This document shows positions 1 through 35,863 of a stretch of 35,863 nucleotides of DNA, in pieces (the first letter of the stretch is position 1; each line of letters starts with the position of its first letter). The stretch spans positions 2,923,626 through 2,959,488 of the forward strand of contig NZ_LR698973.1 of assembly GCF_902381825.1 (NCBI RefSeq). The letters are read 5' to 3'. Source of the stretch: Pseudocoprococcus catus (GTDB lineage: Bacteria; Bacillota; Clostridia; Lachnospirales; Lachnospiraceae). A program made the translations under genes and the position numbers. Below the pieces are notes generated by a model, which was not told the origin of the DNA, made no database searches, and saw only the letters and a list, made by a program, of their open reading frames with translations.

Positions 1-35
1 CAAATAATATATAATTTAGATAGAGGCGGTAGATT

Positions 36-1622
36 ATGGCTTATCAGGCATTGTATCGTAAGTGGCGTCCATCGAATTTTGACGAAGTCAGAGGACAGGA
101 TCATATCGTTACAACATTGAAAAATCAAATAGAGATGAATCGTATCGGACATGCCTATCTGTTTTGCGGTACAAGAGGAACCGGTAAGACGTCCATTGCC
201 AAGATTTTTGCAAAGGCAGTGAATTGTGAACACCCTGTGAATGGCAGCCCATGCAATGAATGTGCCATGTGCCGTGCGGTCAATGAGCAGCGTTCTATGA
301 ACGTAATCGAGATTGATGCGGCTTCCAACAACGGTGTCGACAATATCCGTGAGATTCGAGAGGAAGTGGCTTATTCTCCTTCAGAAGGCAAGTATAAGGT
401 TTATATCATCGATGAGGTGCATATGCTCTCCATTGGTGCTTTTAACGCACTTTTGAAGACATTGGAAGAACCGCCGTCATATGTTATTTTTATTCTGGCA
501 ACGACGGAAGCACACAAGATTCCGATTACCATTCTTTCAAGATGTCAGCGATATGATTTCAGACGTATTTCCACAGGAACCATCGCCGGACGATTGAGGG
601 AACTGGCTGATGCGGAAGGCATTGATGCAGAAGATGCAGCGCTGGCTTATGTTGCCAGAATGGCGGATGGCTCCATGCGAGATGCTTTGAGCCTTTTGGA
701 TCAGTGCAACGCATTTTATATTGGACAGAAACTGAAGTATGAGAATGTGCTGGATGTCCTTGGCGCAGTGGACACCTCTGTTTTCGGCAGTCTTTTGAAG
801 AGCATCTGCAGTCAGGATGTTTCAGGGGTTATTCATCTGATAGATGAGATCGTTATGCAGGGACGGGATCTGACGCAGTTTGTTGTCGATTTTACATGGT
901 ATCTGAGAAATCTTCTGATGGTGCAGAGCTCCGGTGATCTGACAGATCTGGTGGAAGCCTCTGCGGAACAGCTGGAAGTGATGCGTCAGGAGGCATCAGG
1001 TATTGATGCGTCGGTACTGATGCGGTATATTCGTATTTTTTCGGATCTTTCAGGGCAGGTGCGTTATTCTACCCAGAAACGTGTCCTTGTGGAGGTGGCA
1101 TTGATCAAACTCTGTCATCCGGCCATGGAGCGGAATCTGGATGCAGTTCTGAACCGGTTGGCTATTCTTGAACAGAAAGTAGCGAAGGGGGTTGTGGTGT
1201 CTTCACAGTCCTCGGGCGGCGGTGCAGCCGGAGGAGATGCCGATGGCATAAGCGGTCTGCAGTCTGGGAATGGGGTACAGGTGCAGCCGGAACAGAAGGC
1301 AGTCTCGGAAGATCTTCGGATGATTATCGATCGTTGGAAGCAGGTGACCGGTGATCTGACACCGAGTATGGCAGTGATGCTCAGAGGGGCTGTCATTTCA
1401 GAAGGGCCGGACAATCAGCTGATCATTGCGCTGGCGGATGATATGCGATATGGTTATTTCGCGGAAGAGAGTCATCGTCAGGCTATGGAGAATGCCCTCA
1501 GTGAGCGTGTTGGTAAGCTGGTGAAGGTGAATGCAGTACCTTTGAATAAGACCGAGAATGCCAGTCAGTTTATTGATCCGGTACAGGCATTTCAGGGAAT
1601 TGACATTGTTTATGAGGATTAG
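36..1622 (+). CDS. dnaX: DNA polymerase III subunit gamma/tau
   Basis: Clamp-loader ATPase of the replicative DNA polymerase III holoenzyme; it loads the beta sliding clamp in the cytoplasm. The 528-residue product starts with the family-typical MAYQALYRKWRP. It has a Walker A GTRGTGKTS at about residues 45-53, a four-Cys zinc module (C64, C73, C76, C79), an IIDEVHMLS Walker B region near 125-133 and a sensor-like ATTEAHKIP. The C-terminal tau part is short. A GAGGCGG ribosome site lies 6 bases before the ATG and a TATAAT-like box at 10-15. The genes behind it, ybaB and recR, form the cluster usual in Firmicutes. I see no obvious programmed frameshift site. Confidence 0.97.
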   Translation: MAYQALYRKWRPSNFDEVRGQDHIVTTLKNQIEMNRIGHAYLFCGTRGTGKTSIAKIFAKAVNCEHPVNGSPCNECAMCRAVNEQRSMNVIEIDAASNNGVDNIREIREEVAYSPSEGKYKVYIIDEVHMLSIGAFNALLKTLEEPPSYVIFILATTEAHKIPITILSRCQRYDFRRISTGTIAGRLRELADAEGIDAEDAALAYVARMADGSMRDALSLLDQCNAFYIGQKLKYENVLDVLGAVDTSVFGSLLKSICSQDVSGVIHLIDEIVMQGRDLTQFVVDFTWYLRNLLMVQSSGDLTDLVEASAEQLEVMRQEASGIDASVLMRYIRIFSDLSGQVRYSTQKRVLVEVALIKLCHPAMERNLDAVLNRLAILEQKVAKGVVVSSQSSGGGAAGGDADGISGLQSGNGVQVQPEQKAVSEDLRMIIDRWKQVTGDLTPSMAVMLRGAVISEGPDNQLIIALADDMRYGYFAEESHRQAMENALSERVGKLVKVNAVPLNKTENASQFIDPVQAFQGIDIVYED

Positions 1623-1712
1623 TATGGCGTAATTCGGTTGTTTGTGAGATAATCGGAGAGAGTGCTGATTCATTCATATAAATAGTAGTAACTTATAACA
1701 GGAGGAAGAACA

Positions 1713-2057
1713 ATGGCTAAAAGAGGCGGTTTCCCAGGTGGTATGCCTGGTAATATGAACAATTTAATGAAGCAGGCGCAGAGAATGCAGCGTCAGATGG
1801 AAGAGGCTCAGAAAGAGCTGGAAGAGAAGGAAGTTGAAGCAGCGGCAGGCGGCGGTGCTGTTAAGGTAAAGGTTTCCGGCAAGAAGGAAATTGTTGCTGT
1901 AACAATTGACCCTGAAGTGGTTGATCCGGAAGATGTAGAAATGCTGGAAGATTTAATCATGGCAGCAGCCAACGAAGCCCTTCGTAAGATGGATGAAGTA
2001 TCTCAGTCATCAATGGCGAAGATTACAGGCGGCCTTGGCGGAGGCTTTGGATTTTAA
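1713..2057 (+). CDS. ybaB: YbaB/EbfC nucleoid-associated protein
   Basis: Small DNA-binding protein of the YbaB/EbfC family, thought to coat and organise the nucleoid as a dimer. The 114-residue product has the family layout: a Gly/Met-rich start ([21 protein letters not shown]), an acidic coiled helix ([13 protein letters not shown]), the [21 protein letters not shown] core and a Gly-rich tail. A GGAGGAA ribosome site precedes the ATG. It sits 90 bases after dnaX, and its stop codon shares a base with the recR start, so it is probably translationally coupled to recR. Confidence 0.95.
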
Positions 2058-2653
2058 TGGATGCTTACAGCAATCAGATTAACAAGCTGATTGAAGAATT
2101 ATCGAAACTGCCGGGAATCGGTGCCAAATCCGCACAGCGACTGGCGTTTCACATTATTAATATGCCAAAGGATCAGGTGCAGAACCTGGCAGGAACCATT
2201 GTTTCAGCCAGAGAGAAGATTCGCTACTGCAGCTGCTGTTGGAATCTGACAGACAGTGAACTGTGTCCGATTTGTGCTAATCCGAAGCGGGATCATCATG
2301 TCATTATGGTTGTTGAGACTCCGAGGGATCTGGCAGCTTATGAGAAGACGCAGAAGTATGAAGGTGTCTACCATGTCCTGCATGGGGCTATCTCGCCGAT
2401 GCTTGGCATCGGTCCGTCGGATATTCGTCTGAAGGAATTGATGACAAGACTTCAGGGAGATGTGACGGAAGTGATCATTGCGACCAATTCCACCCTTGAA
2501 GGTGAGACAACAGCGATGTATATCAGCAAATTGATCAAGCCGACGGGCATCAAGGTGACAAGGATCGCCAGCGGTGTGCCGGTAGGCGGAGATTTGGAGT
2601 ATATCGATGAGGTGACGCTGCTGAGAGCCCTTGAGGGAAGAACTGAACTATAA
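2057..2653 (+). CDS. recR: Recombination mediator RecR
   Basis: RecR works with RecF/RecO to load RecA on gapped DNA. At 198 residues it has normal family length. Visible parts in order are a helix-hairpin-helix ([15 protein letters not shown], about 17-31), a four-Cys zinc finger (YCSCC...LCPIC, about 57-74) and a Toprim domain ([15 protein letters not shown] onward) with the conserved C-terminal [16 protein letters not shown]. The start overlaps the ybaB stop (TAATG). A strong terminator follows directly. Confidence 0.97.
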
Positions 2654-2656
2654 GAT

Positions 2657-2704
2657 AAGCCAATAATTTTTATCTGGGAAGGATAAGAATTATTGGCTTT
2701 TTTC
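2657..2704 (+). terminator. Terminator after recR
   Basis: An 18-base arm reading AAGCCAATAATTTTTATC pairs with its near-complement at 2682-2699 across a 7-base loop, and is followed by a T run. This is a classic intrinsic terminator ending the dnaX-ybaB-recR unit. Confidence 0.9.
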
Positions 2705-2771
2705 GACATTAAAAATAATTTATTCGACTACACGTTGTGACAAACTTTTTAAGAGAATCGATTTATAATAG

Positions 2772-2799
2772 TTGCACCACCGGTGAGTTTTGATATAAT
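2772..2799 (+). promoter_or_regulatory. Promoter for Rpn-like copy 1
   Basis: TTGCAC, a 16-base spacer, then TATAAT with a TGA extension (extended -10). It lies just after the recR terminator and 22 bases before the preferred ATG at 2822. It overlaps the upstream GTG at 2783, which argues against that GTG as the start. Confidence 0.6.
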
Positions 2800-2821
2800 T
2801 AAAGGAGATTCTATTGATATA

Positions 2822-3745
2822 ATGTGTATGCAGGATAATACGAATTATAACCGTAATTATAAGGACAGTCTTTTCAGATTTATTTTCAATAATAAAGAGG
2901 CGGCACTTTCGCTTTATAATGCCGTCAATGACAGTGATTATCAGGATGCAGATGCGATTGAATTTTATACGATGAGTGATTTCCTGTACATGGGGATGAA
3001 GAATGACCTTTCTTTTCTCATTGATTGGAATTTGAATATATTCGAGCATCAGAGTACCTATAATCCGAATATGCCGCTGCGTGGTTTTATTTACACGGGC
3101 TCGGCTTTTAAGAAATATATTGAAAAGAATCATCTGGATATGTATGCCAGTAAGCAGTTGACGATTCCCGTTCCTCGTTATTATGTCTTTTATAATGGTC
3201 TGAGGAAGTCTGAGGACGAAATAATTCTTCGGTTAACAGACAGTATGGCAGGTACAGATGTTGTTGGAAAATCTTCTGCAGAATTTACGGCCCATATGGT
3301 AAATATTAACGCTGGACACAGCACAAAGATGATTAAGCGTTGCCCATTGCTTCATCAGTATTCACTGTTTGTGGCGGTTTTGCGTGAAAATATTGCGGAG
3401 GGTTTGCCGCTTAATGATGCTATTGAGTCAACAGTTACGGATTGTATAAATCAGGGTGTCCTTGCAGAGCTTTTACGTGCACACAGAGCGGAGGTTACCA
3501 ATATGTTATTTAAAGAATATGATAGTGCCGCACATATTGCTTCGGAAAAGGAAATTAGTTATGAAGAAGGAGTTCAAAAGGGACGTCTTATTGAACAGGA
3601 AATGACACAACGTGAAAAGAAGCGTGCGGATAAATTGCTTAATGCATTGGTTCTGGCTTATCATGACCAAGGAAAATCTATAGAAGAAATTGCGGCTCTT
3701 TGTGAAGTGGCTAAGAGTGATGTTGAAAATATGTTAGGAAAATAA
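2822..3745 (+). CDS. Rpn-like PD-(D/E)XK nuclease, copy 1
   Basis: Member of the PD-(D/E)XK nuclease-related families annotated as Rpn recombination-promoting nuclease or putative transposase; related E. coli Rpn proteins are DNA endonucleases that stimulate RecA-independent recombination. From the ATG at 2822 it has 307 residues. The NYKDSLFRFIF start is family-typical, and the catalytic-like segment NDLSFLID then EHQST (D68, E75, Q77) is followed by NMPLR. The C-terminus is a helix-turn-helix-like tail (SIEEIAALCEVAKSDVENML). The start is chosen because AAAGGAG lies 14-15 bases upstream and the alternative GTG at 2783 overlaps the promoter; ATG 2828 is also possible. Two diverged relatives lie near 27 and 33 kb. 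Substrate and role are not visible here. Confidence 0.85.
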   Translation: MCMQDNTNYNRNYKDSLFRFIFNNKEAALSLYNAVNDSDYQDADAIEFYTMSDFLYMGMKNDLSFLIDWNLNIFEHQSTYNPNMPLRGFIYTGSAFKKYIEKNHLDMYASKQLTIPVPRYYVFYNGLRKSEDEIILRLTDSMAGTDVVGKSSAEFTAHMVNINAGHSTKMIKRCPLLHQYSLFVAVLRENIAEGLPLNDAIESTVTDCINQGVLAELLRAHRAEVTNMLFKEYDSAAHIASEKEISYEEGVQKGRLIEQEMTQREKKRADKLLNALVLAYHDQGKSIEEIAALCEVAKSDVENMLGK

Positions 3746-3747
3746 AG

Positions 3748-3813
3748 AAAAAATCTCCGACAAACTTCTGGTATGAAATGAGCTATTCTCGCGAAGGTTT
3801 GTCGGAGATTTTT
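3748..3813. terminator. Bidirectional terminator between Rpn copy 1 and yyaC
   Basis: AAAAAATCTCCGACAAACTT pairs with AAGGTTTGTCGGAGATTTTT around a 26-base loop. A on one side and T on the other let it serve both converging genes. Confidence 0.88.
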
Positions 3814-3821
3814 CATTGCCG

Positions 3822-4364
3822 TTAAAAGAGTGCCGGACGGTGGGAAATAGCGGCCTCATTCTGCAATGACAAAATGGCGTATGTGAGTGGATAACAAAAC
3901 GCTGGCAGGAGTGTGCGGGCAGAGGGATGGGTGAGATTGTCAAAGACACCTGTTATATGGAGCTGACCAACGGGCGGCAGCTGTCTGCGAAGGGCTGAAC
4001 CGGGGAAGAGTGCCCCTTCTGTCAGCGTGAGATGACCGCTTTGCGCCGGATTTCCGATGGCGGCATCTATGGCGATGAGGCAGTATTTTTTTTCAACTGT
4101 TTTTAATAACGGCATGTTATGGGGCAATGTCAGGGCATTCAGCGGCCATTCCATTGTCCCATAAACATTTGGAAGCCCGTGTCTGGTAAGGATGGTCCCT
4201 ATCAATGGCCCGAGGCTGTCGCCGGGAACGTTGGCAGATCCGATGCAGGCAAAGGCCAGTGGCTTTCCCCGAGAGTTGACACGGTTAAGTAAATATCGCA
4301 GATTTCGACTGAAAATATCAGCAGCGTCAGGCTGTGCGCTGTTGATCCATATAGATGAATACAT
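3822..4364 (-). CDS. yyaC: YyaC/DUF1256 spore protein
   Basis: The 180-residue protein carries the YyaC (DUF1256) hallmark ACIGSANVPGDSLGPLIGT near residues 39-57 and IDAAIGN near 99-105. The family resembles the germination protease GPR and is sporulation-associated, so this is evidence that the organism forms spores. Its precise biochemical role is unknown. It is divergent from the LysM gene and convergent with Rpn copy 1, sharing the terminator at 3748-3813. An AAAGGAT ribosome site precedes the ATG. No sporulation sigma promoter could be assigned confidently. Confidence 0.9.
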   Translation of the reverse strand: MYSSIWINSAQPDAADIFSRNLRYLLNRVNSRGKPLAFACIGSANVPGDSLGPLIGTILTRHGLPNVYGTMEWPLNALTLPHNMPLLKTVEKKYCLIAIDAAIGNPAQSGHLTLTEGALFPGSALRRQLPPVGQLHITGVFDNLTHPSARTLLPAFCYPLTYAILSLQNEAAISHRPALF

Positions 4365-4493
4365 GGGAAAAATCCTTTTTTTATCTTGATTAAAAGGAGT
4401 TTTTCCTTTTTTTTATATTTTATACCGGAGATGAAGAAACGACATAGGATTAACAGTATTGTCTATCATTTGTGAGCGGCAAGACGACAGCCT

Positions 4494-4521
4494 TTGATAA
4501 AAAATCACATCTGCTTATGCT
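4494..4521 (+). promoter_or_regulatory. Possible promoter for the MPN-LysM gene
   Basis: TTGATA, 16 bases, TATGCT, placed 30 bases before the ATG at 4551. Only a moderate match to the consensus. The rest of the 4365-4550 gap is AT-rich and holds a small T-tailed hairpin at 4391-4413. Confidence 0.4.
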
Positions 4522-4550
4522 AACATAGGGAAGTGAAAAGGAGGCACAGC

Positions 4551-5720
4551 ATGGTTGAGATTAAGAGCGAGGAAAATAATACTGTTCAATTGCCGAATAA
4601 TATTCGTCAGGTAGGTACACCCGGGGAAAAAATAAAAATATATATAGAAGATTATGTGATGACGTATCTGAATCAGATGACGGGAGAGAAGCCTGCTCTT
4701 CAAAAAGCAGCACTTCTTCTTGGTGAAAAGGTCAAAAAGGAGAGTACGGATATTTACTTTATCAGTGCGGCAGTTGCTGTAGTGCCGATGGAGTGGAAAG
4801 AGGATCGGTTCAAATTATCATCGGATGAATGGACAGCCTTGTATGACAAAATCAATCATTATTTTAAAAACAGGCATATACTGGGGTGGTTTTTGTCGAG
4901 ACCGGGGCAGGCTGCAGCTGCGGACGGAGAAATAGAGAAAATACACAGTGATAATTTTAAAGATAAAGGACCAATTTTTTATACGGCTGATCCATTAGAT
5001 CGGGAGGATGCCTTTTATCTTTATGAAAACGGACATTTATTCAGACAGCATGGCTATTACATTTACTATGACAGAAATGAAGCGATGCAGAATTATATGA
5101 TTGAGATCAGACAGGAAAACCAGGAGATGCGTGAAGGAACGCCGGGATTTCAAAATAGACTCTATGAGAAAAAAACAGATCATCATATACGACGGGAAGC
5201 GGTGAGCGGAAAAAACAGAAACAGGAATATGAAATGGATACCGCAGGCGGCTGTGCTGGTGCTGATTCTTGTGGCCATCGGTATAAGGCGCAATATGCCC
5301 GGCGGCATTTTGCCGGTTGTGCAAAACCGGGTTGCTCAGGAGACACAGATAGAAACCGCAGCGGCAAATAATGCCGAACATTTTGATATTGTGGAAAGTA
5401 TTGTGCAGCAGGCGGAGCAGTCAGCAGCAGAAAAAGATATCCGGGATACTGAGGATGCGGATCAGACTGGTACAGCAGAATCTTCGGAAGAAAATCAATC
5501 AGAGGAGCAGGCTGATGCAGCAGAGACAACAGTTTCGTCAACAGGGACGGCGACTGCAGGAAAAGTCTATCAGCAGTATACCGTCAAAGAGGGGGATACA
5601 TTACTGAAAATAAGCCGGAATTATTATCAGGACGCAGAGCATGTGAAGGCCATTATCCAGCTGAATCAGATTGAGAATCCTGATTATATTTATCCGGGAA
5701 TGGTTCTTAAACTGCCGTAA
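4551..5720 (+). CDS. MPN(JAMM)-like/TM/LysM fusion protein
   Basis: The 389-residue product has three parts. Residues 27-195 look like an MPN/JAMM fold: KAALLLGE, then ILGWFLSRPG (110-119) where active enzymes have GWYHSHPG, then a TADP strand. Both metal-binding His are replaced (Leu115, Arg117), so it should be catalytically dead. A basic stretch and one membrane span (229-246) follow, then an acidic Glu/Ala/Gln-rich linker and a C-terminal LysM domain (341-389: YTVKEGDTLLKI...YIYPGMVLKLP). Topology should place the MPN-like part inside and LysM outside, on peptidoglycan. ATG 4551 is chosen because AGGAGG ends 6 bases upstream; a GTG at 4533 sits upstream of the site itself. DUF5711 and CvpA-like genes follow. 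The domain match is by eye. Confidence 0.75.
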   Translation: MVEIKSEENNTVQLPNNIRQVGTPGEKIKIYIEDYVMTYLNQMTGEKPALQKAALLLGEKVKKESTDIYFISAAVAVVPMEWKEDRFKLSSDEWTALYDKINHYFKNRHILGWFLSRPGQAAAADGEIEKIHSDNFKDKGPIFYTADPLDREDAFYLYENGHLFRQHGYYIYYDRNEAMQNYMIEIRQENQEMREGTPGFQNRLYEKKTDHHIRREAVSGKNRNRNMKWIPQAAVLVLILVAIGIRRNMPGGILPVVQNRVAQETQIETAAANNAEHFDIVESIVQQAEQSAAEKDIRDTEDADQTGTAESSEENQSEEQADAAETTVSSTGTATAGKVYQQYTVKEGDTLLKISRNYYQDAEHVKAIIQLNQIENPDYIYPGMVLKLP

Positions 5721-5775
5721 ATTGGGACTGAATTGCTGTGTCCCTGCAGGGCTTTTCCGGAGTATGGTAAAAAGG

Positions 5776-5804
5776 TTGACGGCCAAAGGATTTTTCACTA
5801 TACT
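5776..5804 (+). promoter_or_regulatory. Promoter for the DUF5711 gene
   Basis: TTGACG, a 17-base spacer, TATACT; predicted transcription start about 5811, just before the GGAGGA ribosome site. It suggests transcription separate from the upstream LysM gene. Confidence 0.75.
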
Positions 5805-5827
5805 GAATGTATTATCGGAGGAGTAAA

Positions 5828-6958
5828 ATGGAACAGCAAAATAAAGAAAAACGAAAGTTAAAGATGAACCGGATGCAATGGACGATTGCGGCAGGGGTGT
5901 TGATTCTTGCTGTTGTTCTGGTCTATGCATTGGTGAAGAACAATAAAGTGGCGTCTTCCTATGAGGTTGTGACATCGATGTCCCGGGGAGACGATACGTC
6001 TGTTTACTATTGTATGATGCGTAAGGGCATGGTCAAGTACAGTAAAGACGGTGTTGCAATGACCAATAAGAGCGGTACAGTCCTCTGGAATCAGACTTAT
6101 GAGATGGCATCACCGACGATGACGTCAGCCGGAGATTATGTGGCAGTTGGAGATATTGGGGCCAACACAATCTATATATTTAATGAATATGGGCAGCTGG
6201 GGCGTGTGTCCACCGATGTACCGATTCAGGAAATACAGATTTCAGAGCAGGGTGTCGTTGCAGCGGTACTTTCAGATACATCCAGCAACTATATCAATTT
6301 ATATGACAAACAGGGAAACAGCCTGGGAAGTATCAAGGCTTCACTTGAGAATACGGGGTATCCGCTGGCAATCGCCCTTTCACCTGATGCGTCGAAGCTT
6401 GCAGTCAGTTATCTGATCGTGAAAAGCGGAAGTATGCAGTCAAGAATTGTGTCCTATGATTTTTCAGATGTGGAGGGCGACCATCTGCGGGATACGCAGG
6501 AACTGGAAGGATTATATCCAAAGGCAGCGTTTCTTGACAGCCGAAAAGTGGTTCTGTTCGGGGAGAAAGGATTCGTGCTTTATCAGGCAGACAGCAAAAA
6601 GATAGAGACGCAGGAGAACTTTGAAAGTGAGATCAACAGTGTTTTCTGTACGAATCAGAAGTTAGGTTTTATCTTTAAGAATGAAGATGACAACGGCAAA
6701 TACCGTATGGAAATTTATAATAAAGCAGGCAAAAAGAGCAGTACGTACTATTTTGACCTGGATTACAGTGGAATGACGGCAGATGATGATGAGGTGATTC
6801 TGTATAATGATGAAGAAATGCTGATTTATCAGATGGGCGGCAGAGTTCGCTTCAGAGGGACATTCAATACAGCGGTGACAGGCGTCATGCCGTCATGGGA
6901 GGATGGATTGTACTGGCTGATTGATGATCAATCACTGAGAGAAATACGTATAAGATAA
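5828..6958 (+). CDS. DUF5711 membrane-anchored beta-propeller-like protein
   Basis: The 376-residue product has a short basic N-terminus, one membrane span (about residues 18-36, WTIAAGVLILAVVLVYAL) and a long extracytoplasmic part of repeated beta blades (IYIFNEYGQLGRVS, INLYDKQGNSLGSI, MEIYNKAGKKSSTYYF, LIYQMGGRVRFRG), like a WD40/PQQ propeller. This matches the uncharacterised DUF5711 family of Clostridia. ATG 5828 is chosen for the GGAGGAG site 5 bases upstream; an in-frame ATG at 5807 lies upstream of the predicted transcription start. It is followed after 55 bases by the CvpA-like gene. Function unknown; a sensor or scaffold in the envelope is a guess. Confidence 0.8.
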   Translation: MEQQNKEKRKLKMNRMQWTIAAGVLILAVVLVYALVKNNKVASSYEVVTSMSRGDDTSVYYCMMRKGMVKYSKDGVAMTNKSGTVLWNQTYEMASPTMTSAGDYVAVGDIGANTIYIFNEYGQLGRVSTDVPIQEIQISEQGVVAAVLSDTSSNYINLYDKQGNSLGSIKASLENTGYPLAIALSPDASKLAVSYLIVKSGSMQSRIVSYDFSDVEGDHLRDTQELEGLYPKAAFLDSRKVVLFGEKGFVLYQADSKKIETQENFESEINSVFCTNQKLGFIFKNEDDNGKYRMEIYNKAGKKSSTYYFDLDYSGMTADDDEVILYNDEEMLIYQMGGRVRFRGTFNTAVTGVMPSWEDGLYWLIDDQSLREIRIR

Positions 6959-7013
6959 GTATACGAGGGAAATACGTACATAGGATAAGTATTTTTTGAT
7001 TGAAGGAGACAGA

Positions 7014-7706
7014 ATGAATATATTATCATGGGCGGCGTTGGCAGTGCTGGTATATTATGCCTTTAAAGGCTGGCGCCGTGGTTTGATCATGACAGTTTTT
7101 TCGATGTTTGCCACAGTGATCGCCATTGCGTTGGCGGCACAGCTGTCACCGCAGCTGAGTCAGAACTGGCAGAATACCGCGTATTTTGATGCGGTCAGTC
7201 AGCGGGTGGAAGCATCACTTTTTAAGAATCAGGATGAACAGGAAGATACAGACAAGGAGCATATGATTGATCGTCTGCCATTGCCGGATATTGTGCAGCA
7301 GGCATTGGCAAACAGCGATGATACACAGAAGGATGTTCTGGGGATTTCCGCATTCAAGGCCTACATAGCCAATTATGCGACAGAGCTCATTTTCAATGCG
7401 TTGTCTTTTGTATTGGTATTTTTTGCAGTATCTGTCATTATGAAGATTATTATCAGGTGTCTGAATCTTCTGAGCAGACTTCCGGTGATCCATACCATGA
7501 ACAAAATGGGTGGACTGTTTGTCGGCTTATTAAAAGGCATGATTATTCTTTGGATTCTCTGTATTATTATTACTATATTAAGCGGTACGGAACTGGGCGG
7601 TTATTTGTTTGCGCAGATTAATGAAAGCCTGTTCCTGAGGTATATTTATGATCATAACTACATTATGATGTTTATTAACGGTTTCAAAGACATTTTGTGG
7701 GGCTGA
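7014..7706 (+). CDS. CvpA family membrane protein
   Basis: The 230-residue protein fits the CvpA (colicin V production) family: an N-terminal span followed by GWRRGLIMTVFSM, a second hydrophobic segment, a long soluble loop, then two more spans (about 125-146 and 167-190) including the GLLKGMIILWILC signature. CvpA proteins are inner-membrane proteins of uncertain function linked to envelope homeostasis. The AAGGAGA site supports ATG 7014 over an upstream TTG at 6996. It closes the envelope gene group and is followed by a terminator. Confidence 0.8.
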   Translation: MNILSWAALAVLVYYAFKGWRRGLIMTVFSMFATVIAIALAAQLSPQLSQNWQNTAYFDAVSQRVEASLFKNQDEQEDTDKEHMIDRLPLPDIVQQALANSDDTQKDVLGISAFKAYIANYATELIFNALSFVLVFFAVSVIMKIIIRCLNLLSRLPVIHTMNKMGGLFVGLLKGMIILWILCIIITILSGTELGGYLFAQINESLFLRYIYDHNYIMMFINGFKDILWG

Positions 7707-7727
7707 TAACAGTGAAAACAAAACTGG

Positions 7728-7766
7728 GGCCGGGGCGTATTTTGTTTCGTACGCTCCGGCCTTTTA
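7728..7766 (+). terminator. Terminator after the CvpA-like gene
   Basis: GGCCGGGGCGTA pairs with TACGCTCCGGCC (one wobble) over a 10-base loop, followed by TTTT. Confidence 0.85.
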
Positions 7767-7883
7767 ATGTGAAAGATGGTTGCATATTTCACAATAGTTA
7801 TTTCCAGGATTCATTTTCGAGAGGGGTGGAATTTAACTTTGCAATTGAGGAAAAGGAAAAATTAAAAAACTTAAAAATAGGTG

Positions 7884-7912
7884 TTGACAGATGTTGGAAG
7901 AGATGGTATGAT
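7884..7912 (+). promoter_or_regulatory. Upstream promoter P1 of tRNA-Trp
   Basis: Consensus TTGACA, 17 bases, TATGAT. First of two strong tandem promoters before the tRNA. Confidence 0.75.
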
Positions 7913-7998
7913 ATACAAGCTGTCAGCGAGAATAACGCGAAACAGTACAGATTCATAAGCAGTTTGAAAATAACTTATTAGAAAAATTAAAAAAGTTG

Positions 7999-8027
7999 TT
8001 GACAAACACTTAGACATCTGGTAGAAT
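7999..8027 (+). promoter_or_regulatory. Downstream promoter P2 of tRNA-Trp
   Basis: TTGACA, 17 bases, TAGAAT, about 53 bases before the mature tRNA 5' end. Confidence 0.8.
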
Positions 8028-8079
8028 AAACAAGTCGCTTGGTGAGCGATACATGATTAAAAATTTAAATAGTTATATA

Positions 8080-8149
8080 GGGGTATAGTTTAATGGTAGA
8101 GTATCGGTCTCCAAAACCGCTGGTCCGGGTTCGAATCCTGGTACCCCTG
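8080..8149 (+). tRNA. tRNA-Trp (CCA)
   Basis: Acceptor AGGGGTA pairs with TACCCCT, discriminator G, a D arm with GGTAGAG, an anticodon loop CTCCAAA giving CCA, and a T arm GGTTCGAATCC. The 3' CCA is not encoded. It sits alone between two tandem promoters and a terminator. Confidence 0.95.
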
Positions 8150-8151
8150 CT

Positions 8152-8182
8152 AAAGCATCTGAGGAATTTCAGATGCTTTTTT
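8152..8182 (+). terminator. Terminator of tRNA-Trp
   Basis: AAAGCATCTGA pairs with TCAGATGCTTT and is followed by a T run. Confidence 0.88.
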
Positions 8183-8183
8183 A

Positions 8184-8314
8184 TGTAATAGGAAATTCCA
8201 ACAGAATTTCCTATTACATTAAAAGGCACTGCGTGCCAGAAAGCACAGTTCGCGGAGAGGAATATATAGCTGTGCTATCCGGGAACGCGCGAAAGTGTGC
8301 GTCAGGCGCACACT
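8184..8314. repeat. Cluster of four hairpins
   Basis: Four consecutive inverted repeats. They are a perfect 15-bp stem with 5-base loop (8184-8218), GGCAC-TGC-GTGCC (8225-8237), AGCACAG...CTGTGCT (8242-8276) and a perfect 8-bp AGTGTGCG...CGCACACT (8294-8314). They fill most of the gap between tRNA-Trp and the peptidase. The arrangement resembles a REP-like intergenic element, but no second copy was found in this window. Confidence 0.6.
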
Positions 8315-8399
8315 TAGGTCTAATAATTTCTATATGAACAACAGAGGGCATGAGGTATATGAATGCACCGATATAAAACGAATAGAGAGGTTTCAGATT

Positions 8400-10091
8400 A
8401 TGAATCATTTTACAACATTCTCACAATATGAATATGTTCGGCCGGATTTTGAAAACGCCAAAGAATTGATCAGAAAATCTGTTGACAAAATCAAAAATGC
8501 CGGGACAAAAGAAGCAGTAAGTAAAGTATTTAAAGCAGTGAATGATCAGCAAAGACATTTGAGAACGATGGCGACGGTGGCTGAAATTCGCAATACTATT
8601 GATACAACAGATCCTTTTTATGAATCTGAAATGCAATGCTTTTATGAAAATATGCCGCTTGTTGATCTTGAAATGCAGGAATTTCAGAAAACAGTTCTGC
8701 AGTCAGAATATCTGGATGCATTAAAAGATGAATATGGTGAGCTGTATTTTATTCGCATGGAACGTTTAATGAAACTTGTCAGCAAGGAGAATGTCGAAAA
8801 TCAGGTTGAGGAAAGCAATCTTGTACAGCTCTATCATAAAACTGCTGCAAAGCCGGTTGCACAGTTTAAAGGCGAAGAACTTAATTTTTATGGGCTGTTG
8901 AAAAAAATGCAGGATCCGGACCGAAAAATCAGAAAAGCTGCGTTGACGGCATGGTCTGATTTGTATCAGTCTATTGCAGATGATCTGAATGATATTTATA
9001 CAAAGCTGATCAACAACCGGATCAAGCAGGCACAAGTACTGGGATTTAAGGATTATACAGAGATGATGTATCTTTCCATGGAGCGATTTGATTATGACCG
9101 TGAAGATGTTTCTTGCTACCGTGAGATGATCAGGCAGTTTGTGGTTCCGGTTGTTGCGGAAATATATGAGAAGCAGAGAAATCGTCTGGGAATTGATCAT
9201 CTGTATTATTATGATGAAGATATGTCCTCTCCTGAGGGCAATGCCATACCTTACGGAACAACTGAGGAACAAGTGCAATTAGCGCAGAAAATGTATCATG
9301 AACTTTCAAAGGAAACAGGAGAGTTCTTTGACTTTATGGTTCAGCATCAATTATTTGATCTTGAAACAAAGCCAGGTAAAATGCAGGGGGGATATTGTAC
9401 ATTTCTGCCGGATATGATGGCTCCGTTTATTTTCTCCAATTTTAACAGAACTTCCGCAGATGTGGATGTTCTGACACACGAAGCAGGACATGCCTTTGAG
9501 GCCTATACGGCTACAAGAAACGGTGTGCCGGATGAGATTGCTTTTTCAACATCTGAAGTAGCGGAGATTCATTCGATGTCTATGGAGTATCTGACATATC
9601 CATGGATGGATTATTTTTTCAAAGATTCGGCCGACCAGTATAGAAAGACGCATCTTGAGGAAGGGCTTAGAGTTATTCCGTATATGGCCTGTGTGGATGA
9701 ATTTCAGCATGAGGTGTATGCACAGAAGATGACAGATACAGATAAGAGATATCAACTCTGGCATGCATTGGAAGAAAAATATATGCCATGGAGAGATTAT
9801 GACGGGGATCCATTTCTTGAGGCAGGTGGTTTCTGGATGCAGAAACAGCATATTTTTATGTGTCCGTTTTATTATATTGACTATTCGCTTGCATCTATGG
9901 GAGCACTTGAGTATTATATCCGTTCTATTGATGACAGAGAGACAGCATGGGAGGACTATTTCAAACTTTGTTCTTTAGGCGGCAGCAAAGGTTATTTTGA
10001 ACTTCTTAAAGAGGGACATCTGAGCAATCCTTTCAAGGCAGGTACTGTCGAACATATTATGAAGGTGTTGAAAGAAAAAGTCCTTCAATAA
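8400..10091 (+). CDS. M3 family oligoendopeptidase
   Basis: Zinc metallopeptidase of the M3 (thimet/PepF) family that cleaves short peptides in the cytoplasm. The 563-residue protein has the HEAGH zinc motif in VLTHEAGHAFEAY near residue 361 and the third ligand region EVAEIHSMSMEYL about 27 residues later. M3-typical YCTFLPDMMAPFIFSNFNRT lies just before the active site and a conserved Tyr/Gly-rich end (YYIDYSLASMGALEYY) closes the domain. ATG 8400 is chosen for the AGAGAGG site 9 bases upstream and because family similarity begins there; the frame stays open upstream to 8295 through the hairpin cluster. A LysR gene follows 31 bases later. Confidence 0.92.
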   Translation: MNHFTTFSQYEYVRPDFENAKELIRKSVDKIKNAGTKEAVSKVFKAVNDQQRHLRTMATVAEIRNTIDTTDPFYESEMQCFYENMPLVDLEMQEFQKTVLQSEYLDALKDEYGELYFIRMERLMKLVSKENVENQVEESNLVQLYHKTAAKPVAQFKGEELNFYGLLKKMQDPDRKIRKAALTAWSDLYQSIADDLNDIYTKLINNRIKQAQVLGFKDYTEMMYLSMERFDYDREDVSCYREMIRQFVVPVVAEIYEKQRNRLGIDHLYYYDEDMSSPEGNAIPYGTTEEQVQLAQKMYHELSKETGEFFDFMVQHQLFDLETKPGKMQGGYCTFLPDMMAPFIFSNFNRTSADVDVLTHEAGHAFEAYTATRNGVPDEIAFSTSEVAEIHSMSMEYLTYPWMDYFFKDSADQYRKTHLEEGLRVIPYMACVDEFQHEVYAQKMTDTDKRYQLWHALEEKYMPWRDYDGDPFLEAGGFWMQKQHIFMCPFYYIDYSLASMGALEYYIRSIDDRETAWEDYFKLCSLGGSKGYFELLKEGHLSNPFKAGTVEHIMKVLKEKVLQ

Positions 10092-10122
10092 GAAGCAGTG
10101 AAACAGAAAGGCGGTCAGACAA

Positions 10123-11037
10123 ATGGAAATAAGGCAGTTAAAATATTTTGCGGCAGTAGCTGATACGCTTAATTTCAGCAGAGCTGCGGAAACACTTTTT
10201 ATATCCCAGTCTGCCCTCAGTAAACAGATTGCAGATCTGGAAAGGGAACTGGGCATGGTGCTTCTTCAAAGAGACAAGCGCAGCGTACGTCTGACACCGG
10301 CGGGCAAAGTCTTTTTGAATGAAGCCAAGGTGATTCTCATGCGTATGGATACGATACCGATCCTTTTAAAAAATACCAAGGATATAGAAAAGAAGGAAGA
10401 GCATAATGTTTTTATAGGTGTTGAGAACAGGGTGGGAGATTCACCGATTTTTCATCTTGGAGTAGCGGAAGCTGTTCATCAGCTCAGACAGGAGATGCCT
10501 ACACTCAGGGCCATTTTTAAAATGGGTGAATATCTGGACATTAATCGTGATATCAGTGAAGAAACATTGAACATGGGTGTATTTATGGGGACGAAAGAAG
10601 ATGTGAATGAGTCGCTGAAATACAGAGTCCTTTACGAAGATGAAATGGTTGTTGTCTATCGTGGTGAGCCGGTAGAGACCATAGGGATTGAAGGCATAAA
10701 GCAGATATTATCTGAGAAACCTTTATACATCATTGATAAAGAGTTTCGAGGTATGTCCCAGGTTGTCCGAATGCTGGGGGCAATCGGATGCGCACCATCC
10801 ATTCGCTTCTGTGAAAGTACACTGGATATGAGTTTTATCATGGAAAGCGGAGAAGGATGTGTCGTTATTCCATCATCTATGGTCGGAAAGTATAAAAATC
10901 CGAAAATACATACATTGGCCACCCATAGACCGGAGGCAAAACTTTATTTTATGGCTATGTGGAAAAAAGAGGGAGAGCATCGCATAGAGGAGATGATCGC
11001 TCTCAGAGCAGGATTAAATATTGAAACATTTAAATAA
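10123..11037 (+). CDS. LysR family transcriptional regulator
   Basis: The 304-residue protein has the LysR winged helix-turn-helix at the start (MEIRQLKYFAAVADTLNFSRAAETLFISQSALSKQI) and a periplasmic-binding-protein-like effector domain of normal length. The effector is not recognisable. It lies 31 bases behind the M3 peptidase in the same direction with a GGCGGT site, so the two are probably cotranscribed and may be functionally linked, for example in peptide use; that link is inference. A terminator follows. Confidence 0.9.
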   Translation: MEIRQLKYFAAVADTLNFSRAAETLFISQSALSKQIADLERELGMVLLQRDKRSVRLTPAGKVFLNEAKVILMRMDTIPILLKNTKDIEKKEEHNVFIGVENRVGDSPIFHLGVAEAVHQLRQEMPTLRAIFKMGEYLDINRDISEETLNMGVFMGTKEDVNESLKYRVLYEDEMVVVYRGEPVETIGIEGIKQILSEKPLYIIDKEFRGMSQVVRMLGAIGCAPSIRFCESTLDMSFIMESGEGCVVIPSSMVGKYKNPKIHTLATHRPEAKLYFMAMWKKEGEHRIEEMIALRAGLNIETFK

Positions 11038-11049
11038 TGGACAGACAGG

Positions 11050-11088
11050 AAGATCTCTGATTGAATTCGATTCAGTCAGGGATCTTTT
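11050..11088 (+). terminator. Terminator after the LysR gene
   Basis: AAGATCTCTGA pairs with TCAGGGATCTT over a 15-base loop, then TTTT. Confidence 0.8.
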
Positions 11089-11143
11089 CACATTAAGAGT
11101 TTTCGCATTAAAAGAAAAGGTTACAATAATTTTATAAAAAGAG

Positions 11144-11183
11144 TTGACAAACATATGATACTAGTGTACTATAATGATAGTAC
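11144..11183 (+). promoter_or_regulatory. Promoter and palindromic operator of the GntR/ABC operon
   Basis: TTGACA at 11144-11149 is followed 17 bases later by TACTAT. The -10 box is buried in a perfect palindrome GTACTAT-AATG-ATAGTAC (11166-11183). A dimeric GntR protein bound there would block transcription, so autoregulation by the next gene is likely. Confidence 0.75.
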
Positions 11184-11236
11184 AGTAATGTACATTTAAA
11201 AGATTAATGATACAGACAGAGAAAGGAGAAATTTGA

Positions 11237-11602
11237 TTGAGATATGAGAATGATCGTCCGATTTATCTGCAGGTGATAGAGGATATCAGCAGGCGGCTGA
11301 TCCAGGGAGAATTGGCTTTAGGTGAGAAGCTTCCCTCTGTCAGAGAGATGGCTGTGCAGTATCAGATTAATCCGAATACAGCCAGCAGAGTTTATAAAGA
11401 GATGGAGAGCAGAGGGCTTTGTTATACGAAGCGCGGCATGGGCACATTTATTACGGAGGATTCAGGAATGATTAAGACGTTACAGTCAGAGATGGCAGAG
11501 AATTGTCTGGATACATTTCTTCAGGGAATGCAGGCAATCGGTATCGATTTGGATGAGATGATACAGCTGCTGAGAGAGCGGTATGCAAAGGAGGAGTTAT
11601 GA
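11237..11602 (+). CDS. GntR family regulator, YtrA subfamily
   Basis: The 121-residue protein has the GntR winged helix (PIYLQVIEDISRRLIQGELALGEKLPSVREMA...NPNTASRVYKEME) and only a short helical tail, which defines the YtrA subfamily. These regulators control adjacent ABC transporters, often in response to cell-wall-active compounds. The start is a TTG with AAAGGAG 8 bases upstream. Its stop overlaps the ABC ATPase start, and the palindrome over the promoter is its likely operator. Confidence 0.93.
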   Translation: MRYENDRPIYLQVIEDISRRLIQGELALGEKLPSVREMAVQYQINPNTASRVYKEMESRGLCYTKRGMGTFITEDSGMIKTLQSEMAENCLDTFLQGMQAIGIDLDEMIQLLRERYAKEEL

Positions 11603-12288
11603 TGCTTGATTGTGTGAATGTTGTGAAACGGTATGGCGGTATGTTTGCGGTGAATGGAATGTCCGTTGCTATAGAGGATGCGCATATTTATGGATTGCTT
11701 GGGCCGAATGGCAGCGGCAAGTCCACATGGATGAAGATGGCAGCCGGTCTGATTGTCCCGGATGAAGGGGAGATGACACTGGATGGTGTGAAGATCAGTG
11801 CCGAGACGAAGAAGCATATTGCTTATATGCCGACAGAAGGTTATTTTTACAGCTATATGAAGATTAAGGATGTGGGCAGATATTATCAGGATTTCTTTGA
11901 TGATTTTGATGCACAGCAGTTTGAGAAGCTGATCGCAGATATGGATCTGGAGATGAATATGAAGGTGAGAAATTTATCCTCAGGTATGATGGCGAAGCTG
12001 AAGATTGCTGTGACTTTGTCAAGAAAGGCAGAGCTGTATCTGCTGGATGAGCCGTTAAACGGGATCGATCTTCTGGCCAGAGATGAAGTTGTCAACACAA
12101 TTCTGACGAATATGAGCGACAATGCTTCTGTTGTTATTTCAAGTCATCTGGTAGAGGAATTGGAACGGATTATTGATAAGGCTATTTTCATGAAAGACGG
12201 ACAGATTGTATTAATGGGTGATGTAGAAGAGATTCGACAGGAACGCGGGGACTCTGTTACGGATCTGTATCGTCAGATTTATGGTTAG
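11599..12288 (+). CDS. ABC transporter ATP-binding protein
   Basis: The 229-residue ATPase has Walker A GPNGSGKST (35-43), the signature LSSGM (126-130), Walker B LYLLDEP (146-152) and the switch SSH (181-183). It pairs with the downstream permease to form a YtrB-like export system regulated by the upstream GntR protein. It overlaps the GntR gene by 4 bases; ATG 11602 is an equally possible start. The substrate is unknown. Confidence 0.94.
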   Translation: MMLDCVNVVKRYGGMFAVNGMSVAIEDAHIYGLLGPNGSGKSTWMKMAAGLIVPDEGEMTLDGVKISAETKKHIAYMPTEGYFYSYMKIKDVGRYYQDFFDDFDAQQFEKLIADMDLEMNMKVRNLSSGMMAKLKIAVTLSRKAELYLLDEPLNGIDLLARDEVVNTILTNMSDNASVVISSHLVEELERIIDKAIFMKDGQIVLMGDVEEIRQERGDSVTDLYRQIYG

Positions 12289-12308
12289 AATCCAGGAGGA
12301 ATAATGTT

Positions 12309-13058
12309 ATGTTAAAGCTTATAAAATATGAACTCATCAAACAGAAAACATCCAAAGTGATTATTGGAGCAATTTTAGCGCTGCTGGAGGTTGCTTTTCT
12401 GGCAGGTATGCTTTTGGGAAAAGAAGAAATCATGGCCATTGCTGCCGGAATGTTGACATTTCTGGCCTCGGTCACCTTTGTTATTGTTGGTTTGGAAGAA
12501 ATTATTACTTATTATCATGATTTAAGAGACAAGAGCGGCTATATGCTTTTCATGACACCTTATAATGTTTATGAAATTATGGGAAGCAAGATTCTGACAG
12601 GTTTTTTCTCTATTGCAGCAGCAGCGATTATATTTGGAATTATTGGATTCGCAGATATCACCATGGTATGTGCCAAGTACGGAGAGTTGCAGATGTTGTT
12701 TGATCAGATGAAATCATTATTCAGGTTTACTTTGCAGGTGAATGTTGACGGCATGCTTATTGTGTGGTCCATTATACAGGTTGTATTCAGCTGGGTTGGA
12801 ATGGTGACATCCGCATTTCTGGCTATCACATTATGTATTACGATTTTTTCAGGTATGCGCTGCAAGGGGTTGATCAGTTTTGTCATTTATTGCGTGTTGA
12901 ATATTGCAGTAAGCGCTGTTGTTGTGCAGATTTTGAACTGGACAGACATGGCATCTGCAAATGGTATGATGGCTGTTTTTTCTATATTTGATATTTTATT
13001 TGCAGGTGCATGTTATGTGGCAACAGGTTATATTTTAAATAAGGAATTATCTCTTTAA
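12309..13058 (+). CDS. ABC transporter permease
   Basis: The 249-residue, strongly hydrophobic protein has about six spans and starts MLKLIKYELIKQKTSK, typical of ABC-2-like permeases next to YtrA/YtrB pairs. A GGAGGA site precedes the ATG, 20 bases behind the ATPase stop. No clear terminator was seen in the 146 bases that follow. Confidence 0.88.
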   Translation: MLKLIKYELIKQKTSKVIIGAILALLEVAFLAGMLLGKEEIMAIAAGMLTFLASVTFVIVGLEEIITYYHDLRDKSGYMLFMTPYNVYEIMGSKILTGFFSIAAAAIIFGIIGFADITMVCAKYGELQMLFDQMKSLFRFTLQVNVDGMLIVWSIIQVVFSWVGMVTSAFLAITLCITIFSGMRCKGLISFVIYCVLNIAVSAVVVQILNWTDMASANGMMAVFSIFDILFAGACYVATGYILNKELSL

Positions 13059-13204
13059 ATATAAGCCGTTTATTAAAAGTATTAAATATCAATGAAATGG
13101 CAATAGTTTATATTAAGTTAACAATTCTAGGCTATGATTACTTCTACATAGAATAAAACAGTACAATATGAGAGACTGTTGAGATATATGTCGGAGGTTG
13201 AGAT

Positions 13205-14986
13205 ATGAGCAGAGCAATAGGTATTGATCTTGGAACGACCAACAGCTGTGTGGCTGTTCTGGAAGGCGGAGAACCTGCTATTATAACAAGTGCGGAGGGG
13301 TTGAGAACAACCCCTTCGATTGTTGCGTTTACGAAGAAAGGTGAACGTCTGGTGGGAGCGCCTGCAAAGCGCCAGGCGGTGACAAATGCTGAACGGACAA
13401 TTTCTTCAATTAAACGACAGATGGGGACGAATTACAGAGCGGATATAGATGGCAAGCGTTATTCTCCGCAGGAGATTTCTGCCATGATTTTGAGAAAACT
13501 CAAGAAGGATGCACAGGATTATCTCGGTGAGACGGTGACGGATGCGGTCATTACGGTGCCTGCTTATTTTAATGATGCACAACGGCAGGCAACGAAGGAT
13601 GCAGGAAGGATTGCAGGATTGAATGTAACGCGGATCATCAATGAGCCGACAGCGGCCGCCTTTGCCTATGGTCTGAATAACGGAGAAGATCAGAAGGTGC
13701 TGGTTTATGATCTGGGCGGCGGTACCTTTGATGTATCCGTAATTGAGATAGGTGATGGGCTAATTGAAGTATTGTCTACTTCGGGAGATAATCATCTGGG
13801 CGGGGATGATTTTGACGACCGCCTGACAGATTATCTTCTGGCCGAGTTTAAAGCCAGCGACCATATTGATCTGAGTCATGATGAGGCGGCTGTTCAGAGA
13901 GTACGTGAAGGGGCGGAGAAGGCGAAGATTGAATTGTCATCATCCACATCGACAACCGTGAATCTGCCTTTTTTGACAATGGTGAAGGACATGCCGCATC
14001 ATATGGAAGTGACTGTGACAAGGGCGAAGTTTGATGAATTGACCCATGATCTGGTGGACAGAACAGCAGGACCTGTTCAGAATGCTTTGAGAGATGCGGG
14101 GATTACAGCCAGAGATCTGTCGAAGGTATTGCTTGTAGGCGGATCGACACGTATTCCGGCTGTTCAGGACAAGGTTCGGAGGATGCTTGGCATGGAACCA
14201 TCCAAGGGGATCAATCCGGATGAATGTGTTGCCATGGGGGCAGCTATTCAGGCCGGCAAGCTAAGCGGCAGTCTGCCGGAGAATTCTGCGGCAAGTTCCA
14301 TTATTTTGATGGATGTGACGCCATTATCTCTGTCCATTGAAACGGTGGGCGGCATTGCGACACATTTGATCGAACGGAATACGACTATCCCGGCCAGACA
14401 CAGTCAGATATTCACAACAGCAGCGAACTTCCAGACATCGGTTGATATCAAGGTGTATCAGGGCGAGCGCCAGTTTGTCAAGGACAATACGCTGCTTGGC
14501 AATTTCAAGCTCAGCGGTATCAAGCGGGCTATGGCCGGCGTACCGCAGATTGAAGTTACCTTTGATATTGATGTCAACGGTATTTTGACGGTAGCTGCCA
14601 AGGATATGGGAACAGGAAAAGCACAGCAGATTACGATCACATCGCGTTCGAATCTTTCAGAGGAAGAGATACAGCAAGCGGTTCGTGAGGCAGAGATGTA
14701 TGAACAGGAAGATGGCGAGAGAAAAGGCTATTATGAACTCCACTCAGAATCAGAAGTGCTGATCGCCAAGACAGAGCAGGCGCTGAAGAAGGCTGGCAAG
14801 CAGTTGGATCGCAGTGAAAAGCATCAGATCAAGTCAGCGATGAACCAGTTGAAGAAGTCTGTTGTGAAGATGAAACCGATGAAGATGCAGGAGAATGATG
14901 CACATCAGCTTCAAAGTGAGAAGGAAAACCTGGAGAACTTAACGGCAAGGCTTTTTTCACTGGCGGAAAGTGACGAGAACAGGTAA
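13205..14986 (+). CDS. Hsp70/DnaK paralogue
   Basis: Hsp70 chaperone with a full nucleotide domain: GIDLGTTNS near residues 6-14, [32 protein letters not shown] and [12 protein letters not shown] substrate-binding domain ([13 protein letters not shown]...[12 protein letters not shown]) follows. The lid is short and the product is 593 residues, less than a usual DnaK of about 610-640, without the long flexible tail. It is not next to grpE or dnaJ; instead the response regulator starts 11 bases after its stop. This suggests a second, specialised Hsp70 rather than the housekeeping DnaK, though the main dnaK locus is outside the window. A GGAGG site precedes the ATG. Confidence 0.9.
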
Positions 14987-14996
14987 AGGAGGCAAA

Positions 14997-15674
14997 ATGT
15001 TTCAGATATTGATAGCAGATAGCGACAGAGCTTACAGAAGACGACTTTACCAACTGCTGAGGCGGGAAGGCTATTCTGTTCTTCAGGCTTCTGGCGGCGA
15101 AGATGTTTTGAAGGTGCTGGAGACATCGTACATTGACTTTATTATCCTTGGAGATAACCTGGTGGATCTGAATGTATATGAACTGATGGGACAGCTGCGG
15201 GATACGTATTCAGATATGCCATTGATGCTTTTGGCGGAGAAGAAAGAGCGGGATGGCCTCAGGAAAAGCTATATGGCTGGTGCAGATGAATATTTGACGA
15301 AGAATGTGGATGAAGAAGAACTTGTACTGAGAATTCGTGCGGTTCTTCGGAGATCTGGCAAGAATTATGATAAGAGGCTTCAGGTAGGGGATGTGATCCT
15401 GGATTGCGATTCTCTGTCCGTAACAAGGAAAGGGGACAGGCAGACCTTGCCTAGAAAGGAATTCTGGCTTTTATACAAACTGCTTTCTTATCCGGATAAG
15501 ATTTTTACCAGAACCCAGTTGATGGATGAGATATGGGGACTGACGACAGAAACGTCACAGTCAACATTGAATGTACATGTCAACCGGCTGCGGAATAAAT
15601 TCAGGAAGTATCCGGAGTTTGATCTGAAGGCGGTGCGCGGTATTGGATATAAGGCAGAAGTGCATGTTGATTAA
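14997..15674 (+). CDS. OmpR-type response regulator lacking the phospho-acceptor Asp
   Basis: The 225-residue protein has a receiver domain (about 1-117) and an OmpR winged helix (about 128-222, ending VNRLRNKF...AVRGIGYKAE). Acidic residues D8 and D10 and the TK pair (T101, K102) remain. In strand 3 the expected Asp position reads IILGDNL, so Gly52 replaces it with Asp53 one step later, and the strand-4 Thr/Ser is replaced by Ala80. It probably works without normal phosphorylation. ATG 14997 follows AAAGGAGG; the longer frame from 14970 overlaps dnaK. No histidine kinase is adjacent. Cotranscription with the Hsp70 gene is likely. Confidence 0.88.
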   Translation: MFQILIADSDRAYRRRLYQLLRREGYSVLQASGGEDVLKVLETSYIDFIILGDNLVDLNVYELMGQLRDTYSDMPLMLLAEKKERDGLRKSYMAGADEYLTKNVDEEELVLRIRAVLRRSGKNYDKRLQVGDVILDCDSLSVTRKGDRQTLPRKEFWLLYKLLSYPDKIFTRTQLMDEIWGLTTETSQSTLNVHVNRLRNKFRKYPEFDLKAVRGIGYKAEVHVD

Positions 15675-15685
15675 GAGATCATTAT

Positions 15686-15737
15686 AAAGCCTAACATACA
15701 GGCAGACTGATAGTGTCTGTTCGTATGTTAGGCTTTT
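15686..15737. terminator. Terminator after the response regulator
   Basis: AAAGCCTAACATAC pairs with GTATGTTAGGCTTT across a loop containing a second small stem (CAGAC...GTCTG), followed by TTTT. It could serve both directions. Confidence 0.85.
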
Positions 15738-15779
15738 GTCGATCTGGCGATAGTATAGGCTCAGATGTATAGAGGAAAA

Positions 15780-16070
15780 TTAGAGTGTGTCATAGCGAAC
15801 ACAATCTGTCTTTTCAACAAACTGATCTTTGATGGCAGGCATCGCCTTAAAATGCGGTGTCTGCTGATGAGCCTTCAGACTGTCTTTATCTTCCCATATT
15901 TCCAGCAGAAAGAGCTGGTTATCGTTGTCAACAGGAAGAAAATAATGATAACGGATATTGCCTTTTTCTTGTCGGCAGGTTTCAGGAATAGTGGCAGCGT
16001 TTAACGCATCGTAGAAAGCTTTTGGCCGGATGCCGGGCTTCATGGTATAAGTAACATGTAATTCAATCAT
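15780..16070 (-). CDS. ABM-domain protein, YgiN-like quinol monooxygenase family
   Basis: The 96-residue protein fits the antibiotic biosynthesis monooxygenase (ABM) dimeric ferredoxin-like fold. It starts MIELHVTYTMKPG, has NIRYHYFLPVDNDNQLFLLEIWEDKDSLKAHQQTPHFK in the middle and the family's WEDK...H pattern. Members include YgiN, which acts on quinols; the substrate here is unknown. An AAAGGAGG site precedes the ATG. It converges with the response regulator gene. Confidence 0.85.
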   Translation of the reverse strand: MIELHVTYTMKPGIRPKAFYDALNAATIPETCRQEKGNIRYHYFLPVDNDNQLFLLEIWEDKDSLKAHQQTPHFKAMPAIKDQFVEKTDCVRYDTL

Positions 16071-16180
16071 TGCGGCGCCTCCTTTTGTTGATTGCTATTT
16101 TGTCTATTGTTGTCAGTATAGCATGTTTTAACGTATTTTGCACTTTAATCCTTTAAATCCGAATCAAGCTAATGTGGTAC

Positions 16181-16209
16181 TTGACAGATATTGGAAGATG
16201 TTTTATAGT
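16181..16209 (+). promoter_or_regulatory. Promoter for the ATP-grasp gene
   Basis: TTGACA, 17 bases, TATAGT. The predicted transcript begins near 16216, inside the longer open frame, so it supports the start at 16243. Confidence 0.8.
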
Positions 16210-16242
16210 CAAACAAGAGACTATGAAGAAGAGGGTATGATT

Positions 16243-17436
16243 ATGCGTAATTTTATTTTTATTTCGCCACATTTTCCAACAAATTATGAGAATTTCTGTG
16301 TCCAGCTGCATGAAAATGGCGTGAATGTATTCGGGATTGGTGACACGCCGTACGAGAACCTGACTGACTCCCTGAAGACAGCTTTGACAGAGTACTATAA
16401 GGTGGACAGCATGGAAGACTATGATCAGATGTATCGGGCGGTGGCTTTTCTGTGTTATAAGCATGGGTCAATGGATGGTCTTGAAAGCAATAATGAATAC
16501 TGGCTGGAGCAGGATGCCAGACTGAGAAAAGATTTTAATATTCCGGGAATGAAGACGGCTGACATGGAACATGTGAAGTATAAATCTAAAATGAAACCTT
16601 ATTATGCAAAGGCAGGTATTCCAACAGCCAGGTATCATCTGGTGACGGATTTGACGGAAAGTCTTGCTTTTGTTGAGAAGGTGGGATATCCGGTTATCGT
16701 GAAGCCGGATAATGGCGTCGGTGCGACAACGACTTATAAACTGAAGAGTGAGGATGAGCTGCGGGCATTCCATGAAGAAGATTTTCATGGTGTGCAATTT
16801 ATTATGGAAGAGTTTGTGCCCGGAGAGATTTACTCTTATGATGCGATCATGAACAGTAAGGGAGAACCGATATTTGAGACAGGCAATCATACCCCGATTT
16901 CTATCATGGATAGTGTCAATAATCACGATGACAGTGTGTTCTATATTGAAAAACATATTGCGGATGATGTTCGCGCAGCAGGCAGAGCAGCTGTGAAATC
17001 ATTTGGCGTAAAGAGCCGTTTTGTTCATTTTGAATTTTTCAGATTGACAGAAGATCATGACTATCTTGGAAAAAAAGGAAAGGTTATTGGTCTGGAAGTG
17101 AATTACAGGCCATCAGGCGGTTTCACACCGGATATGATCGATTATGCCTGTAGTACGGATGTCTACAAAGATTGGGCGGACATGGTTGCTTTTGATCGGC
17201 TGACAAAGGAAGAGTATCCGGATAAATACTATTGTGTTTCGGCAGGATGCAGAAAGGAAAAACATTATCTGCACAGCTATGAAGAAGTGATGGCTGCGTA
17301 TAAGGATGACATTATGATGACAACAGAGCTTCCTGAAGTTCTGGCATCAGCGATGGGAGACAGACTTTATCTGGCACGCTTTGCAGAAAAAGAGGCCATG
17401 GATGCATTTATCAGCTATGTCTTTGCTACGGCGTAA
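16243..17436 (+). CDS. ATP-grasp domain protein
   Basis: The 397-residue protein belongs to the ATP-grasp superfamily, which joins a carboxylate to a nucleophile through an acyl-phosphate. Visible parts are an N-terminal Rossmann-like region (IFISPHFPTNYENFCVQL), the ATP-grasp core VEKVGYPVIVKPDNGVGATTTYK with its Gly-rich loop, IMEEFVPGEIYSYDA, and the metal-binding GLEVNYRPSGG. The substrate cannot be told; the closest look is to carbamoyl-phosphate-synthetase-like ATP-grasp proteins. ATG 16243 is set by the GAGGG site and the promoter. It stands alone, ending in a terminator shared with ybaK. Confidence 0.85.
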   Translation: MRNFIFISPHFPTNYENFCVQLHENGVNVFGIGDTPYENLTDSLKTALTEYYKVDSMEDYDQMYRAVAFLCYKHGSMDGLESNNEYWLEQDARLRKDFNIPGMKTADMEHVKYKSKMKPYYAKAGIPTARYHLVTDLTESLAFVEKVGYPVIVKPDNGVGATTTYKLKSEDELRAFHEEDFHGVQFIMEEFVPGEIYSYDAIMNSKGEPIFETGNHTPISIMDSVNNHDDSVFYIEKHIADDVRAAGRAAVKSFGVKSRFVHFEFFRLTEDHDYLGKKGKVIGLEVNYRPSGGFTPDMIDYACSTDVYKDWADMVAFDRLTKEEYPDKYYCVSAGCRKEKHYLHSYEEVMAAYKDDIMMTTELPEVLASAMGDRLYLARFAEKEAMDAFISYVFATA

Positions 17437-17470
17437 TGGCATTGAATCCTGAATAACAGATGAATAAAAT

Positions 17471-17512
17471 ACAGGGACATTTTCATGGCAGGTCATGAGA
17501 ATGTCCCTGTTG
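17471..17512. terminator. Bidirectional terminator
   Basis: ACAGGGACATT...AATGTCCCTGT with an inner TCATG/CATGA stem, between two convergent genes. Confidence 0.8.
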
Positions 17513-17545
17513 TTATAAGCAGGCAGATGAACTCTCCATTCGGAA

Positions 17546-18025
17546 TCAGTGCATGATAATATCCGCAAACTGTCCCCGGGTAACTTTGATTAGATCCTGA
17601 GGTGAGAGAATCAGCTGAACACCGAGACGCCCGCCGGAGATAATAATCGTGTCAAAATCGGCGGCCGATTCATGGATAAATGTCGGAAACTGCTTCTTCA
17701 TGCCGATGGGGGTACAGCCGCCCCGGATATAACCGGTGATGGCATTGATATCTTTGACATGGATCAGTTCAACATTCTTCTCACCGGCAGCCTTGGCAGC
17801 GGCCTTTAAGTTCAGTTCCTTATCAACAGGGATAGCAAATACGAAATAATTCTTGCTTTTGCCGACAGTGACCAGTGTCTTGAAACTGCGTTCATAAGGC
17901 TGACCCAGCTGATCAGCAATATGGCAGCCGTCGATAAATTCATCACAGGTGTAGGTGTTCATTTCATAAGGAATTTTATTCTTATCCAAAATGCGCATAG
18001 CATTGGTTTTGGCTTCTTTACCCAT
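17546..18025 (-). CDS. ybaK: Cys-tRNA(Pro)/Cys-tRNA(Cys) deacylase YbaK/EbsC
   Basis: Editing enzyme of the YbaK/ProX/EbsC family that hydrolyses mischarged Cys-tRNA(Pro). At 159 residues it has normal length and the conserved blocks RSFKTLVTVGKSKNYFVFAIPVDKELNLKAAAKAAG (with the catalytic-region Lys), GYIRGGCTPIGMKK and IISGGRLGVQLILSPQDL. A GGAGG site precedes the ATG. It is convergent with the ATP-grasp gene and divergent from the DUF1846 gene. Confidence 0.94.
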   Translation of the reverse strand: MGKEAKTNAMRILDKNKIPYEMNTYTCDEFIDGCHIADQLGQPYERSFKTLVTVGKSKNYFVFAIPVDKELNLKAAAKAAGEKNVELIHVKDINAITGYIRGGCTPIGMKKQFPTFIHESAADFDTIIISGGRLGVQLILSPQDLIKVTRGQFADIIMH

Positions 18026-18153
18026 TGTAAGTCCTCCTGTATTTTATGCATTGTTTAACATTGTCAATCGGTTATATTTTATAGTATTTTCATCAATATG
18101 TCCATCCGTAAAAATAGAAAACAACCAGCTGAAAAAATAAATCATAATTTTTG

Positions 18154-18182
18154 TTGCATGAAGTCGGTGAAGGTGTTACGAT
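18154..18182 (+). promoter_or_regulatory. Promoter for the DUF1846 gene
   Basis: TTGCAT, 17 bases, TACGAT. It lies inside the longer open frame and supports the start at 18214. Confidence 0.55.
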
Positions 18183-18213
18183 TAATAGGAATGTCAAAGA
18201 AAGGGAGAAAAAG

Positions 18214-19701
18214 ATGGGAAAGATAGGATTCGATAATGAAAAATATTTGAATATGCAGTCAGAACATATCAGAGAGAGAATGGCTCAGTTCGGCGGCAAG
18301 CTTTATATGGAATTTGGCGGCAAGCTTTTTGATGATTATCATGCATCCAGGGTTCTTCCGGGATTTCAGCCGGACAGTAAGCTGCAGATGCTTTTGAAGT
18401 TAAAAGACCAGGCAGAGATTGTAATTGCAGTCAGTGCATCTGCTATTGATCAGCACAAGAAGAGAGGCGATATCGGTATTACCTATGATCAGGAAGTATT
18501 GAGACTCATCGACCTTTTCAGAAGTGTGGGACTTTATGTGGGAAGTGTTGTGATCACACAGTATCAGGGACAGCAGTCCGCGGACGGATTTATTAAGCGA
18601 CTGGGTGATCTTGGTGTGGCTGCATACAGACATTATATGATCGAGGGTTATCCGGCGAATATTCCGCTGATTGTCAGTGAGGATGGCTTCGGCAAGAATG
18701 ATTATATTCCGACAGAGCGTTCATTGATCGTTGTGACAGCTCCGGGACCGGGAAGCGGCAAGATGGCAACATGTCTGTCTCAGCTGTATCATGAGCATCA
18801 GCGCGGTATTAAAGCAGGTTATGCGAAGTTTGAGACTTTCCCAATCTGGAATATTCCTCTGAAGCATCCGGTGAATCTTGCTTATGAAGCAGCAACTGCG
18901 GATCTGAATGATGTCAATATGATTGATCCTTTCCATTTGGAAGCCTATGGCAAGGTTGCCATTAATTATAACAGAGACGTTGAGATTTTCCCTGTCCTGC
19001 AGACGATATTTAAGACGATTTCAGGAACATCGCCTTATCAGTCGCCGACAGACATGGGTGTGAATATGGCCGGCAACTGTATTTTTGATGATGAAGCGGT
19101 GAAGAAAGCCGCAAGAGAAGAGATGATCCGCCGTTATTATATTGCCCTTTGTGAGCAGAAGAAGGGCAAGGAGAATAAGGCAGAGATCAGCAAGCTGGAA
19201 ATGCTTCTGAACCAGGAAGGTCTTTCCACTGCAGATTATGCTGTTGCTGTTGCGGCTAAGACAACAGAAGAGGAGACAGGGGAACCGGCAGCAGCCATTG
19301 AACTTCCAGATGGAAGAGTTGTTACCGGCAAGAATAAGGCACTGCTTGGCGCGGCATCCGCAATGCTTTTGAATGCATTGAAAGCCCTGGCGGATATTTC
19401 GGATGATGAACATTTATTGGCATCAGAAGTTATTCGTCCGGTTCAGGAACTGAAGGTGAATTATCTGGGTAATCATAATCCGAGACTGCATACAGATGAA
19501 GTATTGGTTGCTCTTTCTGTCAGTGCGGCCTCCAATGAGAATGCAAAGAAAGCACTGGATTGTCTGCCGAGGTTAAAGAATTGCAATGCACATTGTTCAG
19601 TTATTTTATCATCTGTAGATACAGATATTTTCAGAAGACTTCGTATTAATTTAACGTGCGAACCGAAGTATCAGAACAAGAAACTATTCCATAACAATTA
19701 G
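18214..19701 (+). CDS. DUF1846 family protein
   Basis: The 495-residue protein matches the DUF1846 family, widespread in Firmicutes and of unknown function. Recognisable parts are the start MGKIGFDNEKYL, FGGKLFDDYHASRVLPGF (35-51) and a P-loop-like APGPGSGKM (176-184) followed by LSQLYHEH, which suggests a nucleotide or phosphate site. NPRLHTDEVLVALS lies near the end. ATG 18214 has AAGGGAG 6 bases upstream and a promoter placed correctly; the longer frame from 18151 starts before that promoter. It appears monocistronic. Confidence 0.9.
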   Translation: MGKIGFDNEKYLNMQSEHIRERMAQFGGKLYMEFGGKLFDDYHASRVLPGFQPDSKLQMLLKLKDQAEIVIAVSASAIDQHKKRGDIGITYDQEVLRLIDLFRSVGLYVGSVVITQYQGQQSADGFIKRLGDLGVAAYRHYMIEGYPANIPLIVSEDGFGKNDYIPTERSLIVVTAPGPGSGKMATCLSQLYHEHQRGIKAGYAKFETFPIWNIPLKHPVNLAYEAATADLNDVNMIDPFHLEAYGKVAINYNRDVEIFPVLQTIFKTISGTSPYQSPTDMGVNMAGNCIFDDEAVKKAAREEMIRRYYIALCEQKKGKENKAEISKLEMLLNQEGLSTADYAVAVAAKTTEEETGEPAAAIELPDGRVVTGKNKALLGAASAMLLNALKALADISDDEHLLASEVIRPVQELKVNYLGNHNPRLHTDEVLVALSVSAASNENAKKALDCLPRLKNCNAHCSVILSSVDTDIFRRLRINLTCEPKYQNKKLFHNN

Positions 19702-19713
19702 TGTTGAAAATGA

Positions 19714-19824
19714 ATTCTTGCTCATGAAGAGGAACTTCTGGCAAAAGGCATCGAATACTGCGACTGCCCAGGCTGTACAGCAGGCAAAAAAATTATGGAT
19801 AATAAAGCACTTTTTCTCGCATAA
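19714..19824 (+). pseudogene. Possible 3' gene fragment
   Basis: A 36-codon open stretch with no start codon encodes a Cys-containing piece, LAKGIEYCDCPGCTAGKKIM, that looks like the C-terminal end of a real protein. It is preceded in frame by a stop and has no ribosome site. I could not identify the parent gene; chance is possible. Confidence 0.3.
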
Positions 19825-19875
19825 TAAAAAGGTGATTGACTTAGAAGCAGCATCAAAATGGATATAAGTATAAAG

Positions 19876-19918
19876 AAATCGGGTAAAGATGGAGCGAAAA
19901 TCTTTACTCGATTTTTTT
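19876..19918 (+). terminator. Terminator
   Basis: AAATCGGGTAAAGAT pairs with ATCTTTACTCGATTT over a 9-base loop, followed by a T run. It ends transcription from DUF1846 before the small-gene pair. Confidence 0.85.
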
Positions 19919-20008
19919 GCATTCTGGGAACAGGTGAATAGTATGTGTTTGATAAAATAAAACCATCAAGAAACAATAAATAATTGTGAGAAAGAAAAGA
20001 GGTAGCAT

Positions 20009-20206
20009 ATGTTGGGATTAATGAAGTTTAAGAAGTTATTCTGGAAAAAGTCTGATGAACATGACAAACTCGACGAACTTGATCATGAGTTTATTGCTGG
20101 TTTTACGAAGAGAGAAATCATCAGAATGATACAGAATATGTCTGATGAAGAACTTGACAAAGCATCTGCGGATATTGACAAACGCATTGCTGAATTAGAA
20201 AAATAA
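20009..20206 (+). CDS. Small hypothetical protein (65 aa)
   Basis: Unrecognised. The protein is charged and helical with no membrane span. A basic N-terminus (KFKKLFWKK) leads into an acidic stretch and a helical tail MSDEELDKASADIDKRIAELEK that may form a coiled coil. An AGAGG site precedes the ATG. A second small gene follows after 15 bases with its own strong ribosome site, so the two are likely an operon. Confidence 0.65.
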   Translation: MLGLMKFKKLFWKKSDEHDKLDELDHEFIAGFTKREIIRMIQNMSDEELDKASADIDKRIAELEK

Positions 20207-20221
20207 AAGGAGGTATGAATC

Positions 20222-20626
20222 ATGTGGTGGATATTGGTGATAATTATTATTGCTGTAGTGGTCATGGGATCTGAAAATGAAGGTAAATATAAGGAAGATA
20301 AATATAAAGAAGATGAACAGAAACAATGGGAAAAACAAATTGCACCATATGCACGTGTCAAATATGCCAAAATTACATATGTGCCACATAGCCCTTATGG
20401 AGAGAAATTTACACTGGTTCATCAAATAGATGTGAAGACTGATTCTATATATGGCAGGTGGTATAGATATTTTGTTGACAGTTCAGCTTTTACAGACTGT
20501 TCAAAACAGAGAATTATTTTATTAGATGAGAACAAAAAAGAAATACCATTGCAGAAAAATGTGCATATGATGTGTGAAAAATTGGCAGAAGGCTGTGGCA
20601 ACATCGTTCTTACATTCGATGCATAG
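20222..20626 (+). CDS. Small membrane-anchored hypothetical protein (134 aa)
   Basis: Unrecognised. One N-terminal membrane span (residues 2-15, WWILVIIIIAVVVM) is followed by a highly charged Lys/Glu/Asp linker and a compact, probably beta-rich domain (VKYAKITYVPHSPYGEKFTLVHQIDVKT). The end has a Cys pair (MMCEKLAEGCGNIVLTFDA). AAAGGAGGT gives a near-perfect ribosome site. The likely product is a membrane-tethered partner of the 65-residue protein. The att-like repeat begins 3 bases after its stop. Confidence 0.7.
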   Translation: MWWILVIIIIAVVVMGSENEGKYKEDKYKEDEQKQWEKQIAPYARVKYAKITYVPHSPYGEKFTLVHQIDVKTDSIYGRWYRYFVDSSAFTDCSKQRIILLDENKKEIPLQKNVHMMCEKLAEGCGNIVLTFDA

Positions 20627-20628
20627 GT

Positions 20629-20645
20629 AGAAGAGCGCGAGACGG
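20629..20645. repeat. Left att-like direct repeat (tRNA-Gly 3' end copy)
   Basis: The 17 bases AGAAGAGCGCGAGACGG are identical to 26541-26557, which is the 3' end of a tRNA-Gly gene plus 6 flanking bases. A duplicated tRNA 3' end is typical of a site-specific integration scar. Confidence 0.6.
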
Positions 20646-20776
20646 CGCACAACGTCCAGTGGACGTTGGTTATGCGCGGACCGGAGTGGAACGGAGAAGC
20701 TGAAGGTCCAGTGGACCTTCGCTAGCGCCGACCGAAGCGGAGCGAAGACCTCGAACGTTCGAGTCCGGCAGGACTC
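20646..20776. repeat. Left palindromic repeat block
   Basis: A series of perfect palindromes: AACGTCC-AGT-GGACGTT (20651-20667), GAAGGTCC-AGT-GGACCTTC (20702-20720), CTCGAACGTTCGAG (20750-20763) and GAGTCC-GGCA-GGACTC (20761-20776). The modules recur in changed order at 26357-26499, on the other side of the accessory segment. Confidence 0.7.
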
Positions 20777-20801
20777 GTTTATACAAAAAAAGGTATCCTA
20801 G

Positions 20802-20838
20802 AAGGGAGAGGCTTCGTAAGGAAGTCCTCTCCCTTTGG
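20802..20838. terminator. Hairpin terminator before the TnpV remnant
   Basis: AAGGGAGAGG pairs with CCTCTCCCTT over a 14-base loop; a short T-rich stretch follows. Confidence 0.6.
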
Positions 20839-20902
20839 CTTTTGTAATCAGCCGGAATGATTGGATTGTAGGTAAAATCAATCATAATTGGAGGATTACA
20901 AA

Positions 20903-21127
20903 ATGGATAAGTACATTTATGACGAGAAAAACGGACTTTGGTATGAATTGCAGGGCGATTACTATCTTCCCTGCCTGAAACTGCCTAAAGAAGAATCAAG
21001 GCATATCGGCGTATGGGGACAGCGACACTTACTCAAAGCGGAAAACCAAATGCTGTGGGTGCAGAAGATGAACAACATCCACAATGCTGCTATGGAGGTT
21101 GTTTCAAACGATTTGATTTACGCATAA
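20903..21127 (+). pseudogene. TnpV remnant with internal deletion
   Basis: The 74-residue product starts MDKYIYDEKNGLWYELQGDY and ends LKAENQMLWVQKMNNI...EVVSNDLIYA, both ends typical of TnpV, a small accessory protein of clostridial mobile elements. From memory the family is about 110-125 residues. Here the family N-terminus (GVWGQRHL) runs straight into the C-terminal LKAENQ block, so about 40-50 residues from the middle are missing in frame. A GGAGG site is retained. It marks the segment as mobile-element-derived. Confidence 0.75.
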
Positions 21128-21137
21128 CAAACAATCG

Positions 21138-21172
21138 GAAAGGCTGCTGTCAACAGACGGCGGCTTTTCCTT
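21138..21172 (+). terminator. Terminator after the TnpV remnant
   Basis: GGAAAGGCTGCTGTC pairs with GACGGCGGCTTTTCC over a 4-base loop, followed by TTT. Confidence 0.75.
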
Positions 21173-21281
21173 TGCGGGTAGTATTCAAGAAGTCATAAAG
21201 TTTTGTGAGTAATGGAAGAAGCCAGCGTTTGCGGAAATGTCACAATTTACGGAGGTAAAGTTTCAAATACCGATTGTCTTT

Positions 21282-21320
21282 TTGTACTTGCTGTGATATT
21301 ATTAGTATATATACTAATAA
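21282..21320 (+). promoter_or_regulatory. Promoter and operator for the TetR/adhesin pair
   Basis: TTGTAC at 21282 is followed 18 bases later by TATATA. The -10 lies in a perfect 22-bp palindrome (21299-21320) centred on TATATA with TTATTAG arms. It is a probable TetR operator for autoregulation. Confidence 0.65.
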
Positions 21321-21341
21321 AATTGAAGAGAGGTGATATAT

Positions 21342-22046
21342 TTGCGAAGAGACAGCAGCGAAACAAAGAGGAAAATACTGACCGTATGCGTCCGTCTCTT
21401 TTTGGAGCAGGGGTATAAAAACACCACTGTCAGTCAGATTGTGGACGAGGCAGGTGTGGCAAGGGGAAGCTATTTGAATCTGTTTCCTACCAAGGACAGA
21501 ATTTTGCTGGAATTAACCGAAACGATGTTCGGCGGACAGTTCGGCGTGGCAAGAAGCATTGCAGACAGCAAGCTGCCGCCAGTTTACGCCTATGCGGTGG
21601 AAACGGCGATCCAACTGACACTGACCGAGCTGAACGAGAACCTGCGGGAAATCTACATCGAAGCCTATTCCCTGCCCGACACATCGGAATATATTTATCT
21701 GCATACCACGGCAGAGCTGAAGCAGATTTTTGGTGTGAATTTTCCCGATAATACCGAGAGCGACTTTTACGAGATGGAAATCGGCACGGCGGGACTGATG
21801 CGCAGCTATATGGCGAGAAAATGTGATATTCATTTTCCGTTGGAACGCAAGCTCAGCCGCTTTTTGACGGCGGCAATGCGGGTGTATCGGATACCGGAGG
21901 CGGAACAGGAAAATGTGCTTGCCTTTATTCAATCACTGGATATCAAGGCAATTGCTACAGAGGTTATGTATAAGCTGTTTGCCATGTTGGAAATGAAATA
22001 CGATTTTAAGCTGTCAAAGAACGGCGAAATGGAGGAAACAAGATGA
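21342..22046 (+). CDS. TetR family transcriptional regulator
   Basis: The 234-residue protein has a TetR helix-turn-helix (KRKILTVCVRLFLEQGYKNTTVSQIVDEAGVARGSYLNLFPTKD) and a helical ligand-binding domain of normal size. The start is a TTG with GAGAGGTGA upstream; a GTG at 21333 overlaps that site. Its stop overlaps the surface-protein start by 4 bases (ATGA), so the two are translationally coupled. GC content is visibly higher than in the flanking genes, suggesting transfer. Coupling of a TetR regulator to a large surface protein is unusual; the palindrome upstream is its likely site. Confidence 0.9.
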   Translation: MRRDSSETKRKILTVCVRLFLEQGYKNTTVSQIVDEAGVARGSYLNLFPTKDRILLELTETMFGGQFGVARSIADSKLPPVYAYAVETAIQLTLTELNENLREIYIEAYSLPDTSEYIYLHTTAELKQIFGVNFPDNTESDFYEMEIGTAGLMRSYMARKCDIHFPLERKLSRFLTAAMRVYRIPEAEQENVLAFIQSLDIKAIATEVMYKLFAMLEMKYDFKLSKNGEMEETR

Positions 22047-25000
22047 AGAAACGATTATTCAGTATCCTGCTTGCTCTGTGCATGGTGCTCTGCCTTGTGC
22101 CGACCACGGCATTTGCCGAGAGCGAGACGGAAGAACCGCCTGTTTGCAGCTGTGAAACGGCCTGCACGACGGACAACATGAACAAGGAATGCCCTGTCTG
22201 TGGAGCGGAGAATGCCATACCGCAGAACTGCGGTCAATACATCCCTGTTGAGGACCGAACCGGCGAAAACGGCAGCACCGAGAGAGCCGATGATCCGAAT
22301 GGTCCCACAGAGCTGAGTGCCGCAGATCAGGTACAGGCCATGATCGACGGTTTACCGAATGCAGAAGAAATCACTGAAGATAACGCCGAAGAAGTCAAGG
22401 CGCAGCTTGAGGCCATCGACGAGGCGAAGGAGAAGCTCTCCGACGAGGAAATCGATGAGCTGGATATGACCCGGTATGCGGAAGCTGCCGCTGCATTGGG
22501 GGCGCTGGCTGCGCCAATGCTATTGGCTAATGATTCGCCTGACGAGCAGTTTTCCCTCGCTCCCGGCGGCAGATATTACTTTGACCTATCAGCGATGAAT
22601 ATTCCCGGAACGGCAAACGGCGATCTGCCGGACAGCACCCTGCACTATGTTCCCTTTACCTACGCAGGAACGGTGGACGCCTACAAGCTCACATCAGCAA
22701 TGGCAACCACCGAGGAGCATGCAGAGCAGAACAAATATGACCACAGCCTGTTTATTGCGGACTACAATGTGACCTTTAATGTAGACTGGAATCAGTTGAA
22801 CGAAAAACAAATGATTTTCGGCACACCCTATACCAGCTACGGCGTGAACTACACCATGCGGGCGCCGTCGGCAGGGAGTCAGTCTAATAATAATAATGGC
22901 AAAGACGATAGTAGTACGCGAGGCATCCCGAAAAGCAACGAATGGGATGCGATTTTAGATAAGGCAAATCAAGACTGGAAGGATAATACATCTGGGTATA
23001 TCAAAAACTGGTCACGTAAGTATTCCTTTGGACAGGACAACCATGCTGATGCGTCGATCCGTGCGGTTCGCGGGCACGGTTCGGCCCGCTACTGGCGCAG
23101 CTACTATGCTTCGTACTCCCTCCTGTTTGTCGGTTTCCGCCCCGTGCTTGAAATCCTGAACGCTGACACACTGGATTCTGACGGACTGAAGGTCGTTACC
23201 CTTGACCTGAACGGCGGCAAGCTGGGCGGCAGCTCCGATGCTATTCACATCATCGTGAAAAACGGCAGCAAGTTTACCGCGCCTGCATCCAACGGCCTGA
23301 CCCGTCCGGCCGGAAATACAGGCAGCTACTTCATGTGGCTTGGCAGCGACGGCAAGCTCTACGCGCCCGGTGCCAACGTTCCGGCGGAAGTTACCAAGCT
23401 CACGGCGCAGTTTGCTTTATCAGAGCAGTTTTCCCTCACCCCCGGCGGCAGATATTATTTTGACCTCTCCGGCGCAAACATCCCCGGAACGGCAAACGGC
23501 AGTCTGCCGGACACGACGCTCCACTATGTTCCCTTTACTTATGCCGGAACGATAGAAGCCTACAAGCTCACGTCTGCGATGGCGACCACCGAGGAGTATG
23601 CACAGCGGGAAAAATATCCCCACAGCCTGTTTGTGGCGGACTATGTCGTAACGCATACGGTAAGCTGGAATGACTTAGATACTGCGAGTCTGATTTTCGG
23701 CAAGGACTATGTCGCCGGCAGCGTGGACTATACGCTGCGTGCGCCGTCCGTGGGAAGTAGTTATACAGGCTCAGGTGATTCAGAACGCGGCACGCCCAAA
23801 AGCAACGAATGGGATAAGATACTGGATAAGGACGACGGATATATCAAAAACTGGGGGAAGATGCTTTCGTGTGGACAAGATACTACTATAAGAATTTCGG
23901 CGTCGTTCCGTGCGGTTCGCGGGTGGAAGCGTTCGGCCCGTTTCTGGACCAGCTACAATACCTCTTACCAGACCTTCGGCTTCCGCCCCGTCCTTGAAGT
24001 CCCGAACCCCGGCACGCTGGGCGCTGACGGGCTGAAAGCCGTTACCCTCAACCTTGGCGGCGGCAAGCTGGGCGGCAGCTCCGATGCTATTCACATCATC
24101 GTGAAAAACGGCAGCAAGTTTACCGCGCCCGCATCCGGCGGTTTGACCCGCCCGGCCGGAGATACAGGCAGTTACTTTATGTGGCTTGACGGCAATGGCA
24201 ATTCCTACGCCCCCGGCGGCAGTGTTCCTGCTGATGTGACGAAACTGACGGTGCAGTGGACAGCCCCGACCTATACCGTCACGCTGAACGCGGGCAACGG
24301 CACTATCAACAGCGGCAATGTCACCGAATACACCTACGGCGTGGGTGCAACACTCCCGACAGATGTGACGCGCACCGGGTACACCTTCAAGGGCTGGTAT
24401 TACAACGAAAATCTGACCGGCTCTCCTGTTACGGCAATCGGCGACACCGAAACGGGCAACAAGGAATATTGGGCGAAGTGGGAAATCAATCAATATACCG
24501 TCACAGTCAAGCCCGAAAACGGCGAAGCGGATATTACCATAACGCAGGATTACGGCACACCGATTACCGCTCCGACCCTGACAAGAGAGGGCTATCAGTT
24601 CAACGGCTGGGATAAAGCATTCCCGACAACCATGCCTGCGGAGAATCTGACAATCACGGCGCTGTGGCGTGACATTGCGGTGCCTACAGGCGAAATCAAG
24701 ATTGCCGAAAACGACTGGAAGTCTTTCCTCAACACCATCACCTTCGGTTTGTTCTTTAAGGATACGCAGACGGTAACTGTTACGGCCACTGACAACAGCG
24801 GCGAGACGGTGACAATTGAATACTTGCTGAGCGAAAAGGCGCTTGCCGAATCGGAACTTGCGGGAATGACCTTTACGGCATATTCCGCACCGTTCAGTAT
24901 CAATCCCGATAACGAGTATGTTATTTATGCAAAACTGACCGATACCAGCGGAAACGTTGCCTACATTAACACAAACGGTATTGTGCTTGACGGAACAAGC

Positions 25001-26254
25001 CCCGTTATCACCGGCATTGAAGCCGGCAAAACCTATTGCGCGGCACAGACTATTACCGTTGACGAAAAATATATCGGCACAGTGAAGGTGAACGGTACGG
25101 AAGTCATCCTTGATGAAAACGGTCAATTTATTCTCTCTCCCGCAAGCGGTGAGCAGACGATTGTTGTGACCGACAAGGCAGGCAATGAAACAAGGGTTAT
25201 CGTAACCGTGAACGACGGACACACCTACGAGTGGCAGAGTGAAAACGGGCAGTATTGGCAGAAGTGTAAATTCTGCAATCACGAAACTGCAAAAAAGGAT
25301 ATTCCGACCATTAACATCAGTGGTGCAGATAAGGTTTGCCGGACGCAGGATTACAAGTTCAGCTTTACCCTGCCGGAAGGAGCGACGGATGCAGCCTATG
25401 GGTATGAGTTTATCGGACTTGGTGATGGCCCTCTTACGCCGACCGTTGAGAATGGTTTGTACAGCGGTATCATAAAAGCATCCACATATCCGGCGGAAGA
25501 AAACAGCTTTAAGCTGATCGTAAGTGCAAAGACCGCTGACGGCTTTGACTTCTCTGCCGAAAAGACGGTTACCATTCAAAACGAGCACACCGGCGGAACA
25601 GCAACCTGCATCGAGCAGGCAACCTGTGAGATTTGTGGTGAGAAATACGGCGATCTGAAACCGCACAGCTACTCACCCGATTGGTCAACGGATGAAACCA
25701 ACCATTGGCACGAGTGTACCGAGTGCAGAGCAAAAACGGATGAAGTCGAGCACACGGATGGTAACAAAGATCACAAGTGCGATGTTTGCGAAAAGATTTT
25801 GAGTGAGTGCACCGATACCAATAAGGATCATAAGTGCGACCTCTGCGGCAAGACACTCAGTGAGCACTCCGGCGGTAAGGCCACCTGCAAGGACAAGGCA
25901 AAGTGTGAGTTCTGCGGCGAAAGCTATGGAGAGCTGAATGTAAACAACCACTCTGATTTGAAACACTTCCCGGCAGTGGCGGCGACCAAGACTGCCGAGG
26001 GCAATATCGAGTATTGGTACTGCTCCGGTTGCAAGAAGTATTACAAGGACGCTGCGGCAACACAGGAAATCAAGCAGGCCGATACCGTAACGGCGAAGCG
26101 GCCCAGCGGCACCATCACACCCGGTGCCGACAAGTCTCCGCAGACGGGAGATAACTCCAATCTTTTGTTGTGGATTGCTCTGCTGTTTATCAGCGGCGGT
26201 GCGGTAACAGCAACAACCGTTTACGGCAGAAAGAAAAAGCGCAGCGTAAAGTAA
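22043..26254 (+). CDS. Large secreted surface protein with SPQTG sorting signal
   Basis: The 1403-residue protein has a signal peptide (MKKRLFSILLALCMVLCLVPTTAFA) and a Cys-rich segment (about 34-66). Two tandem units of about 290 residues follow (168-459 and 461-741), each running from GGRYYFDLS to GFRPVLE and SDAIHIIVKNGSKFTAPAS. Next are two InlB/Listeria-Bacteroides-type repeats (about 744-875, GYTFKGWYYN, GYQFNGW) and an Ig-like part. Several CxxC clusters (DHKCDVCEK, DHKCDLCGK, CEFCGES) precede SPQTGDNSN, a hydrophobic span and RKKKRS. SPQTG differs from LPXTG and resembles motifs cleaved by Clostridioides difficile SrtB. It is likely wall-anchored and adhesive. Higher GC and codon use unlike the chromosome suggest acquisition. 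Confidence 0.88.
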   Translation: MKKRLFSILLALCMVLCLVPTTAFAESETEEPPVCSCETACTTDNMNKECPVCGAENAIPQNCGQYIPVEDRTGENGSTERADDPNGPTELSAADQVQAMIDGLPNAEEITEDNAEEVKAQLEAIDEAKEKLSDEEIDELDMTRYAEAAAALGALAAPMLLANDSPDEQFSLAPGGRYYFDLSAMNIPGTANGDLPDSTLHYVPFTYAGTVDAYKLTSAMATTEEHAEQNKYDHSLFIADYNVTFNVDWNQLNEKQMIFGTPYTSYGVNYTMRAPSAGSQSNNNNGKDDSSTRGIPKSNEWDAILDKANQDWKDNTSGYIKNWSRKYSFGQDNHADASIRAVRGHGSARYWRSYYASYSLLFVGFRPVLEILNADTLDSDGLKVVTLDLNGGKLGGSSDAIHIIVKNGSKFTAPASNGLTRPAGNTGSYFMWLGSDGKLYAPGANVPAEVTKLTAQFALSEQFSLTPGGRYYFDLSGANIPGTANGSLPDTTLHYVPFTYAGTIEAYKLTSAMATTEEYAQREKYPHSLFVADYVVTHTVSWNDLDTASLIFGKDYVAGSVDYTLRAPSVGSSYTGSGDSERGTPKSNEWDKILDKDDGYIKNWGKMLSCGQDTTIRISASFRAVRGWKRSARFWTSYNTSYQTFGFRPVLEVPNPGTLGADGLKAVTLNLGGGKLGGSSDAIHIIVKNGSKFTAPASGGLTRPAGDTGSYFMWLDGNGNSYAPGGSVPADVTKLTVQWTAPTYTVTLNAGNGTINSGNVTEYTYGVGATLPTDVTRTGYTFKGWYYNENLTGSPVTAIGDTETGNKEYWAKWEINQYTVTVKPENGEADITITQDYGTPITAPTLTREGYQFNGWDKAFPTTMPAENLTITALWRDIAVPTGEIKIAENDWKSFLNTITFGLFFKDTQTVTVTATDNSGETVTIEYLLSEKALAESELAGMTFTAYSAPFSINPDNEYVIYAKLTDTSGNVAYINTNGIVLDGTSPVITGIEAGKTYCAAQTITVDEKYIGTVKVNGTEVILDENGQFILSPASGEQTIVVTDKAGNETRVIVTVNDGHTYEWQSENGQYWQKCKFCNHETAKKDIPTINISGADKVCRTQDYKFSFTLPEGATDAAYGYEFIGLGDGPLTPTVENGLYSGIIKASTYPAEENSFKLIVSAKTADGFDFSAEKTVTIQNEHTGGTATCIEQATCEICGEKYGDLKPHSYSPDWSTDETNHWHECTECRAKTDEVEHTDGNKDHKCDVCEKILSECTDTNKDHKCDLCGKTLSEHSGGKATCKDKAKCEFCGESYGELNVNNHSDLKHFPAVAATKTAEGNIEYWYCSGCKKYYKDAAATQEIKQADTVTAKRPSGTITPGADKSPQTGDNSNLLLWIALLFISGGAVTATTVYGRKKKRSVK
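22544..23420 (+). repeat. Surface-protein tandem unit 1
   Basis: First of two ~290-codon units. Unit ends are highly similar to unit 2, and about 70 bases encoding GGKLGGSSDAIHIIVKNGSK are identical in both. The middle, before GFRPVLE, is divergent and more AT-rich. Confidence 0.85.
23423..24265 (+). repeat. Surface-protein tandem unit 2
   Basis: Second unit, same order as unit 1. The RAVRG...SARFW...GFRPVLE stretch resembles C-type-lectin/formylglycine-enzyme-like folds, by eye only. Confidence 0.85.
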
Positions 26255-26272
26255 AATCAAATGTTTAACCCA

Positions 26273-26306
26273 AGGGCGGCTGTCGGAAACGGCAGCCGTC
26301 TTTCCT
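26273..26306 (+). terminator. Terminator after the surface-protein gene
   Basis: GGCGGCTGTCG pairs with CGGCAGCCGTC (wobbles) over GAAA, followed by TTTCC. Confidence 0.75.
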
Positions 26307-26356
26307 GTCACAATATACCGAAAAAGATTGCGGCTGCGCCGTTCCAGTGCAGTGTC

Positions 26357-26499
26357 TGCCTGCGGAACGGAGTGAAGACCTTGAATGTTCGAGTCCGGCA
26401 ATTAAGAAGAAGCGAGACGGGGTGCACAACGTCCGGTGGACGTTGGTATTGCACCGACCGAAGCGGAGCGAAGATACGAAGCCGCGAGCGGGTTCGAGT
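26357..26499. repeat. Right palindromic repeat block
   Basis: Contains GGAACGGAGTGAAGACCT and TGTTCGAGTCCGGCA (like the end of the left block). A degraded att-like AGAAGCGAGACGG follows, then AACGTCC-GGT-GGACGTT (26428-26444) nested in GGTGCA/TGCACC, GACCGAAGCGGAGCGAAG, and a tRNA T-arm-like GGGTTCGAGTC. Same orientation as the left block, with modules in swapped order. Confidence 0.65.
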
Positions 26500-26509
26500 C
26501 AGAAAACAG

Positions 26510-26536
26510 AAAAAGCACATCATAGATGTGCTTTTT
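26510..26536. terminator. Terminator of the tRNA-Gly cluster
   Basis: AAAAAGCACAT-CATAG-ATGTGCTTTTT, a perfect 11-bp hairpin with A/T tails, downstream of the minus-strand tRNA genes. Confidence 0.85.
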
Positions 26537-26540
26537 AAAA

Positions 26541-26557
26541 AGAAGAGCGCGAGACGG
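26541..26557. repeat. Right att-like direct repeat within tRNA-Gly
   Basis: The partner of 20629-20645; it covers the 3' acceptor end of tRNA-Gly copy 3. Confidence 0.6.
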
Positions 26558-26618
26558 GACTCGAACCCGCGACCCCGACCTTGGCAAGGTCGTGCTCCAC
26601 CAACTGAGCCACTCGCGC
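26546..26618 (-). tRNA. tRNA-Gly (GCC), copy 3 of the cluster
   Basis: GCGCGAG acceptor pairs with CTCGCGC, discriminator T, anticodon loop TTGCCAA (GCC) and T arm GGGTTCGAGTCCC. The CCA end is not encoded. It is identical to the two other copies and last to be transcribed. Confidence 0.95.
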
Positions 26619-26649
26619 ATAATAAAGATAATATTCACTTTTTGTGAAG

Positions 26650-26722
26650 AGCGCGAGACGGGACTCGAACCCGCGACCCCGACCTTGGCAAGGTCGTGCT
26701 CCACCAACTGAGCCACTCGCGC
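26650..26722 (-). tRNA. tRNA-Gly (GCC), copy 2 of the cluster
   Basis: Identical 72-base sequence plus discriminator. The spacer to copy 3 is about 31 bases and carries a short TTCAC-type sequence shared with the next spacer. Confidence 0.95.
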
Positions 26723-26749
26723 ATAAAGATGATATTCACTCTTGTGAAG

Positions 26750-26822
26750 AGCGCGAGACGGGACTCGAACCCGCGACCCCGACCTTGGCAAGGTCGTGCT
26801 CCACCAACTGAGCCACTCGCGC
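26750..26822 (-). tRNA. tRNA-Gly (GCC), copy 1 of the cluster
   Basis: Identical to copies 2 and 3 and nearest the promoter. Three perfect copies imply recent amplification or homogenisation. Confidence 0.95.
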
Positions 26823-26852
26823 ATAAAATGTGCTATTCACAAGCACATGGAT

Positions 26853-26881
26853 ACTATACTATATGAAAGAGGATTTGTCAA
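26853..26881 (-). promoter_or_regulatory. Promoter of the tRNA-Gly cluster
   Basis: On the minus strand: TTGACA, 17 bases, TATAGT. A hairpin (TGTGCT...AGCACA, 26829-26847) lies between it and the first tRNA and may guide 5' processing. Confidence 0.85.
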
Positions 26882-26949
26882 CAGAAAAAAGGCAAAAAGT
26901 TAAAAAAAATTCAAATTGTATATGCTATTGAAACAATATAGAAGCAACG

Positions 26950-26986
26950 AATGAGATGAAATATAGAGGGAATATCTCATCTCATT
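26950..26986. terminator. Hairpin after Rpn-like copy 2
   Basis: AATGAGATGA pairs with TCATCTCATT over a 17-base loop, just past the Rpn stop on the minus strand. There is no clear U run, so terminator function is uncertain. Confidence 0.45.
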
Positions 26987-26994
26987 CATTTTGG

Positions 26995-27957
26995 TTAAGA
27001 GAAAAACTGGATTTTATTTTCTAATTCTTCTTTACTCATATGCATCAGAACACTTGCTTCATTCATTGTAATTTTCTTTAATCGTAATAATTGAGATATC
27101 AGTTCAATTTTGCCCTCGATTTTTCCAGCGGTTTTGCCATCCTGTATCATCTCTTCAATTGCTTGGCACATATCGATTTGTTCATCTCCTTTCTGAAAGT
27201 GAATAGGGGTATTGGTTATTGCGCCAATAACACGTGCGGCTGATATATCTATATTCATTCTGGGATTATTATGAATAAAATCAGCTAATTTATTTTTGTC
27301 TTTTGCGTATTTGATACATCCGAGTACTTCTCTTAAGCTGGAGTCAAATTTGTTCAAATCTTCATCTGAAATTTTTGATGGTTCAATGAGATGTAGGTGG
27401 TAGTTTTGTATATATTTTGCATAGTCGTGCTTTTGAATATCAGAATCCATCATATCGAATAAAGACAATGGCCCGTCCCATGCATTTGTATTGAAATAAA
27501 GCACAAGTGTGATGACAGGGATGAGCTTGTCGGTTTTATAAAAACCAGATAAGTATTCAGCGCGACTTATTTTGGCTGTATGAGCGTGTTTGTGTGCGGA
27601 TGCAATTTCTGTAACTTGACGTCCATATTGGAGTGCGTCATAGATCATATTTCTTACAGGCATGGCATAATGAACATTTGTCTGATTTTCAATTCCTAAT
27701 AATACGTAAACGACGGATTGATGTGTCTTGATTGATGCAGATTTAAGAATATCTCGGTATTGTTGAACGGACGCATGAGATTTAATATCTTGAGTATTTT
27801 CAATGTTTGTGGGTAATGCAATTTCGGTGATATCCAATTCGTGTAAATTCTCAGCATGGATGACTGGATGCCCGTCATAAATGAGATAATTAAACGCATC
27901 TGCAAATATTTTATTTTCTCTTATGTAAGCTTTTGTAATCCTATCTATTGCTCCTAT
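26995..27957 (-). CDS. Rpn-like PD-(D/E)XK nuclease, copy 2 (AUA start)
   Basis: 320 residues if read from the ATA at 27957. A PD-(D/E)XK-like core has YVLLGIENQTNVHYAMPVRNM (E-x-Q, then MP-x-R). Next come LIPVITLVLYFN..WDGP, SLREVLGCIKYAKDKNKL and NMNIDISAARVI, then CQAIEEMIQDGKTAG and a short helical tail. The first ATG/GTG/TTG codon in frame is a TTG at 27837, but the 40 codons before it clearly match copy 3 (TKAYIR.N, FADAFNY, YDG). An in-frame TGA at 27966-27964 leaves only AAT and CTA before ATA. GAGGTG ends 7 bases before this ATA. AUA initiation at low rate is the best reading; a mutated start is the alternative. Confidence 0.75.
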   Translation of the reverse strand: MGAIDRITKAYIRENKIFADAFNYLIYDGHPVIHAENLHELDITEIALPTNIENTQDIKSHASVQQYRDILKSASIKTHQSVVYVLLGIENQTNVHYAMPVRNMIYDALQYGRQVTEIASAHKHAHTAKISRAEYLSGFYKTDKLIPVITLVLYFNTNAWDGPLSLFDMMDSDIQKHDYAKYIQNYHLHLIEPSKISDEDLNKFDSSLREVLGCIKYAKDKNKLADFIHNNPRMNIDISAARVIGAITNTPIHFQKGDEQIDMCQAIEEMIQDGKTAGKIEGKIELISQLLRLKKITMNEASVLMHMSKEELENKIQFFS

Positions 27958-28017
27958 TAGATTTCACCTCTTTCATGTAAACAAGGAGTTATAAAGAATA
28001 TTGCTTACTTTAGCTTT

Positions 28018-28046
28018 ATCATACCATGCAAATCTGCAGGATACAA
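28018..28046 (-). promoter_or_regulatory. Promoter for Rpn-like copy 2
   Basis: Minus strand: TTGTAT, 17 bases, TATGAT. The predicted transcript starts near 28011, about 54 bases before the ATA. Confidence 0.6.
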
Positions 28047-28106
28047 GAATAAATTTTCACATTGTGTCGATAGAATGGGCAGGATGTCGGTGGGATATGG
28101 AAAATG

Positions 28107-28156
28107 TAAAAAATAGAGCCGATATCAGATTTTCATCTTACGATATCGACTCTATT
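28107..28156 (-). terminator. Terminator of amtB
   Basis: On the minus strand AATAGAGTCGATATC pairs with GATATCGGCTCTATT (one wobble) over a 15-base loop, followed by TTTT. Confidence 0.85.
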
Positions 28157-28203
28157 CTATATGGAAGGAATTCTATTAAAATAACGAGTGAGCGAATTTA
28201 GTT

Positions 28204-29448
28204 TTAGTTATCTTTGTCCATTAAGAATCCGGCATAACCAGTTTCAAGACCATGTTCTGTTGCATCCAGACCTTCAAGTTCTTCTCTTTCAGATACACGG
28301 ACACCAACAGTTTTCTTCAGGATTGTGAAGAGAATCAGGTCACATATAATGGCCCATCCTGCGATGCAGACAACACCCAGTAACTGGATCAGCAGATGAT
28401 GAACACCGCCGCCATAGAAGAGGCCGTCTGTGTAGTCGAAGAGACCAACGGCCAGTGTACCGAAGCAGCCACACACACCATGCACGGAGCAGGCACCAAC
28501 CGGATCATCAACCTTCAGAACATTATCAATAAACGGAACGAAGATGCAAAGAAGGAGACCGGCTACAGCACCAATGATCATAGCACCAACGTTATCAACA
28601 TTGTCACAACCTGCTGTAATGGCTACAAGACCGGCAAGAGAACCATTCAGGGAAAGTGAAACATCAGGTTTACCAAAACGTACCCATGTGTAAATCATAG
28701 CGACAACGGTTGCACATGCAGGAGCAAGTGTTGTTGTGGAGAAAATCTGTCCAAGATGCTGTCCGTCTGCAGCTGCGGCACCGTTGAAACCATACCAGCC
28801 AAACCAGAGAATGAAAACACCAAGTGCTGCAATACTGATATTATGTCCGAGGATTGGTCTTGCATGACCGTTTTTGTCATATTTACCGATACGAGGTCCA
28901 AGGAAGCAGGCGCCGATGAAACCGGTGATACCACCAACCATATGAATAACAGCGGATCCGGCAAAATCAGTAAAGCCAAGATCGGTTAACCATGCTGTGC
29001 CGCCCCATACCCAGTGTGCTTCGATTGGATAGATAAGCAGACTGATGACAAAACTGTAAATACAATAAGTAAGGAATTTAGTACGTTCAGCCATTGCACC
29101 GGAAACGATTGTTGCACAAGTTGCACAGAAAACAAGGTTAAATACGAATCCATAGCAGTCCATGCTGCCGAAATCAAAAGGATTCATTGTAAAACCGCCC
29201 CAGAACTTGGAAGCGTCACCACAAAGAATATTGTAGCCAACAAAGATGAAAGCAACTGTACCAAGACAGAAGTCCATTAAGTTCTTCATAATAATATTGC
29301 CAACGTTTTTGGCTCTTGTAAAACCAGCTTCACACATTGCAAAACCAGCCTGCATGAAATAAACCAGAGCCGCGCCGATCAGAAACCAGACGCCATGGCT
29401 TCCAAAAATAATACTGTTAACTGTTTCTAAGATTGCATTAGATTCCAT
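28204..29448 (-). CDS. amtB: Ammonium transporter AmtB
   Basis: The 414-residue, 11-span Amt/MEP channel for ammonium uptake. Family marks are GFAMCEAGFTRAKNVGNIIMKN, EAHWVWGG, DFAGSAVIHMVGG and VHGVCGCFGTLAVGLF (the latter two carry the pore His pair). The C-terminal tail EELEGLDATEHGLETGYAGF is the part that binds PII proteins. No glnB/glnK lies next to it here. An AGGAGGAA site precedes the ATG. The 140-base leader holds a probable attenuator behind a consensus promoter, so expression is likely controlled after initiation. Confidence 0.96.
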   Translation of the reverse strand: MESNAILETVNSIIFGSHGVWFLIGAALVYFMQAGFAMCEAGFTRAKNVGNIIMKNLMDFCLGTVAFIFVGYNILCGDASKFWGGFTMNPFDFGSMDCYGFVFNLVFCATCATIVSGAMAERTKFLTYCIYSFVISLLIYPIEAHWVWGGTAWLTDLGFTDFAGSAVIHMVGGITGFIGACFLGPRIGKYDKNGHARPILGHNISIAALGVFILWFGWYGFNGAAAADGQHLGQIFSTTTLAPACATVVAMIYTWVRFGKPDVSLSLNGSLAGLVAITAGCDNVDNVGAMIIGAVAGLLLCIFVPFIDNVLKVDDPVGACSVHGVCGCFGTLAVGLFDYTDGLFYGGGVHHLLIQLLGVVCIAGWAIICDLILFTILKKTVGVRVSEREELEGLDATEHGLETGYAGFLMDKDN

Positions 29449-29478
29449 AACTATTCCTCCTGTTCAAGTTTCTGAAAC

Positions 29479-29541
29479 AAAAAAGGAGATACAGATGGAA
29501 TAACCAGTCTTTCCATCTATATCTCCTTCGATATCATCTGT
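29479..29541 (-). promoter_or_regulatory. Transcription attenuator in the amtB leader
   Basis: On the minus strand a 16-bp hairpin (29485-29526, one wobble) ending in TTTTTT forms an intrinsic terminator between promoter and ribosome site. Two competing folds overlap it: ACAGATG (29541-29535) can pair with the 3' arm CATCTGT, and ATATC-GAAGGA-GATAT (29534-29519) takes part of the 5' arm. This looks like a terminator/antiterminator switch. An ANTAR-type antiterminator is possible, but the hexaloop lacks the usual first A. Confidence 0.65.
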
Positions 29542-29597
29542 AACAGAACTTTATTGAATTGATTCACCACAATGCTGTGGGAAACTTTATGTCTAAC

Positions 29598-29626
29598 ATT
29601 ATACTGACGTGTATGTAAGATGTCAA
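29598..29626 (-). promoter_or_regulatory. Promoter of amtB
   Basis: Perfect consensus on the minus strand: TTGACA, 17 bases, TATAAT. The strong promoter upstream of the attenuator fits control by premature termination. Confidence 0.9.
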
Positions 29627-29883
29627 CCCATGATTTGGAAAATTAATCCACAAAAAACAGGGATGGCAGAGCAAAGATTTAATAAAAATTTTACAAAAAT
29701 GAAGATTTTAGAAAAAAGTACGTGAAATTTTGAAAAAACAGGCGTATAATCAGTAAATTTATAAAGCTGGAAAATATCGTGAGATTTTACAACAAAATGT
29801 AAGAAAATGTAAGAAAATGGAAAAAGCTGCAATAGGCACAGAGCAGTTTATTGCGGCGATTCGGATTTATCATGGTGATAGAC

Positions 29884-29912
29884 TTGCGGCAAAATGGCGG
29901 ATATGCTAAAAT
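29884..29912 (+). promoter_or_regulatory. Promoter of the pyr operon
   Basis: TTGCGG, 17 bases, TAAAAT, about 48 bases before the pyrF ATG. The AT-rich 29640-29880 stretch shows nothing else I can support; no PyrR-type attenuator is evident. Confidence 0.5.
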
Positions 29913-29959
29913 GAAAGGGATGTTTAAGGAAAATTGTGTTTAAGGAGGATATAGAGTAC

Positions 29960-30880
29960 ATGATTGATAAACTGGTGGGAAAGATTAAGAAACTGAATGC
30001 ACCAATCGTTGTCGGACTGGATCCGAATCTGGCATTTGTACCGGAACATATTCAGAAGAAGGCATTTGATGAATATGGTGAGACATTGGAAGGTGCTGCT
30101 GAAGCCATCTGGCAGTTCAACAAGGCGATTGTAGATGCTGTTTATGATCTGATTCCGGCTGTAAAGCCTCAGATTGCCATGTATGAGCAGTTTGGTCTGC
30201 CGGGTCTGGAAGCATTTCACAGAACAGTAGAGTATTGCCGTCAGAAGGATTTAGTTATTATTGGTGATATTAAGAGAGGCGATATCGGTTCTACTTCAGA
30301 AGCCTATGCAAGAGGCCATCTGGGTCCTGTAAAAGTAGGAAGCCGTTCATTATATGGTTTTAATGAAGATTTTGTTACCCTGAATCCTTACATGGGATCT
30401 GACAGTATCAATCCTTTTATCAATACTGCCAAGAAAGAGAAGAAAGGCGCCTTTATCCTCGTTAAGACATCGAATCCGTCAAGCGGTGAATTCCAGGATA
30501 GATTGATTGATGGCCGTCCGTTGTTTGAGTACGTTGCTGAGAAGGTCAATGAATGGGGCAGTGACTATGTAGGTGAATGCGGATACAGCTATGTAGGTGC
30601 CGTTGTTGGTGCCACATACCCTGAACAGGCAAGAATTACACGTAAGCTGATGCCGAAGGCTTATATTCTTGTACCTGGTTACGGTGCACAGGGCGCTACA
30701 GCGAAGGATCTTCTGCCGAACTTTGATGAGAATGGCCTTGGTGCGATTGTGAATTCATCAAGAGGCATTATTGCTGCCTACAAGCAGGAGAAGTATGCGA
30801 AATATGGTGCAGAGCATTTTGCGGATGCTTCCAGAGCAGCAGTTATTGACATGCAGAAAGATATCGCATCGGTACTGTAA
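29960..30880 (+). CDS. pyrF: Orotidine 5'-phosphate decarboxylase
   Basis: Last step of UMP synthesis (OMP to UMP). The 306-residue protein is the longer type-2 form. It shows VVGLDPNL near the start, the catalytic DIKRGDIGSTSEAYA (Asp/Lys/Asp) and TLNPYMGSDSINPF. The phosphate-binding end has LVPGYGAQGATAKDL and NSSRGIIAAY. ATG 29960 is set by AAGGAGG; the longer frame from a GTG at 29936 contains the ribosome site. It begins the pyrF-pyrK-pyrD unit. Confidence 0.96.
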   Translation: MIDKLVGKIKKLNAPIVVGLDPNLAFVPEHIQKKAFDEYGETLEGAAEAIWQFNKAIVDAVYDLIPAVKPQIAMYEQFGLPGLEAFHRTVEYCRQKDLVIIGDIKRGDIGSTSEAYARGHLGPVKVGSRSLYGFNEDFVTLNPYMGSDSINPFINTAKKEKKGAFILVKTSNPSSGEFQDRLIDGRPLFEYVAEKVNEWGSDYVGECGYSYVGAVVGATYPEQARITRKLMPKAYILVPGYGAQGATAKDLLPNFDENGLGAIVNSSRGIIAAYKQEKYAKYGAEHFADASRAAVIDMQKDIASVL

Positions 30881-30971
30881 AAGCTGGTTGGGAAGATTTC
30901 TGCTGCAGATGATATAGAATGATGAAACCAGATAAAGCAATTCAACAGTGATTATATTAAAGGACAAAAAC

Positions 30972-31736
30972 ATGAGCGTAAGTAAAATCAAAGCAACTGT
31001 ATTTTCTCAGGAACAGCTTGCATCTGATGTATTCAGTATGTGGCTGGAAGTCGGCAGTATAGCCTCTGAAGCAAAGCCGGGACAGTTTATCTCTGTCTAT
31101 TCGAATGATGACAGCAAACTGCTTCCAAGACCGATCAGTATCTGTGAAATCGACAGGGAAAAGGGCAGACTGAGAATTGTGTACCGTGTTGTTGGTTATG
31201 GTACAAAAGAATTTTCAGGATGCAAAGCAGGAGACACATTGGAGATTATGGGGCCCCTTGGCAATGGTTATACATTGAAGAAAGATAAGGCAATTCTTGT
31301 GGCCGGCGGTATTGGTGTGCCTCCGATGTTGGAGCTTGCCAAAGAGCTGGACTGTGAGAAGACCATCGTTCTTGGTTATAGAGATGAACTGTTTTTGAAT
31401 AAGGAATTTGAGCAATACGGCAAAGTGGTTATTGCCACAGAGGACGGCAGCTGCGGAACAAAGGGCAATGTACTGGATGCTATTCGTGCAGAAAGTGTCG
31501 ATGGTCAGGTGATTTACAGCTGTGGACCGACACCGATGCTGCGTGCACTGAAACAGTATGCAGCTGACAAGGGTATTGAGGCATGGATTTCACTTGAAGA
31601 GAAGATGGCCTGCGGTATCGGCGCATGTCTTGCATGTGTCTGTAAGTCAAAGGATGTGGATCATCACACAAACGTACACAATAAGCGTATCTGTAAGGAT
31701 GGACCGGTCTTTAATGCACAGGAGGTGGAACTGTAA
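30972..31736 (+). CDS. pyrK: Dihydroorotate dehydrogenase electron-transfer subunit
   Basis: The FAD and [2Fe-2S] subunit that passes electrons from PyrD to NAD+. The 254-residue protein shows the FAD motif RPISICEID, the nucleotide-binding GGIGVPPMLELAK and SCGPTPMLRALK. The Cys cluster ACGIGACLACVCK with a fourth Cys in RICKDGPVF binds the [2Fe-2S] centre. ATG 30972 is preceded by AAAGGA. It overlaps pyrD by one base (TAATG), giving translational coupling expected for a 1:1 complex. Confidence 0.96.
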   Translation: MSVSKIKATVFSQEQLASDVFSMWLEVGSIASEAKPGQFISVYSNDDSKLLPRPISICEIDREKGRLRIVYRVVGYGTKEFSGCKAGDTLEIMGPLGNGYTLKKDKAILVAGGIGVPPMLELAKELDCEKTIVLGYRDELFLNKEFEQYGKVVIATEDGSCGTKGNVLDAIRAESVDGQVIYSCGPTPMLRALKQYAADKGIEAWISLEEKMACGIGACLACVCKSKDVDHHTNVHNKRICKDGPVFNAQEVEL

Positions 31737-32641
31737 TGAATACAAAGGTGAATCTTGCCGGAGTTGAGCTGAAGAATCCTGTGATGGTTGCTTCAGGTAC
31801 ATTTGGTTCCGGTGCAGAATACAGTGAGTTTGTTGATCTGAATCGCCTTGGATCGGTTGTGACAAAAGGTGTAGCCAGTGTACCATGGCCGGGCAATCCG
31901 GCACCGCGTATCGCGGAGACAGCCAGCGGCATGCTCAATGCCATCGGACTTCAGAATCCGGGCATTGATCTTTTTTCAAAGAGAGATCTGCCGTTTTTGG
32001 AGAAATATGATACAAAGGTCATTGTCAATGTGTGCGGCCATTCGACAGAAGAATATCTGGATGTGGTTGAGCGCCTTGCAGATGAACCGAGAGTGGATAT
32101 GCTGGAGATTAATATTTCCTGTCCGAACGTCAAGGAAGGCGGTATTGCTTTTGGGCAGGATCCAAAGGCAGTGGAAGCCATTACAAAGGCTGTCAAGGCC
32201 AAGGCCAAACAGCCGATCATCATGAAACTGAGCCCGAATGTCACAGATATCACAGTGATGGCGAAGGCTGCTGAGGCCGGCGGTGCAGACTGCCTGTCTC
32301 TGATCAATACATTGACCGGTATGAAGATTGACATCGAAAGACAGACATTTGCCATTGCCAACAAGACAGGCGGCCTTTCCGGTCCTGCTGTTAAGCCGGT
32401 TGCCGTCCGTATGGTGTATCAGGTAGCCAATGCAGTCAAGATTCCAATCATTGGTATGGGCGGTATCTGTACAGCTGAAGATGCCATGGAATTTATTCTG
32501 GCCGGTGCAACAGCTGTTTCAATCGGTACAGCGAACTTTACAAATCCATATACAACCGTAGAAGTTATTGATGGTATTGAAGCGTACATGAGAAGACATG
32601 GCGTGGAAGATATCAATGAACTCATTGGTCTTGTAAAATAA
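31736..32641 (+). CDS. pyrD: Dihydroorotate dehydrogenase catalytic subunit, class 1B
   Basis: FMN enzyme oxidising dihydroorotate to orotate. The 301-residue protein shows NPVMVASGTFGSG, EINISCPNVKEGGIAFGQDP (the Cys is the class 1 catalytic base), IMKLSPNVTDI, NTLTGMKIDI and IPIIGMGGICTAEDAMEFI with GATAVSIGTANF for FMN phosphate. PyrK next to it confirms class 1B. A GGAGGTG site lies inside pyrK's end. A very long hairpin follows. Confidence 0.97.
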   Translation: MNTKVNLAGVELKNPVMVASGTFGSGAEYSEFVDLNRLGSVVTKGVASVPWPGNPAPRIAETASGMLNAIGLQNPGIDLFSKRDLPFLEKYDTKVIVNVCGHSTEEYLDVVERLADEPRVDMLEINISCPNVKEGGIAFGQDPKAVEAITKAVKAKAKQPIIMKLSPNVTDITVMAKAAEAGGADCLSLINTLTGMKIDIERQTFAIANKTGGLSGPAVKPVAVRMVYQVANAVKIPIIGMGGICTAEDAMEFILAGATAVSIGTANFTNPYTTVEVIDGIEAYMRRHGVEDINELIGLVK

Positions 32642-32647
32642 AAGGAT

Positions 32648-32762
32648 AATTCCCGAGGTTTAATCACCTGGCTGATGATATCCTTCTGGAAACGGGCTCA
32701 TCGCCCACTGTTTCCAGAAGGATATCATCAGCCAGGTTGAATTAAGACCTCGGGAATTTTTT
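32648..32762 (+). terminator. Giant hairpin terminator after pyrD
   Basis: An ordinary terminator stem, AATTCCCGAGGT/ACCTCGGGAATT with a T run, encloses a perfect 27-bp palindrome (32667-32693 with 32710-32736). That in turn is capped by GGGC-TCATC-GCCC. In all it is about 110 bases with some 43 pairs. Confidence 0.9.
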
Positions 32763-32769
32763 ACGTGTA

Positions 32770-32841
32770 TGGGGCTCATTGCCCAACGTTTTCAGAAAGT
32801 TATCATCCGATTAAGCATAAATAAAAATCGGGAATTTTATA
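32770..32841 (+). repeat. Degenerate half-copy of the pyrD hairpin
   Basis: GGGGCTCATTGCCCAACG, TTTTCAGAA, TTATCATC, ATTAAG and TCGGGAATTTTATA follow the same order as the apex and 3' half of the preceding hairpin with substitutions and gaps. This suggests an older tandem duplication. Confidence 0.6.
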
Positions 32842-32865
32842 TATTTTTTGGGACTACAAAACAAC

Positions 32866-32894
32866 TTGCATTCAACAGTATTTGATGCTACTAT
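32866..32894 (+). promoter_or_regulatory. Promoter for Rpn-like copy 3
   Basis: TTGCAT, 17 bases, TACTAT. Predicted start about 32901, some 55 bases before the ATA at 32956. Confidence 0.6.
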
Positions 32895-32955
32895 GAAGAT
32901 GACGTAAGCACTTTCCATCTGGATGTCTCTAAACACTGTAAGGGGAGTGTACAAC

Positions 32956-34014
32956 ATAGGAGCAGCAGATGCAGTTACAAAGGCTTACATACGAAAAAAC
33001 GAAGTATTCGCAGACGCATTCAACTACTTTATGTATGATGGAGAACAGAAGATTCGACCGGAACAGTTAAGAGAGCTGGATACCACTGAGATAGCGATAC
33101 TTTTGAATGAGAAAGATACTAAAGATAATAAAAATACAAAAGATAGAAAATATAATAAAGATAACAACGCATCCGAATCGAAGCCGGTACAGAAATATCG
33201 TGATCTTCTGAAATCGGCCGCCATTATGGAAGATGGTGAGGCGGCTTATGTGCTTTTGGGAATAGAGAACCAGACGGAAGTGCATTACGCAATGCCGGTT
33301 AGAAATATGCTGTATGATGCCATGCAGTATAATCAGCAGGTTGCCGATACTGCCGCGAAGCATAAGGAAGAAAAAAGCCGTAGAGACAAGCAGAAACAAA
33401 AGATTAGTAATGCAGAGTTTTTGTCTGGCTTCCATAAAGATGATAAGTTAATCCCGGTGATTACACTGGTATTGTTTTTCAACGCCGGGGAGTGGGATGG
33501 CCCGCGTTCGCTGTTTGATATGCTGGATATGTCAAATCCGATTTTTGAGAAATATGCGCAGGATTATAAGCTGCATATTATCAGTCCGCAGCAAATTGCT
33601 GATGATGAGTTGGAGAAGTTTCATTCCAGCCTGAGAGAAGTGATAGGATGCATTAAATATTCAAAAGACAAAAACAAATTGGCGAATTTTATTCAGGATA
33701 ATCCTAGAATGAATATGGAGATTGAAGCAGCCAGGGTGATTGAAATGATTACACAGATAGAGATTGAAAAAGAGGAGGTGGACAGCATGGGAAACGTGAA
33801 TATGTGTAAGGCAATCGAGGATATGGTACAGGATGTTGTAGATGAGAAGAAGGATGATTGGCTGAGTGAGGGCAGACTTGCCGGGGTTGCCGAAGGCAGG
33901 CTTCAGCTTTTGACAACGCTTATCCAGTCAGGAAAAGTAACTGTTAAAGAAGCGGCAACTCTTATGGATATGACTCAGGAGGAATTTTTAGCCAAGAGTA
34001 AGACAATTTCCTGA
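32956..34014 (+). CDS. Rpn-like PD-(D/E)XK nuclease, copy 3 (probable AUA start)
   Basis: 352 residues from ATA 32956. It has the same order as copy 2: TKAYIRKNEVFADAFNY, a Lys/Asp/Asn-rich linker near 55-70, then the core YVLLGIENQTEVHYAMPVRNM. Next come LIPVITLVLFFNAGEWDGP, SLREVIGCIKYSKDKNKL, NMCKAIEDMVQD and a C-terminal helical tail. An in-frame ATG at 32923 and GTG at 32947 exist, but the ATG has no ribosome site and the GTG abuts it. AGGGGAG (32941-32947) sits 8 bases before the ATA, exactly where homology with copy 2 begins. Role as for copy 1: nuclease-like, possibly recombination or mobile DNA. Confidence 0.82.
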   Translation: MGAADAVTKAYIRKNEVFADAFNYFMYDGEQKIRPEQLRELDTTEIAILLNEKDTKDNKNTKDRKYNKDNNASESKPVQKYRDLLKSAAIMEDGEAAYVLLGIENQTEVHYAMPVRNMLYDAMQYNQQVADTAAKHKEEKSRRDKQKQKISNAEFLSGFHKDDKLIPVITLVLFFNAGEWDGPRSLFDMLDMSNPIFEKYAQDYKLHIISPQQIADDELEKFHSSLREVIGCIKYSKDKNKLANFIQDNPRMNMEIEAARVIEMITQIEIEKEEVDSMGNVNMCKAIEDMVQDVVDEKKDDWLSEGRLAGVAEGRLQLLTTLIQSGKVTVKEAATLMDMTQEEFLAKSKTIS

Positions 34015-34147
34015 CTGTCATAGCCTCGGATAGTCGTTAGGCAGTAGACGATTAAAAGTAATTAATAAAACAGAATAGAATATCTGGTAAACAATCAATA
34101 GAATAACAAAGAGACTGAAAAGACTTGGAAAATGCTTTCATTTTACG

Positions 34148-34215
34148 AGGCTCCGCAGACAGCATCTGTTTAAAAACGATAAGAAAACGATTTCTGCCTG
34201 TGGGGCCTTTGTTTT
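34148..34215 (+). terminator. Terminator after Rpn-like copy 3
   Basis: AGGCTCCGCAGACAG pairs with CTGCCTGTGGGGCCT (wobbles and one mismatch), then TTTGTTTT. Confidence 0.65.
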
Positions 34216-34358
34216 ATTGCGATGATGTTATAGGTGGTGTCAATATAAAATAGGGAATCTCCGACTAATAACCGGGAATGGTCATCGATGATCATAACAC
34301 AGTAAACACGTTTCATGGAAGTTGAATATAATATAGGTGAACAAAGAGAGTTGTTCAA
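34170..34358 (-). pseudogene. DDE transposase (rve-type) remnant
   Basis: A 62-codon piece contains KRVYCVMIIDDHSRLLVG and SLFYIDTTYN, which match the first catalytic Asp region of integrase-core (rve) transposases. Nothing of the second Asp or Glu region is present. It is a decayed insertion sequence in the 630-base gap between Rpn copy 3 and the antitoxin gene. Confidence 0.6.
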
Positions 34359-34420
34359 TTTAAAGTGCGTTGCTACTTTGAGTGCAAGCCTTTAATTTAA
34401 GTACTTCACTACTTTGAATG
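34358..34420. repeat. Imperfect direct repeat beside the transposase remnant
   Basis: AATTTAAAGTGCGTTGCTACTTTGAGTG-like and AATTTAAGTACTTCACTACTTTGAATG-like copies, about 27 bases each, separated by roughly 10 bases. They may be transposase-binding end repeats of the lost element. The remaining 34421-34600 is AT-rich with nothing else supported. Confidence 0.4.
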
Positions 34421-34645
34421 TTAGTAAACCAAATCGAAAAAGAATACGAAAATTATTACAGGGGTTAATTGTATAAGCTAAAGTCCAGGATTGAAAATAT
34501 GGTTTTAGAGAAAATATATAATGCATTGATGGGATATGGAGTTATCAACTAAAATATAACTTTTGCTAGTTGTTTTATAAAAACTGTGATAAACTAAAAG
34601 AAAAAACTTTATAGCATATAATAAAATTAGCAGGAGGGATGATTT

Positions 34646-34900
34646 ATGTGTCAGATAGCATTAAGCATACCGGATGAAGTTCTTTACGATACAAAAATGA
34701 GCCATGAGCAGGCGAATCAGTTTGCGAGACAGGCAGTGGCTCTCGGATATTATACCCAGAGTGGCGTTTCCATAGGATACTGCTCTCAGATTGCAGGAAT
34801 GACAGAAGAAGAATTTATCAAATATTTAGGTCGAAATCATATATCAATCTTCCGGTTTGATGATGAAGAAGAATTCTTGGAGGAGTTGGATAATGCGTAA
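34646..34900 (+). CDS. UPF0175 family antitoxin-like protein
   Basis: The 84-residue protein fits UPF0175, a small helical family often paired with PIN-domain toxins. Marks are the start IALSIPDEVLYD, FARQAVALGYYTQSGVSIGYCSQIAGMTEEEFIKYLG (helix-turn-helix-like) and an acidic tail with ISIFRFDDEEEF. An AGGAGG site precedes the ATG. Its end overlaps the start of the toxin reading frame by 8 bases, the usual arrangement of a type II toxin-antitoxin pair. The toxin is broken. Confidence 0.85.
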   Translation: MCQIALSIPDEVLYDTKMSHEQANQFARQAVALGYYTQSGVSIGYCSQIAGMTEEEFIKYLGRNHISIFRFDDEEEFLEELDNA

Positions 34901-35278
34901 AGTAGTTGTAAATTCAACACCTCTGATTATTCTGCCTGTGCTCAACTGAAAACATCAGGAGAGTGGATTTGTGTGGAAGAAATAAAAGACCACAGTGAAA
35001 AGAAGATGTATAAAGCCAAGCTCCATGATGGGGAAGTGGAAGTCATGATTCTTGCACAGGAACAGAAAGCTGATCTGGTGATTTTAGATGATAACGCTGC
35101 CAAGAAAACTGCAAAATATTTAGGACTTCCGGTGACAGGAACATTGGGTATACTGATAAAAGCAAAGCGGATGGGTATCATCGAATCAGTAAAGCCATTG
35201 ATCACAGAACTGAGAAAAAATGGATTCTATGTCAGTGGTACTGTAGAACGCATGGTGCTTGAACAGGCAGGAGAATAG
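34893..35278 (+). pseudogene. Broken PIN-domain (DUF3368) toxin
   Basis: The frame opens as MRKVVVNSTPLIIL, the usual start of DUF3368 PIN-like toxins, and stops at TGA 34947. In another frame the protein resumes with CAQLKTSGEWICVEEI and continues through AKLHDGEVEVMILAQEQKADLVILDDNAAKKTAKYLGLPVTGTLGIL to 35278. About 30-40 codons between the two parts appear to be missing and the frame is shifted. The nuclease should be inactive, leaving an orphan antitoxin. Confidence 0.75.
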
Positions 35279-35295
35279 AAAAACCATAAAACCAG

Positions 35296-35350
35296 ATCTC
35301 CCCACACCTCTCACAACTTAAGTGATGTGTCCAACGGGGAGATTATTTTA
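35296..35350 (+). terminator. Terminator after the toxin-antitoxin remnant
   Basis: ATCTCCCC pairs with GGGGAGAT over a 32-base loop containing a smaller stem, followed by TATTTTATT. Confidence 0.6.
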
Positions 35351-35372
35351 TTGACAAAAGAAGGAATCTCCC

Positions 35373-35495
35373 ATGAATCAACAAGAAATATTCACATATA
35401 TCCAGAAGAAAAAGATTGACAATTCTGACCACACATTCCATAATGACGATAGTGGTTTGAGAGAACTAACAAGGAAAATGGGAGAGACAACATGA
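35373..35495 (+). CDS. Small ORF upstream of the sortase (40 aa)
   Basis: Unrecognised 40-residue hydrophilic peptide (MNQQEIFTYIQKKKIDNSD...). An AAGGAA site lies 6 bases before its ATG. Its stop overlaps the sortase start by 4 bases (ATGA). It could be a small real protein or a leader that couples translation to the sortase. Confidence 0.5.
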   Translation: MNQQEIFTYIQKKKIDNSDHTFHNDDSGLRELTRKMGETT

Positions 35496-35863
35496 AGAAA
35501 AAAAGCTCATACCGATGGCTGATGTGGATCATTCTGGCAGTGGTTTTGATCGGGGTAGCACTTATGCATATCCTGCCCCCATATATCGACCGATGGAAAT
35601 CTGCCAGAGATTATGACAAACTTGCCGAAGCGTATGTAAATGATGAGTCCGAATCAGATGATGGAAAGCAGAAGAAAAAAGACTGGTGGGCTACAGATGT
35701 AAAAGTAGAATTTGACAAACTGAAAGCCGAAAATCCAGATGTTATCGGATGGATACGGTTTGATAATCAGGACGAACTTGGCATCAATTATCCAATTCTG
35801 TATTCAGGTGACAATCAGAAATATCTGAGAACCGACCTGCATGGCAACAGCCACATCGCAGGA
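35492..35863 (+). CDS. srtB: Class B sortase, partial (runs off the window)
   Basis: The first 124 codons of a membrane transpeptidase that attaches proteins to peptidoglycan. An N-terminal membrane anchor (about residues 8-29, WLMWIILAVVLIGVALMHIL) is followed by a charged linker, then the sortase B pattern FDKLKAENPDVIGWIRF, GINYPILYSGDN and KYLRTDLHG. The catalytic His/Cys/Arg lie beyond the end. Class B sortases of some Clostridia accept (S/N/P)PXTG signals, which fits the SPQTG of the surface protein at 22-26 kb; that pairing is inference. Confidence 0.88.
   Translation, partial: MKKKSSYRWLMWIILAVVLIGVALMHILPPYIDRWKSARDYDKLAEAYVNDESESDDGKQKKKDWWATDVKVEFDKLKAENPDVIGWIRFDNQDELGINYPILYSGDNQKYLRTDLHGNSHIAG

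What the first reader, a model, noticed from the sequence alone, without database searches (positions are those of the whole stretch)
27935..27970. Rpn-like copy 2 can only start at a non-canonical codon, most likely AUA
Seen: reading upstream from the first usable codon (TTG 27837), 40 further codons are in frame and match copy 3 residue by residue (TKAYIR, FADAFNY, YDG). An in-frame TGA at 27966-27964 leaves only AAT, CTA, then ATA 27957, with GAGGTG 7 bases before the ATA. No ATG, GTG or TTG exists in that stretch. Known: AUA is an extremely rare initiator and AUU serves as a throttled start in infC and pcnB. Inference: AUA keeps a potentially harmful nuclease at very low level, or makes it depend on initiation-factor state.
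Basis: partly seen in the sequence, partly recalled or inferred. Interest (0 to 1): 0.75.

Follow-up and report, generated by a model that had tools for sequence, protein, structure and literature searches.

The report
AUA-started Rpn nuclease genes
A family of DNA-cutting, probably self-toxic genes in gut bacteria appears to begin with AUA, a very rare and weak start signal that gene finders miss, perhaps so that less toxin is made than of the antitoxin encoded inside the same gene.

Summary
The copy-2 frame has no ATG, GTG or TTG between an in-frame TGA and TTG 27837, and ATA 27957 follows a strong Shine-Dalgarno (SD) site. ATA is very probably the real start, and not private to this gene. 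Among 103 distinct homologues aligned at this column the codon is ATG 70, TTG 19, ATA 8, GTG 6. The eight ATA genes lie in the window and four other genomes, include copy 3 of the window, and need four changes on the tree, at least three forced. Their SD sites fall within the range of ATG members and are stronger on average. A ninth ATA gene, on a faecal phage-labelled scaffold, has a 93.5%-identical sister starting with GTG. Codons 2-39 are conserved as protein, the upstream codons are not, and the TTG has no SD. All nine keep an internal SD-backed ATG about where the Rpn antitoxin (RpnS) begins. Best reading: AUA lowers the toxin RpnL relative to RpnS. No expression was measured. AUA starts and Rpn systems are each known, so this is a new variant of a known kind.

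The parts
27955..27957 (-). ATA, proposed start codon of rpn copy 2 (RpnL)
   Evidence: Column comparison, SD energy, no canonical alternative upstream
27965..27970 (-). GAGGTG, core of the Shine-Dalgarno site (dG -14.4 kcal/mol over -20..-5)
27964..27966 (-). in-frame TGA that closes the frame upstream
26995..27957 (-). rpn copy 2 coding sequence (RpnL, 320 codons plus stop), PF04754
   Evidence: 32.1 bits, cut-off 21
26995..27171 (-). proposed intragenic RpnS antitoxin reading (58 codons plus stop) from ATG codon 263
   Evidence: SD -10.1; conserved place in the family
27835..27837 (-). TTG where copy-2-like database proteins begin; no SD (-2.7); rejected as start
26946..26990 (-). terminator-like hairpin after the gene (19 pairs)
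   Evidence: consensus match only
32956..32958 (+). ATA at the same column in rpn copy 3, proposed start
   Evidence: SD -10.3; upstream GTG and ATG both +0.2
32940..32949 (+). SD-like AAGGGGAGTG before the ATA of copy 3
33787..33789 (+). ATG with the strongest C-terminal SD in copy 3 (codon 278 from the ATA), proposed RpnS start
   Evidence: -17.0

Best explanation
ATA 27957 is the translation start of rpn copy 2, read by the initiator tRNA on a ribosome held by a strong SD. (Shown by comparison: the codon, the SD, its recurrence at the same column, protein-level conservation from codon 2 on. Inferred: actual initiation.) The gene is an Rpn/YhgA-like nuclease with a second, internal start (ATG, codon 263) for a C-terminal antitoxin RpnS (inferred from its conserved SD and from published Rpn work). 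The weak AUA lowers synthesis of the full-length RpnL while RpnS starts at SD+AUG, so antitoxin stays in excess, and selection keeps a weak RpnL start. Chance that AUA is the real start: about 0.9. Chance that its role is to set the toxin:antitoxin ratio: about 0.6.
For: Column tally in 103 distinct genes; four changes to ATA on the tree, at least three forced; ATA genes have SD -10.3 to -16.0, and 7 of 8 are stronger than all 431 internal ATA codons; in 8 of 8 the canonical codons listed (all upstream to the stop, first three downstream) have -5.7 or weaker except one GTG 58 codons inside L162; ninth ATA gene L322 with a GTG sister; codons 2-39 conserved with a third-position excess; the start column is the only one of ten all-Ile columns with one codon in the four genus paralogues; 43 of 108 readable database homologues have Ile or Val there behind an extension; RecR control 30 ATG, 1 TTG of 31; RpnS-like internal start in the family.
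Against: No expression, ribosome or peptide data. Copy 3, L040 and L150 have upstream in-frame canonical codons, though without SD. ATG is still the commonest RpnL start (70 of 103; 59 of 89), so a weak start is not required for the family. Toxicity, nuclease action and RpnS were not tested here. No relative of copy 2 itself closer than about 60% was available as DNA; alleles are seen only as database proteins. L322 and L323 come from unverified scaffolds.
Confidence: 0.72

Rival explanations
1. The ATA is the start but has no regulatory role: after ATG, GTG or TTG mutated to ATA the strong SD kept enough synthesis and the codon persists by drift.
For: SD sites are strong enough to sustain initiation; ATG is the commonest start in the family.
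Against: ATA is kept in four paralogues that differ at half or more of their third codon positions, and is the only all-Ile column with one codon; several separate origins.
Confidence: 0.25
2. Copy 2 is a dead gene that has lost its start codon.
For: No canonical start in frame; the gene is absent at this place in the near relative G039; a truncated allele P0007 exists.
Against: 320 codons open; SD kept; other ATA genes are open too; P0001 stands for 254 member sequences; codons 2-39 conserved.
Confidence: 0.05
3. Translation begins at TTG 27837, as gene callers assume.
For: First canonical codon; database proteins P0001, P0003, P0004, P0007 begin there.
Against: SD -2.7; it would discard codons 1-39, which are more conserved (66% identity) than codons 40-262 (59%).
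Confidence: 0.02
4. Translation starts out of frame at ATG 27976 or GTG 27967 and shifts frame.
For: Both codons exist just upstream in another frame.
Against: The GTG overlaps the SD; ATA genes in other genomes share the SD and ATA, not this arrangement. No specific search for a shift motif was made.
Confidence: 0.01

Closest known systems
Rpn (YhgA-like) toxin with intragenic antitoxin, RpnL/RpnS (PMC10327210: abstract, passages and one section read)
   Same: PF04754 match; internal SD-backed ATG near the C-terminal domain
   Different: AUA start for the long protein; I saw no mention of RpnL start codons in the passages read
AUA-started infC, ccpN and citZ of S. aureus (PMC13009471: passages read)
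   Same: AUA behind a strong SD; for ccpN conserved in B. subtilis
   Different: Chromosomal regulators or housekeeping genes, not a multi-copy nuclease family; those were measured, this one was not
AUU-started infC and pcnB of E. coli (seen only as references; otherwise recalled)
   Same: Near-cognate start that limits synthesis
   Different: AUU, single genes; no internal antitoxin

Membership tests
Rpn / PF04754 | Profile match above the curated cut-off | tested here: met
   Copy 2 32.1 bits and copy 3 26.9 bits, cut-off 21. NCBIfam: no match
Rpn / PF04754 | Internal translation start for a C-terminal antitoxin RpnS | tested here: met
   Sequence only: ATG codon 263, SD -10.1; 94% of 89 homologues SD <= -10 at this place against 2.3% of 709 other internal Met codons
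Rpn / PF04754 | DNA cleavage and toxicity of RpnL, blocked by RpnS; phage defence | not testable with these tools
   Needs bench work; PADLOC has no match for copy 2
Rpn / PF04754 | Nuclease fold | tested here: inconclusive
   AlphaFold model poor, mean pLDDT 50; no PDB relative by sequence
Genes started at a near-cognate codon | Codon lies at the start column of homologues | tested here: met
Genes started at a near-cognate codon | Strong SD at working distance and no SD-backed canonical alternative | tested here: met
Genes started at a near-cognate codon | Codon conserved beyond one gene | tested here: met
   Eight genes in five genomes plus L322
Genes started at a near-cognate codon | Start-site ribosome footprint, N-terminal peptide or reporter activity | not testable with these tools
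   No such data on hand

The most novel reading that the evidence does not exclude
The AUA start is a sensor: RpnL synthesis rises when start-codon discrimination falls (for example through IF3 loss or phage takeover of initiation) while RpnS from its AUG does not, so disturbed translation initiation tips the balance and releases the nuclease as a defence.
Probability: 0.12. Interest if true: 0.88.

Novelty: new variant of a known kind. Interest (0 to 1): 0.64.

Why it matters
A rare start codon that arose several times in one toxin-like family and is then kept suggests selection on the toxin:antitoxin ratio of a gene-within-a-gene system. It also means that annotation gives many of these proteins wrong N-termini: 43 of the 108 listed homologues in which the column could be read have Ile or Val there behind an upstream extension, and four copy-2-like ones begin 40 codons late. 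A leader reporter would test the idea directly.

Tried and rejected
Own-genome searches: none held. Viral contigs: no relative confirmed in two scans. Plasmids by DNA: no match. The genome-contig scan gave five loci, two from Lachnospiraceae MAGs and three from a MAG labelled Myxococcales; 13 genomes of that MAG's family had no amt DNA match. Amt as a start-codon control was uninformative: only 2 of 21 aligned to residue 1. The AlphaFold model was poor and no fold search was run. Leader folding: nothing beyond shuffles (z 0.67). An ancestral-start-plus-frameshift idea for copy 2, suggested by MNTIGAAD proteins, was dropped when paralogues showed ATA with their own SD. An apparent rpn remnant at the empty G039 site proved, on reading, to be the tRNA-side flank.

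Rows dropped: 34 of 166 rows did not align to residue 1; there the column was extrapolated and 31 show a codon other than ATG/GTG/TTG/ATA, mostly distant members whose start seems offset; they were left out. One of the 132 rows that reach residue 1 has ACA (L264) and was left out of the 103, which keep only the four start-like codons and one row per identical first 120 residues. The tree used 97 of 103 (length filter). RpnS tally: 89 of 95 long enough genes had the motif; 6 of the 89 show a codon other than ATG or GTG, partly because the motif search misplaces the column (L162 and L102 have MRN, not MC, at the start). One search shows no enrichment of ATA: 20 codons of 15 kinds passed the SD filter among 35 ORFs, ATA once; its use is that this one is the rpn gene.

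Outside the 103: two plasmid homologues (L320, L321) have TTG at the start.

Full report
Observation. The copy-2 frame on the minus strand is as described: TGA, AAT, CTA, ATA 27957, no ATG/GTG/TTG until TTG 27837, and GAGGTG seven bases before the ATA. SD:anti-SD energy is -14.4 kcal/mol at the ATA, -2.7 at the TTG, and -7.4 or weaker at the other six in-frame ATA/ATT/ATC codons.

Homologues. No whole genome is held for the window. A genome, G039, with 95% DNA identity at the neighbouring amt gene and an identical RecR protein was found. It lacks rpn copy 2 at this place but has three other rpn copies. Two of these (L040/L073, L039/L074), and copy 3 of the window, carry ATA at the same alignment column, each behind its own SD. 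Homologues came from Lachnospiraceae genomes (64 of 395 genomes with E <= 1e-30; 19 of 116 each) and a class-wide sample (9 of 391 at E <= 1e-25; 8 of 391 at E <= 1e-30). Of 166 rows with an alignment near the N-terminus, 132 reach residue 1; these carry ATG 88, TTG 26, ATA 9, GTG 8, ACA 1. After removal of duplicates, and keeping the four start-like codons, 103 distinct genes give ATG 70, TTG 19, ATA 8, GTG 6. No ATT or ATC occurs among the 132.

The ATA genes. They are copy 2 and copy 3 (window), L040 and L039 (G039), L133/L081 (G120), L162/L090 and L102 (G112), and L150 (G062). On a tree of 97 genes ATA needs four changes, at least three forced by well-supported branches, and the four genus paralogues form one group (support 95). 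In the first 73 genes, mean SD energy is -13.2 for ATA (n 8), -11.25 for ATG (46), -11.55 for GTG (6), -11.04 for TTG (13); the weakest ATA gene (copy 3, -10.3) is weaker than the ATG mean but inside its range. Among 431 internal ATA codons of the same genes the 1st percentile is -11.9. Of the canonical codons listed (all upstream to the in-frame stop, the first three downstream) none has an SD better than -5.7, except a GTG 58 codons inside L162 (-13.4). Copy 2, L039, L133 and L102 have no upstream canonical codon before the in-frame stop, and L162 none within 50 codons; copy 3, L040 and L150 have one or two, without SD. A ninth case, L322 from a human-faecal scaffold labelled phage (MT835884.1, unverified), has ATA with SD -11.1 and no upstream canonical codon; its relative L323 is 93.5% identical over 739 aligned bases from codon 2 onward, but has GTG at the column and no detected match upstream of codon 2.

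Constraint. Among the four genus paralogues ten columns are Ile in all; only the start column has the same codon in all four. Codons 2-39 are 66% identical as protein (59% for codons 40-262, 41% for 263-320), with differences per site of 0.23, 0.15 and 0.50 at codon positions 1, 2 and 3, so this stretch is translated. The three codons upstream are not conserved apart from a Val in two paralogues that overlaps the SD. This rejects the TTG start.

Databases. Of the 120 best protein homologues listed (of 3789), 65 have Met at the column, 38 Ile, 5 Val, and 12 do not show the motif. The 43 with Ile or Val have 3 to 45 extra residues in front, several of which look like a translated SD (for example MKGEGI..RGIY, MSLNTVRGV), as expected if gene callers cannot use ATA. 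Copy-2-like proteins P0001 (254 member sequences), P0003, P0004 and P0007 begin at the TTG, which suggests that those alleles lack a canonical start too. Their DNA could not be read, and member sequences were not seen.

Controls. RecR: 30 ATG, 1 TTG of 31. A blind scan of 400 kb of G039 (285 long ORFs, 250 with a canonical start of SD <= -8 in the first 120 codons) found, among the other 35, one ATA with SD <= -11, the rpn gene itself. Twenty codons of 15 kinds pass that filter, so this shows that such ATA sites are rare, not that ATA is enriched.

The internal start. Rpn proteins are reported as toxins (RpnL) with an antitoxin (RpnS) translated from inside the gene, also from a C. difficile gene expressed in E. 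coli (PMC10327210: abstract, passages, one section read). Here, at the matching place, 89 of 95 long enough genes show the motif, with ATG 69, GTG 14, other 6; 94% of the 89 have SD <= -10 against 2.3% of 709 other internal Met codons. In all nine ATA genes the strongest C-terminal start is an ATG (SD -10.1 to -17.0). In copy 2 it is ATG 27171. RpnL start codons in the same 89 genes are ATG 59, TTG 16, ATA 8, GTG 6.

Mechanism. AUA would initiate, at reduced rate, behind a strong SD. In S. aureus, infC, ccpN and citZ use AUA; non-canonical starts gave about 10% of AUG in poor medium, and ccpN up to 30% in rich medium (PMC13009471, passages read). A weak RpnL start with a normal RpnS start would keep antitoxin in excess. 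infC itself probably starts with ATT behind an SD of about -13 in G026, G112, G120, G116 and G062; in G039 two adjacent ATT codons (-10.8, -13.9) are the candidates. Ribosomes of these bacteria therefore probably already use near-cognate starts; an IF3 effect on rpn is possible but untested.

Known and new. Searches (listings and abstract starts, some lists capped at 20) showed no paper joining Rpn with an AUA start; most subscription papers are not in that library. AUA starts and Rpn toxin-antitoxin genes are each known. The recurrent, conserved AUA start of a toxin-like family is the new variant.

Noticed in passing
window 32923-34014: rpn copy 3 probably starts at ATA 32956, not at ATG 32923.
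   Followed up: yes
window about 26938-28107; L016 2600-3174: The stretch with rpn copy 2 is absent between amt and the tRNA genes in the near relative G039: a gained or lost cassette.
   Followed up: partly
P0002, P0003, P0004; L322 and L323: Modular swaps: P0003 and P0004 join a copy-2-like head to another tail, P0002 has another head; L322 and L323 match from codon 2 on but not upstream.
   Followed up: partly
L293-L298: infC in six Lachnospiraceae genomes probably starts at ATT behind a strong SD.
   Followed up: yes
   Followed up: partly
window 26545-26822: Three tRNA-Gly (GCC) genes in tandem.
   Followed up: no
P0012, P0020, P0023, P0025, P0029: Val at the start column behind a three-residue extension; the codon is unknown.
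   Followed up: no
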